Program-made: the position numbers and the translations under genes
In this document: positions 1 through 44,932 of the stretch, piece by piece
Layout of the letters: every line of letters begins with the position of its first letter
Numbering within the stretch: the stretch's first letter is position 1
Notes under the pieces: generated by a model
Told to the model about the DNA's origin: nothing
The model's input: only the letters and a program-made list of their open reading frames with translations
The model's database searches: none
Source of the DNA: Phycisphaerales bacterium
Lineage (GTDB): Bacteria; Planctomycetota; Phycisphaerae; Phycisphaerales; SM1A02
Assembly (NCBI GenBank): GCA_022446965.1
Contig: JAKVBV010000018.1
Location: 1-44,932, forward strand
Direction of reading: 5' to 3'
DNA: 44,932 nucleotides

Positions 1-1
1 G

Positions 2-400
2 TTGATCTACGCAAACGTGGCTGCATTCAAGGGACCGAACTTCGATATCGTCGGCCTCCTCGAAGCCAAGACAGAGTTACAAGGGCTGCAGCACACACGG
101 GTCACCGACGCTAAACAGATGGGCGCCAATGCGATGATTGTCCGCATCGAAGAGTCCGAAGCCGCCAAGTTGCTGCACACCGCGCAGTGGTATGAGCGCA
201 CAGGCAATCCCATTGCAGCCGAAGTCACGGTGCGAGAACTGGTCCGGCGGTTCCCACGGACCAGCGCCTCGGCGGAGGCATTGCAGTGGATCCCAGCAGT
301 GCTCGCTCAACTGCCTCCAGCCGTACGTGACCGCACGCCGCCGTACGATCATCTTCGGGAACAGGTGCTCGGCCTCACGCAGGACACTCCCTCATCATGA
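2..400 (+). CDS. BamD-like tetratricopeptide protein, 3' end only
   Basis: The reading frame is open to the left window edge, so the N-terminus is missing and the TTG at position 2 need not be the start. The visible 132 residues contain a helical TPR-like stretch (around residues 55-95: AAKLLHTAQWYERTGN, then AEVTVRELVRRFPRTSAS). This is the 'cell in a path, same length, move on' pattern of BamD/YfiO and related outer-membrane assembly lipoproteins. The C-terminal 35 residues are Pro/Asp-rich and unremarkable. Its TGA overlaps the ATG of the following LptE-like gene (ATGA), so the two are translationally coupled. An outer-membrane biogenesis role fits that neighbour, but a generic TPR protein cannot be excluded because the signal peptide and the first repeats lie outside the window. 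Confidence 0.6.
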   Translation: MIYANVAAFKGPNFDIVGLLEAKTELQGLQHTRVTDAKQMGANAMIVRIEESEAAKLLHTAQWYERTGNPIAAEVTVRELVRRFPRTSASAEALQWIPAVLAQLPPAVRDRTPPYDHLREQVLGLTQDTPSS

Positions 401-906
401 GATGCATTGCATTGACCCTCTGTTCCGTGATGCTTGTTGCCTGTGCCGGCAACCCCACTACGGGATGGTCCACCGAATCGGCATGGCCGGATGATGTGCG
501 GACCATCGCCATCGAGGCCGTCAAGAACGACACGTATCACCGTGAAGTGGGACCAGAACTGACAAAGGCGCTCATCGAAGCTGTGGAGCGGCGAACCCCG
601 TTCAAGGTGACCGATGAACTCACCGCCGACACCCTGCTGACGGTGGAAATCACCGACGTCGAGCTGTCATCGATCGCCCAGTCGGCCTACACGCGGCTTG
701 ATCAGGAAGTGCTGGTGCAACTGACCATCGACTGGCGTTGGGAAGACCTCGACGACAGCCGCCTGCTCGCTGGCAGTCGGGGTTTTTCAGGGAATGGGCT
801 GTTTGTCGCCACCGCACCCTCGAATGAGCCGATCCAAGTGGGGAAGCGTCAGGTGGCCAATCGTCTTGCAGAGGATCTCGTCGATCGCATGCATGCCGCC
901 TGGTAG
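397..906 (+). CDS. lptE: LptE-family LPS-assembly lipoprotein
   Basis: This 169-residue protein starts with a lipoprotein signal (MRCIALTLCSVMLVAC, lipobox LVAC at Cys16), followed by a domain with the look of the LptE/'LPS-assembly lipoprotein' family. It has a TIAIEAVKNDTYHREVGPEL segment, a long amphipathic helix ending in ALIEAVERRTPFKV, then beta-strands (TLLTVEITDVELSS, DQEVLVQLTIDWRW) and a C-terminal helix (VANRLAEDLVDRMHAAW). LptE plugs the LptD barrel that delivers LPS to the outer leaflet. The ATG overlaps the upstream stop codon, so it is the second gene of an envelope operon. No lptD is in view. The family call rests on pattern recognition of a divergent family. Start and strand are secure. 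Confidence 0.7.
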   Translation: MRCIALTLCSVMLVACAGNPTTGWSTESAWPDDVRTIAIEAVKNDTYHREVGPELTKALIEAVERRTPFKVTDELTADTLLTVEITDVELSSIAQSAYTRLDQEVLVQLTIDWRWEDLDDSRLLAGSRGFSGNGLFVATAPSNEPIQVGKRQVANRLAEDLVDRMHAAW

Positions 907-954
907 AACCAAGGTGCACCCTCGGGAGTACCATGTACGCCTCGAGCTCAAGCG

Positions 955-3000
955 ATGACAGACCAACGCCCACCGGCCCCGAACCAAGATCCCAAACAAC
1001 CGGGCAATCAGCCCCCACCACGCCCCGCAGGGCGGGGATTGATGTCATGGGTGTTCATTCTGGGCCTGCTGGCCATCATGCTGGCGGTGGTGTCATCCGG
1101 GCAATCCGGGGCTGAAATCAAGTCGTGGAATGCCTTCAAGACGCTCGTCCACCCCGAAACGGGCCGCGTGCACTCCACACGCAACGACACCCCGGAGCCG
1201 CTGCTGGTCAAGAGCGACCGCGTCATCGCGATCATCGCCCCCAATACCGACGGCCTCAATGACACCGCCGAGCCTGCCCCGGTCTATGTGAAGATCGACT
1301 CGGGCAACCGCGACTGGTACACCACCCAGCTCGACGAGATGGGCGTGGACCACGCCACGGACACCGCCCAGAGCATCTGGACCCAGTTGCTGTACACCAT
1401 GGGGCCGTTCCTCCTGCTGGTGCTGTTGGTGTGGTTCCTCATCGCCCGATCCATGCGGTCGGCAGGCGGCGGTCCTGGCGGCATGCTGGGCAACTTTGGC
1501 AAGTCCAAGCACCGGGTCACCACCAAAGAAGCATCGACGGTGTCGTTCAACGACGTCGCAGGCATCGACGAGGCCAAGGAAGAGGTGCTCGAGATCGTCG
1601 AGTTCCTCAAGAATCCCAAGAAGTTCCAGCGCCTGGGCGGTCGCATTCCGCGCGGCGTGCTCATGGTCGGCCCGCCCGGCTGCGGCAAGACACTGCTCGC
1701 AAAGGCCATCGCCGGCGAAGCGGACGCCCCCTTCTTCTCGATCTCCGGCTCGGACTTCGTGGAGATGTTCGTGGGTGTGGGCGCCAGTCGCGTGCGTGAC
1801 CTGTTCAAGCAGGCCAAGGAAAACTCGCCCTGCATCATCTTCCTCGACGAGATCGATGCCGTCGGCCGCCGCCGTGGCAGCGGCTTCTCATCCGGCGGTC
1901 ACGATGAGCGTGAGCAGACACTCAACGCCATCCTCGTGGAAATGGACGGCTTCGAACAGACCGATCAGGTGATCGTGATTGCGGCCACCAACCGCAGCGA
2001 CGTGCTCGACCCGGCGCTGACCCGTCCTGGTCGATTCGATCGTCAGGTGCATGTGTCGCTGCCCGATCTCGAAGGCCGCATGAAGATTCTCGAAGTGCAC
2101 GCCAAAGAGATCACGCTGTGTCCCGAGGTCGACCTCGAACGCGTCGCCCGCGGCACACCGATGTTCTCAGGTGCCGATCTCGCTGCGCTCATCAATGAGG
2201 CCGCGATCCTCGCCACGATGCATGACAAGGATGCTGTCGACCAGGCCGACATGGAAGAGGCCCGCGACAAGATTCGCTTTGGTCGCGCTCGTCGCAGTCG
2301 CAAGATCGAAGAACAAGAACGCACCGCTACTGCGTGGCACGAAGCTGGCCACGCCGCCGTGCAGGCACTGCTTGACGACGCCGATCCAGTGCACAAGGTC
2401 ACCATCATTCCCCGCGGACAGGCCATGGGTGCCACGTTCAGTTTGCCGGAGAAGGACCGCTACGGATTCGGACTGGCCTATCTCAAGGCCACCCTCCGTG
2501 TGCTGTGCGCAGGCCGAATCGCCGAGGGTCGCAAGACCGGCGAAGTGAGCTCTGGCGCGGCCATGGACATCCAGATGGCCACCAACTACGCCAGGCACAT
2601 GGTGCTGGAATGGGGCATGTCTGAACGCCTCGGATTCGTGCGCTATGCTGGCACGGACACCCAGGAGGTTTACGTTCCGGAGAAGGACTATTCCCAGGAC
2701 ACCAATCGCATCATCGACGAAGAAGTGAAGGCCATCATCGATGCCGCGTACGCCGACGCCGAAACGATGGTGGACGAACATTGGGACAAGGTCTGTGCCA
2801 TCGCCGAAGCGCTGCTGCGATACGAAACACTGCAGAGCGCCGAAGTGACAACGCTCATTGAAGGCGGCAAACTCGACCGCCCCACCGTGGCTGATCTGCT
2901 CGACGCTGAACGCACCGAACCGTCGCCGTCCACCGACAAGGCGCCGCAGCAGGATGTCGATCCAGAACCAGGCGACGGCTTCATGCCCAGCCCGGCCTGA
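955..3000 (+). CDS. ftsH: ATP-dependent zinc metalloprotease FtsH
   Basis: FtsH is a membrane-anchored AAA+ protease that extracts and degrades damaged membrane proteins and short-lived regulators. The 681 residues show the full architecture: a Pro-rich cytoplasmic N-terminus (residues 1-25), TM1 (about 28-46), a periplasmic domain, TM2 (about 143-163, [11 protein letters not shown]), then the AAA domain. Walker A is GPPGCGKT at 239-246, Walker B is IIFLDEID, and the second region of homology contains RPGRFDRQV. The zinc site HEAGH is at 462-466. The C-terminal tail is Pro/Ser-rich. The ATG at 955 has no strong Shine-Dalgarno. TACCAT at 929-934 could be its -10, giving a leader of about 13 nt. 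It converges on the cupredoxin gene with only 4 bases between the stops. Family length is usual (600-700). Confidence 0.97.
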
Positions 3001-3004
3001 TCAC

Positions 3005-3814
3005 TCAGCAGTCGGAACCAAAGGCGCCAAGCAGTTCGAGGATGTCGTTCACATCGACGACACCGTCGTCAGTGATGTCTTCGGGGCAGTCACAGTCTTG
3101 ACCAAAGGTCGAGATGACGGCGAGCAGATCGTCGACATTCACTGTGCCGTTGCCGTCCACATCGGCCGGGCAGTCATTGCCGCTGCCAGCGACGGTGATC
3201 GTGCCGGTCATGCCCCACGTGCAATGTGGCTCGCAGAAGTAGTCGATCACGCCACCAGGATGATCCGCAGGCACGATGTACACGACCTGTGGGAACAAAG
3301 GTGTCAGCGGTTCTGAGAACTCACCTGAGTCCACACAGTCCACGCCAAACACGACATCATGCGTGCCGCCGGTGTTGTGCCACACGACCACATCGCCAGC
3401 GTTCACTTCAATATGGGCCGGGTCGAAGGAGAAGCCGTTGGTTTCCACCACATGCACGGCACCGGTGTTGATAAGCAGCGCACCGAACTGGTCACCGTTC
3501 ACACAGTGACCACCAACCCCGCAGTAGTACACGATCGCACCGGTAGCATCGACCGGCACTGTCCAGTCAAAGGTGGGGTTGCCGCCGGTGATCGGCGCGT
3601 AGAACACACCATCCTCATCACTGCACGGCACACCACTAGTGACATCGTGAGTGCCTCCCTCGCGAAACCAGTGAATGGTGTCGCCTGGCTGGACCACGGG
3701 ATACATAGGGTCGTAATAGGTGTTGCCGACACCGATGTTGATGGTGTCAGCAGTGCCTGCCGTCACACACACACCGGCCGTCATCACGGCTGCACTGATT
3801 GCGGCGATACGCAT
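3005..3814 (-). CDS. Secreted two-domain cupredoxin with dockerin-like tail
   Basis: This exported blue-copper-type protein has 269 residues. A Sec signal (MRIAAISAAVMTAGVCVTAGTA) precedes two plastocyanin-like domains (about 25-120 and 120-215). Domain 2 carries a complete type-1 copper set: His in GGTHDVVFG, then C-x2-H-x4-M in CEPHCTWGM. Domain 1 has the first His (GGTHDVTSG) and Cys/His in YYCGVGGHC but Gln/Asp where Met is expected, so its copper site is probably altered or lost. Residues about 218-269 form a dockerin-like tail with two calcium loops (DVDGNGTVNVDDLL and DITDDGVVDVNDILELL). The ATG at 3814 is preferred over an upstream start because it has a good GAGGAGA Shine-Dalgarno and begins the signal peptide. 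Likely role: extracellular or periplasmic electron transfer or copper binding, anchored by the tail. Confidence 0.85.
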   Translation of the reverse strand: MRIAAISAAVMTAGVCVTAGTADTINIGVGNTYYDPMYPVVQPGDTIHWFREGGTHDVTSGVPCSDEDGVFYAPITGGNPTFDWTVPVDATGAIVYYCGVGGHCVNGDQFGALLINTGAVHVVETNGFSFDPAHIEVNAGDVVVWHNTGGTHDVVFGVDCVDSGEFSEPLTPLFPQVVYIVPADHPGGVIDYFCEPHCTWGMTGTITVAGSGNDCPADVDGNGTVNVDDLLAVISTFGQDCDCPEDITDDGVVDVNDILELLGAFGSDC

Positions 3815-3881
3815 GGTCGTCGTCTCCTCTCCCGCCCACGACCGTGTCACAGGTTAGTTGTTCAAAGCCGAACATCCAAGC

Positions 3882-5312
3882 CTAATCGCCCTGGGGCTCC
3901 ACGCCAGCAGAAACCTCGCCATCGCCAGGCGAATGCCCTTCATCTGGGGCCTCAGCGGGGTCCAGAAGACGCTTGCGTCGCAGCACCTCGTGATAGTGCC
4001 CAGCGAACCGGTGGGCCTCGTCACGAATGGCCTGGCACAGCTTCAATGCCGGATTCGTGCGGCCCAGCCGCAACGGCGCGGTGGCATCCTGTACCCACAG
4101 CACCTCTTCCTTCTTGGCCAGTGCCACCACCAGCGGCGGTTGGTGTGCCATCCGGGCGAATGCCTCGAGCGCCGCACCAAGTTGCCCCTGTCCGCCGTCG
4201 ATCAGAATGAGATCGGGAAACAAGGCCTGCCCCTTGCCGGCCTCGGCGTAGCCGCGGGCGACCACTTCACGCATTGATTGAAAGTCATCATTGCCGGCGG
4301 TGCGAATTCGATAGCGTCGATAGGCCGTCTTGCATGGGCGCCCATCAATAAAGCACACCTTGGCGCCCACGGTGCCCGTGCCCCCAAGATGCGCGATGTC
4401 GATGGCTTCCATCGATCGAATGGCAACGTCAGCCCCGAATACTCGATTGAGCGATCGCATCGACGAGGCCGGATCTGTGGCGAACACGGTGACTTCCGGT
4501 TGCCAGTCCTGCCCGGGCTCAGCGGTTCGTTCACGCTCGTCAAGCTTCTCGATGGAGTGCAGTTGATCGCGAAAGCATGCGGCGCGTTCATAGTCTTGCG
4601 CCGCCGACGCCTCGTCCATGTGCTGCTGCAGTTCCTTCATCACCTGCGATCTCTGCGAGCCGATGAAGCGCTGCAGTCGTTTGATGTCGGCCTTGTAGTC
4701 GGCCACCGCAATATGATCGGCACACGGCGCTGAACATTGGTCAATCGCGTGTAACAAACACGGGCGAAAAGACCTGTTGTTCGGATCACCCGTCTTGATG
4801 TCCAGATGGCACGTGCGGAACTTGAAGATGCGCTGCATCACCCGTACGGCTTCTCGCAATGCACCGCTGCTGACGAATGGGCCATAGATCGTGGCCGACT
4901 TGAATTGCTTGTCTTGCGGAGTTCGGGTGACAAACACCCCAGGAAACTCATCACGCACCGTGACGGCGAGGTAGGGAAACGTGCGATCATCCGTAGAGAG
5001 CACGTTGTACTTGGGCTTGAGGTCCTTGATCAGACGGCTCTCCATGAAGACCGCCTCGGCCTCGCTGTCGGCCGGCACCGTGTCAATCGACGCGATCAAT
5101 TCAAGCATGGCCCCTTTGCGCGGGCCCAGATCCGTAGATGGCAGGAAGTACGACCGCACGCGATCACACAGCGACTTGGCCTTCCCGACGTAGAGCACCT
5201 GCTCCTGAGCATCCTTGAACAAATACACACCAGGCGCATTTGGCAGGGCCTTGGCGGCTTCCAAATGCCGTTCTCGCTGTTTTTCTTGCTCTGGAGTGCA
5301 ATCCGAAGACAT
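3882..5312 (-). CDS. uvrC: Excinuclease ABC subunit C, short form without HhH
   Basis: UvrC makes the 3' and 5' incisions in nucleotide excision repair. The 476 residues contain the GIY-YIG nuclease (about 25-105, GVYLF then LYVGKA), a Cys-rich linker (FRPCLLHAIDQCSAPCADH, about 185-205), a UVR UvrB-contact helix pair (about 225-260) and the RNase H-like 5' nuclease. The latter keeps its presumed catalytic triad: Asp305 (EAIDIAH), Asp372 (LIDGGQGQL) and His434 (AHRFAGHYH). The protein stops about 40 residues later in a Pro/Asp/Gly-rich tail, so the tandem helix-hairpin-helix that ends typical UvrC (about 600 residues) is absent. TAGGAT lies 9 nt before the ATG, suggesting a nearly leaderless mRNA. 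No uvrA or uvrB is nearby. An alternative is a Cho-like single-nuclease protein, but both nuclease domains are present. Confidence 0.93.
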   Translation of the reverse strand: MSSDCTPEQEKQRERHLEAAKALPNAPGVYLFKDAQEQVLYVGKAKSLCDRVRSYFLPSTDLGPRKGAMLELIASIDTVPADSEAEAVFMESRLIKDLKPKYNVLSTDDRTFPYLAVTVRDEFPGVFVTRTPQDKQFKSATIYGPFVSSGALREAVRVMQRIFKFRTCHLDIKTGDPNNRSFRPCLLHAIDQCSAPCADHIAVADYKADIKRLQRFIGSQRSQVMKELQQHMDEASAAQDYERAACFRDQLHSIEKLDERERTAEPGQDWQPEVTVFATDPASSMRSLNRVFGADVAIRSMEAIDIAHLGGTGTVGAKVCFIDGRPCKTAYRRYRIRTAGNDDFQSMREVVARGYAEAGKGQALFPDLILIDGGQGQLGAALEAFARMAHQPPLVVALAKKEEVLWVQDATAPLRLGRTNPALKLCQAIRDEAHRFAGHYHEVLRRKRLLDPAEAPDEGHSPGDGEVSAGVEPQGD

Positions 5313-5339
5313 GGTCAGACGATCCTATGCTGAACGCGC

Positions 5340-5368
5340 TTGGTCACGGGCCCGTGACTTGGTACGCT
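5340..5368 (+). promoter_or_regulatory. Sigma-70-like promoter with palindromic operator in spacer
   Basis: A -35 box TTGGTC (5340-5345) and a -10 box TACGCT (5363-5368) are separated by exactly 17 bases. A perfect 16-bp palindrome, GTCACGGGCCCGTGAC (5343-5358), overlaps the -35 and fills most of the spacer. Transcription would start near 5375 and read into the Cys-rich lipoprotein gene at 5464. The position suggests control by a dimeric regulator. No candidate regulator gene is adjacent. Confidence 0.6.
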
Positions 5369-5463
5369 GTTTGTCCCCCAATTCGGCATCGGGGTCTAAC
5401 CGCCAACTGGGGCAACGACCCCGATTCTCGGCCACCATCGGCCCACACCCTCTGGAGATGAAC

Positions 5464-5733
5464 ATGAAACTCTTTACGACAATGCTTGCCGCTGCCACGC
5501 TGGCTTTCGCCGCTGGCTGCGCCACCACCAACGATCAGGCCTCACTGGGCGCCGTCAGTGAGTCGAGTTCTTGCAGTGCCAAAACGGCCTGCTGTGGCTC
5601 CGACAGCTGCACGCCTGACAAGAAGAATGACAAGATGCCCTCACTGGGCGCCGTTGAAGCCAAAGCGAATAGCGGCTGCTGTGCGTCCAAGAAGGCTGCC
5701 GCCGAAGGTACTTGCCCCTTCAGCAAAGAATGA
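5464..5733 (+). CDS. Small Cys-rich lipoprotein with a duplicated motif
   Basis: This 89-residue lipoprotein has a signal MKLFTTMLAAATLAFAAGC with lipobox AAGC at Cys19, and the mature part carries nine further cysteines, several as CC pairs (TACCGSDSC, SGCCASKK, GTCPFSKE). A SLGAV block occurs twice (after QA and after MP), and the underlying 16-nt DNA is identical in both copies (CCTCACTGGGCGCCGT, near 5539 and 5639), so it looks like an internal duplication. The ATG at 5464 follows CTGGAG by about 8 nt. The gene is monocistronic: it has its own promoter (5340-5368) and a strong terminator (5768-5806). Metal or thiol buffering in the periplasm is a reasonable guess from the cysteines, nothing more. 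I do not recognise the family. Confidence 0.8.
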   Translation: MKLFTTMLAAATLAFAAGCATTNDQASLGAVSESSSCSAKTACCGSDSCTPDKKNDKMPSLGAVEAKANSGCCASKKAAAEGTCPFSKE

Positions 5734-5767
5734 CCGCGATATGTGATCGCGCCTGCATTTGCAGTTC

Positions 5768-5806
5768 ACGACGCCCTTGCACTATGCAAGGGCGTCGTTC
5801 TTTTTC
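5768..5806 (+). terminator. Rho-independent terminator
   Basis: A perfect 13-bp stem (ACGACGCCCTTGC, 5768-5780, with its complement at 5786-5798), a 5-nt loop ACTAT and a following TCTTTTTC tract make a textbook intrinsic terminator. It ends the lipoprotein transcript and insulates pyrC. Confidence 0.93.
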
Positions 5807-5845
5807 GCCCGTGTGATCCTGCAGGGTCGTACGTCGATGGCCGGA

Positions 5846-5851
5846 TAGAAT
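5846..5851 (+). promoter_or_regulatory. -10 box TAGAAT for leaderless pyrC
   Basis: TAGAAT lies 7 nt upstream of ATG 5859, so RNA should begin at or next to the start codon. The ATG at 5850 falls inside this hexamer and cannot be used on that transcript. No TTG-type -35 is seen at 16-18 nt. Confidence 0.6.
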
Positions 5852-5858
5852 GCACGTG

Positions 5859-7199
5859 ATGGACACCCTTCACACCTGCATTCGTGGCGGACGCGTGATC
5901 GACCCGGCCAGTGGCCTCGATTCCACGGCCGATGTGCTCGTTCACGGCGCCAAGGTGCAGGCCATCGGTGACAATCTCCAATGTCCTGATGATGCCCGTG
6001 TCATCGATGCCTCGGGCTGCATCGTCACGCCTGGCCTGGTGGACATCCACGTGCATCTGCGTGATCCCGACACGAGTGGGCATCACGAAGAGACCATTGC
6101 CAGTGGAACTGCGGCGGCCGCCGCTGGCGGCTTCACCACGCTGTGCTGCATGCCCAACACCACGCCGGCGATCGATACTCCACAGGTCGTGGCGAAGATC
6201 ATCGCCGACGCCACTGCCGCAGGGCACGCGGCGGTGTCTCCAGTGGCCTGTGGCACGATGGGTCGCAAGGGCACCGAACTGGCGCCGATCGATGCCCTGC
6301 TCGCTGCTGGTGCCGTGGGCATCTCGGACGACGGCGACGGCATCGCTGACGACGCCATGATGGCCGCCGTGCTTGAACGTGTCGCGGCCAACGACAGCAT
6401 CTTCATGCAGCACTGCCAGGATCCTGCGATGACCGTGGGCGCCGCAATGAACGCCGGCGACCTCGCGCGTGCCATGGGCGTGGGCGAATGGCCCGCAGCC
6501 GCCGAAGCAGCGATGCTCGCGCGTGATGTCGAGGTCAACCGCTCGATCGGCGCGCGTTATCACGCGCAGCATGTCACGTGCCGCGAAGCGATCGATGTGA
6601 TTCGCGCCGCTCGCGCCGAAGGCCAGCCCGTCACTGGTGAAGCGGCGCCGCACCACCTGCTGCTGACCGAAGAGGAATGCCGTGGCGGAAACACCATGGC
6701 CAAGGTGAATCCTCCGCTTCGCACCGCCGCCGATGTGCAGGCACTCCGCGAAGCGGTCGCCGATGGCACGATCACGGTGCTCGCCACCGATCATGCGCCG
6801 CACCCTGGCCAGTCCAAAGCCCGCGACTTTCAATCCGCGAGCTTCGGCATGACCGGCATCGAGTTCTGTCTGCCGCTGTACCGCGAGGCTCTCGTCGACT
6901 CCGGTGCCATCAGCTGGAGCCGGCTCATCGCCATGATGACCATCGAGGGGGCCCGGCTCACGGGCCTCGACACCGCTGGTGTTGGACGCCTGCAGGCCAC
7001 TGGTCGGGCCGACCTGACCGTGATCGATCCCGATGCCACCTGGCAGGTGGATCCGGCCACATTCCGCTCCAAAGGCCTCAATACGCCCTTCACCGGCCGT
7101 GCCCTGCGTGGCCGGGCCATCGCCACCATCGCTGGGGGCCGCCTCACGTGGTCGATGCTGGGGGATCGGGCCGGCGCAGGCATTGAGCCGGTGGCCTGA
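5859..7199 (+). CDS. pyrC: Dihydroorotase (type I)
   Basis: This enzyme closes carbamoyl aspartate to dihydroorotate, the third step of pyrimidine synthesis, in the cytoplasm. The 446-residue amidohydrolase shows the HxH zinc motif in VDIHVHLRDP (His64 and His66), a TMGRKG segment, SDDGD in place of the usual loop lysine region, QHC and the YHAQHVTC His, EAAPHHLLL, and the general-base Asp311 in ATDHAPH. The C-terminus has the AG.L..G..ADL-type ending (GRLQATGRADLTVIDPD) and the KGLNTPFTG block typical of dihydroorotases. ATG 5859 is preferred to ATG 5850 because the latter sits inside the -10 box. No other pyr gene is adjacent. The -35 of the downstream rpsB promoter lies inside its last codons. 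Confidence 0.93.
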   Translation: MDTLHTCIRGGRVIDPASGLDSTADVLVHGAKVQAIGDNLQCPDDARVIDASGCIVTPGLVDIHVHLRDPDTSGHHEETIASGTAAAAAGGFTTLCCMPNTTPAIDTPQVVAKIIADATAAGHAAVSPVACGTMGRKGTELAPIDALLAAGAVGISDDGDGIADDAMMAAVLERVAANDSIFMQHCQDPAMTVGAAMNAGDLARAMGVGEWPAAAEAAMLARDVEVNRSIGARYHAQHVTCREAIDVIRAARAEGQPVTGEAAPHHLLLTEEECRGGNTMAKVNPPLRTAADVQALREAVADGTITVLATDHAPHPGQSKARDFQSASFGMTGIEFCLPLYREALVDSGAISWSRLIAMMTIEGARLTGLDTAGVGRLQATGRADLTVIDPDATWQVDPATFRSKGLNTPFTGRALRGRAIATIAGGRLTWSMLGDRAGAGIEPVA

Positions 7200-7211
7200 A
7201 TCCACTAGAAT
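7183..7211 (+). promoter_or_regulatory. rpsB-tsf promoter
   Basis: TTGAGC (7183-7188, inside the end of pyrC) and TAGAAT (7206-7211) are 17 nt apart, the best sigma-70 match in the window. The predicted start is near 7218, leaving a leader of about 190 nt before the GTG of rpsB. Confidence 0.75.
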
Positions 7212-7217
7212 CCTCGA

Positions 7218-7407
7218 TCCTCCGCCGTTGGGCGGAGCCTTGTGTTTGGCCCGGTGTCCGTGTGTGGACGGCCCGTGCCTGATCTTCCTCGGCTGGTGTA
7301 CCAGCCCACCGGAAGCATCCCCCGGATGACGCGGGCACCACGCCCGATCCACACGCGTCATCGGTGATGCTGCACGACTGCGCGATCCGCGCAAAGGAAC
7401 ACGATCC
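7218..7407 (+). promoter_or_regulatory. Structured 5' leader of rpsB-tsf
   Basis: The 190-nt untranslated leader has three clear helices: a 5'-terminal hairpin CTCCGCC/GGCGGAG (7220-7237, GTTG loop), GGCTGG/CCAGCC with a TGTA loop (7291-7306), and a long arm pairing GATGACGCG (7325-7333) with CGCGTCATC (7354-7362), which encloses a GGGC/GCCC hairpin (7333-7345). AAAGGA just before the GTG serves as Shine-Dalgarno. S2 autoregulates rpsB through its leader in enterobacteria, so an autoregulatory r-protein leader is likely here. The fold itself is not one I recognise. Confidence 0.6.
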
Positions 7408-8256
7408 GTGTCCGACACCCTCGTTCAGGATCTGCTCGACGCCGGCATTCACTTCGGCCAGCGACGCAGCGGATGGAACCCCCGCATGAAGCCCTACATC
7501 TGGGGCCAGCGGAACCGAATTCACATCATCGACATCCGCGAAACGGTCAAGGGCCTGCTCACGGCTGGCAAGTTCATCGAGAAGACCGTGGCCGGCGGTC
7601 GCGACGTGTGCTTCATCGGCACCAAGCGACAGGCCAAGGGCGCTGTCGAGCAGAACGCCGCCGACGTGGGCATGCCTTGGGTCGTGGAACGCTGGCTCGG
7701 CGGCACGCTGACCAACTTCCGCACCATTCGTGAGCGGCTCAAGCGACTCATCGAACTCGAAAAGCTCGTCGAGAGCGGCGAGATCGAGTCGTACTCCAAG
7801 AAGCGTGCCTCGCAGCTGCAGCGTGAGAAGCGCAAGATCACGCGCAACCTGCAGGGCATCCGCAACATGAACAAGTTGCCCGGTGCCCTGGTCGTGATCG
7901 ACACGGCCCGCGAGGTCAACGCACTTCGCGAAGCCCGTACGCTTGGCATTCCCACCATCGGCCTGGTCGACACTGACGGCGACCCCAGTCTTGTCGATAT
8001 CCCGATCCCCGGCAACGACGACTCCATGCGCAGCATTGATGTGGTGATTCGCTACCTCACTGGCGCCGTGCGTGAAGGCATGTCCGGTCGCAAGGCCACC
8101 GCCGAAGGGGCCGACGACGCCGCCGCCGAGATGGTGGCCGCCGCATCCGAACGCAAGACAAGTGGTTCCCGCGCCGCCTTCCGTGGCGACGCCTCCGCTT
8201 CGGCCACCGCAACCGCCGAGCCGGACACCGAAACCCCCACCGAATCCGCCGAGTGA
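7408..8256 (+). CDS. rpsB: 30S ribosomal protein S2
   Basis: S2 bridges the head and body of the small subunit and is needed to recruit S1. The 282 residues match S2 throughout: LLDAGIHFGQRRSGWNPRMKPYI, the IIDIRETVKGL block, IGTKRQAKGAVEQNA, WLGGTLTNFRTI, LPGALVVIDTAREVNALREA and IPTIGLVDTDGDPSLVDIPIPGND. The last 55 residues or so form an Ala/Glu/Thr-rich extension beyond the usual core of about 230, with repetitive composition. It starts with GTG at 7408, 9 nt after AAAGGA. It is followed after 40 nt by tsf in the classic rpsB-tsf order and shares the promoter at 7183-7211. Confidence 0.97.
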   Translation: MSDTLVQDLLDAGIHFGQRRSGWNPRMKPYIWGQRNRIHIIDIRETVKGLLTAGKFIEKTVAGGRDVCFIGTKRQAKGAVEQNAADVGMPWVVERWLGGTLTNFRTIRERLKRLIELEKLVESGEIESYSKKRASQLQREKRKITRNLQGIRNMNKLPGALVVIDTAREVNALREARTLGIPTIGLVDTDGDPSLVDIPIPGNDDSMRSIDVVIRYLTGAVREGMSGRKATAEGADDAAAEMVAAASERKTSGSRAAFRGDASASATATAEPDTETPTESAE

Positions 8257-8296
8257 CCCGTCGGTCACCATTGATTCAATCTCTGGAGCGATACCT

Positions 8297-9085
8297 GTGA
8301 GCATTTCCGCAAAGGACGTCATGGCCCTTCGTCAGAAGACCGGCCTTGGCATGATGGACTGCAAGGAAGCACTCAACGAGTGCGACGGCGACATGACCGC
8401 CGCTGAAGAGTGGATCCGCGCCAAGCGCAAGGGCAAGATGGACACCCGCACCGAGCGCACCACGGGCGAAGGTCGCGTGGCCATCGCCATCGAAGGTGAC
8501 AAGGCCGCCATGGTCGAGGTCGCCACCGAGACCGACTTCACGGCCCGCAACGAAGACTTCATCGCCATGATGGACACCGTCGTTGCCGAAGCCATGAAGT
8601 CCGATGCCGGCGACGTGTCCGCCAACGACACCATCACCGCTGCTGTGGACAACATCCGCATCAAGACCGGTGAGAACGCCAACTACACCCGTGGCATCAA
8701 GCTCGAAGGCGGCGCCTTCGGCCAGTATGTCCACCACGATGGCAAGCGTGCGTGCCTGTTGCAGGTGAACGGCGATGCCGACGCGGACACCCTCAAGGGC
8801 ATCTGCCAGCACATCGTGTTCTACGACCCGGCCGCCATCGGTCCCGATGACGTGCCGGCCGAGAAGCTCGACGAGATCCGTGCCAACGCGATCCAGGAGG
8901 CCAAGGACTCGGGCAAGCCCGAGGACATCGCCACCAAGATGGCCGAAGGCAAGGTTCGCAAGTTCCTCGAAGAGTCGACCCTCGTGAAGCAGAAGTACGT
9001 GCTCGACGAGAGTGTTCGTGTTGAAGACGTGCTGCCCGAGGGCTGCTCGATCACGAACTTCGTGCGATACACGCTCGGCGGTTGA
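8297..9085 (+). CDS. tsf: Translation elongation factor Ts
   Basis: EF-Ts recycles EF-Tu by catalysing GDP release. The 262-residue protein starts with the UBA-like domain (DVMALRQKTGLGMMDCKEAL, about 6-26) and has the TDF signature at Thr79-Asp80-Phe81 (TETDFTARNE), whose Phe/Asp contact the EF-Tu nucleotide site. It then has one core beta-hairpin and helical region, with the C-terminal module SRNA-like KVRKFLEESTLVKQKYV. GTG 8297 is chosen because the protein then begins at the conserved N-terminus and has TCTGGAG 8-10 nt upstream. The same frame stays open further upstream inside rpsB but without family similarity. It is slightly shorter than E. coli EF-Ts (283). Confidence 0.96.
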   Translation: MSISAKDVMALRQKTGLGMMDCKEALNECDGDMTAAEEWIRAKRKGKMDTRTERTTGEGRVAIAIEGDKAAMVEVATETDFTARNEDFIAMMDTVVAEAMKSDAGDVSANDTITAAVDNIRIKTGENANYTRGIKLEGGAFGQYVHHDGKRACLLQVNGDADADTLKGICQHIVFYDPAAIGPDDVPAEKLDEIRANAIQEAKDSGKPEDIATKMAEGKVRKFLEESTLVKQKYVLDESVRVEDVLPEGCSITNFVRYTLGG

Positions 9086-9106
9086 GTCTGCCCACGTTTG
9101 AAGTGA

Positions 9107-9147
9107 ACAGGGCCGCGTGCACATCGCACGCGGCCCTGTCATGTTTT
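9107..9147 (+). terminator. Rho-independent terminator of rpsB-tsf
   Basis: A perfect 14-bp stem ACAGGGCCGCGTGC (9107-9120) pairs with GCACGCGGCCCTGT (9126-9139) around an ACATC loop, followed by CATGTTTTA. It ends the tsf transcript and could also act on the opposing fmdB-like transcript. Confidence 0.88.
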
Positions 9148-9160
9148 ACCTAGTGCACGA

Positions 9161-9442
9161 TCAGCGCTGGATCGTGTCTGGCCCGTCACCGGCCTTCTTC
9201 TCGTACACGCCGTCGCCGGCCTTTTCGTACTTGGTGAAGCCCAGTCGATCGAGGTTCTTGTTCGACAGCTTGCCGCCCTTGTCATTCCACTGTGTGTTGA
9301 TGTTGGGCACACTGGGAATGCGCTTGACCAGCGCACCGGTCTCCGGATGCTCGGTGAGCGCATCATCGCTCATCTTCTGAAAGACCTCGAAGATCTCGCC
9401 GGAGCCATCGTCGGTCACGACTTGGTAGGTGTACGTCGGCAC
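9161..9442 (-). CDS. FmdB-family-like small protein lacking zinc cysteines
   Basis: These 93 residues start with MPTYTYQVV and continue with EIFEVFQKMSDDALTEHPETGALVKRI, which aligns with the FmdB/zinc-ribbon family (MPTYEYxCxxCGxxFExFQxMSDxPLTxCPxCGxxVxRL). All four zinc-ligand cysteines are replaced: there is no Cys after YTYQ, and CPxCG has become HPETG. The protein contains no cysteine at all. The C-terminal half is charged and Gly/Lys-rich. The GTG start at 9442 lies exactly 6 nt downstream of TACACT on the same strand, so the mRNA is predicted leaderless. Function unknown. A cysteine-less subfamily that has kept the fold seems more likely than decay, because the frame is intact. Confidence 0.8.
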   Translation of the reverse strand: MPTYTYQVVTDDGSGEIFEVFQKMSDDALTEHPETGALVKRIPSVPNINTQWNDKGGKLSNKNLDRLGFTKYEKAGDGVYEKKAGDGPDTIQR

Positions 9443-9448
9443 ACGCGC

Positions 9449-9454
9449 AGTGTA
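9449..9454 (-). promoter_or_regulatory. -10 box TACACT, leaderless fmdB-like gene
   Basis: TACACT on the minus strand sits 6 nt before the GTG at 9442. No -35 consensus is evident. Confidence 0.5.
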
Positions 9455-9524
9455 CTGGCGCCGCTATTCACACTCCGTGGTACACACGGGTCACACGAGG
9501 GCGATCGCTTCACTGCCGCTGAGG

Positions 9525-9674
9525 TCACCCCACGCCGGTCGCGTCGAGGGCAATCGCGATCTTCCACAGGGCCGTGGACATGCACGTGAGGATGGCGATG
9601 TGCAGCACCGCAAACACGATGCAGCAGCACTTGCAGCGGCTCTTGGTGCCGCAGGATTCGTCGGTGGTGGTCAT
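9525..9674 (-). CDS. Small Cys-rich single-pass membrane protein
   Basis: This is a 49-residue protein. A short polar N-terminus with a cysteine cluster (ESCGTKSRCKCCC) runs directly into one hydrophobic segment (IVFAVLHIAILTCMSTALWKIAIAL, about residues 19-43). ATG 9674 is chosen because AAGGAGC precedes it by 9 nt. The frame continues upstream but without a ribosome site. It lies 45 nt after the gamma-glutamyltransferase stop on the same strand and may be the last gene of that operon. Metal binding at the membrane face is possible from CKCCC. The family is not recognised. Confidence 0.6.
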   Translation of the reverse strand: MTTTDESCGTKSRCKCCCIVFAVLHIAILTCMSTALWKIAIALDATGVG

Positions 9675-9719
9675 GACAGCAAGCTCCTTGGCGCCCTGAT
9701 GGGCCACAAGGCGCTATCG

Positions 9720-11438
9720 TCACTTTGTTGGCGGATCCATCACACCGGCAGGCGCACCGCCCTTGCGTGGGTCACTCGCGGGCATGATGCCGCCATCAGC
9801 GGCCACCTCGATGAGCTGCTCCACGCCCATACCGCTGCGCTCGCGCACGTCCCACCCTCGCTGACGGAGGGCCTCGTGCACGCCGACATCGAAGCGGTCT
9901 GATTCCAACCACAGCACGTCAGGCTGCCACTGCTGGTGCACACGGCCTTGCTCGAGCGCCTCCACCGGCGTCATGCCAAACTGCAGCACGTCGATGATGG
10001 CCTTGATCGTGGCCGAGATGATGCGTGGGCCGCCTGAGGCGCCCGCCACCAATCGCACACGATCGCTCTCCAGCACGATCGTGGGTGACATGCTCGACAG
10101 CGGTCGCTTGCCCGGCTGAGGCGCATTGCGATCCGACTGCACCAGGCCATAGATGTTGGCTTCGCCCGGCCGTGTGGTGAAGTCGTCCATCTCGTTGTTG
10201 AGCACGATGCCCCACTGCGGCACGGCCACACACGACCCCCAGAGGTAGTTGATCGTTTCGGTGCACGCCACAGCCATGCCGTTGGCATCCACCACGCACA
10301 AGTGTGATGTGCCCACGTCATCGGCCGGCGGCAACACGTAAACCCCCACCGGATCGGCCGCTGTCTGCAAGTCGATGCGCTGTGCCGCAGCATGCAATCG
10401 ATCACGATCCAGAAGTGCATGCACGGGGACCGGCGCAAACGTGCCATCCGCCAGCCAACGCGCACGGTCTGCGAACGCTCGCTGCATGGCGCTCGCGAGC
10501 AGATGGAGGAAGGCCGGGTCATCCGGGCCGGGCTTGGACAGGTCCGCCCAACGGGCACTCACCATGCGTAGTGTCTGGATCGAGGCGATGCCGCCGCTGC
10601 TTGGCGGTGGCATGGCAAGCACACGCCACCGACCGAACACATCGTCGGCTGACAATGGCTGCAGCGGCTGCACGCGATAGGCCGCAAGATCTTCAGCCTG
10701 CAGCACACCGCCATGTGCATGCGACGCGGCTGAGATCGCCTCGGCGACCGGGCCGGTATAGAAGGCACGTGCGCCATCTTCAGCGATCAACCGAAGCAGC
10801 CGAGCCTTAGCTGGTTGCTTGACCACGTCGCCGACGGCCAGATCGCCGCCGCCACAGAGATGGTCCCAGATCCACGCGCTCACATGGCGCAGATTTTCGT
10901 CGTCTTCCCGTGCCCCCTCGAGCCAGTCGGCTGCATTCACCCAGGCCTGATTGACCACCACGCCGTCATGGGCCGCGTCAATCGCTGGTTGCAGCACCTG
11001 TGCCCAGGGCAGCGTGCCCCACCGCCGGTGCGCTTCGTACAAACCCGCCACGGTGCCGGGCACTCCACTGGCCGTGCCACCGATACGACTGGCGTCATCC
11101 AACGGTTGGTCCACATAGAACGACGCATCCACCGCGGCCGGTGCGACTTCGCGGTAGTTGAGCACGGCCTCGATGGCTGGTGCGCCATCACGCGGTGGCG
11201 CATAGACAAGCATAAACCCGCCACCACCCACACCGCAGCTGAAGGGGTCTGTCACGGACAGTGCGAAGGACGTGGCGACCGCCGCATCCACCGCGTTACC
11301 ACCCAACACCAGCATGCGTGCGCCCGCCTGTGATGCCACGGGCTGATCCGCCGCCACGGCGCCTCCGTGATACACCGGCTGTGGCGATGCACACCCCAGC
11401 AGCAGGATGCATGCCAACAATGCGACGATCTGCCTCAC
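9720..11438 (-). CDS. ggt: Gamma-glutamyltransferase lipoprotein
   Basis: GGT cleaves the gamma-glutamyl bond of glutathione or transfers the glutamyl group, and matures by autocleavage before a catalytic Thr. The 572-residue proenzyme has a lipoprotein signal (MRQIVALLACILLLGC, Cys16), then GGNAVDAAVATSFALSVTDPFSCGVGGGGFMLVY near the N-terminus. The predicted nucleophile is Thr377 in DDVGTSHLCVVD, followed by NNEMDDF, the PLSSMSPTIVL block and the GASGGPRIISATIKAI motif. A lipid anchor is unusual, since GGT is mostly soluble periplasmic. Its ATG overlaps the stop of the upstream TIM-barrel gene by 4 bases, so the two are coupled. Confidence 0.93.
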   Translation of the reverse strand: MRQIVALLACILLLGCASPQPVYHGGAVAADQPVASQAGARMLVLGGNAVDAAVATSFALSVTDPFSCGVGGGGFMLVYAPPRDGAPAIEAVLNYREVAPAAVDASFYVDQPLDDASRIGGTASGVPGTVAGLYEAHRRWGTLPWAQVLQPAIDAAHDGVVVNQAWVNAADWLEGAREDDENLRHVSAWIWDHLCGGGDLAVGDVVKQPAKARLLRLIAEDGARAFYTGPVAEAISAASHAHGGVLQAEDLAAYRVQPLQPLSADDVFGRWRVLAMPPPSSGGIASIQTLRMVSARWADLSKPGPDDPAFLHLLASAMQRAFADRARWLADGTFAPVPVHALLDRDRLHAAAQRIDLQTAADPVGVYVLPPADDVGTSHLCVVDANGMAVACTETINYLWGSCVAVPQWGIVLNNEMDDFTTRPGEANIYGLVQSDRNAPQPGKRPLSSMSPTIVLESDRVRLVAGASGGPRIISATIKAIIDVLQFGMTPVEALEQGRVHQQWQPDVLWLESDRFDVGVHEALRQRGWDVRERSGMGVEQLIEVAADGGIMPASDPRKGGAPAGVMDPPTK

Positions 11439-12259
11439 GCGATTGCGCCCTGCACTCGGTCTGCCGCTGTGCGAATGTCCTGCACACGGTTCGTGCCGGC
11501 CTCGCGTTCGATCACGGCATCAAGCGGTCGTTTGATGTCGTTGACCGTGGTCAAGAAGGCATCCCAATCGACAATTCCCTCGCCCACCGGTTCTTCGCTG
11601 CCCCATTGCCCGTGCTCGACAGGTGGCAGTGCATCCTTGATGTGCACCTGCACCACGTGGTCACGCAGCGCCTCGAGCGCCGCGATGGGCTCGCCAGTGC
11701 CGTACAGCACCATGTTGGCAGGGTCGAAGTTCACGCCCAGATTGGCGCGATCGATTTCCCCCAGCACGGCGAGCAACGTGTCGGCATCTTCTTGCCCGGT
11801 TTCCAGACCGAGGGTCAGACCCTGGTCGGCACAAATGTCAGCCATGGCCTGCAGCCGCTGCACCATCACGGCCCGTTCTGCATCGGCTGGATCATGGGGC
11901 AGGAACCCTGCATGCAGCGTGATACACGACACGCCGGCATCGGCCGCGACCACGGCGGCCGCTCGAAGCATGGCTTCGTTGGCGGGCCAGTGCGCACTGG
12001 GACGGATGCCACCGGTCACCTTGATGCTGTCGATCGTGCTGTAGTCCTCCCCCACGGGCTCAATCATGCCGCTGATCACATTAATGCCCGCATCGGTCAG
12101 CATGCCGATCGTGTCAGCCCACACGTCCCGGTTGGACACCAAGGGTGTGAGGGCCAGTTGCACGTGCGAGATTCCCGTAGCGGAGACGTGCTCGAGCAGC
12201 GTGGGAGGTGAATCGGGTTGCAGGCTCCATGAGCACACACCCAGGCGAGAAAGTGGCAT
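11435..12259 (-). CDS. Sugar phosphate isomerase/epimerase-like TIM barrel
   Basis: This 274-residue xylose-isomerase-like (AP endonuclease family 2 fold) protein shows strand-end residues that usually bind a divalent metal: HAGFLP (first His), LGLETGQED (Glu), NFDPANMVLYG (Asp), VQVHIKDALPP (His/Lys-Asp) and AVIEREAG (final Glu). Relatives isomerise or epimerise sugars or inositol derivatives. The substrate cannot be read from sequence. ATG 12259 has a strong GGAGGA 7 nt upstream. The minus-strand TATCGT at 12297-12302 is a candidate -10. It is translated first in a two-gene unit with ggt (4-base overlap). The partnership with a glutathione-type hydrolase is unexplained. Confidence 0.85.
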   Translation of the reverse strand: MPLSRLGVCSWSLQPDSPPTLLEHVSATGISHVQLALTPLVSNRDVWADTIGMLTDAGINVISGMIEPVGEDYSTIDSIKVTGGIRPSAHWPANEAMLRAAAVVAADAGVSCITLHAGFLPHDPADAERAVMVQRLQAMADICADQGLTLGLETGQEDADTLLAVLGEIDRANLGVNFDPANMVLYGTGEPIAALEALRDHVVQVHIKDALPPVEHGQWGSEEPVGEGIVDWDAFLTTVNDIKRPLDAVIEREAGTNRVQDIRTAADRVQGAIA

Positions 12260-12381
12260 TCTGCGTCCTCCAAAAGGGCCATTGGGACCGATGGAGACGA
12301 TAGCGGCACGGACCGCGTCCGTTTCGAGTGGATCGCCCCTCCTTGGCCAGATATCATGCCCCGTTCCCGGGATCCCACCCC

Positions 12382-12978
12382 ATGTCCGTCACCCAACCAG
12401 CACCTGATGAACGCCTCGCCGCTTCGATGCCCGCATCGAGCCGTCGGCCATCGTGGTCCGAGCGTGCTGAAGCCTTCGTCAGCCGTCTGAGCACCAAGAA
12501 CAACTTCTGGCACCGCGTGTGTTCGTTGATCTGGTTGCCCTACGCCTGGCGCAGCGGCATCATCATGAAGCGCGAGGCTGGCGCCCGGTTCCGAGCGATC
12601 CTGCCATTCCGTCGCTTCAATCGAAACTGGTACAACGCCATGGCCGGCGCCGCCCTGCTGGGCAATTCCGAAGTGGCCGCAGGCATGTTTCTCTTCGCCG
12701 AGTGCGGCAGCGACTACCGCGTGGTGTGCAAGAATCTGAACTATCGGTTTCTGCGACCGTGTCACGGCCCGGCCATCTACGAGATCTTCCATCAGGACGA
12801 ACTGAAGGAAACGATCGCAGACCTGCTCGCCGCCGGCGGTGAGTTCAACATCGACGTCACCCTGGATGTTCGCCAGGCTGTTCGCGGCCGCGGCAAGAAG
12901 GCCCGCCGAGTGGGCCGCTCCACGATGACCTTCCATTGCACCCCCAAGGTGCACGTGGCTGATCGCGGTCGCATCTGA
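12382..12978 (+). CDS. DUF4442/hotdog-fold protein
   Basis: This is a 198-residue protein. After a polar N-terminus (about 1-30) it carries GARFRAILPFRRFNRNWYNAMAGAALLGNSEVAAG, then VVCKNLNYRFLRPCHG and late beta-strands (EFNIDVTLDVRQ, GRSTMTFHCTPK). This matches the hotdog-like DUF4442 family, thought to be acyl-CoA thioesterase relatives. ATG 12382 is chosen over an in-frame upstream start because TATCAT at 12352-12357 is a plausible -10 that would exclude the latter. The following membrane-protein gene begins 15 nt after the stop and is probably co-transcribed. It is divergent from the TIM-barrel gene. Enzymatic activity is untested. Confidence 0.72.
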   Translation: MSVTQPAPDERLAASMPASSRRPSWSERAEAFVSRLSTKNNFWHRVCSLIWLPYAWRSGIIMKREAGARFRAILPFRRFNRNWYNAMAGAALLGNSEVAAGMFLFAECGSDYRVVCKNLNYRFLRPCHGPAIYEIFHQDELKETIADLLAAGGEFNIDVTLDVRQAVRGRGKKARRVGRSTMTFHCTPKVHVADRGRI

Positions 12979-12992
12979 CGACCCCACCGCCC

Positions 12993-14108
12993 ATGACCAC
13001 CATGTTTCGAACCATCGGTTGGAGCCTCTATGGGGCGTCGGCCTGGGTCTGGTGTATCGGCATGTTCCTGCCCGTGCTCATGCTGCAGTGGTACGGCTGG
13101 TCGGGATTCCTGCTGGTCTCCATTCCCAACGTGCTCGGTGCCATGGGTGTGGGTCTGTTGTTGCGGCGCAGTTCGAACTCACGTGAGTTCTGTGCCAAGC
13201 ATGTCGTGCCGATGCGGTGGTTCATCATCGCGACGATCACCTTCCACACGATCTTCCTCACGATGGCGGGCTCGTGGCTGTTGGAAGACGGCTTCGGCCT
13301 TCCCATCGACAACCCCTGGATATTGCCGTTGGGCGCATGGGCTGTGGCGTGGGCCATCGCCCACCTGCCCACCAAGGTGTGGCCCTGGTTGGGCACGATC
13401 GCCTGGATCACGTCGGTCTGGTTGCTGTGGACACGCACGCCGGAGGGCTTTGCCGAACTGACATGGAGCGGGTCGCGGCCCCACGTGGATTTGCTGTGGT
13501 ACGCACCAGTCTTCGCCTTCGGCTTCTTGCTATGCCCGTGGCTCGATGGCCCCTTTCATCGCACCTTGCAACAGACCAACACCGGCTGGGCATTCGTGCT
13601 GCTGGGTCCGGCCTTCGGGTTGATGTTGTTCGTGACCGCGTCGTACTGGACGCTCGAACCTGGCAACCTTTTGCTGCCGATCCTGGTGCACCTGATCGTG
13701 CAGAGCATCTTCACAATGGCAGCCAACACGCGTGAGCTCATGCCCCATGGTGTGACCGGTGGGCAAACAGGCTTCGTCATGTTGTTGCCTCTGGCCGGGC
13801 CGGTACTGGCCGTCGGCGGCGCTGCGCTGGCCAGCACGCAGTGGGACGACGCGATCGACACCTACCTTCGATACATGGTGCTGTTCGGGCTGATCTTCCC
13901 TGCCATCGTGTTGTACTTCTGCACGCGACGACCATGGCCGCGTACCGCACGCCGCATCATGACCTTCGTCGTGCTGGTAGTGGCGGCATGTGCCGCGAGC
14001 GAAGCGGGGCTCATCCAGCGTTGGCACCCTGCCTGGGCCGCCGTCGCTGTCGGCGTGCTGCTCATTCCGCGGTGGCTGTGGTTGCCACCGCGGCCCGTGC
14101 AAGCCTGA
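12993..14108 (+). CDS. Polytopic membrane protein of unknown function
   Basis: These 371 residues carry about ten hydrophobic segments, the first at 8-30 (WSLYGASAWVWCIGMFLPVLML) and the last at about 345-365. Trp is very abundant. Features include an NVLGAMGVGLLL glycine-rich helix, a WTRTPEGF loop and a C-terminal WLPPRP. Multi-pass organisation resembles small-solute transporters of the sodium-symporter or permease kind, but I see no diagnostic motif. It is probably co-transcribed with the DUF4442 gene (14-nt gap). It converges on secA with 15 nt between the stops and no clear terminator. An alternative ATG (MFRT) lies three codons in. Confidence 0.85.
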   Translation: MTTMFRTIGWSLYGASAWVWCIGMFLPVLMLQWYGWSGFLLVSIPNVLGAMGVGLLLRRSSNSREFCAKHVVPMRWFIIATITFHTIFLTMAGSWLLEDGFGLPIDNPWILPLGAWAVAWAIAHLPTKVWPWLGTIAWITSVWLLWTRTPEGFAELTWSGSRPHVDLLWYAPVFAFGFLLCPWLDGPFHRTLQQTNTGWAFVLLGPAFGLMLFVTASYWTLEPGNLLLPILVHLIVQSIFTMAANTRELMPHGVTGGQTGFVMLLPLAGPVLAVGGAALASTQWDDAIDTYLRYMVLFGLIFPAIVLYFCTRRPWPRTARRIMTFVVLVVAACAASEAGLIQRWHPAWAAVAVGVLLIPRWLWLPPRPVQA

Positions 14109-14123
14109 GTTGACCCGGGCCAA

Positions 14124-17100
14124 TCACTTCGCCCCGCAGCACTTCTTGTACTTCTTGCCCGACCCGCACGGACACGGTTCGTTTCGACCCACGGCCAAGC
14201 CCGCCGCGGAAGACGCCGCGCGTGACCGCGCCGCTGAACGCTGTTGTGCCGGTGCACCAGACGCGGCCGCCGCAGCGGCACGCACAGCCGAGGCCGCAGG
14301 ATCAGGCGGTGCTGCCTGCGCTGCGGTTTGCTGCGGCTGTTGCTGTTGTTGCTGCGCCGGTTCGTTGGTCTGCTGCGGCCTGGGCTGTGCCGTCATGCGC
14401 ACCTTGAAGATCATGTCCACGAGCTTGTCACGGACAACCTCCTGCATGTCTTCGTAGAGCGCTGCGCCTTCACGCTTGAACTCGATGCGAGGATCACGCT
14501 GGGAGAAGCTTCGGTATCCGATGGCTTCGCGCAACTGGTCCATCTGATGCAGGTGGTCCTTCCAGCTGCCGTCCACGATCTGCAGCAGTACCCACCGCTC
14601 GAGCTGTTCCACCTCGGCACGCAGCATGCGGCTGATGCGAGCCTCGGTCCACGACACACAGTCTTCCTCGAAGCCCTCATGCTCATCGGGCAACATGGCG
14701 AAGCCCAGTTCACTCTGCATGCGATCGGACATCGCTTCAGCGGAATCGACACCGTTGAGCAGGCGGCCGGCACGCTCGGCGACGCGATCGCCGTCCCACG
14801 ACGCAGCTTCCTTCAGCAGCGCCTCGCGAATCTCCATCGGATTCGTGGAGGGCAGTGCATCTGGCTGCCAATCCAGTTCGTAGCGAGCCTTGGCCCAGGC
14901 ACAGAATCGCTGCAGTGCCTGGGCTGGATCTTGCTGCATGCCGGAGTTGGTCATCTCCAACGCGAAGTCGATCGGGTACGTCTGCTCACGCTTGACGTAC
15001 AGATCGCGAGCGATGTCGAGGATCACGTCCACAGCCTCGTCGGGTTCCTGCACTTCCGCGAACACCTCATGATTGAGTTCGTGCCCGAAGCGGGATGTCA
15101 CCCAACCGGCCAATTCCTGATGGGGATAGGTTTCCACCAGATAGGTGTCCAGTGGTGCCAGATCGACGGCCTCCATGGCGCTCTCGGCGGCCTCTTCAAT
15201 GTGCCGTATGACATCGGCACGACCGAGATCGCGGATGCCACTCACCTTGACGTCGATCTTGAAGTGGTTGTTGACCCAGTCAACAAGCCCCTTCCAATCG
15301 TCGCCCCCGTCGATCGCGTCAGTCACGTCACCAGTGCCAAGGTCGATCTCCTCGTTGAGGAACTCGCCGATGGAGATACGCACCAGTTGGCTCACTTCTT
15401 GCGCGGCGGCCAGTCGTACCGACTCCTGCAGGCGATCGCGATCATCGAGCTTGAGTCGCTCAGGCTCGATGGTCAGATTCATGTTCTCGCGAATCCACTC
15501 GGCCATGCACTCGGCGCGGTAGCCCGGGGCGAGATATCGCCATGCGGCGTCACGGGCGGAGTCTTCCAGATACCCGAAGATCAGTTCACGCAGGGCGTCG
15601 CCTTCGAGCACCCGCTGACGTGTGCCGTAGAAGTCGTGACGCTGGTGATCCATCACCTCGTCGTACTCAAGAATGTTCTTGCGGATCAGGAAGTTGCGCT
15701 CTTCCACCTTACGCTGCGCACGGCCCACGGCCTTGGTCAGCATGGGGTGTTCGATGGCGTCGCCCTCCTTCATGCCCAGCTTGCTGAGAATGCGGAGCGT
15801 GGTGGGCCCGGCGAACATTTTCATCAGCGGATCTTCGAGGCTCAAGAAGAACCGGGACGATCCGTTGTCGCCCTGACGACCACTTCGGCCACGCAACTGG
15901 TTGTCAATGCGGCGTGACTCATGTCGCTCCGTGCCAACCACGTGCAGACCGCCAAGCCGTTGGACATCGTCATGCACCGTGAGACGGTGCATGGGTGTGG
16001 CGCCCGAAGCATCGAGTTCCTTCAGCAGGGCCTCGTCGGTCATGCTGCGAGCCTTGGTGTCCTTGCCGTACGCCAGCGTCACATACCAGTGCTCCAGCAG
16101 GGCACGGCGCACGGCGGCATCGTCCATGGCTGTTAAGTCGCCGCCGGACACGCCCAGTTCGCGCGGCGCCACGTGTCGATACACGGCGGCGATGAGCGTG
16201 GCATCGTCCATGTCGGCTGATGCGCTGCGCGGCAGCAGGTCACGCGACTGCCAGTGGGCCACGAGCGTCTTACGATCGATCGGCCCCAGCTTGATGTCGG
16301 TACCACGGCCGGCCATGTTGGTGGCCACCATCACGGCACCGAGTTGACCGGCGCTCTTGACGATTTCACTCTCACGCTCATGCTGTTCGGCGTTGAGCAC
16401 TTCGTGCTTGATTCCGTGGCGTCGCGTGAGTTCATCCGAGAGCATCTTGGAGTTTTCGACACTGGTCGTGCCAACTAACACCGGCATGCCGATGTCATGG
16501 AAGCGGCGGATCTCGTCGAGAATCGCCGACGTCTTGTCCTTGACGTTCAGATACACCACATCTTGATGATCAAGCCGCTCCACCGGGACATTGGTGGGAA
16601 TCACGACCACGTCCAGCTTGTAGATCTCGTAGAACTCCGTCGCTTCAGTGTCAGCCGTGCCGGTCATGCCAGCGAGCCGCTCGTACAGCTTGAAGAAGTT
16701 CTGGATGGTGATCGTGGCCATCGTCTGCGTTTCTTGCTTGATCGGAACGCCTTCCTTGGCCTCCACCGCCTGGTGCAGCCCGTCGGACCACTGTCGCCCC
16801 ACCATCTTGCGGCCGGTGTTCTGATCCACGATCACCACGGTCTGGTCGCCCGATTCATCGACAGCCACGATGTAATCGCGATCACGCTGGTACACGGCGT
16901 GGGCGCGAATCGCCTGTTCGAGCAGGTGTGGCATGTCCACGTTGTCGCCCACGTAGAACGACCCCAGGCCGGATTCCTTCTGCGCTTCGGCGATGCCCTC
17001 GTGTGTGAGCGTGGCTCGCTTCTTGTCCAGCTCCACGTCATAGAAACTCACGTGCTTGTCGCGCTCGGCTTCAAGCTTGGGCAGACGCGCCTTGGCGTCG

Positions 17101-18224
17101 TCCATGCGTTGCTTCATACCGGGCACGTCGGCCTTGTCGCGAGCATTGCGGATGTCACCCTCGAGTGAGGAGATCTCCAGCAGACACGACTGCACCTTCT
17201 CGTCGGCCACGGTCCACGGCTTCTGCGCCGCCATCAGATGGCGGGCGAGTGAATCGGCCAATTCATAGCGGGGCTGATGATCGTGGGCGGGGCCGGAGAT
17301 GATCAACGGGGTGCGGGCTTCATCAATGAGCGTGGAATCGACTTCGTCCACGATGGCGATCTGGCGCTTCTTCTGCACCTGCTCCTGCGTGGACATTTTC
17401 ATGTTGTCGCGTAGGTAGTCGAAGCCGAACTCCGACGTAGTGCCGTACACCACATCGCAGTGGTACATGATCTGCTTGAGCTGCGGCGGCATCATATGCT
17501 GCGGGTGAATCGCACCCACCGTGAGGCCCAAGGCGCGGAAGAACGGGAACGTCCAGTCACGGTCGCGCTGCACCAGATAATCGTTCACGGTGACCACGTG
17601 CACCTGCTTCGATTCGATCGCGGCCAGGTAGCAGGCCAACGGCGCGACGATCGTCTTGCCCTCACCGGTCTTCATCTCGGCGATGCGGCCCTCGGACAGC
17701 ACGATGCCACCGATGATCTGCACGTCGAACGGACGCGCACGGAACGGGGGCTTCGACTTGGGGTGAAGTTCACGAACGGCCTCGTAGATGGCGTTGGGAA
17801 TGTCCATCCACTGCCAGGCTGGTACGTCTGCGGTGCACCCAAGGCAATCCGCCGTGGGCTTCTTTGCCTCGGCAGCCTCCATGGCGGCCTTGGTCTCTTG
17901 ATAGAGCGACTGCACGTCGGCGGGTAGTACGGAGGAGTCGAACGCCTGTGCCGGATCGAAGATGTTGCGAATGCCAACGGCGCGGTCCATGGCTTCACGA
18001 GCCACGGCGAACACCTCAGGAATCATGTCTTCGGCGTTCTCCCCACCGTCGACGCGATCGCGGAACTCATGTGTCTTGGCACGGAGGGCGGCGTCATCGA
18101 GGGAGCGGATGCCTGACTCCAACTCGGAGACCTGATCCACGACGCGGAGATACCGCTTGACAAGACGATCGTTTCGGGAACCGAACACTTTGCGGGCCGC
18201 TTTGGACAACACGGGAATGGCCAT
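14124..18224 (-). CDS. secA: Preprotein translocase ATPase SecA, oversized
   Basis: SecA is the ATPase that pushes unfolded preproteins through SecYEG. This protein has 1366 residues, against 830-950 for most SecAs. Recognisable parts: N-terminal helix (LSKAARKVFGSRNDRLVKRY), Walker A EMKTGEGKT (183-191), Walker B DEVDSTLIDEARTPLIISG (about 290-310), GMTGTADTEATEF, GRGTDIKLGP (about 640), the arginine-finger motif QLRGRSGRQGD (776-786), the helical wing/scaffold, and a C-terminal zinc finger GRNEPCPCGSGKKYKKCC (Cys1351, Cys1353, Cys1362, Cys1363). Extra blocks are described as a finding. A Gln/Pro-rich linker precedes the zinc finger. ATG 18224 follows GAGG by about 8 nt. Confidence 0.96.
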   Translation of the reverse strand: MAIPVLSKAARKVFGSRNDRLVKRYLRVVDQVSELESGIRSLDDAALRAKTHEFRDRVDGGENAEDMIPEVFAVAREAMDRAVGIRNIFDPAQAFDSSVLPADVQSLYQETKAAMEAAEAKKPTADCLGCTADVPAWQWMDIPNAIYEAVRELHPKSKPPFRARPFDVQIIGGIVLSEGRIAEMKTGEGKTIVAPLACYLAAIESKQVHVVTVNDYLVQRDRDWTFPFFRALGLTVGAIHPQHMMPPQLKQIMYHCDVVYGTTSEFGFDYLRDNMKMSTQEQVQKKRQIAIVDEVDSTLIDEARTPLIISGPAHDHQPRYELADSLARHLMAAQKPWTVADEKVQSCLLEISSLEGDIRNARDKADVPGMKQRMDDAKARLPKLEAERDKHVSFYDVELDKKRATLTHEGIAEAQKESGLGSFYVGDNVDMPHLLEQAIRAHAVYQRDRDYIVAVDESGDQTVVIVDQNTGRKMVGRQWSDGLHQAVEAKEGVPIKQETQTMATITIQNFFKLYERLAGMTGTADTEATEFYEIYKLDVVVIPTNVPVERLDHQDVVYLNVKDKTSAILDEIRRFHDIGMPVLVGTTSVENSKMLSDELTRRHGIKHEVLNAEQHERESEIVKSAGQLGAVMVATNMAGRGTDIKLGPIDRKTLVAHWQSRDLLPRSASADMDDATLIAAVYRHVAPRELGVSGGDLTAMDDAAVRRALLEHWYVTLAYGKDTKARSMTDEALLKELDASGATPMHRLTVHDDVQRLGGLHVVGTERHESRRIDNQLRGRSGRQGDNGSSRFFLSLEDPLMKMFAGPTTLRILSKLGMKEGDAIEHPMLTKAVGRAQRKVEERNFLIRKNILEYDEVMDHQRHDFYGTRQRVLEGDALRELIFGYLEDSARDAAWRYLAPGYRAECMAEWIRENMNLTIEPERLKLDDRDRLQESVRLAAAQEVSQLVRISIGEFLNEEIDLGTGDVTDAIDGGDDWKGLVDWVNNHFKIDVKVSGIRDLGRADVIRHIEEAAESAMEAVDLAPLDTYLVETYPHQELAGWVTSRFGHELNHEVFAEVQEPDEAVDVILDIARDLYVKREQTYPIDFALEMTNSGMQQDPAQALQRFCAWAKARYELDWQPDALPSTNPMEIREALLKEAASWDGDRVAERAGRLLNGVDSAEAMSDRMQSELGFAMLPDEHEGFEEDCVSWTEARISRMLRAEVEQLERWVLLQIVDGSWKDHLHQMDQLREAIGYRSFSQRDPRIEFKREGAALYEDMQEVVRDKLVDMIFKVRMTAQPRPQQTNEPAQQQQQQPQQTAAQAAPPDPAASAVRAAAAAASGAPAQQRSAARSRAASSAAGLAVGRNEPCPCGSGKKYKKCCGAK

Positions 18225-18294
18225 TGGATGACCTCAACTGTTTGAATGTGATGATTGGGGGGTCGCATGTGCAGCTGGTGCTGCACTCAGAACG

Positions 18295-18591
18295 TCAGAC
18301 GATGCGACGCGCCGGAGGCGGAAGGTGCAACAGGCGAGGGCCGATTCGATCGGCCTCACGCACGCGCAGGCGACCGGACATCGGCATCGGTGTGGCACCG
18401 TGTGCGACGCGGTCGACATTGCCCTTCTCTTCGATGGGTTGCTCGGTCAGCTCAAATGCTGTGGAACAGACCACCTGCTGTTCGTGATGCACCACGCCCA
18501 TCTGCCCGGACACGGGCATCAACACCAGCAGCACCAGCAAGCCAAGGGCTGCCGCGAGATGCCGTGTTCGAGATGTGACCTGTGCAGTCAT
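18295..18591 (-). CDS. Small exported or membrane protein
   Basis: This 98-residue ORF has a basic N-terminus, one hydrophobic stretch (LAAALGLLVLLVLMPV, about 11-27) and a polar C-terminal half with VVHHEQQVVCSTAFELTEQP and a basic end (PPARRIV). It fills the gap between secA and the copper-ATPase gene, and its start lies 12 nt after a minus-strand TAGACT (GTG 9 nt after it), so a near-leaderless transcript is plausible. No Shine-Dalgarno is visible. The HH and C residues would suit metal binding beside a metal pump, but this is only an inference. It could also be a chance frame. Confidence 0.5.
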   Translation of the reverse strand: MTAQVTSRTRHLAAALGLLVLLVLMPVSGQMGVVHHEQQVVCSTAFELTEQPIEEKGNVDRVAHGATPMPMSGRLRVREADRIGPRLLHLPPPARRIV

Positions 18592-18600
18592 CACGAGCCG

Positions 18601-18609
18601 TATAGTCTA
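18601..18609. promoter_or_regulatory. Divergent promoter: overlapping -10 boxes
   Basis: Plus strand TATAGT (18601-18606) faces the P-type ATPase gene (leader about 45 nt, with GGAG before GTG 18657). Minus strand TAGACT (18609-18604) faces the small ORF at 18591. The hexamers overlap by 3 bp. An upstream minus-strand TTGGAA lies 16 nt from TAGACT. Confidence 0.5.
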
Positions 18610-18656
18610 CCACCGTCCGATCCACTTCCAAGACATCCGTCTTTTTGGAGCCCTCC

Positions 18657-20810
18657 GTGGCCAATCCAGCCTTTCAACTGATCACTGAAAACATGCACTG
18701 TGCCAGCTGCGCCGGTGTCGTGCGTCAACGGTTGCTCAAGGAAGAGGGCGTGGTCGAGGTGGGCGTCAACGTGCCCGCCGGCATCGTGTCGGTCACCGGC
18801 ACGATCGATCCGGCCGACGCAGCAGACATGCTCACCAGTGTCGGCTACCGGGCACACCCAGCCGATGCTGCGCCGCGTCCCCGCCAGGGCGAACGTGAGG
18901 CTGCGGCCGTCGCCAAAGAGCGGCTGTGGGCCCGAAATGCCGCCATCGGTCTGGGCATCTGGGTGCCCTCGGCCGTGCTGCACTGGACCGTGGACGACGG
19001 ACAAGCCTGGCTGCAGTGGGTGATGCTCATTGCCGCCACGGCGGTCATCGCGATTGTCGGTCCGGGCTTCTTCTCGTCGGCCTGGGCCGCCGCCCGACGT
19101 GGTACCACCAACATGGACACGCTCATCAGCATCGGCGCCGGCACTGCATGGGCTTATTCCATGGTGCTGTTCGTGCTGATGCACTTGGGCGTGGAGCATG
19201 GACAACCCATGTATTTCACTGAGGCGAGCGCCTTGTTGGGCCTCATCAGCCTTGGACACTGGTTCGAAGCTCGCGCATCTCGCCGCGCAGGATCGGCCAT
19301 CCGCGAGTTGCTGGAACTCCAGCCCGACACGGCCGAACGCCTGCAGGATGACGGCACGACACGACACGTCGATATCGCCGATGTCATGCCAGGCGATCAC
19401 CTGGTCGTTCGCCCCGGCGGTCGTCTCCCCGTGGACGGCACGGTGATCGAAGGCGACTCGGAAGTCGATGAGTCGCTGATCACCGGTGAGAGTGAACCGG
19501 TACGACGACGTGTGGGCGATGATGTCGTCAGTGGCTCGCTGAACACCGTCGGCCGGTTGGTCATCGAAACCACTGCAACTGGCGCCGACTCCACGGTCGC
19601 CCGCATCGCCGAACTGGTCTCCAACACGCTTGGGTCACGGGCGGCGATTCAACGCCTTGCAGATCGCGTGAGCGCCGTGTTCGTGCCCGCCGTGTTGTGC
19701 ATCGCGCTGCTCACCGTGGTGGGCTGGACCATCCACGCCCTGACCGCGGATAACTGGACACACCTGCAGACCGGCATCATTGCCGCCGTCACGGTGCTCA
19801 TCATTTCTTGCCCCTGTGCGCTTGGTCTGGCCACGCCCATGGCCGTGATGGTGGGCACGGGCGAATCAGGACGCCGTGGCATTCTCGTGAAGTCCGCCGC
19901 GGCGCTGGAAGCAGCTGCGGCAGTGGACGAGGTGATCTTCGACAAGACGGGCACTTTGACCGAAGGCCGGCCAACGGTCACGGCGATCGAACCAACCGCC
20001 GGACACGACGACGCTGCGGTGCTGGCACTGGCCGCTGCCGCTGAATCGCCAAGTGAACATCCCGTCGCCACGGCCATCGTGGCGGCCGCCGTCTCGCGTG
20101 GGCTCACGCTCCCGGCAGCGGACGACTTCCGGGCGATTCCAGGGCAGGGTGTCACGGCGACGGTCGACGGACGCCTCGTCGAAGTGATGCGTGACGAACA
20201 CGTCGCGTGCGTGGTGCGAGTGGACGGCGAGGAGATCGGTCGAATCGACGTACAGGACGCGCCACTGCCCGATGCCACCGACACGATCTCGGCCCTGCAC
20301 CGAATGGGGCTCACCGTCACCATGCTGTCGGGCGACCGGGCGCACGCCGCCAATGCCATCGCCGAATCGATCGGCCTTAATGCGAAACATGTGAAGGCCG
20401 GTCACACGCCCGAATCCAAGGCGTCGTTCGTGACCGACCGCCCCACCGCCACCATCATGGTGGGCGACGGGCTCAACGATGCGGCTGCCCTCGCCAGTGC
20501 CACCGTGGGCATCGCCGTGGGCTCGGGCACCAACGTGGCGATCGACGCCGCTGATGTGGTCATTCCGGCGCACCGCCCGTCCGCGGTGCCGTTGCTGATC
20601 ACGATCTCCCGCCGCACACTGCGGGCCATTAAACAGAACCTGTTTCTGGCCTTCGTCTACAACACCGCCGTCATCCCGGTGGCCGCATTCGGGCTGCTGG
20701 GGACCTGGGGACCGCTGATCGCGGCCGGTGCCATGGCGGTGAGCGATGTCAGCGTCATTGGCAACACGATCCGCATGGGCCGCAGCCTCCGCAGGCATCT
20801 CGAGGCCTGA
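18657..20810 (+). CDS. Copper-type P1B ATPase (CopA-like)
   Basis: This is a heavy-metal exporting ATPase of 717 residues. An N-terminal HMA domain has the metal-binding MHCASC (Cys15, Cys18). The membrane metal site is SCPCALG (Cys385, Cys387), the phosphorylated Asp429 lies in DKTGT, and it has TGES, the nucleotide-site SEHPVA, GDGLNDAAAL and the TM5-like FLAFVYNTAVIP. CPC plus YN points to Cu(I). The last motif reads MAVSDVSVIGN where classical CopA has MxxSS, with Asp for the second Ser. GTG 18657 is chosen because GGAG lies 6 nt upstream. An in-frame TTG at 18645 overlaps that ribosome site. The divergent promoter is shared with the small ORF at 18591. Confidence 0.92.
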   Translation: MANPAFQLITENMHCASCAGVVRQRLLKEEGVVEVGVNVPAGIVSVTGTIDPADAADMLTSVGYRAHPADAAPRPRQGEREAAAVAKERLWARNAAIGLGIWVPSAVLHWTVDDGQAWLQWVMLIAATAVIAIVGPGFFSSAWAAARRGTTNMDTLISIGAGTAWAYSMVLFVLMHLGVEHGQPMYFTEASALLGLISLGHWFEARASRRAGSAIRELLELQPDTAERLQDDGTTRHVDIADVMPGDHLVVRPGGRLPVDGTVIEGDSEVDESLITGESEPVRRRVGDDVVSGSLNTVGRLVIETTATGADSTVARIAELVSNTLGSRAAIQRLADRVSAVFVPAVLCIALLTVVGWTIHALTADNWTHLQTGIIAAVTVLIISCPCALGLATPMAVMVGTGESGRRGILVKSAAALEAAAAVDEVIFDKTGTLTEGRPTVTAIEPTAGHDDAAVLALAAAAESPSEHPVATAIVAAAVSRGLTLPAADDFRAIPGQGVTATVDGRLVEVMRDEHVACVVRVDGEEIGRIDVQDAPLPDATDTISALHRMGLTVTMLSGDRAHAANAIAESIGLNAKHVKAGHTPESKASFVTDRPTATIMVGDGLNDAAALASATVGIAVGSGTNVAIDAADVVIPAHRPSAVPLLITISRRTLRAIKQNLFLAFVYNTAVIPVAAFGLLGTWGPLIAAGAMAVSDVSVIGNTIRMGRSLRRHLEA

Positions 20811-20894
20811 TCACCACAGCGCGGTGTGAATTGGGGGATAGAGCCCCGCCTCCTGATCGTAGACTCTGTTGAAGCCTCGACCAGGAGCGACACC

Positions 20895-22382
20895 ATGCCT
20901 CGCCCATTGGAACCACTCGATCCCAAAGACTTCGGTTATTGGGAAGCACACCACCTGCTGCAGCGGGCTGGGTTCGGCGGTTCTCCTGAACAGGTACTCA
21001 CGCTCACTGAGATGGGGCTCGATGGCGCTGTCGACCACCTGCTGCGCTGGCGAAGCGTGCCCGACCCGGTGGCCGACCCAGGCTTCAAGACCGACATCAT
21101 GCGACCTCCGACCGACGAAGAGCGACAGGCGTACCGCATGGCGCGGCGGGCCGACAACGAAGCAGCGCTCGAACAGGCACGCATGCGTCGGCAGGCGGCC
21201 CAACGTGAAGATCGTCAACAGATGGCCACGGCTCGTGACTGGTGGCTCACTCGGATGATCGAAACATCGCGACCGTTGCAGGAGAAGATGACACTGTTCT
21301 GGCACGGCCACTTTGCCACGGGCTATCGCCCTGTCGAAGATTCCTGGCACATGCTGAAGCAGAACGAATTGTTCCGGAACAACGCCACGGGTGACTTCAA
21401 GAACGTGTTGGTGAAGGGCATCATTCGCGACCCTGCGATGATCAAGTACCTGAACAACAATCAGAATCGCCGACAAGCTCCCAACGAGAATCTCGCCCGC
21501 GAGCTGATGGAACTGTTCACGCTGGGCGAAGGCAACGGCTACACCGAAGACGACATCAAGGAAGGCGCACGCGCCCTTACGGGCTTCACCTTCCGAGATG
21601 ACGATTTCGTCTTCAACAGCCGCAACCACGACTCGGGCACCAAGAGCATTTTCGGCCATCGCGGCAATCATGGCGCCGATGACTTCGTGGAGCTCATCTT
21701 CACACGGCCCACCAGTAGCACGTGGATCTGCTGGAAGCTGTACCGCTTCTTCGTGGATGACGCCGCCGCCTCGACCGAGCAGTCGATGGCTGTCGTCAAC
21801 GAGATGGGACGCCAAATGCAGCGCGCTCGATACACGGTCGACCCCGTCCTCGAAGCACTGTTCAAGTCGAAGCACTTCTATCACCCCACCCGCCGCGGCA
21901 CGATGGTGAAGAGCCCGATCCAACTGGTCGTGCAGGCCTGCCGCACGATGGACTTGCCGGCCCGCAACGTCCGTCGCCTCAACGACGCGTGCGCCACCAT
22001 GGGCCAGAGTCTCTTCAGCCCGCCCAGCGTGAAGGGCTGGGACGCCGGCACAGCCTGGATCAACACATCCACTTTGTTCACCCGCCAGAACACGCTGGTC
22101 TATCTGCTCACCGGCCGCGAGCCGGGCAGCAACCCGTGGGACGGCGGTGGCACACTCGACCACGACATGTCACGGCTCGTGTCCCACCTGCCCGACATTC
22201 CTCGTCGCGATCGCCCCAAGGATGCAGCCACGTATCTGGCTCGATTCCTTTTAGGAACGATGCCCGACGACTACCGATTGAACACCTGGGCCGATCTGGC
22301 TCGCGGCCGCGATCTCGATGCCGCCACCGTCACCCGACTGGTGGCCATCATCACCGCCGCCCCTGAGTACCAGCTTTGCTGA
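20895..22382 (+). CDS. DUF1800 family protein
   Basis: This 495-residue protein matches DUF1800: HHLLQRAGFGGSP near the N-terminus, WHGHFATGY, PNENLARELMELFTLGEGNGYTEDDIKEGARALTGFTF, the GNHGADDFVELIF segment, FKSKHFYHPTRRGTMVKSPIQLV, and SLFSPPSVKGWDAGTAWINTSTL. These genes almost always precede a DUF1501 gene, as here (12-nt gap). Roles in polysaccharide handling have been suggested for this pair in planctomycetes but not settled. No signal peptide is visible at the ATG chosen (20895, with AGGAG 9 nt upstream), unlike the partner. TAGACT at 20860-20865 is a possible -10. Confidence 0.9.
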   Translation: MPRPLEPLDPKDFGYWEAHHLLQRAGFGGSPEQVLTLTEMGLDGAVDHLLRWRSVPDPVADPGFKTDIMRPPTDEERQAYRMARRADNEAALEQARMRRQAAQREDRQQMATARDWWLTRMIETSRPLQEKMTLFWHGHFATGYRPVEDSWHMLKQNELFRNNATGDFKNVLVKGIIRDPAMIKYLNNNQNRRQAPNENLARELMELFTLGEGNGYTEDDIKEGARALTGFTFRDDDFVFNSRNHDSGTKSIFGHRGNHGADDFVELIFTRPTSSTWICWKLYRFFVDDAAASTEQSMAVVNEMGRQMQRARYTVDPVLEALFKSKHFYHPTRRGTMVKSPIQLVVQACRTMDLPARNVRRLNDACATMGQSLFSPPSVKGWDAGTAWINTSTLFTRQNTLVYLLTGREPGSNPWDGGGTLDHDMSRLVSHLPDIPRRDRPKDAATYLARFLLGTMPDDYRLNTWADLARGRDLDAATVTRLVAIITAAPEYQLC

Positions 22383-22394
22383 TGGAGCACTGTT

Positions 22395-23669
22395 ATGACT
22401 GAACACAATCCTTGGAGCCGACGCGACTTCATTCAACGAGGCACGGTCTTCGCCTCGATGGCCAGCACCGTTCCGGTGTTTCTGCAGCAGACCGCTGCAG
22501 GCGCCGCCACGCCGCTGGGTGCATTGACCTCGTCCATTCCCGGGATGGCGCAGGACCGCATCTTCGTGGTCGTGCAGTTGGGCGGCGGCAACGACGGGCT
22601 CAACACGATCGTGCCTCACGGCATGGACGAGTACTACCGCAAGCGGCCGTCGATTTCGATCAGCAAGCCCGGCACCACCGACGGCGCGCTCGCATCGGGC
22701 GTGCGTGGCGCCGAAGGGCTGGGCTTCAACCCGGCCTTCTCGGGATTCAAGTCGTTGATGGATGACGGCCGCGCCGCGGTGATCCAGGGCGTGGGCTATC
22801 CCAACCCGAACCGATCTCACTTCTCTTCCATGGACATCTGGCACAGCGGCAATCCCAATGGCCGCTCCGAAGGATGGCTCGGCCGATACTTCGACAACAC
22901 CTGCAACGGGACGCCTGATCCCCAGGCCGCCGTGGCCATCGGCAGCACATCACCACTGGCATTGATCGGCCGACAAACCCGCGCCGTGAGTTTCGAGAAG
23001 CCCGAGCTCTATCGATGGACCGGCGAAGACATCGACAACGACATGAAGCAGGCCTATCGCGGCGTGACGGGCGACCCCAACAAGGCTGATGACACCCTGG
23101 CCTTCTTGCGCCGCACGGCGATGGACGCCCAGATCAGTTCGTCCAAGGTGCGGCAAGCTGCAAGCCTCGCCCCCTTGGCGTCATTCCCGGGTGGCAATCT
23201 GTCGGACCAACTTCGCATGGTCGCCGCCATGATCCGTGCCGACCTGCCCACCCGCGTGTACTACGTCACGCTCGGTGGATTTGACACGCACGCCAACCAG
23301 GCGGGCCAGCATGCCCGACTGCTGCAGCAGGTGGGCGACAGCCTCAAGGCCTTCAGTGACGACCTCAAGGCCCAGGGCAATGACGGCCGCGTGCTCACCA
23401 TGGTGTTCAGCGAGTTCGGTCGCCGTGTGGCCCAGAATGGCTCCGGCGGCACCGATCACGGCACCGCAGCACCGCTGTACCTGATCGGCCCGATGGTGAA
23501 GCCCGGGTTCTTTGGACGCCACCCCAGTCTCACCGACCTCGACAGTGGCGATCTGAAGTACACCACAGACTTCCGTCAGGTGTACGCCAGCGTGCTGGAA
23601 GACTGGCTCAAAACCGACTCCGCAGCCGTGCTGCACAATCGATTCCAGAAACTCAACGTGATCGCCTGA
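22395..23669 (+). CDS. DUF1501 family protein with Tat signal
   Basis: This 424-residue secreted protein has a twin-arginine signal (SRRDFIQRG, then a hydrophobic stretch with MASTVPVF) consistent with folded export. The sulfatase/alkaline-phosphatase-like DUF1501 fold follows: VVQLGGGNDGLNTIVP, SHFSSMDIWHSG, TLGGFDTHANQ, FSEFGRRVAQNGSGGTDHGTAAPLYLIG and PSLTDLDSGDLKYTTDFRQVYASVLEDWL. These are its conserved metal-binding and core blocks. GGAG lies 8 nt before ATG 22395. It is co-transcribed with the DUF1800 gene. The substrate is unknown. Confidence 0.92.
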   Translation: MTEHNPWSRRDFIQRGTVFASMASTVPVFLQQTAAGAATPLGALTSSIPGMAQDRIFVVVQLGGGNDGLNTIVPHGMDEYYRKRPSISISKPGTTDGALASGVRGAEGLGFNPAFSGFKSLMDDGRAAVIQGVGYPNPNRSHFSSMDIWHSGNPNGRSEGWLGRYFDNTCNGTPDPQAAVAIGSTSPLALIGRQTRAVSFEKPELYRWTGEDIDNDMKQAYRGVTGDPNKADDTLAFLRRTAMDAQISSSKVRQAASLAPLASFPGGNLSDQLRMVAAMIRADLPTRVYYVTLGGFDTHANQAGQHARLLQQVGDSLKAFSDDLKAQGNDGRVLTMVFSEFGRRVAQNGSGGTDHGTAAPLYLIGPMVKPGFFGRHPSLTDLDSGDLKYTTDFRQVYASVLEDWLKTDSAAVLHNRFQKLNVIA

Positions 23670-23678
23670 TCACCTCGG

Positions 23679-23684
23679 TACACT
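23679..23684 (+). promoter_or_regulatory. -10 box TACACT, leaderless operon start
   Basis: TACACT sits exactly 6 nt before ATG 23691, with no Shine-Dalgarno between. A palindrome around GTGATCGCCTGATCAC (23658-23673) overlaps the end of the DUF1501 gene, just upstream. Confidence 0.5.
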
Positions 23685-23690
23685 TCTATC

Positions 23691-24101
23691 ATGAAGCACG
23701 TGATCTCCATGTTAACTTGCGCAGCGCTGCTCACAGCCTGCGACTGTTCCACTTGCGACGTCGATACAGCAAAGACGGCCGACACCGTTCCCGCAGCCGT
23801 GACCATTGAACCCGTCTCAGCGCAACCAACCTCCACGGCGTGGTCGTTCTCCGTGAAGGGCATGCACTGTGGCGGCTGCGCCAACAGCCTCAGACAGGTG
23901 ATCAATGAGTGCAACGGCGTCATGACGGCGTCCGTGTCGTACGACGACTCGAGCGCGACCGTCAACGTGCGATCCAAGGATGCACTCGAGTGCGCCCTCG
24001 CCGTGTCCAAGGAACTTGGCTACGAAACAGGCGATCCGGAAGAACTTGTGTGGGACACCCAACCGGCCGACGGGGACGACGCCGGTGAAGCAGCCGGCTG
24101 A
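23691..24101 (+). CDS. Lipoprotein with heavy-metal-associated domain
   Basis: This 136-residue protein has a lipoprotein signal (MKHVISMLTCAALLTAC, Cys17), then a Cys-rich DCSTCDVD spacer, a Thr/Ala/Pro-rich linker and an HMA domain whose metal loop is GMHCGGC (Cys60, Cys63). The beta-alpha-beta pattern (SFSVKGMHCGGCANSLRQVI, MTASVSYDDSSATVNV, ALAVSKELGYETG) is intact. The tail is acidic. An outer-membrane- or periplasm-anchored copper-binding HMA protein is unusual, since most are cytoplasmic. It heads the operon 23691-27234 and starts leaderless after TACACT. Confidence 0.88.
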   Translation: MKHVISMLTCAALLTACDCSTCDVDTAKTADTVPAAVTIEPVSAQPTSTAWSFSVKGMHCGGCANSLRQVINECNGVMTASVSYDDSSATVNVRSKDALECALAVSKELGYETGDPEELVWDTQPADGDDAGEAAG

Positions 24102-24107
24102 GGCCAC

Positions 24108-25667
24108 GTGCTCGGCACACTCTTGATTGCAACACTCCTGTCGGCGCCTGCAGGGCCGTCCGATGCTGATGCGCTGCCTGGCGAGTACGCCTGGACCGTG
24201 AACGATCTGCACGCAGGGTGCGTCGCACCGAGCACGGAACGCGGCGCGATCGCGCTCCATGGTGACACGCTGGCCGCCGTGCATGCCAACTCGATGGAAC
24301 CCTTCCATTGGGGGCACCCGCTTGAACACCCGCCCAGTGGCATGGACACCTGGACGACCAACCGCGGTGGCATCGTGCTCGCCCGCCCCGACACCGGTGA
24401 GGTGATCGCCCTCCTCGAGGGCGAGCTCAAGGTGCTCACGACCCGCGGCAACCGCATGACGCAGTGCAACGGCCCCGCGGATGTAGCGTGCAATGGCACA
24501 CGTATCGCTGTCGCCGATCGCGGCAACCGCCGCATTCTCCTCCTGGACATGACCGGCGCCAACATGGGCATGTATTCATCGGCAGGCGAGCATGCCTTCG
24601 CACTGCCCTCTGGCGTTGCGCTCGACGAGGACAGCACGCTGTACATCACGGACGAAGCAACGCATCACGTGCATTGCATCGAAGCCGACGGCCGGCATCG
24701 CTGGAGCGTAGGCGGATGGGGCAAGGCGCCCGGCCGCTTTGCGGAACCGGCTGGCATCGACGTGCGCGACGGCGTGATACTGGTGGCCGATCGTCTGAAC
24801 CACAGGATTCAAGCACTACACGCCGACACCGGACGCGTGATCGACTGGTGGGGCATGCATGCCATCAAGCCACGAGAAGGCGACGGCAAGATCCACTATC
24901 CAGAAGACGTGGCCTTCACCGAGGACGGATGCGTCGTGGCCGAACCCTTCGAACGGCGTGTGCAGGGGTTCACGCTGGGCCGACCAGACAAGGCCAAGGC
25001 CCCCACCGGTCCCGTCGACAGCCAATCGCACTTCGGCCCTCGCATGGCCGTACACGGACGAGCTCTGGTGGTTTTTGAACCCGAGCTTCGCGCTTTCCAC
25101 CTACTCGACCTCGATCGCGAGATTCCCGTGCACACCACCACGTTTGGTGAACACGGCACTGGTGCCGGATGCGTGCAACTTCCGGTCGAAATGACACTGC
25201 ATGGCGATGGCGACGACTACACCTTCACAGCACGCGATGCCACCGACGGGCGCACGCACACGTGGACATTGCCCATGTCGACGCTCGAGCGACCGGGCTT
25301 TCATCCTGATCTTGCGGTCCTGCTGCAAGCCACAGCGCCCGATTCAACGGCACCGGTCTGGAGCCCGGCGCACAGCAGCGACACCACAGATGACGGCATC
25401 ACGGCGACGCTGCAGGGCGACAGCACCATCGCGATCACACGCGACGGCGCCACCACCAAGCCCATCGGCGGACACGGCATCGACCACGGCACGTTCTGGA
25501 ATCCAAGCGAACTGCACATCGACAGCCAAAGGCGTATCCTCGTACTCGACCACGGGAATCATCGCCTGCAGGCCTTCGATCTCGATGGCAACTGGCTGAT
25601 GACCTTCGGCACGGGCCGCGCGTACACCCCTAAGAACACACCAAGCATGCGACGACCCACCCCATGA
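24108..25667 (+). CDS. NHL-repeat beta-propeller, exported
   Basis: This 519-residue protein starts at GTG 24108, only 6 nt after the previous stop. A hydrophobic start (MLGTLLIATLLSAPAG) is a short signal peptide. The body has NHL-type repeats: GTRIAVADRGNRRILLLDM, ALPSGVALDEDSTLYITDEATHHVHCIEADG, GRFAEPAGIDVRDGVILVADRLNHRIQALHADTG, and near the C-terminus WNPSELHIDSQRRILVLDHGNHRLQAFDLDGNW. The repeats fall in two groups, with a divergent middle. NHL propellers bind ligands or partners rather than act as enzymes. The stop overlaps the next ATG (ATGA). Confidence 0.88.
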   Translation: MLGTLLIATLLSAPAGPSDADALPGEYAWTVNDLHAGCVAPSTERGAIALHGDTLAAVHANSMEPFHWGHPLEHPPSGMDTWTTNRGGIVLARPDTGEVIALLEGELKVLTTRGNRMTQCNGPADVACNGTRIAVADRGNRRILLLDMTGANMGMYSSAGEHAFALPSGVALDEDSTLYITDEATHHVHCIEADGRHRWSVGGWGKAPGRFAEPAGIDVRDGVILVADRLNHRIQALHADTGRVIDWWGMHAIKPREGDGKIHYPEDVAFTEDGCVVAEPFERRVQGFTLGRPDKAKAPTGPVDSQSHFGPRMAVHGRALVVFEPELRAFHLLDLDREIPVHTTTFGEHGTGAGCVQLPVEMTLHGDGDDYTFTARDATDGRTHTWTLPMSTLERPGFHPDLAVLLQATAPDSTAPVWSPAHSSDTTDDGITATLQGDSTIAITRDGATTKPIGGHGIDHGTFWNPSELHIDSQRRILVLDHGNHRLQAFDLDGNWLMTFGTGRAYTPKNTPSMRRPTP

Positions 25668-26041
25668 CTTCTCGACTCCTGATCGCCATCGCGCTCCTCT
25701 GCACCGGCTGCGCGTCCAGCTCAAACTCCGGCGTGAAGACACACGACGGAGCCTACGACGTGCAGTGGTCGCTCGTGGACATCGACAACATCCCGGTGGA
25801 TGAGTACTTCGCTGTGGAAGCAACGGTCACACCCACACCGACAAGCATGACCATCGACGCCGTCATGCCGTCGCACCGCCATGGCATGCTCAACGATGCC
25901 ACGATGGAACAACTGAACGCTGATACCTGGGTGGCCCATGACATGCTGTTCCATATGCACGGGCACTGGAGATTTCGCTTCGATGTGACCGACGCCGATG
26001 GCGTCGTGCACCGTGCCGAAGTGGATGTCGACATCGAATGA
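25664..26041 (+). CDS. YtkA-like lipoprotein, His/Met-rich
   Basis: This 125-residue lipoprotein has signal MTSRLLIAIALLCTGC with Cys16. The mature domain resembles YtkA/FixH-type Ig-like folds: YDVQWSLVDIDNIPVDEYFAVEATV, then MPSHRHGM and a HDMLFHMHGHWRFRFDVTDADG strand region. The Met and His clustering (MPSHRHGM, MLFHMHGHW) would suit copper binding. A single Trp stands next to the cluster. It overlaps both neighbours by 4-base ATGA junctions, so its level is tied to them. A YtkA-like role in copper or cytochrome-oxidase assembly is the family hint, not a demonstration. Confidence 0.8.
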   Translation: MTSRLLIAIALLCTGCASSSNSGVKTHDGAYDVQWSLVDIDNIPVDEYFAVEATVTPTPTSMTIDAVMPSHRHGMLNDATMEQLNADTWVAHDMLFHMHGHWRFRFDVTDADGVVHRAEVDVDIE

Positions 26042-27234
26042 TCGAAGCGGTCGTCATGATCGCGTTGGGGCAAGAGGTGGTCTTCACCGATCGCCAGCGT
26101 CGCATCATCGATCGCATGAGCCCTCCGCCGGCCCTCCCGGTGGACACCACCAACCGCGTGACCGACAACGCTGATGCGGCGAGCTTGGGCGCCCGCCTCT
26201 TCAAGACACGCACCTTCTCCGCAAGCGGTGCCGTGTCGTGCGACACCTGCCATGTCCCGTGGGAGGGCTTTGATGACGGCCGGAAACTCGCCAAGGGTGA
26301 AGGCGACGGCACTCGAAACACGCCCACGCTGCTGGGGGCGGCCCATCAGCGGTGGTTCTTCTGGGATGGCCGCGCTGATTCACTCTGGGCGCAGGCACTG
26401 CACCCGTTCGAAGCACCTGCTGAATTCGGATCCAGCCGCACCGACGCCGTGCGCATAATGCACGACACTCCTGATCTACGCGCCGCCTACGAGAACGTGT
26501 TCGGCCCATTGCCACCAATGGAGGATCTCGAGCGCTTCCCCGCTGGTGCGCGCCCGGGCACACCACAGTGGGATGCCATGACACCACCCGATCGTCATGC
26601 TGTGACCGAGGCCTTTGTGCACATGGGCAAGTCGATCGCGGCCTTTGAGCGCACGATTCCCTTTGCAACTTCAAAGTTCGATCGATGGGTGGCCGCTGGG
26701 CAGCCCACTGACACGGGACTCACGCAACAGGAACGCCGCGGCCTCGAACTCTTCAATGGCGCCGCGGGCTGTCGCAATTGCCACGGTGGTCCTCTATTCA
26801 CCGACCGGGCATTCCACAACATCGGCCTGCCCGAGCCCGACGGCAGTTTGCCCTCGGATCCGGGCCGCTCCGCCGGACTCGCCGAAGCCAGAACACATGA
26901 GTTTCGCGCCGGCGGTGAATGGTCGGACGACCCAAAGGGCGCCACCGCCCGCCGCGCCGCCACCGCCCGCGACGGACCGGAACATTGGGGTGCGTTCCGC
27001 ACTCCCACCCTCCGCAACCTGCCTGACACCGCCCCCTACATGCACGACGGTCGTTTCGCGACGCTGGCTGAGGTGCTGGCCTTCTACAACACGCTGGAAG
27101 ACCAGGTGCGGCTCGACCACCACCAAGAACAGGTGCTGACGCCGCTCAATCTGCCTCCAGAGGATCTTGCGGCGCTCGAAGCCTTCCTCCGCACCCTCGA
27201 TGACACGCCCGAAAAGGCTGCAGGCACGCCCTGA
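26038..27234 (+). CDS. Di-haem cytochrome c peroxidase/MauG-family protein
   Basis: This 398-residue protein has two haem-binding motifs: CDTCH (68-72) and CRNCH (245-249). Around them are ALGARLF, GEGDGTRNTPTLLGAAHQRWFFWDGRADSLWAQALHPFEAPAEFG and, late, FRTPTLRNLPDTAPYMHDGRFATLAEVLAFYN, all typical of the CcpA/MauG/MbnH superfamily. Members reduce peroxide or oxidise Trp or Tyr of a partner protein. The N-terminus (MIEAVVMIALGQE) has a very short, acidic hydrophobic stretch, so the export signal is weak, though c-type haem attachment demands export. The ATG overlaps the YtkA-like stop. It is last in the operon. Confidence 0.9.
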   Translation: MIEAVVMIALGQEVVFTDRQRRIIDRMSPPPALPVDTTNRVTDNADAASLGARLFKTRTFSASGAVSCDTCHVPWEGFDDGRKLAKGEGDGTRNTPTLLGAAHQRWFFWDGRADSLWAQALHPFEAPAEFGSSRTDAVRIMHDTPDLRAAYENVFGPLPPMEDLERFPAGARPGTPQWDAMTPPDRHAVTEAFVHMGKSIAAFERTIPFATSKFDRWVAAGQPTDTGLTQQERRGLELFNGAAGCRNCHGGPLFTDRAFHNIGLPEPDGSLPSDPGRSAGLAEARTHEFRAGGEWSDDPKGATARRAATARDGPEHWGAFRTPTLRNLPDTAPYMHDGRFATLAEVLAFYNTLEDQVRLDHHQEQVLTPLNLPPEDLAALEAFLRTLDDTPEKAAGTP

Positions 27235-27329
27235 GGCCTCCGAAACGGGGATCTTCTGCTCGCCTGAGCCCGTACATCAGGGTAGAGTGAGGCGATCTCC
27301 AGTGGGTAAGGGCGAGAGGATCCCGTCGT

Positions 27330-29552
27330 ATGAAGCAGTGCATCTGTGCAACTGGTCTGGCCGCTGTTCTGACCGCTGTTGTGGTTGGTCATCAAGACGA
27401 CCCCAAACTTCAGGATCGCCAACCGCTCGTTCCGGGCCAGATCTGGACGAAGGCCTCTGACATCGCCCTGCCTGCGGGCAGCTTCGACAGCGTGGGCGAC
27501 ATCGAGATGACCTCCTGGATCCCGCTGAACAACTTCATGGGCAACCCCAGCACGGGTTCAGACTGCTGGGGCTACACCTCCCCGAGCGGACGCGAGTACG
27601 CGCTCTTCACCCATGAGTCCGGCACGGCCGTCGTGGAGATCACCGACCCCAACGACGCCACCATCGTTGGTGAGATTGATGGCCCGGATTCACTGTGGCG
27701 TGACATCAAGGTGTTCGGCTCACGCGCCTACGCGATCAGCGAAGGTGGAGAAGGTATCCAGGTGATCAACCTGACCAATGTGGACCTTGGTCTGGTGACA
27801 CTCGAGAACACCATCACCACCGGCGGCACCACCGCCACGCACAACGTGGCCATCAATGAAGACAGTGGCTATCTGTACCGCTGCGGCGGCGGCAGCAACG
27901 GCCTGCGTATCTACGACCTCAATGCCAATCCCAGCAACCCCACGTACATCACGTCGTGGCCCACCAAGTACGTGCACGATGCGCAGATCGTCACCTACCC
28001 CGACGGCACCCCCTACGCCGGACGCGAAATCGCCTTCCTGTGCGGCGGCTACAACGGCGGTTGGGGCGAAACCGGCCTTACGATTCTCGACGTCACAGAC
28101 AAGAGCAACATCTTCATCGTTGGTGAGACGGAGTACAGCAATAACCACTACAGCCACCAAGGCTGGCTCTCGGAAGACTTCCAGTACTTCTATCTCAATG
28201 ACGAATTGGACGAGCAGAACACCGGATCAACCACGACGACGCGCATTCTTGACGTGAGTGATCTGAGCAGCCCGTTCCTGGCGGGCACCTGCTCCACAGG
28301 ATCGAGTGCCATCGATCACAACCTCTACATCCTCGGCGACACGATGTATCAGGCCAACTACCGTAGTGGCGTGCGCATCTTCGACATCTCCAACCGGCTC
28401 AATCCCGTGCAGACCGGTTGGTTCGACACGTATCCCGAAGATGACGGCGCTGCATTCAACGGGCTGTGGTCGGTGTATCCCTACTTCCCCAGCGGCACCG
28501 TGATCGGATCCGATCTCGAACGCGGCCTGTTCGTGTGGCGGATGGAACCACCAGCCATGACGGTGAGTGTGGTGACCGAGTTGCCCGAGATGATTTCACC
28601 GGCCGGCGGTCAGTCCTTCGACATCGAAGTGAACTTCGCTGAGGGCATCGGACTCGATCCCGCCGCCTCCAAGCTGTACTGGAGTGACAGCAAGGGCGAC
28701 CACAGTGCCGTCCTCGACATCGTGGACAACGGTAATCCCATGCTGCTTCGTGCCGAGTTCGGACCGAGCGTCTGTGGTGATGTCGTGGGCTTCCACGCCA
28801 TCGTGACCGCCGACTCGGGCGATTCACGCAGCGTGGGCATGGGCGCCGCCTTGTCGGCCGACGACGTGCAGCTGGGCACCGATGTGGACTTCGAAGACAA
28901 CAGCGGCTGGACCACCAGCGGCACGGCCACCGACGGTCAATGGGACTTCGGCGTGCCGGTCGACTGCAACCGCGGCGACCCCCCATCGGACCACGACGGC
29001 TCCGGTTCAGCAGCCCTCACCGACAACTCCGCTGCCAGCAGTTGCAACAGCGATGTGGATGGCGGCTACACCGAACTCACCTCGCCCACGTTGGATGCCT
29101 CCAACGGTGGTCAGCTGAGCTATGCCCGCTGGCTCGACAACACGTTCGGTGCTTCGCCCGGCGAGGACAGCATGTACGTGCACATCTCGGATGACAACGG
29201 CGCCACGTGGACGCAGTTGGAGCAGGTGGGCCCCACCGGCCCGGATGCCAGCGGTGGCTGGGTCACCGCAGAGCACGATCTCGATGGCATCGCCGGCTAC
29301 ACGCCCAGTGCCACCACCAAGTTGCGATTCACTGCGGAAGACACCGGCGATGGTTCGGTGGTCGAAGCAGCAGTGGATGCAGTGCGCATCTTCAGCGTGG
29401 TCTGTGATGACACGCAACCATGCCCGGGTGATCTCAATGGTGACAGCACCGTGGATGTGAACGACATTCTCGAGGCCATCGCCGGATACGGCGATCAGTA
29501 CGACGTGGAGGACATCCTCGCCGTGCTAGCCGACTTCGGCACGGACTGCTGA
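27330..29552 (+). CDS. Choice-of-anchor B family protein with dockerin-like tail
   Basis: This secreted 740-residue protein begins with a signal peptide (MKQCICATGLAAVLTAVVVG). Residues about 40-410 form the choice-of-anchor B propeller: SDCWGYTSPSGREYALFTHESGTAVVEI, SLWRDIKVFGSRAYAISEG, THNVAINEDSGYLYRCGG, SHQGWLSEDFQYFYLNDE, DHNLYILGDTMYQANYRSGVRIFDIS and GLWSVYPYFPSGTVIGSDLERGLFV. A beta-rich region follows, then at the end CPGDLNGDSTVDVNDILE and YDVEDILAVLADFGTDC, a calcium-loop dockerin-like tail. GAGAGGA precedes the ATG by 9 nt. TAGAGT at 27283-27288 may be its -10. Role: cell-surface attachment or binding, unproven. Confidence 0.88.
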   Translation: MKQCICATGLAAVLTAVVVGHQDDPKLQDRQPLVPGQIWTKASDIALPAGSFDSVGDIEMTSWIPLNNFMGNPSTGSDCWGYTSPSGREYALFTHESGTAVVEITDPNDATIVGEIDGPDSLWRDIKVFGSRAYAISEGGEGIQVINLTNVDLGLVTLENTITTGGTTATHNVAINEDSGYLYRCGGGSNGLRIYDLNANPSNPTYITSWPTKYVHDAQIVTYPDGTPYAGREIAFLCGGYNGGWGETGLTILDVTDKSNIFIVGETEYSNNHYSHQGWLSEDFQYFYLNDELDEQNTGSTTTTRILDVSDLSSPFLAGTCSTGSSAIDHNLYILGDTMYQANYRSGVRIFDISNRLNPVQTGWFDTYPEDDGAAFNGLWSVYPYFPSGTVIGSDLERGLFVWRMEPPAMTVSVVTELPEMISPAGGQSFDIEVNFAEGIGLDPAASKLYWSDSKGDHSAVLDIVDNGNPMLLRAEFGPSVCGDVVGFHAIVTADSGDSRSVGMGAALSADDVQLGTDVDFEDNSGWTTSGTATDGQWDFGVPVDCNRGDPPSDHDGSGSAALTDNSAASSCNSDVDGGYTELTSPTLDASNGGQLSYARWLDNTFGASPGEDSMYVHISDDNGATWTQLEQVGPTGPDASGGWVTAEHDLDGIAGYTPSATTKLRFTAEDTGDGSVVEAAVDAVRIFSVVCDDTQPCPGDLNGDSTVDVNDILEAIAGYGDQYDVEDILAVLADFGTDC

Positions 29553-29570
29553 TCTGATTCAAACCAACAC

Positions 29571-29613
29571 CACCGCCCTCCCCGCAGCACGCCTGCAGGG
29601 AGGGCGGTGTTCT
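29571..29613 (+). terminator. Rho-independent terminator
   Basis: A 12-bp perfect stem, CACCGCCCTCCC (29571-29582) with its complement ending at 29609, encloses a small GCAG/CTGC inner hairpin and is followed by TGTTCTTG. It closes the choice-of-anchor gene. The -10 of the next gene follows 9 bp later. Confidence 0.85.
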
Positions 29614-29617
29614 TGTG

Positions 29618-29623
29618 TAGGCT
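29618..29623 (+). promoter_or_regulatory. -10 box TAGGCT, leaderless LMF gene
   Basis: TAGGCT ends 6 nt before ATG 29630 and directly follows the terminator at 29571-29613. No -35 match is seen in the terminator sequence. Confidence 0.55.
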
Positions 29624-29629
29624 CTGTGC

Positions 29630-31561
29630 ATGGGCACATGCGACGGATGTTCCGGCTGCGACCACGGCTGCGGCAGCGGCCCACCGGTGACGTCCACACC
29701 CGACGGTCGCCCGCGCGTGATCTGGGATGGCGATTGCACCTTCTGCCGGCGTTGGGCCACACGCTGGTGCACTACCACCGGCCGCACATTTGCATGGACG
29801 CCATTGCAGAACATCACCCCTGATGAAGGCCTCGATGTCGACGCCCTCAAACACGCCGTCCATGTGCAGCAACCAGACGGCACGTTGTGCAGTGGTGCTC
29901 GAGCCGTGTGCACCGTGATCGCCCAGGGTGGCGTAAGCCCCTGGCCGTTGCGGGCCATGTCGATCCCCGGTCTTTCCGCGGTGGCCAATACCGCCTATCG
30001 CTGGATCGCTCGACATCGCAACGGGGCCGATCGCGCGTGTCGTGCACTCATGGGCAAGGTGGAAATCCCCAACACATGGCAACTCACCCGCCGGGTGGTG
30101 CTCCGGTGCATGGGGTTGATCTACCTCCTTGCCTTCATCTCACTGGGCACGCAGATCGACGGCCTCGCGGGCAGCGAAGGCCTCCGACCCATCGGTGCGA
30201 TGCTCGAGATGCTGCGTGTGCAAGCCCCTGAACTCGGCGTGCTGCAGGTGCCCACCGCACAGTGGTTCGGCGGCGACGGCTTGTTGCAAGCCACCTGGAT
30301 TGTCGGTGCCATCGCGGCCGTGACATTGCTGCTCGGCGTCGTCCCGTTGGCGGCGTCGGTGCTGTGCTGGTTGTGCATGTTGTCGCTGATCACCGCCGCC
30401 ACGATCTTCACCAGCTACCAGTGGGACATGCTGCTGCTGGAAGCGGGACTGTTGACGATCTTGTGGAGCCCACGCACGCTGACGCTGCACCGCAGTACGA
30501 CACGACCATCACCACTCGTGCGATGGATGTGCGTGCTGTTGCTTGTGAAGCTGATGGTGAGTTCGGGCTGGGTGAAGCTCGCGTCCGGTGATCCCACCTG
30601 GACCAACGACACGGCGCTGCTGTATCACTTCTGGACGCAGCCGCTGCCGTGGTGGCCGGCGTGGTATGCCGCGCACATTCCAGATGTGTTCCTGTGGTTT
30701 CTGAGCAAGGCCATGTTTGCCGCCGAGCTGTGGCTGCCATGGCTGTTACTGCTCCCGCGGATCCCGCGAACCGTTGCTGCACTGGGCATCATCGTGCTGC
30801 AACTGGGCATCGCACTCACCGGCAACTACGGCTGGTTCAACTGGCTCACAATCGTGCTTGCCCTTGCCATGCTGGATGACGCCATGCTCCTGCTGCTGTG
30901 GCCACGAGCAATTCGACATCGGTTCCGCACCGGCCCCCAACCTCGGCCGTCACCGTGGACGCGCCGCATGATCGGCGTGTGCTGCGCCGCACTGGCCACA
31001 TGCAGTGTGGCCACCCTGCCCGCGTTCGCATCAGCATTGCCCGGGCCAGCTCGCCGGGCGCTCGCTGCACTACAACCATGGCACTTCACGTCCAACTACG
31101 GGCTCTTCGCCACGATGACCACCACGCGGCCTGAGATTGTCATCGAGACGAGTGATGACGGCGAGCACTGGACCCCGATCGCGTTCAAGGCCAAGCCCGG
31201 CCCGGTCGATCAGGCGCCAGCACTGTCCCAGCCCATGATGCCCCGGCTCGATTGGCAGCTGTGGTTCGATGCGTTGACGTACGAACGGCTGCTGCAGGCG
31301 GGACACCTCACGCCTGATCGCGCCTGGGACCGCTTCAGCACACGCTTTGTGCTGCCAGACCTCGTGCGTGAGCTTGATGCAAGATCGCCATCGGTCAGAC
31401 GGCTGTTGGCCGATGTTCCTGAGGCGCCGTCATGGTTGCGGTGGTCCTTGTGGCAGTACACCATTGCGCCGTCGGGCCCGGACTGGTGGACACGCACGAA
31501 GCTGCTTCAGTCGACCCCTCGTCGCCTTCGCGCCGCCGACGCCAGCGCGTCAACACACTGA
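29630..31561 (+). CDS. DUF393 domain fused to lipase maturation factor
   Basis: This 643-residue fusion begins with a Cys-rich metal-like start (MGTCDGCSGCDHGCGSG), followed by a DCC/DUF393 redox domain with DGDCTFC (Asp33, Cys36, Cys39; residues about 28-130). The rest is a polytopic lipase-maturation-factor (LMF/PF06762-type) protein with about ten TMs: LLYHFWTQPLPWW, FLSKAMFAAELWLPW and, later, TGNYGWFNWLTIVLALAMLDD are its hallmark blocks. Human LMF1 matures lipases in the ER. The bacterial function is unknown. Its 3' end overlaps the opposing YcjF-like gene by 167 bp. Confidence 0.88.
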   Translation: MGTCDGCSGCDHGCGSGPPVTSTPDGRPRVIWDGDCTFCRRWATRWCTTTGRTFAWTPLQNITPDEGLDVDALKHAVHVQQPDGTLCSGARAVCTVIAQGGVSPWPLRAMSIPGLSAVANTAYRWIARHRNGADRACRALMGKVEIPNTWQLTRRVVLRCMGLIYLLAFISLGTQIDGLAGSEGLRPIGAMLEMLRVQAPELGVLQVPTAQWFGGDGLLQATWIVGAIAAVTLLLGVVPLAASVLCWLCMLSLITAATIFTSYQWDMLLLEAGLLTILWSPRTLTLHRSTTRPSPLVRWMCVLLLVKLMVSSGWVKLASGDPTWTNDTALLYHFWTQPLPWWPAWYAAHIPDVFLWFLSKAMFAAELWLPWLLLLPRIPRTVAALGIIVLQLGIALTGNYGWFNWLTIVLALAMLDDAMLLLLWPRAIRHRFRTGPQPRPSPWTRRMIGVCCAALATCSVATLPAFASALPGPARRALAALQPWHFTSNYGLFATMTTTRPEIVIETSDDGEHWTPIAFKAKPGPVDQAPALSQPMMPRLDWQLWFDALTYERLLQAGHLTPDRAWDRFSTRFVLPDLVRELDARSPSVRRLLADVPEAPSWLRWSLWQYTIAPSGPDWWTRTKLLQSTPRRLRAADASASTH

Positions 31562-32405
31562 CTCCGCGTCGCAGCGTGGACCGCACGCCAGCAGCAGCGC
31601 CGCGTGCGGCAAACATGCCAAGTGCCGCACGTTGGCCGGACATCGGGCTGCACACGTGCTGTGTCCACAACCCAACTCTCGCCACCAAGGCCGCCACGAC
31701 CACACCCTGCCCTGCAGAGGCCACGAGGGTCCCCACCTTCGCAGACAACGCATCGGCTGCATGTTGTGACACGTCGGCGGCCAGAGCCACCGTTGCGGTC
31801 GCTCGAACCAATTGCCACGTGCCCACCACACCCGGCCGCGCCCCGTGGACCGTGGCCACCTTGCGAATCACGCGAATGCTCAGCGCCATGGACACCAGCG
31901 CATCGGCCAAGGGAATCGGCAGCACCGACGCCAGCACGCCAGCCCGCAGTGATTCGCGACGAATGATGGCGTCTGATTTGGATCGCAGTTCCGGCAGCAG
32001 ATGGGTGCGGACCGCCTCGGCAACCGGCGTGCGTCGAGCCATGGCGTCGACCACGTGATCGACCGCCGCATCGAGATCGTCGTGTTGGCGACGCAGGCTG
32101 TCGAGCCAATGGTGTACAGCCGCTGGTGGTGCGCCATCTCCGGCCTCGTGCAACCACTGCCGCACCAAGCCGACACGCCGCAGCCGTGTGAAGGCCGCCC
32201 ATTCGCGTGCGGCCCACCAGGTGCAGCCGACCGCGCAAACCACCAAGGTGGCGACGAACGACCAGTGCCACACCGAACCGGCCTGGGCTGCGCGATCCAG
32301 CAGATGGTTGATTTCAAGGCCGATGATGGCCACCAACAGCCCAATCACACCAATTGCGACAAGGGCTACTGGACGGACCGGCGATCGTCGTGCAGGGTTC
32401 ATCAT
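31395..32405 (-). CDS. YcjF-family membrane protein
   Basis: This 336-residue protein has two N-terminal TMs (PVALVAIGVIGLLVAIIGL at about 11-29, FVATLVVCAVGCTWW at about 50-64), then a DUF697/YcjF body. It has WAAFTRLRRVGLVRQWL, IIRRESLRAGVLASVLPIPLADALVSMALSIRVIRKVATVHGARPG and LVASAGQGVVVAALVARVGLWTQHVCSPM, which parallel E. coli YcjF. YcjX, its usual GTPase partner, is not in the window. Homology ends near residue 275. The remaining part is Arg-rich, then Thr-rich, and for its last 55 codons antisense to LMF. A GGGGAG Shine-Dalgarno precedes ATG 32405. Confidence 0.8.
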   Translation of the reverse strand: MMNPARRSPVRPVALVAIGVIGLLVAIIGLEINHLLDRAAQAGSVWHWSFVATLVVCAVGCTWWAAREWAAFTRLRRVGLVRQWLHEAGDGAPPAAVHHWLDSLRRQHDDLDAAVDHVVDAMARRTPVAEAVRTHLLPELRSKSDAIIRRESLRAGVLASVLPIPLADALVSMALSIRVIRKVATVHGARPGVVGTWQLVRATATVALAADVSQHAADALSAKVGTLVASAGQGVVVAALVARVGLWTQHVCSPMSGQRAALGMFAARGAAAGVRSTLRRGVSVLTRWRRRREGDEGSTEAASCVSTSPGPTAQWCTATRTTATMTAPQEHRPTAV

Positions 32406-32619
32406 CAGCGCTCCCCTGCGTATTGGGATCGGCGCGACGTGGATTTCACGGCCGCATCGGCCAATTGAAGTGAAATCACCGTTCGCAATGGCCGATGCAC
32501 CAGATGTGGCCTTCGGTGGCCACAGCCGGTCCGAATCGAGAAAGGACCGGAAATCTGGCGGTTTCGGTCATACACAGGCCGATTCCATTCGTAGTGGGAT
32601 CTGGAGACGTTGCTCAGAC

Positions 32620-32835
32620 ATGCCCCCCTACCGACCAGGATGCACACCTTTCCCCGCGTGGGTTCAACGCGTACGCTCGCTGCTCACGCAGACGGAAACG
32701 CGATACGACCTCGCGGAAGGTGAAGTGCTGCTCGCCACGGGCACGGATCAGCGCGATCTTCGCGAGTTGTGGGGCTACGGCTGGACACCAGCCGAAGCCG
32801 CCCGCACGATCGAAGAGGCACTCGGGCTGCGGTGA
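32620..32835 (+). CDS. Small helical protein, hypothetical
   Basis: This 71-residue ORF starts MPPYRPGCTPFPAWVQRVRSLLTQ and has a helical acidic/basic body with RDLRELWGYGWTPAEAARTIEEALGLR at its end, a UBA-like helix pattern. A GGAGA lies about 13 nt upstream of the ATG, farther than ideal. The surrounding gap (32406-32619) holds only short inverted repeats. The frame stays open upstream, but there it is Ser/Arg-rich like chance translation. I do not recognise the protein. Confidence 0.5.
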   Translation: MPPYRPGCTPFPAWVQRVRSLLTQTETRYDLAEGEVLLATGTDQRDLRELWGYGWTPAEAARTIEEALGLR

Positions 32836-32914
32836 TCGCCGCGGCCCCATTGCCCATCTTCCTGTCCCCAATGGACTTGCGGCCTCACTGAGAGGCTAGA
32901 CTGCGTTGACCACC

Positions 32915-33487
32915 ATGCGATTGATGCTGGCCATCCTGATGCTCGTCCCTGCCGTGCATGTGACGTCTGTGGCGACTGCCCAGAACACCCCTGGCGTGTT
33001 CGACGAAGTGATCTACGAGTTCAATGATGACCTGTATCACCCAGGTTCTCCCGCTGTGCTTGCGGATCTGGGCATCGGCCCGGCCAAGATCATCGAACTT
33101 CGATGGAACGACATCATCATCGAGACCTACAACAACGTGGGGATCCCCAACTGGGCTGCAGAGGCCTGGATGGGTGTGCGAGCGGTGGATGCCAACGGCC
33201 TGCCCGTCGATCAAATGGTGCAGCCCTTCCCCAACAACTATGACGACGGCATCGTCGGCCCGACCAGTGGCACGCTCGATGTCTCTGTGCTCGATCTGGT
33301 CACCAATGACGACGGCCTCATTCAATTGCTGCTCGCCAGTGGCTGGGATGACGGCTCAGGCGAGCCCGCTGGCAGCTTCCTCAGCGGCCAGTTGATCGTG
33401 CGATACGAACAACTGGTGCCGGCGCCCGGTGCATTGGCGTTGATCGGGCTGACGTGCCTGTCGCCGCGCCGTAGACGTCGCCATTGA
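32915..33487 (+). CDS. Secreted protein with PEP-CTERM-like tail
   Basis: This 190-residue protein has a signal peptide (MRLMLAILMLVPAVHVTSVATA), a beta-rich middle (EVIYEFNDDLYHPGSP, IELRWNDIIIETYNN, GTLDVSVLDLV) and a short C-terminus VPAPGALALIGLTCLSPRRRRRH. The last part has a proline-containing motif, a hydrophobic helix and an Arg cluster, the layout of PEP-CTERM sorting tails recognised by exosortases. TAGACT lies 12 nt before ATG 32915, with a TTG in frame 3 codons upstream. No Shine-Dalgarno is visible. Function unknown. Confidence 0.72.
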   Translation: MRLMLAILMLVPAVHVTSVATAQNTPGVFDEVIYEFNDDLYHPGSPAVLADLGIGPAKIIELRWNDIIIETYNNVGIPNWAAEAWMGVRAVDANGLPVDQMVQPFPNNYDDGIVGPTSGTLDVSVLDLVTNDDGLIQLLLASGWDDGSGEPAGSFLSGQLIVRYEQLVPAPGALALIGLTCLSPRRRRRH

Positions 33488-33552
33488 CGCTGGTGCCCCC
33501 CGGTCGCCGGGCCGGACTCGACAACTGACCGCGAACACACGATCCTGCCCAT

Positions 33553-34398
33553 ATGGCATTGGATCGTGATGCTCGAATTGCTGTGGTCGGCAGTGGCGCC
33601 CTGGCACGCACGCTGCTGGGCGGTGCCGCCGCCTGCGGCCGCACCATTGCAGGTGTAGTGTCGCGCAGCCCCACGTGCCCATTGGCCGCCGACCTCGGCG
33701 TACCTGCCGTGACACTGAGCGACATCGACACGCTGAAGGCCGATGTGCTGTTCGTGTGCGTCCCCGATGACGCCATTGCATCGGTCACCGAAGCGATGCC
33801 CATGCACGCCGGCCAATTGATCGCACATGGGTCCGGTGCGAGCACGCTGGATGTCCTGGACGCCGCCGCACACCGCGGCGCACTGGTGGGTTCACTGCAC
33901 CCGATCATGGTGCTCACTGATCACAGCTCGCCCCATCGCCTGCTCGCCTCGGCCACGATCGCCATCGACGGCGACGCCCCCGCCGCCGCATGGCTCACTG
34001 CATTCGCCACCGATCTCGGAGGCACGCCTGTGCAGGTCGATCCAGCGCGACGGTGTCAGTACCACGCCGCGGCCGCGCTCACCGGCGGTCTGCTCACCGG
34101 GCTACTCGCTGATGCTGCAGCGCTCTTTGACGACCTCGGCCACGATGGTGCCGCCGCGCTGGGACCGATGGTGCAGCAGGCCGGCGTGCAACTGGTTCGC
34201 CAGGGCCGTGATGGTGTGGTGATGGGTCCGGTCGCACGAGGCGACGCGGGAACGATCGCCAGGCACATCGACATGCTCAACACGACGGCACCTGATCTGG
34301 TCCAGCTCTACATCGCCCTGGTCCACAGTTGCCTACGCCACGTTGATCTCAATGACGACGCCCGCGCCGCCGTGACCGCCGCGGTCAGTCGATCGTGA
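33553..34398 (+). CDS. Rossmann-fold DUF2520 oxidoreductase
   Basis: This 281-residue protein has an N-terminal NAD(P)-binding Rossmann fold (IAVVGSGALARTLLGGAAACG, residues about 8-29; VLFVCVPDDAIASV). GSLHPIMVL is the conserved SLHP motif of DUF2520 proteins, and a helical C-terminal domain is preceded by CQYHAAAALTGGLLTGLLADA. The architecture resembles F420-type/ketopantoate-reductase relatives. The substrate is unknown. ATG 33553 has no strong Shine-Dalgarno. It ends 14 nt inside the antiparallel DUF1569 gene. Confidence 0.82.
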   Translation: MALDRDARIAVVGSGALARTLLGGAAACGRTIAGVVSRSPTCPLAADLGVPAVTLSDIDTLKADVLFVCVPDDAIASVTEAMPMHAGQLIAHGSGASTLDVLDAAAHRGALVGSLHPIMVLTDHSSPHRLLASATIAIDGDAPAAAWLTAFATDLGGTPVQVDPARRCQYHAAAALTGGLLTGLLADAAALFDDLGHDGAAALGPMVQQAGVQLVRQGRDGVVMGPVARGDAGTIARHIDMLNTTAPDLVQLYIALVHSCLRHVDLNDDARAAVTAAVSRS

Positions 34399-34886
34399 TG
34401 AATGAGTGGTGCATGGCCGTGTGTCGCAGCATCATGCCCATCCACTGTGGGTGTGTGATGGTGCCGAAGATCGGGCTGGGCTTGTCCATCTGATCACCGG
34501 CGTCAATCCGGGCCACCACAGCACGCATGTCCGCCATGCCCTGTTCAAAGCTCACGTCGTCATCGGGCAACATGAACGCGGCCTCCTTGGGGAACGTTGC
34601 ACCCGTGACAATGGCGTCCCACGGGTCCATGGGAAAGTCCTTGAGTGCCTTGGAGCTGGAAGAACCGGTTCACGAACCAGACCGCCTTGAAAGGAACGCC
34701 GTCCATGGCGAACGTGATGAACTTGGCGTCGTGCTGCAAGATCTGCCCGGCAGTCCAATTGCCGATCGTCTTCAACGTTTCGGCATCGTGCGCCGACTGA
34801 ATGCGATCAAGATCCGCCTTCAGACAGTTGATGCAGTTGAACTTGACGATGCGACGTCCCGACACCGATGTGGTGTCGACACTCAT
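34385..34886 (-). pseudogene. DUF1569 family gene, frameshifted
   Basis: The gene reads in two frames. Codons from ATG 34886 give MSVDTTSVSGRRIVKFNCIN, then IGNWTAGQILQHDAKFITFAMDGVPFKAVWFVNRFFQLQ. From about 34650 the matching continuation lies in the next frame: SSSKALKDFPMDPWDAIVTGATFPKEAAFMLPDDDVSFEQGMADM, then SPIFGTITHPQWMGMMLRHTAMHHSFITID. Both parts fit DUF1569 (DinB-like) proteins. The break equals one extra base or two missing. The ATG overlaps the 3-HAO stop by ATGA, so the unit was intact once. A sequencing or assembly error is equally likely. Confidence 0.78.
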
Positions 34887-35476
34887 TCGTCGCCCTCTCG
34901 GATGATGCGAATCTCCGGCTCGAACTCGATCCGTGCCACCGGGGCAGGCTTGCCACATCGGTGTCCACACTCCGGACATGTGGACTTGTCCGGGTCGGCC
35001 CAGAAGGCCTCCATGGCCTGACTGAAGTGCTCCACGATGTCTTCGCAATCGAAGGCTTGATCGTGCACCAATGCCTCGCACTGCTCGCAGTAGAACTGCT
35101 GATGTTCGATCTCTCCGGCGGGACGGCGCCGCTCGATCACCAGTCCCAAGGTGCCTGGAGGTCGCGTGGGCGCATGCGGCACGCCGCCGGGCACGAAGAA
35201 TGTCTCCCCCTCCCGTACCGGCACCGGACGCAACGTGTCGCCGTCGCGAATGATCACCACGATGTCACCCTTGAGCTGATAGAAGAGCTCTTCGGAGTTG
35301 GTCATGTGAAAGTCGTTTCGGGCATTGGGGCCGCCGATGACCATGGCGAAGAAGTCTTTGCCGTCGTACAGATACTTGTTCGACACAGGCGGCTTGAAAT
35401 CGGCCTTGTTGGCCTCGCACCAGGCCAGCAGGTTCAACGGGTCACGGACGATCTCGGCATCGACAGGTGTACTCAT
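34883..35476 (-). CDS. nbaC: 3-hydroxyanthranilate 3,4-dioxygenase
   Basis: This enzyme opens the ring of 3-hydroxyanthranilate with oxygen on the way to quinolinate. The 197-residue cupin has Fe(II) ligands His57, Glu63 and His101, spaced exactly as in the characterised bacterial enzyme, Arg105 as substrate contact, and the second metal site C130-x2-C133/C167-x2-C170. ATG 35476 has AGGAG 7 nt upstream. TAGATT (35501-35496) is a possible -10 and overlaps the divergent -10 of the zincin gene. No other kynurenine-pathway gene is in the window. Confidence 0.95.
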   Translation of the reverse strand: MSTPVDAEIVRDPLNLLAWCEANKADFKPPVSNKYLYDGKDFFAMVIGGPNARNDFHMTNSEELFYQLKGDIVVIIRDGDTLRPVPVREGETFFVPGGVPHAPTRPPGTLGLVIERRRPAGEIEHQQFYCEQCEALVHDQAFDCEDIVEHFSQAMEAFWADPDKSTCPECGHRCGKPAPVARIEFEPEIRIIREGDE

Positions 35477-35495
35477 GGCAAACTCCTGAGGAACC

Positions 35496-35505
35496 AATCT
35501 AGCAT
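35496..35505. promoter_or_regulatory. Divergent promoter with shared TA
   Basis: Minus-strand TAGATT (35501-35496) faces the 3-HAO gene. Plus-strand TAGCAT (35500-35505) faces the zincin gene. The first two bases of both hexamers are the same TA step (35500-35501). The zincin GTG lies 6 nt after TAGCAT, so that side is predicted leaderless. Confidence 0.55.
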
Positions 35506-35511
35506 GCCACT

Positions 35512-35928
35512 GTGGACGCACACGCGCGAGATCGATTCGACAGGCTCTTCGAACAGGTCTGGGCCGATCTTCCGGCTGTGGCCATCGATCGCTTTGATGA
35601 GGTCCCCGTCGTCCTCGACGATCAACCGGATGATGCCCTTCTGGCAGCGCTGCAATGCGAGCCCGATGACATCTGTGGGCTGCACACCGGCGTGCCACTG
35701 ACCCACCGGTCCGTGGACGACATGCCCGACATCCCGGATGTCATCCACCTGTTCCGTCGCGGGATTGTTGCGATCGCGGGCGGCTGGGAGGCGTGGGTCG
35801 ACCACACGGGTGCCTGCCAAGGCGGTGACGAGGCCATCCGGCGTGAGATTCGCATCACACTGCTGCACGAACTAGGCCACCACTTCGGGCTGGATGAATC
35901 CGATCTCGACCGACTCGGCTACGCCTGA
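35512..35928 (+). CDS. Minimal zincin-like metallopeptidase
   Basis: This 138-residue cytoplasmic-looking protein carries the zinc motif HELGHHFGLDE (His119, Glu120, His123, Asp128) in LLHELGHHFGLDESDLDRLGY. It is preceded by the family hallmarks PDIPDVIHLFRRGI and, earlier, the VWADLPAVAIDRFDEVPVVLDDQP block of the PF06262-type 'zincin_1' family. No signal peptide. It starts with GTG 6 nt after TAGCAT (leaderless). It overlaps the convergent methyltransferase stop by 10 bp. The substrate is unknown. Confidence 0.88.
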   Translation: MDAHARDRFDRLFEQVWADLPAVAIDRFDEVPVVLDDQPDDALLAALQCEPDDICGLHTGVPLTHRSVDDMPDIPDVIHLFRRGIVAIAGGWEAWVDHTGACQGGDEAIRREIRITLLHELGHHFGLDESDLDRLGYA

Positions 35929-36548
35929 GGCGCAACACGCCACGCCACGATGCTCACGTCATGACCGTCGAGGTATGCATCACGCACATCCACGGCCACG
36001 GCATTCTGGGCGGCCCACCGTGTGATCGCGTCGACGTCGTGCCGTCGCGCCGGCCCGAGCGGTTTGTCGGCCCAAGCCGGCGACGGCTGATTGCCCAACA
36101 TGTTGAACGCCAGTGCCACGGTGCACCGATGCCACGCTTCGTCGAGTACGTGCATCGTCTGCGCATCTGACATCGTGTTCAGCGTGCCCGACAGCAGCGT
36201 GATGTCGTAGGACGGCGCCGCACACCACTCGGTGGTCGCACACACGTCGCACACGTCGAACGTGGCGTCCCTCGTGCCGTGCTCCATGGCAGATGCAATC
36301 ATCGGCGCCATGGCATCAAGGCCATGCACCGAAGCACCGAGTCCTTCCTCACGAAGCCATCGCACGAAGGCGCCGTCACCGCAGCCCACATCCAAGACGG
36401 ACGCATCCATGAGCCGGTGCCGCCCGAGCATGTCCGCCAGAACGCCAAAGCGAAGTGCCTGTGTCTGGGGCGACCCCCACAGCGTGGCTTCGAAGCCGGC
36501 ACCGTGCCGGGCGATGGCCGCCTCATAGGCCTTCAGCGGGTCGTTCAA
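35919..36548 (-). CDS. SAM-dependent methyltransferase
   Basis: This 209-residue class I methyltransferase has motif I VLDVGCGDGAFV (about 51-62), VHGLDAMAPMI (motif II), TFDVCDV and YDITLLSGTLNTM (motif IV-like). The C-terminal part carries WADKPLG and DAITRWA, and lacks a diagnostic substrate domain. The ATG overlaps the stop of the upstream thioredoxin-like gene (ATGA), so they are coupled. It overlaps the zincin stop by 10 bp. The substrate is unknown. Confidence 0.85.
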   Translation of the reverse strand: MNDPLKAYEAAIARHGAGFEATLWGSPQTQALRFGVLADMLGRHRLMDASVLDVGCGDGAFVRWLREEGLGASVHGLDAMAPMIASAMEHGTRDATFDVCDVCATTEWCAAPSYDITLLSGTLNTMSDAQTMHVLDEAWHRCTVALAFNMLGNQPSPAWADKPLGPARRHDVDAITRWAAQNAVAVDVRDAYLDGHDVSIVAWRVAPQA

Positions 36549-37837
36549 CGGTTCTTGTACGCATTCAGCACGGCATCGGGCCCGATGTAGCTGCCCCGGG
36601 TCTTGGGGGTGTACGTGCCATTGCTGTCGTACGAGCCCTTCATAACCTGATCGTCAGGGCCCAACCAGACGAGGTTGGGAATGCCGCTGGCACCCCAGGC
36701 TTGCTTCACCGCTGCGGTTTCGGCGAAGTCCACCGCCGGGAACGGCATGTCATAGGCCTGCATGTACGCGAGCATCTCGCTGGGCGAGTGATCGCTGGAC
36801 ACGAAGAGCACGACGACATCACCACCGGTGGCCTGCTTGGCGAAGTCCACCAGCTTTGGCGTGAACGCACGACACGGCGGGCACCACTTGGCCGAGAAGT
36901 ACAGCAGCACATTGGGCACGTTGGCCAGTGACGCCGAAGAGACCGTCGACCCATTGGCCATCGTCACTGTGGGGCCGATGCGTTGCAGCAACAGCCGGTG
37001 ATGATCACCTTCGGCGTCTTCACCGTTGTGTTCACCATCTTCGTCGCCATCATGATCACCCTCAGTCGACTCGCCTTGTCCCGGTCTGGCCGGGGCGATC
37101 TCGGTGGAGCCCATGCGTTCAAACTCATGGGGCTTGATCGGCCGGACGTCGACACCGGTCAGCGTGAGGACTGCGGTGCCCTGCTTGGACTTCTCAGTGA
37201 TGCGATACGACATCGTGATGGGGCCGAACTGCCGCCAGTCGTCATAGGTCGCGTCCACCTGCATGGCCTTCCCGTCGGGGGCCGTGCGATTGAAGGTGGC
37301 TCCGCTCAATCGGCCGGAGTCGTCATCAAAGAGGAAGGTGATCACCTTGCCGCGCTGCGGCGCCGCGAGCACCCGCCAGAAGTTGCCGTCATCCGTCTTG
37401 ACATGGTTGGCTGTCGCCAGGCGACGGAAGTGCTTGGACCCACGAACAAACGCTGCAGGATCCGCCTGCATGCGAGACGTGCACGCTTCCACAGGATCAG
37501 CCTTCACCTGTGCGCCGTTGGGCTGCATTTGCCAGGCGCCAGCAGCGTCTTCGCCCCAGGCCGTCGACCATGAACCGTCCTTGGACTTGAGCACCGTGCG
37601 ATAGGCGTCGGGGGTCCAAACGCTCTCCACCGTGCCGGTGAAGTTGTCCGCCGCAATGTTCCAGATCCGCTTCATGCCGACGATCCCAGCATGATTGTTC
37701 GGACCACCAGTGACATCGAGGTGCCGTTGAATCAGGTCGCGTGGCTCAGGCTTCTCCGCAGCGACATGTGCCGCGGCTGAAGCACTGGCAAAACCAAGGA
37801 CAAGGGCGAATCGACACAGCATGGACAGGGTGGTCAT
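36545..37837 (-). CDS. Thioredoxin-fold protein with lipoprotein-sorting-like N-terminal domain
   Basis: This 430-residue exported protein has a signal peptide (LCRFALVLGFASASAAAHVAA) and an N-terminal beta-rich domain (about 30-245) that resembles the outer-membrane-lipoprotein-sorting or DUF-type 'LolA-like' folds (IRRHLD-type helix, then KRIWNIAADNFTG). There is an extremely acidic/His-rich linker (about 250-275, GDHDGDEDGEHNGEDAEGDHH) and a C-terminal thioredoxin domain. Its CPPC is at Cys319-Cys322 (KWCPPCRAF), typical of tryparedoxin/nucleoredoxin types. GAGGAG precedes the ATG. TACACT at 37863-37858 is a candidate -10. Confidence 0.85.
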   Translation of the reverse strand: MTTLSMLCRFALVLGFASASAAAHVAAEKPEPRDLIQRHLDVTGGPNNHAGIVGMKRIWNIAADNFTGTVESVWTPDAYRTVLKSKDGSWSTAWGEDAAGAWQMQPNGAQVKADPVEACTSRMQADPAAFVRGSKHFRRLATANHVKTDDGNFWRVLAAPQRGKVITFLFDDDSGRLSGATFNRTAPDGKAMQVDATYDDWRQFGPITMSYRITEKSKQGTAVLTLTGVDVRPIKPHEFERMGSTEIAPARPGQGESTEGDHDGDEDGEHNGEDAEGDHHRLLLQRIGPTVTMANGSTVSSASLANVPNVLLYFSAKWCPPCRAFTPKLVDFAKQATGGDVVVLFVSSDHSPSEMLAYMQAYDMPFPAVDFAETAAVKQAWGASGIPNLVWLGPDDQVMKGSYDSNGTYTPKTRGSYIGPDAVLNAYKNR

Positions 37838-37886
37838 GAAGAACTCCTCGTCCTTCCAGTGTATCGCTCGCGGAGGGTGCCGCGAA

Positions 37887-39305
37887 TCAATTCAATGGCG
37901 TACCGGCTGGTGCAGACGCCAGGGCCAGTGCAACCTTGCCCGCCACGGGATCTCCCATCGCCTCGAGCCGTGCGACGAGGTCTCGCAGCAGCACACCAAC
38001 AGGCGCCTCGGCGTCAACGCCGGCCAGGTTCACAGCCTCATGGGGGTCGGCATGCAGGTCGAAGCACTGCAACACCCCGGCCTCGGGATACACGATCAGC
38101 TTCCATCGGTCGGTGACCAATGCACGTTGCTGATGCCGATAGCCCAGCACGATTGCATCTCGACCTTGACCTTCTGGGTCCAGCGGCACGACCTCGTTCT
38201 GTGGCGCCTCGATGGCACACCGATCCAGCACGCCCGGCATGAGGTCATGCAGGTACACCAACGCCGAGGTTCGCACGCCAGGTGCTACACCCGGTCCCCG
38301 CATCACGATCGGGGCCTTGGCGGAGTGCTCGTACAGATTCTGCTTGCCCAGCAGCCCATGACTCCCCATGCCCAAGCCGTGGTCGGCGAGGAAGACCACG
38401 ATTGTGTTGTCCGCCTGCCCGCTGTCGTCCAGTGCCGTGAGGATGCGGCCGATGGACCGATCCATGCCTTCGATGATGCCGGCGTAGTCGGCAAGTTCCT
38501 TGCGCAGGTCCGCTGCAGTGCGAGGCAGCGGCGTAAGGTCCTCATCACGCACACGCAGCTCACCGTTGTCGAACGGATGTTCCACCAAAGCGGTGGGCAC
38601 CAGCGGCATGTCATCTGGTGACCATGCGTCGGCCAGATCCTTAGGCGGCGTGCGAGGATCGTGCGGCGCCGTGAATGACACCCAGGTCAACCAAGGGCGA
38701 TCACCCGCTGCGCCACGTTTGATCGACGCGATGGCGGCGTCGGCGAAGGCATCGCTCGTCCAGCGCGGTTCGGGTTCTCCCCGGCCCTCATACACGCCGT
38801 CGTCACGGCGATCGAACATGCCCAGGCCGTAATGCGGCCCCATGCCTCCAAAGAACACCCGCTCACCCTCATCGAAGCATGCGTTGAAATGCTCGCGTGG
38901 TTGATGCCACTTGCCCGTGAAGAATGTGCGCCAACCGGCATCGGCCATGGTGCGCGGCAGCATGGCCGGCAGCGGCGGATCATCCGGTGTGGCCTTTCGC
39001 CACGGAACCACGAACCGTGGCGGCAGCCCACGCCAATGATGGCCGGTCAGCAACATGGCCCGGCTGGGTGAACACACTGCACCTTGATTGGATCCGGCTA
39101 CGTACGCACGGGTCCAAGTCGTACCCTCAGTGATCAGGCGATCGATGTTTGGCGTGCGGGCGGGCAGGTCTCCAAGCGCGGCCACCGAATCATTGCGCAG
39201 ATCATCGGCGAGCAGAATCAGCACGTTGGGCTGGGGCGTGAGCAGACAGGCGGACGCAATCGCGGCAATCAACATGCCCCCAGCATACGCCGTGCGGTGG
39301 ATCAC
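37887..39305 (-). CDS. FGly sulfatase, exported
   Basis: This 472-residue arylsulfatase-type enzyme (alkaline-phosphatase superfamily) has a signal peptide, metal-ligand Asp34-Asp35 in LLADDLRND and the formylglycine motif CSPSR (Cys78-Arg82, then AMLLTG). FTGKWHQP, WVSFTAPHDPRTPP and VVFLADHGLGMGSHGLLGKQNLYEHSAKAPIVMRGPG are the later blocks. It likely cleaves sulfate from a glycan, but the substrate is unknown. GTG 39305 overlaps the stop of the upstream transporter (GTGA), so it is preferred. An ATG 10 codons in is an alternative. No FGly-generating enzyme is in the window. Confidence 0.92.
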   Translation of the reverse strand: MIHRTAYAGGMLIAAIASACLLTPQPNVLILLADDLRNDSVAALGDLPARTPNIDRLITEGTTWTRAYVAGSNQGAVCSPSRAMLLTGHHWRGLPPRFVVPWRKATPDDPPLPAMLPRTMADAGWRTFFTGKWHQPREHFNACFDEGERVFFGGMGPHYGLGMFDRRDDGVYEGRGEPEPRWTSDAFADAAIASIKRGAAGDRPWLTWVSFTAPHDPRTPPKDLADAWSPDDMPLVPTALVEHPFDNGELRVRDEDLTPLPRTAADLRKELADYAGIIEGMDRSIGRILTALDDSGQADNTIVVFLADHGLGMGSHGLLGKQNLYEHSAKAPIVMRGPGVAPGVRTSALVYLHDLMPGVLDRCAIEAPQNEVVPLDPEGQGRDAIVLGYRHQQRALVTDRWKLIVYPEAGVLQCFDLHADPHEAVNLAGVDAEAPVGVLLRDLVARLEAMGDPVAGKVALALASAPAGTPLN

Positions 39306-40234
39306 TCAGCGAGACAAGCCGCCGTGGTTCGAGTCCGGTTGGCGTGGAGCATGCTGTCCACCACATACAGCACCACGGCACACCAGATGATGCCGAACGC
39401 GATCGCCTTACCCGCGCCGAAGGGCTCACCGAAAGCCAGCGTGGCCAGCAGCAGTTGGCCGATGGGTGAGATGTACTGCAACACGCCGAGTGTGGACAGA
39501 GGCAGTCGCTTGGCACCTGCAGCGAACAGCACCAATGGAACCATGGTCTGCACGCCAGCAAGCAGCAGCATCACGGTGAGAAAGTCGCTCTCTCCAAACG
39601 CCCGAAGTCCGAATTCCTGCGGCACGAGAAACATGCCGCACGCCATGAACGGCAGAAGCAGCAGCATTTCCACAGCGAGGCCTGGCGCAGGGGCCACCGG
39701 CACGCGCTTCCGTGTCAGTCCATAGAAGCCGAATGTGCCGGCCAGCGCCAGCGAGATCCAGGGCAGCTTGCCCAGATTGACCGCCATGCACAGCACACCG
39801 ATCGTCGCCACGGAGACCGCCACCCACTGCAGACGGCGAAGCCGCTCACCGAGAACCACCATCCCCAACAGCACCGCCACCAAGGGCGAGATGAAGTAGC
39901 CCAGGCTCGCGTCGCTCAATCGCTCGGTCAGTACCGCCCACAGGAACACGAACCAGTTGGTACCGATCAGCACCGCCGAGATGCACAGCCCACCGAGTGC
40001 CTTGGGTGTCGTCAGAGCGGCTTTCACTTCGCCCAGTCGCCGCACTCCCCACAGGAACACCAGCATCGTTGGCACGCCGGCCAATACACGCCAGGCCAGT
40101 TGCTCCAGCGCGTGCACGTCCTTGAGTAGATAGAAGTACACCGGCGTGACCACGGCCCACCAGCCATACCCGCCCACGGCGAACAGCATGCCGGCGCGAG
40201 TGACCAGTTCCTGCTTGTGTGGAGCCTTTCTCAA
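39302..40234 (-). CDS. rarD: RarD/EamA-type drug-metabolite transporter
   Basis: This 310-residue integral membrane protein has about ten TMs and RarD-type features: GYGWWAVVTPVYFYLL near the N-terminus, EQLAWRVL, GTNWFVFLWAV, RLSDASLGYFISPLVAVLLGMVVLGERL, GTFGFYGLTRKRVPV and LQYISPIGQLLLATLAFGEPF. TTG 40234 is proposed as start because TATCCT (40247-40242) lies 7 nt upstream. Otherwise GTG 40264 or ATG 40189 is possible. The latter begins closest to TM1. It overlaps the sulfatase gene by GTGA. The solute is unknown. Confidence 0.88.
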   Translation of the reverse strand: MRKAPHKQELVTRAGMLFAVGGYGWWAVVTPVYFYLLKDVHALEQLAWRVLAGVPTMLVFLWGVRRLGEVKAALTTPKALGGLCISAVLIGTNWFVFLWAVLTERLSDASLGYFISPLVAVLLGMVVLGERLRRLQWVAVSVATIGVLCMAVNLGKLPWISLALAGTFGFYGLTRKRVPVAPAPGLAVEMLLLLPFMACGMFLVPQEFGLRAFGESDFLTVMLLLAGVQTMVPLVLFAAGAKRLPLSTLGVLQYISPIGQLLLATLAFGEPFGAGKAIAFGIIWCAVVLYVVDSMLHANRTRTTAACLAE

Positions 40235-40241
40235 GGAGAGC

Positions 40242-40251
40242 AGGATACGCT
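40242..40251. promoter_or_regulatory. Divergent promoter with shared TA
   Basis: Minus-strand TATCCT (40247-40242) faces the transporter (TTG 7 nt downstream). Plus-strand TACGCT (40246-40251) faces the GNAT gene (GTG 6 nt downstream). The boxes share the TA at 40246-40247, the same geometry as at 35496-35505. Confidence 0.55.
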
Positions 40252-40257
40252 GCCGGT

Positions 40258-40755
40258 GTGACACAGACCGTTGAGATCACCGGACCGTTTTTGCTGCAGG
40301 GTGAGATCGGCGAACACGTGCTCCGATCTCTGCCCGGCTGGTTCGGCATCGAGTCGGCGATCGTGCAGTACCGAGAGACAATTGATCGACTGCCCACATT
40401 CGTCGCCCGTCGTGGTGATGAGGTGGTCGGATTCTTCACCGTGGAACGGCACTTCCCTGAGTCGGCAGAATTGCATGTGCTCGGCGTGCTGGAACCGCAT
40501 CACGGCACCGGCGTGGGTCGTGCACTACTCACCCATGCCGAAGAGTGGCTCCTCGATGACGGTTGCACCTGGCTGCAGGTGAAGACGGTGGCAGAGGCCC
40601 GCAAGTGCAAGTACTACGACCGCACCCGCGGGTGGTATCTGGCCATGGGCTTTGACCCACTCCAGGTGTTCCCCCTGCTGTGGGATGAATCCAACCCCTG
40701 CCTGCAGTTGGTCAAACGGCTCGATCAGTCGTCCACTGCCACTCGCCCGGGCTGA
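40258..40755 (+). CDS. GNAT family N-acetyltransferase
   Basis: This 165-residue protein has the GNAT fold: FVARRGDEVVGFFTVERHF, AELHVLGVLEPHHGTGVGRALLTHAEEW (motif A with the acetyl-CoA P-loop-like HGTGVGRA), then CTWLQVKTVAE and a Tyr/Trp-rich end (YYDRTRGWYLAMGFDPL). GTG 40258 is chosen because TACGCT lies 6 nt upstream. An in-frame GTG at 40219 would need that region to be leader. The 3' end overlaps the convergent sulfatase by 31 bp. The acceptor is unknown. Confidence 0.85.
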   Translation: MTQTVEITGPFLLQGEIGEHVLRSLPGWFGIESAIVQYRETIDRLPTFVARRGDEVVGFFTVERHFPESAELHVLGVLEPHHGTGVGRALLTHAEEWLLDDGCTWLQVKTVAEARKCKYYDRTRGWYLAMGFDPLQVFPLLWDESNPCLQLVKRLDQSSTATRPG

Positions 40756-42143
40756 CGCCGTCCATTGCCCTCGCGCTTTGTGATGCTGTCACCTAGATCA
40801 GCCCGAGCCGCTTCGGCGATGGCCAGCATGTGCGCCATCACCTCGGGGTGGGCGTGCTGCACATCAACCGACTCGGCCGGATCAACCTGAAGGTCATACA
40901 ACGCCAAGGGGTGCTGCACGCCCCAGGTGTAGTTGACCGGCGTGCCCCCGCTGCCACCTTCTCGTCCTTCCAGCGAGCGATACACGTGCGGCAGGTGCAG
41001 TTTCCAGCGACCGCTGCGGATCGCCTGCAGTTCGTTCTGCCGGTAGTAGAAGAGGTAGGCATCCTGCGGTGGCGGTGCGCCGGGCTGGGAGGTGAGAACG
41101 TCGATGGCGTCTGCTCCGTCGATGGATCGCTCCGGCAAGTCAGCATCGACAATGCCCGCCACCGTGGGCAACAGATCGATCGTCATCCAATGGGTGTCGT
41201 TGATGTGGCCAGGTTTCACGTGCCCGGGCCAGCGAGCGATACACGGCACACGGACGCCGCCTTCGAATGTCGTACCTTTGCCTTCACGCAGATGGGCCGC
41301 CGTGCCAGCGTGGTCGCCGTAGTTGAGCCAGGGGCCGTTATCCGAGGCAAAGATGACCAGCGTGTTGTCGGCCACGCCATTGCGATCCAGCGCTTCGAGC
41401 ACCTGCCCCATGCTCCAATCGATCTCCTGCATCACGTCGCCGTACCACCCTTGCTCACTCGATCCGGCAAACGCCTCCCCGCGCGCCAATGGCACATGCG
41501 GCTGGGGATGGGGCACGTACACGAAGAACGGGCCCTCGGCATTGCGGTCGATGAAGTCCACCGCCCGTTCGGTGAACGCTGCGGTGAGGGGATGCTGACG
41601 ATCGAGTGTGGTGATCGCTTCGATCGTCTCGGTGCCGTCAATCAGTGGCAACGGCGGCCAGTCTTTGGGACGCACGGGATGGCCCGGCCACATGTCGTTG
41701 GAGTACGGAATGCCCAGATACTCATCGAAGCCGTGGTTGGTGGGCAGAAAGGCCTCGTGGTGTCCCAGATGCCACTTGCCAAAAATGCCCGTGGCGTACC
41801 CCTTGGTCTTGAGCAGTTCGGCAAGCGTGGTTTCATCCGCGTGAATGCCATGCGTGTTACGAGGCGCCAGTGCGCCGTGGATGCCCAGCCGATTGGGGTA
41901 GCACCCTGTGAGCAACGCAGCTCGTGACGCACTACACACCGGCTGGGCCACGTAGAACTGCGTGTAGCGAGTGCCTTCGTCCTCGAGGCGATCGAGGTTG
42001 GGCATCGACCAGGTCGTGGCCCCCTGCGAAGGCAGATCTCCCCATCCCATGTCGTCCACGTACATCACGACGATGTTCGGCGTGGACGTCTCGGTGTGTG
42101 GGTTGAAGACGGATGCGGTGACAATGAGCAGCAGGTCGAGCAT
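40725..42143 (-). CDS. FGly arylsulfatase
   Basis: This 472-residue sulfatase has a short hydrophobic N-terminus (MLDLLLIVTASVF), YVDDMGWGD metal site, the formylglycine motif CSASR (Cys70-Arg74, then AALLTGCYP), TGIFGKWHLGHHE, and late FASDNGPWLNYGDHAGTAAHLREGKGTTFEGGVRVPCIARWPG. CxAxR is the less common variant of CxPxR, still recognised by FGE. ATG 42143 is preferred over GTG 42149 because TAGGCT (42155-42150) lies exactly 6 nt upstream. It resembles arylsulfatase A types. The substrate is unknown. Confidence 0.93.
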   Translation of the reverse strand: MLDLLLIVTASVFNPHTETSTPNIVVMYVDDMGWGDLPSQGATTWSMPNLDRLEDEGTRYTQFYVAQPVCSASRAALLTGCYPNRLGIHGALAPRNTHGIHADETTLAELLKTKGYATGIFGKWHLGHHEAFLPTNHGFDEYLGIPYSNDMWPGHPVRPKDWPPLPLIDGTETIEAITTLDRQHPLTAAFTERAVDFIDRNAEGPFFVYVPHPQPHVPLARGEAFAGSSEQGWYGDVMQEIDWSMGQVLEALDRNGVADNTLVIFASDNGPWLNYGDHAGTAAHLREGKGTTFEGGVRVPCIARWPGHVKPGHINDTHWMTIDLLPTVAGIVDADLPERSIDGADAIDVLTSQPGAPPPQDAYLFYYRQNELQAIRSGRWKLHLPHVYRSLEGREGGSGGTPVNYTWGVQHPLALYDLQVDPAESVDVQHAHPEVMAHMLAIAEAARADLGDSITKREGNGRRQPGRVAVDD

Positions 42144-42149
42144 GGCCAC

Positions 42150-42155
42150 AGCCTA
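42150..42155 (-). promoter_or_regulatory. -10 box TAGGCT, leaderless sulfatase gene
   Basis: TAGGCT on the minus strand with 6 nt (GTGGCC) to ATG 42143. No -35 consensus at the expected distance. Confidence 0.55.
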
Positions 42156-42199
42156 CCGCTCTATGCTGCAACAGATGCTGTTGAAGCTCGTAGACACCT

Positions 42200-43510
42200 T
42201 TAGTTGGCCCAGTCACCCAAGACGATCAGGATGTCGTCCACATCCACCATGCCGTCGAAGTTGAGATCAGGCCCGCATGGCCCGGACCAGATGCCCCACC
42301 CGGCGATCACGTCAAGCAGGTCATTCACGTTCACTTGGTGATCGCCATTGGCATCTGCATCAGGCAACGCGGTGTAGAGCAGCATGCCTGAATCACCCTG
42401 CAGTGACTGCACGATCACGTCGCCATGTCCTGATCCACCCAGCACGCGCAGGTCACCGTCGGGCAGCATGCCCATGGTGCGCTCTCGCGCGTCGATCAGT
42501 GTGCTTGAGCCTGGCAACCACACACGCAGGTCTTCGCCATAGGTGGGATTCTGCGTGAGCACGGACATCACGACGATGCCGCGTTCATCGACGGCCAGAT
42601 TGAGCACGCCGATGTCGTCTTCTAGCAGAGCATGAAACTCGGCGTCGTGCCCAGGTCGCCATCGCCACACAGCGGACACACCTGAATCGTCGAGTCCAGA
42701 GGTGACCACCACCCCCGACACGGGGTCGATATCCATCGCCGACACAAATGGCATGGGTGGACCAATGACCACGGAACCATCGATATTCCACCGCAGTGGG
42801 CGCCAGTTGAAATCGGTGTCGCGAAAGCGGAGATTGACCCAGCCGTCGGTCGACACCGAGTCTGCGTGAATGTAATCGGAGCCCACCGGGACCGTGTCGG
42901 ACAGGTTCACGACTTCAGCATCGGGACCGGCGTCCATTGATCTCATGAAGCCTCGCCACCATCCACCTTCTTCAATGGAGCCCACGGTGATGCGTTCGCC
43001 ACTGGGCAAGCGGCCCAGCGCCGCCACATACAACGATGTGTCCCACGAGATGGGTTCCACCGTGCCGTCGGCGCGACAGATGCGGCCTGACCAGAAAGAT
43101 GACCCCGATCCAGCACTGCTACGCACCACGGCCTCGCCGTCCAGCGCGCCCACGACTTGGGTGAACGCTGGATCCGTCGGCACATGCCATGTCTGCAGCA
43201 CATCGCCAGAGAGCGTTGCACGAAGGACCAGCGTGTTGGTGCCCAGATCTGCGGTGCCCCAGGCAAAGCCATCGTCGTCGATCAGGTAGCCAGTGGAGTT
43301 GCTCCACAAGTCGATCGTTGTCACAACGGAACCGTGCTGCCAGATCGTCATATGTCCCGGGCCGAATGAACCTTGAAACACTCGACCGATCGCCAAGCCA
43401 TCAGCAGCGATGTGCGACACCCCGGCATTGAGGCCGTCGGATGTCTCCACCACAACGGGTGTCCACCGTGCTGGTGTCGTCAGGACGAGGGCTGTCAGGG
43501 CAAGCCACAT
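42200..43510 (-). CDS. Secreted protein with dockerin-like tail
   Basis: This 436-residue protein starts with a hydrophobic signal (MWLALTALVLTTPARW) and a middle of repeated propeller-like units without clear family hits (DGEAVVRSSAGSGSSF, GLDDSGVSAVWRWRPGHDAEF, LAVDERGIVVMSVL). The end is a dockerin-like double calcium loop (DANGDHQVNVNDLLDVI, then LNFDGMVDVDDILIVLGDW). It is the third such tail in the window. ATG 43510 is 6 nt after GATACT (43522-43517). It ends just before the leaderless sulfatase -10 region. Confidence 0.82.
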   Translation of the reverse strand: MWLALTALVLTTPARWTPVVVETSDGLNAGVSHIAADGLAIGRVFQGSFGPGHMTIWQHGSVVTTIDLWSNSTGYLIDDDGFAWGTADLGTNTLVLRATLSGDVLQTWHVPTDPAFTQVVGALDGEAVVRSSAGSGSSFWSGRICRADGTVEPISWDTSLYVAALGRLPSGERITVGSIEEGGWWRGFMRSMDAGPDAEVVNLSDTVPVGSDYIHADSVSTDGWVNLRFRDTDFNWRPLRWNIDGSVVIGPPMPFVSAMDIDPVSGVVVTSGLDDSGVSAVWRWRPGHDAEFHALLEDDIGVLNLAVDERGIVVMSVLTQNPTYGEDLRVWLPGSSTLIDARERTMGMLPDGDLRVLGGSGHGDVIVQSLQGDSGMLLYTALPDADANGDHQVNVNDLLDVIAGWGIWSGPCGPDLNFDGMVDVDDILIVLGDWAN

Positions 43511-43516
43511 GGATCC

Positions 43517-43522
43517 AGTATC
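43517..43522 (-). promoter_or_regulatory. -10-like box GATACT, leaderless dockerin gene
   Basis: GATACT lies 6 nt before ATG 43510, with G for the first T of the consensus. Weaker than the others, listed for the shared geometry. Confidence 0.4.
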
Positions 43523-43532
43523 GGGGATGCAG

Positions 43533-43550
43533 AGGTGCCTGACACCTTTT
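43533..43550. repeat. REP-like palindrome near ankyrin-gene stop
   Basis: AGGTGCCTGACACCTTTT has a 5-bp stem (AGGTG/CACCT), a CCTGA loop and a T tract. It overlaps the ankyrin gene's TAA. I recall similar GGTGCCTGACACC elements repeated in planctomycete and other genomes. Only one full copy is seen here, with a partial GACACCTTT near 42188. Confidence 0.4.
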
Positions 43551-44259
43551 ACTTCTGCAATGCGTCTAGACAGGCCGCAATTGCGGCTCGATCCTCGTCT
43601 GTTGTCGCCGCGACGAGCGCCTCCTGCGCGATGTCGGTGGCCGTTCGCCCTGATCGGTCTTCATGGGCGCGGTTCGCCCCGGCTTCGAGCAGCAGCGTCA
43701 CACACCGGGCACACCCATGCTGGGCCGCCATCATCAGTGCCGTGCGCCGTGCTCCAGCCGTGAATCGCTCTGGATCGGCGCCCGCCTCGAGCAGCATTGT
43801 GAGACAGTCCACCGACCCGTTGGCTGCCGCGAGCTGCAGGGCATCCACCCCATCCAGGCGCGTGGCGAGGAAGTCAGGATCATGCTGCAGCAGAATGGCC
43901 AGACAATCGACGCTGTTGTTGGCCGCTGCCAGCATCAGCGGCGTGGCGCCCATGTCGTCGGAGGCGTGCACATCCGAACCACGCTCGATCAGGATCGCTG
44001 CGATGTCATCGCAATTGGCCATGCTGGCCAGTGCAAGCGGCGTACGGCCGGCGTCATCACGCACTTTCACGTTGGCATCCCCATGGAGCGTGAGGGCGTC
44101 CACGGCGCGTGCGTTGCAATCTCCCACCGCCCCAAGAAGCCGCTTGTTGTACTGCGGCCCATCCACGGTGTAGGCACAGCTCAGGCAAAGACCGGCACAC
44201 AGCACCCACGGCATCGCCCCGGACACCCGAAAACCCGCGCTGTGACGTGTGATCTGCAT
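43549..44259 (-). CDS. Ankyrin-repeat lipoprotein
   Basis: This 236-residue protein has a signal ending in CAGLCLSCAY (candidate lipid Cys28) and about five ankyrin repeats: DDAGRTPLALASMANCDDIAAILIERGSDVHA, DDMGATPLMLAAANNSVDCLAILLQH, DGVDALQLAAANGSVDCLTMLLEAGADPER, RRTALMMAAQHGCARCVTLLLEAGANRAH and a final DRSGRTATDIAQE. Most repeats carry the TPLxLAAxxxxxxxxxxLLxxGA pattern. ATG 44259 lies 6 nt after TATGCT (44271-44266), which settles the start. Likely role: periplasmic protein-protein contact. Confidence 0.85.
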   Translation of the reverse strand: MQITRHSAGFRVSGAMPWVLCAGLCLSCAYTVDGPQYNKRLLGAVGDCNARAVDALTLHGDANVKVRDDAGRTPLALASMANCDDIAAILIERGSDVHASDDMGATPLMLAAANNSVDCLAILLQHDPDFLATRLDGVDALQLAAANGSVDCLTMLLEAGADPERFTAGARRTALMMAAQHGCARCVTLLLEAGANRAHEDRSGRTATDIAQEALVAATTDEDRAAIAACLDALQK

Positions 44260-44265
44260 GAGGCA

Positions 44266-44271
44266 AGCATA
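44266..44271 (-). promoter_or_regulatory. -10 box TATGCT, leaderless ankyrin gene
   Basis: TATGCT is 6 nt upstream of ATG 44259 on the same strand. No -35 match is visible. Confidence 0.55.
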
Positions 44272-44340
44272 CCCGTCTGGTGAAAGGTCCGGCCTGTTCA
44301 GGTCTTGTCTTGGAGGAAGGCCTTGAAGGACCAGCAGTAC

Positions 44341-44691
44341 ATGCCAGCTCGACACCCCCACGATCAGACCGCCGACACCCTCCAACGCATCATCGATGCC
44401 CCCTGGCCGGTGATCGCCATTCGATGGGTTGACGCCGAAGCCCGCGGTGGCCCAGGTTGGGAAGACCTCGAAGAGATGGTCGACTTCGCACTTCGCCCGC
44501 CCGCCGAGGTGCTCACCGTGGGCTTGCTGATCTTTGAGAACGACGACTACGTCGCCATCACGGACACACGCTCTCCCGATCTCACCGGAGGCGTGCAGAA
44601 GATTCCCAAGGGGTGGATTTTGAGCATGGATCGTTTGATCGAAGACAGCCGGGCTAATCCGCTGTCCATCGACCAAGCACGAGTCGGCTGA
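44341..44691 (+). CDS. Small hypothetical protein
   Basis: This 116-residue protein contains RIIDAPWPVIAIRWVDAEARGGPGWEDLEEMVDFA, a GLLIFENDDYVAITDTRS segment and GGVQKIPKGWILSMDRLIED. The pattern resembles small uncharacterised phage- and plasmid-type proteins with an alpha-beta fold. GAAGGA lies 10 nt before ATG 44341. An in-frame TTG at 44323 is possible because GGAGGAA precedes it. No relation to the neighbours is apparent. Confidence 0.6.
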   Translation: MPARHPHDQTADTLQRIIDAPWPVIAIRWVDAEARGGPGWEDLEEMVDFALRPPAEVLTVGLLIFENDDYVAITDTRSPDLTGGVQKIPKGWILSMDRLIEDSRANPLSIDQARVG

Positions 44692-44719
44692 CCACAACGC
44701 GCGGCAGTCGCCTCACCTC

Positions 44720-44753
44720 GCAGCCGGAGTTCGCCGCGTCGAACTCCGGTTGC
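44720..44753. terminator. Probable bidirectional terminator
   Basis: A 14-bp stem with one G-T wobble, GCAGCCGGAGTTCG and CGAACTCCGGTTGC, with a CCGCGT loop, lies between convergent genes at 44691 and 44761. The T tract is poor. Confidence 0.5.
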
Positions 44754-44760
44754 ATCATGT

Positions 44761-44932
44761 TCAGCGGGTCCGTTGCTTGTCCTGCAGGCGTTGCACCGCC
44801 CAGGATTCGAGCGCCGCGTCTTCACGCCCATCGACCGCCGCAACGTGCAGCAGCCAAGCGACTGCACCCGTGCGCGCCGCCACGGTGTATGGCTGCAAAG
44901 GCACGAATGGGTTGCGAGGATTCTCAAGCGTG
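44761..44932 (-). CDS. Gene running off the window, 3' end only
   Basis: A frame open from the right edge to a TGA at 44763-44761 encodes about 56 residues: a PFVPLQPYTVAARTGAVAWLL segment, then VDGREDAALESWAVQRLQDKQ. It reads as a coherent helical end with normal codon use. The start lies outside. I cannot name the family. Confidence 0.45.
   Translation of the reverse strand, partial: TLENPRNPFVPLQPYTVAARTGAVAWLLHVAAVDGREDAALESWAVQRLQDKQRTR

Follow-up and report, generated by a model that had tools for sequence, protein, structure and literature searches.

To our knowledge, few MauG-type enzymes have a known protein partner: MauG itself, MbnH and, by inference, SACCP/CorB. An inter-haem Trp and a distal Gln, Pro and Glu are characteristic functional residues of MauG, whose Trp199 is the relay to substrate, and MbnP reportedly carries a Trp-derived kynurenine that is made with MbnH. 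The copper protein CorA/MopE is described as having two His and a kynurenine formed from Trp, its gene being transcribed together with that of a di-haem peroxidase relative (PMC3912023). Here we describe a locus from a Phycisphaerales bacterium whose core unit is a YtkA-like protein and a di-haem protein; the latter is probably an enzyme of MauG/MbnH type whose dedicated partner is a CrdA-like copper protein, which it would oxidise. The window (the whole stretch of DNA that was analysed, 44,932 nt) holds the following features:

18645 to 20810, + strand: CopA-type Cu P-type ATPase, head of the gene run
20826 to 22382, + strand: DUF1800 protein, lineage-specific neighbour
22395 to 23669, + strand: DUF1501 protein, lineage-specific neighbour
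23691 to 24101, + strand: HMA-domain putative lipoprotein (lipobox LTAC, by eye), peripheral
24108 to 25667, + strand: NHL beta-propeller with a signal-like N-terminus
25664 to 26041, + strand: YtkA-like putative lipoprotein, 125 aa, predicted CrdA-like beta-sandwich, core part
25865 to 25888, + strand: MPSHRHGM, YtkA-like residues 68-75, proposed Cu(I) loop
25952 to 25969, + strand: HMHGHW, YtkA-like residues 97-102
26038 to 27234, + strand: di-haem protein, 398 aa, MauG/MbnH type, core part
26239 to 26253, + strand: first CxxCH of the di-haem protein, C68-H72
26770 to 26784, + strand: second CxxCH of the di-haem protein, C245-H249
27085 to 27087, + strand: di-haem Tyr350, aligned with MauG Tyr294 (axial haem ligand)
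27330 to 29552, + strand: choice-of-anchor-B (LVIVD) propeller with invariant H171, H216, H276, H330, W80 and W123

All four ORFs from the HMA to the di-haem gene were confirmed in the window, spaced by +6, -4 and -4 nt in agreement with the 6-nt gap and two 4-nt overlaps described in an earlier note on this DNA, and both His/Met motifs that it had read in the YtkA-like protein stand in the translation. Pfam assigns the HMA protein to PF00403 (2e-11), the NHL protein to PF01436 (2e-18) and the di-haem protein to CCP_MauG, PF03150 (4e-38). The CopA-like pump that had been placed 5 kb upstream is present: CopA, DUF1800, DUF1501 and HMA are consecutive genes on the same strand, 15, 12 and 21 nt apart, so the gene run starts upstream of HMA and the pump is part of it. 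The LVIVD propeller gene, whose start lies 95 nt past the di-haem gene, was missing from the earlier four-gene description.

Across genomes, the YtkA-like/di-haem linkage is tight. The di-haem gene adjoins YtkA in all 41 informative family loci, and a PF13115 search, blind to haem genes, across 294 genomes sampled from the phylum found a di-haem gene near 25 of 27 YtkA places that bear MPxHxHG versus 0 of 39 that lack it. Outside this phylum, the pair turns up in Myxococcota, Gemmatimonadota and Pseudomonadota; among 98 distinct pairs (window excluded), 91 have YtkA first and the di-haem gene second on one strand, with a median of 177 nt between the domains. No fused YtkA/di-haem gene was seen in the loci scanned, and three motif-bearing YtkA genes (L302, L303, L304) had no di-haem gene in the stretches read. 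Furthermore, in a di-haem tree of 179 entries (169 distinct; the 10 duplicates leave the proportions unchanged when distinct places are recounted), the YtkA-partnered proteins (109 entries, 99 distinct) form one clade, marked by W106, W117, A202 and an insertion. Into this clade falls the di-haem protein of L031, where the YtkA gene sits on another contig, and none of the 36 MbnP-linked di-haem proteins. HMA, DUF1800/DUF1501 and CopA come and go among relatives, as would be expected if genes were adjacent by chance or through general operon organisation, without acting together; for the pair, that view is contradicted by the linkage counts and by its recurrence in other phyla, and we consider it highly improbable. 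The YtkA-like and di-haem proteins thus very probably form a dedicated functional pair, on which we found no publication in a literature search that barely covers subscription journals.

The four-family unit proposed by the earlier note stood in three of its members: YtkA-like, di-haem and NHL genes are no rare combination elsewhere, with NHL adjoining YtkA in 43 of 43 family loci. This count omits L155 (genome G089, no neighbourhood matches) and L148, from another family of the same order, which has NHL, YtkA, di-haem and LVIVD; G087 is represented by L144, its second place (C35) being uncounted. HMA was rejected as a core member, since besides the window it adjoins the unit only at L115 among the 43 family loci, by tblastn and a motif scan that a diverged HMA could escape. 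A match to the window CopA was found near 5 of the 43, the copy at L138 lying apart on the other strand; the window-like arrangement is confined to the window and four near relatives.

That the di-haem protein is of MauG type, as had been suggested, is borne out by its residues and its fold. W109, Q119, P123, E129 and Y350 align with MauG W93, Q103, P107, E113 and Y294, and Y350, W109, Q119, P123 and E129 are kept in 99, 99, 95, 94 and 99 of the 99 distinct clade members, respectively; MauG is also the top-ranked Foldseek match. Unlike MauG, the window protein has no counterpart of Trp199 in the alignment, no mau proteins were found by Pfam among the nine proteins of the gene run, and the score against TIGR03791 (TTQ_mauG equivalog) is 140 bits, under the cut-off of 443.85. 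Its N-terminus shows just a short hydrophobic stretch. MbnP/MbnH (TIGR04052/TIGR04039) resembles the window in that a partner gene adjoins a MauG-like di-haem gene, Tyr stands at MauG Tyr294, part of both sets has an LVIVD neighbour, and the best profile match is 6e1c, titled a MauG-like protein associated with microbial copper homeostasis. It differs in that the window partner has a YtkA/CrdA fold with no MbnP (PF20243) match, and the window di-haem protein belongs to the separate clade described above and scores 130.6 bits against TIGR04039 (MbnH), far under the cut-off of 362.85. By description, MopE/SACCP and CorA/CorB likewise place a copper-protein gene beside a di-haem relative; the same source sets CorA/MopE apart by another fold, of 15 and 21 beta-strands (PMC3912023), whereas the window loop is CrdA-like.

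The Tyr ligand also bears on whether the pair could simply exchange electrons, the di-haem protein acting as a peroxidase or copper oxidase that draws electrons from YtkA-bound copper and modifies no protein. Bacterial cytochrome c peroxidases have Met as the axial ligand of their electron-transfer haem; with Tyr in that role the bis-Fe(IV) state is favoured, and BthA, equally Tyr-ligated, reduces peroxide (PMC6405878). In the YtkA-linked clade the Met is replaced by Tyr in 99 of 99 distinct members, which disfavours a plain peroxidase; BthA, a His/Met loop that would suit a cycling copper site, and the nearby CopA in the window lineage speak for it, and we retain it as a rival of low probability.

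The YtkA-like protein gave no YtkA model match in Pfam at E<=0.1, and G000 has no PF13115 match at E<=0.001; 43 of 51 sequences aligned with it do match PF13115 (E<=0.1; best 7e-10), and its relatives share this Pfam family with B. subtilis CtaK (YtkA). The structure model (pLDDT 90.2) has a predicted CrdA-like beta-sandwich fold: it matches H. pylori CrdA with Z 13.2 (2.1 A over 99 residues), the next-ranked structure having Z 9.9, and CopC/PcoC, at Z 7.5-8.1, score no better than Ig-like folds that are unrelated. By manual mapping, M68, the HxH loop, M75 and M98 correspond to CrdA Met69, 72, 75 and 99, so that the His/Met positions land on the proposed CrdA copper site. The YtkA-like protein is a likely copper-binding partner. 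It is unlike CrdA in having His at the site, which in the portion of the CrdA report cited here is formed by Met only (PMC9182242); the parts of the CrdA and CtaK literature covered mention no di-haem partner.

The His, Met and Trp positions, on whose conservation the earlier note had staked its idea, are indeed conserved: among 98 distinct di-haem-linked sequences, pre-filtered by motif pattern, M68, P69, H71, H73 and G74 as well as M98, G100 and W102 are near-invariant, and H97 is present in 73. The "single tight Trp" beside the His/Met cluster turned out to be one of three (W35, W88, W102), of which W102 alone is invariant in the alignment. As a tell-tale of di-haem linkage this Trp is weakened, and we rejected it as a decisive signature: it recurs in CrdA and, read by eye, in 23 of 28 YtkA domains with no di-haem neighbour. 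These 28 are what remains of 31 segments, many low-scoring, after the illegible L184, L185 and L218 are removed, with 8 further motif-less places of the 39 yielding no segment; at 68 bits or more the Trp stands in 7 of 7, three of them profile seeds. W102 may thus be just a core residue. It is the pair of His in MPxHxHG that goes together with the di-haem enzyme.

We propose a two-protein periplasmic module of a CrdA-like copper protein and its dedicated di-haem enzyme. The His/Met loop would bind Cu(I); the enzyme would reach a high-valent di-haem state using peroxide (or oxygen) and could then oxidise its partner beside the loop, most likely at W102 to give a kynurenine-like product; this oxidation may tune or create the copper site, a role put forward for MopE/CorA and reported for MbnP. 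We put modification of the YtkA-like partner by the di-haem enzyme at slightly under an even chance, and W102 as the residue modified is a tentative assignment, rather doubtful in itself. Against this reading count the occurrence of W102 in CrdA and in YtkA domains away from di-haem genes, the missing Trp199 counterpart, the lack of fused genes in the loci scanned, a thin copper context as judged by CopA, the short hydrophobic N-terminus of the di-haem protein, the three motif-bearing YtkA genes without a di-haem gene, and the peroxidase activity of Tyr-ligated BthA. The conservation of the pair in several phyla suggests a further route by which bacteria complete or employ copper sites in the periplasm. 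A widespread di-haem clade with one fixed partner family would provide a fresh system for studying target choice by di-haem enzymes, in proteins that are small and expressible, and it offers a lead on what LVIVD propellers do and on the part played by MbnP/MbnH outside methanotrophs.

It is possible, if unlikely, that the client is instead a propeller, most plausibly LVIVD, with YtkA delivering copper to a putative four-His tunnel site and the di-haem enzyme oxidising an LVIVD Trp. An LVIVD gene is found no more than 5 kb away in 36 of the 43 family loci. All 41 planctomycete domains (window and paralogues counted) and all 14 from other loci retain H171, H216, H276, H330, W80 and W123, in an alignment that omits matches spanning <250 or >420 residues. 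A di-haem gene lies within ~1.5 kb of 16 of the 30 best LVIVD loci in the phylum search (window counted), but is absent from that distance at the other 14; furthermore, neither the window NHL nor LVIVD, as tblastn queries, was found within 14-16 kb of five Pseudomonadota/Gemmatimonadota plasmid pairs, nor did Pfam find a propeller domain in the neighbours of such pairs (5 proteins). The scheme parallels a suggestion made for methanethiol oxidase and its mtoX-SCO1-mauG cluster, where a Cu/TTQ site has been proposed (PMC5739008), and CtaK, of the YtkA family, is implicated in B. subtilis CuA assembly (PMC13344008). That cluster, like the window, brings together a propeller, a copper-handling protein and a MauG homologue, with LVIVD and YtkA here in the places of MtoX and SCO1. 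A kinship of LVIVD with MtoX is suggestive only: hhalign aligns H276 with the HH pair of MtoX and H330 with its H188 at just 25% profile probability, NF052453 (methanethiol oxidase) scores 11.7 of 650 bits (E 0.061), below cut-off, and a PDB profile search with LVIVD returned nothing significant (best E 0.075, a haloalkylphosphorus hydrolase). Less probable again is the broader idea that LVIVD propellers are unrecognised copper enzymes with a putative four-His tunnel site, matured by YtkA (in Bacteroidota, MbnP) and a MauG/MbnH-type di-haem enzyme; if true, this three-part scheme would also cover mtoX-SCO1-mauG and explain MbnP/MbnH beyond methanobactin producers. Also in favour of an LVIVD client, 12 of the 36 MbnP-linked di-haem loci have an LVIVD gene no further than 10 kb away, and one stands near the Pseudomonadota pair L249.

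We find the YtkA-like and di-haem proteins encoded in the window to be a real, widespread variant of the MbnP/MbnH kind (a PF20243 partner protein paired with a MauG-like di-haem protein), with putative chemistry, and one that is undescribed as far as our literature searches reach. The four genes that the earlier note had joined into one unit, from HMA to di-haem, lie where it placed them on this contig (C23 of a 2.24-Mb assembly), with one gap of +6 nt and two overlaps of -4 nt. They sit in a longer one-strand order of CopA, DUF1800, DUF1501, HMA, NHL, YtkA-like, di-haem, LVIVD and DCC1-LMF1 genes, spaced by 15, 12, 21, 6, -4 and -4 nt from CopA to di-haem:

23691-24101 (+), HMA-domain protein
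24108-25667 (+), NHL propeller protein
25664-26041 (+), YtkA-like protein
26038-27234 (+), di-haem protein
27330-29552 (+), LVIVD (choice-of-anchor-B) propeller protein, with invariant H171, H216, H276 and H330
29630-31561 (+), DCC1-like/lipase maturation factor (LMF1) fusion protein

Pfam assignments are clear for the HMA, NHL and CCP_MauG proteins; the window YtkA-like protein alone has no relevant Pfam match, and among 51 sequences aligned with it 43 match PF13115 and 6 match FixH (E<=0.1).

A search with the YtkA-like protein matched 46 of the 151 genomes of the order, namely the window's own, 43 from the 45 others listed for its family, and a further two that belong to a different family; one of the latter (genome G089, neighbourhood L155) showed no neighbourhood matches. 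Up to 19.5 kb was inspected around 45 places, 43 of which underlie the family counts. NHL adjoins the YtkA-like gene in all 43 and di-haem in 41, the remaining two contigs stopping just past YtkA; the di-haem and YtkA-like genes share a strand in 37 places, and an LVIVD gene is present within 5 kb in 36. From these counts, we take the conserved unit to be NHL, YtkA-like, di-haem and LVIVD. The expected co-occurrence thus holds for three of the four genes originally grouped, while HMA drops out, being seen next to the unit only in the window and neighbourhood L115. CopA, DUF1800 and DUF1501 occur together in four family places (L111, L112, L113 and L115); in a fifth CopA-bearing place, L138, CopA is set apart on the opposite strand. 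The DCC1-LMF1 fusion holds the same position in L111, L112, L113 and L115.

The pairing can also be read from the YtkA side, by a PF13115 search made independently of haem genes in 294 genomes of the phylum (66 listed places, with flanks of ~1.5 kb at 30 loci or 3 kb at 36 inspected per side, contig permitting). A di-haem gene lies near 25 of the 27 places bearing the MPxHxHG motif (the HxH loop) and near 0 of the 39 places without it, many of which are weak or other YtkA-like domains. The two motif-bearing exceptions are L205, which stops at a contig end, and L209, which has no di-haem gene even within ~9 kb on either side. In five genomes around the Myxococcota MAG that carries L034 (G433), five of eight YtkA places with the HxH motif have a di-haem gene, two of these on the opposite strand within ~2 kb; of the other three, one meets a contig end, and L302 and L303 carry no di-haem gene in the stretch inspected. 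The motif of L302 and L303 is a variant HGHGSS form; together with L304, likewise a YtkA gene with an HxHG motif and no di-haem gene in the inspected stretch, they are possibly orphan forms. For the phylum to which L040 (from a Proteobacteria MAG) belongs, at least 15 of 349 genomes match, a lower bound since scoring covered part of each genome's candidates; 14 have the pair, and the other (L257) has neither motif nor di-haem partner. Clear pairs also lie on five plasmids, from Sinorhizobium fredii, Gemmatirosa kalamazoonensis, Polaromonas naphthalenivorans, Cereibacter azotoformans and Photobacterium. In Polaromonas (L258:7518-8351) a DUF3703 domain precedes the YtkA domain within one fused protein, and in C. 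azotoformans (L259:6723-7826) a Sel1-repeat protein immediately precedes the pair.

With the di-haem protein as sole query, the top 80 of 585 loci were obtained. Among these, YtkA accompanies all of the 11 closest (37-49% identity): ten in-locus, L035 among them being split by a frame change and L041 divergent, and the eleventh, the cut locus L031, with YtkA at the end of another contig of the same genome. The genomes of four more distant di-haem proteins (L042, L055, L058 and L074) gave no YtkA match. In a tree of 179 di-haem entries (169 distinct), a single clade holds all 109 YtkA-linked entries (99 distinct) plus L031, with 36 MbnP-linked and 33 other entries outside it (support of 0.73 and 1.0 at the two branches of the midpoint root); because most YtkA-linked entries were found via YtkA, the tree speaks to exclusivity, not frequency. 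W117 marks 99 of 99 distinct clade members and is Glu or Arg in the 69 other entries; further marks are A202 (99), D114 (98), R134 (94) and W106 (93), as well as an insertion with D297 (94 of 99) and F289 (92 of 99). Window W109, Q119, P123, E129 and Y350 align with MauG W93, Q103, P107, E113 and Y294, and MauG Trp199 has no equivalent in this alignment. The AlphaFold model (pLDDT 92.3) retrieves MauG complexes at the top of a Foldseek search, with 6e1c at rank 29. The tentatively placed start of this possibly exported protein, MIEAVVMIALG (26038-26070), is an unusually short hydrophobic stretch, many relatives having longer signal-like segments.

The YtkA-like model is a beta-sandwich (pLDDT 90.2) whose closest solved structure is the Helicobacter pylori copper protein CrdA (Z 13.2, 2.1 A, 99 residues), also found by profile search (E 6e-7); likeness to CopC and PcoC (Z 7.5-8.1) adds little, since filamin and Runt domains score at least as well. 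In the profile alignment, by our own residue numbering, M68, the HxH loop, M75 and M98 fall on CrdA Met69, 72, 75 and 99, part of a proposed Cu(I) cluster of Met69, 72, 75, 78 and 99 (PMC9182242), and W102 falls on a CrdA Trp. Among 98 distinct di-haem-linked proteins, pre-filtered by a pattern fixing part of the HxH motif and excluding nine motif-bearing proteins for which the stretch first inspected showed no di-haem gene, M68 (98), P69 (97), H71 (98), H73 (98), G74 (97), M98 (97), G100 (96) and W102 (97) are kept, M75 (66) and H97 (73) less so. As the earlier suggestion of a modified Trp would expect, W102 is near-invariant in the linked set, but by-eye reading of aligned segments finds an equivalent in 23 of 28 legible YtkA domains without a di-haem neighbour, so W102 cannot alone point to oxidation. 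The residues that track the enzyme are the His pair of the HxH motif.

We favour a mechanism in which the di-haem enzyme would oxidise its YtkA-like partner near the putative copper loop, because the pair shares the logic of CorA/MopE and MbnP/MbnH with a different partner fold. Methanotroph CorA/MopE is described as binding copper through two His and a Trp-derived kynurenine, whose suspected maker is a co-transcribed MauG-like di-haem protein (PMC3912023), and MbnP/MbnH pairs are reported far outside methanobactin operons (PMC3621798). The strongest rival account starts from the LVIVD protein, a neighbour outside the unit first proposed. Its four His positions are invariant and several Trp are conserved (W80 and W123 invariantly), which suggests a metal site in the propeller; a di-haem gene lies within ~1.5 kb at 16 of the 30 best LVIVD loci of a phylum search, and LVIVD genes are neighbours of di-haem genes linked to YtkA as well as of those linked to MbnP. 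The setting recalls the mtoX-SCO1-mauG cluster of copper propeller, copper chaperone and MauG homologue (PMC5739008), although the LVIVD-MtoX profile match is weak (25%). In Olleya aquimaris (L058:4818-10948), two LVIVD genes, an unassigned 451-aa gene, MbnP (PF20243, 2e-25) and a di-haem gene of the CCP_MauG family form an uninterrupted block.
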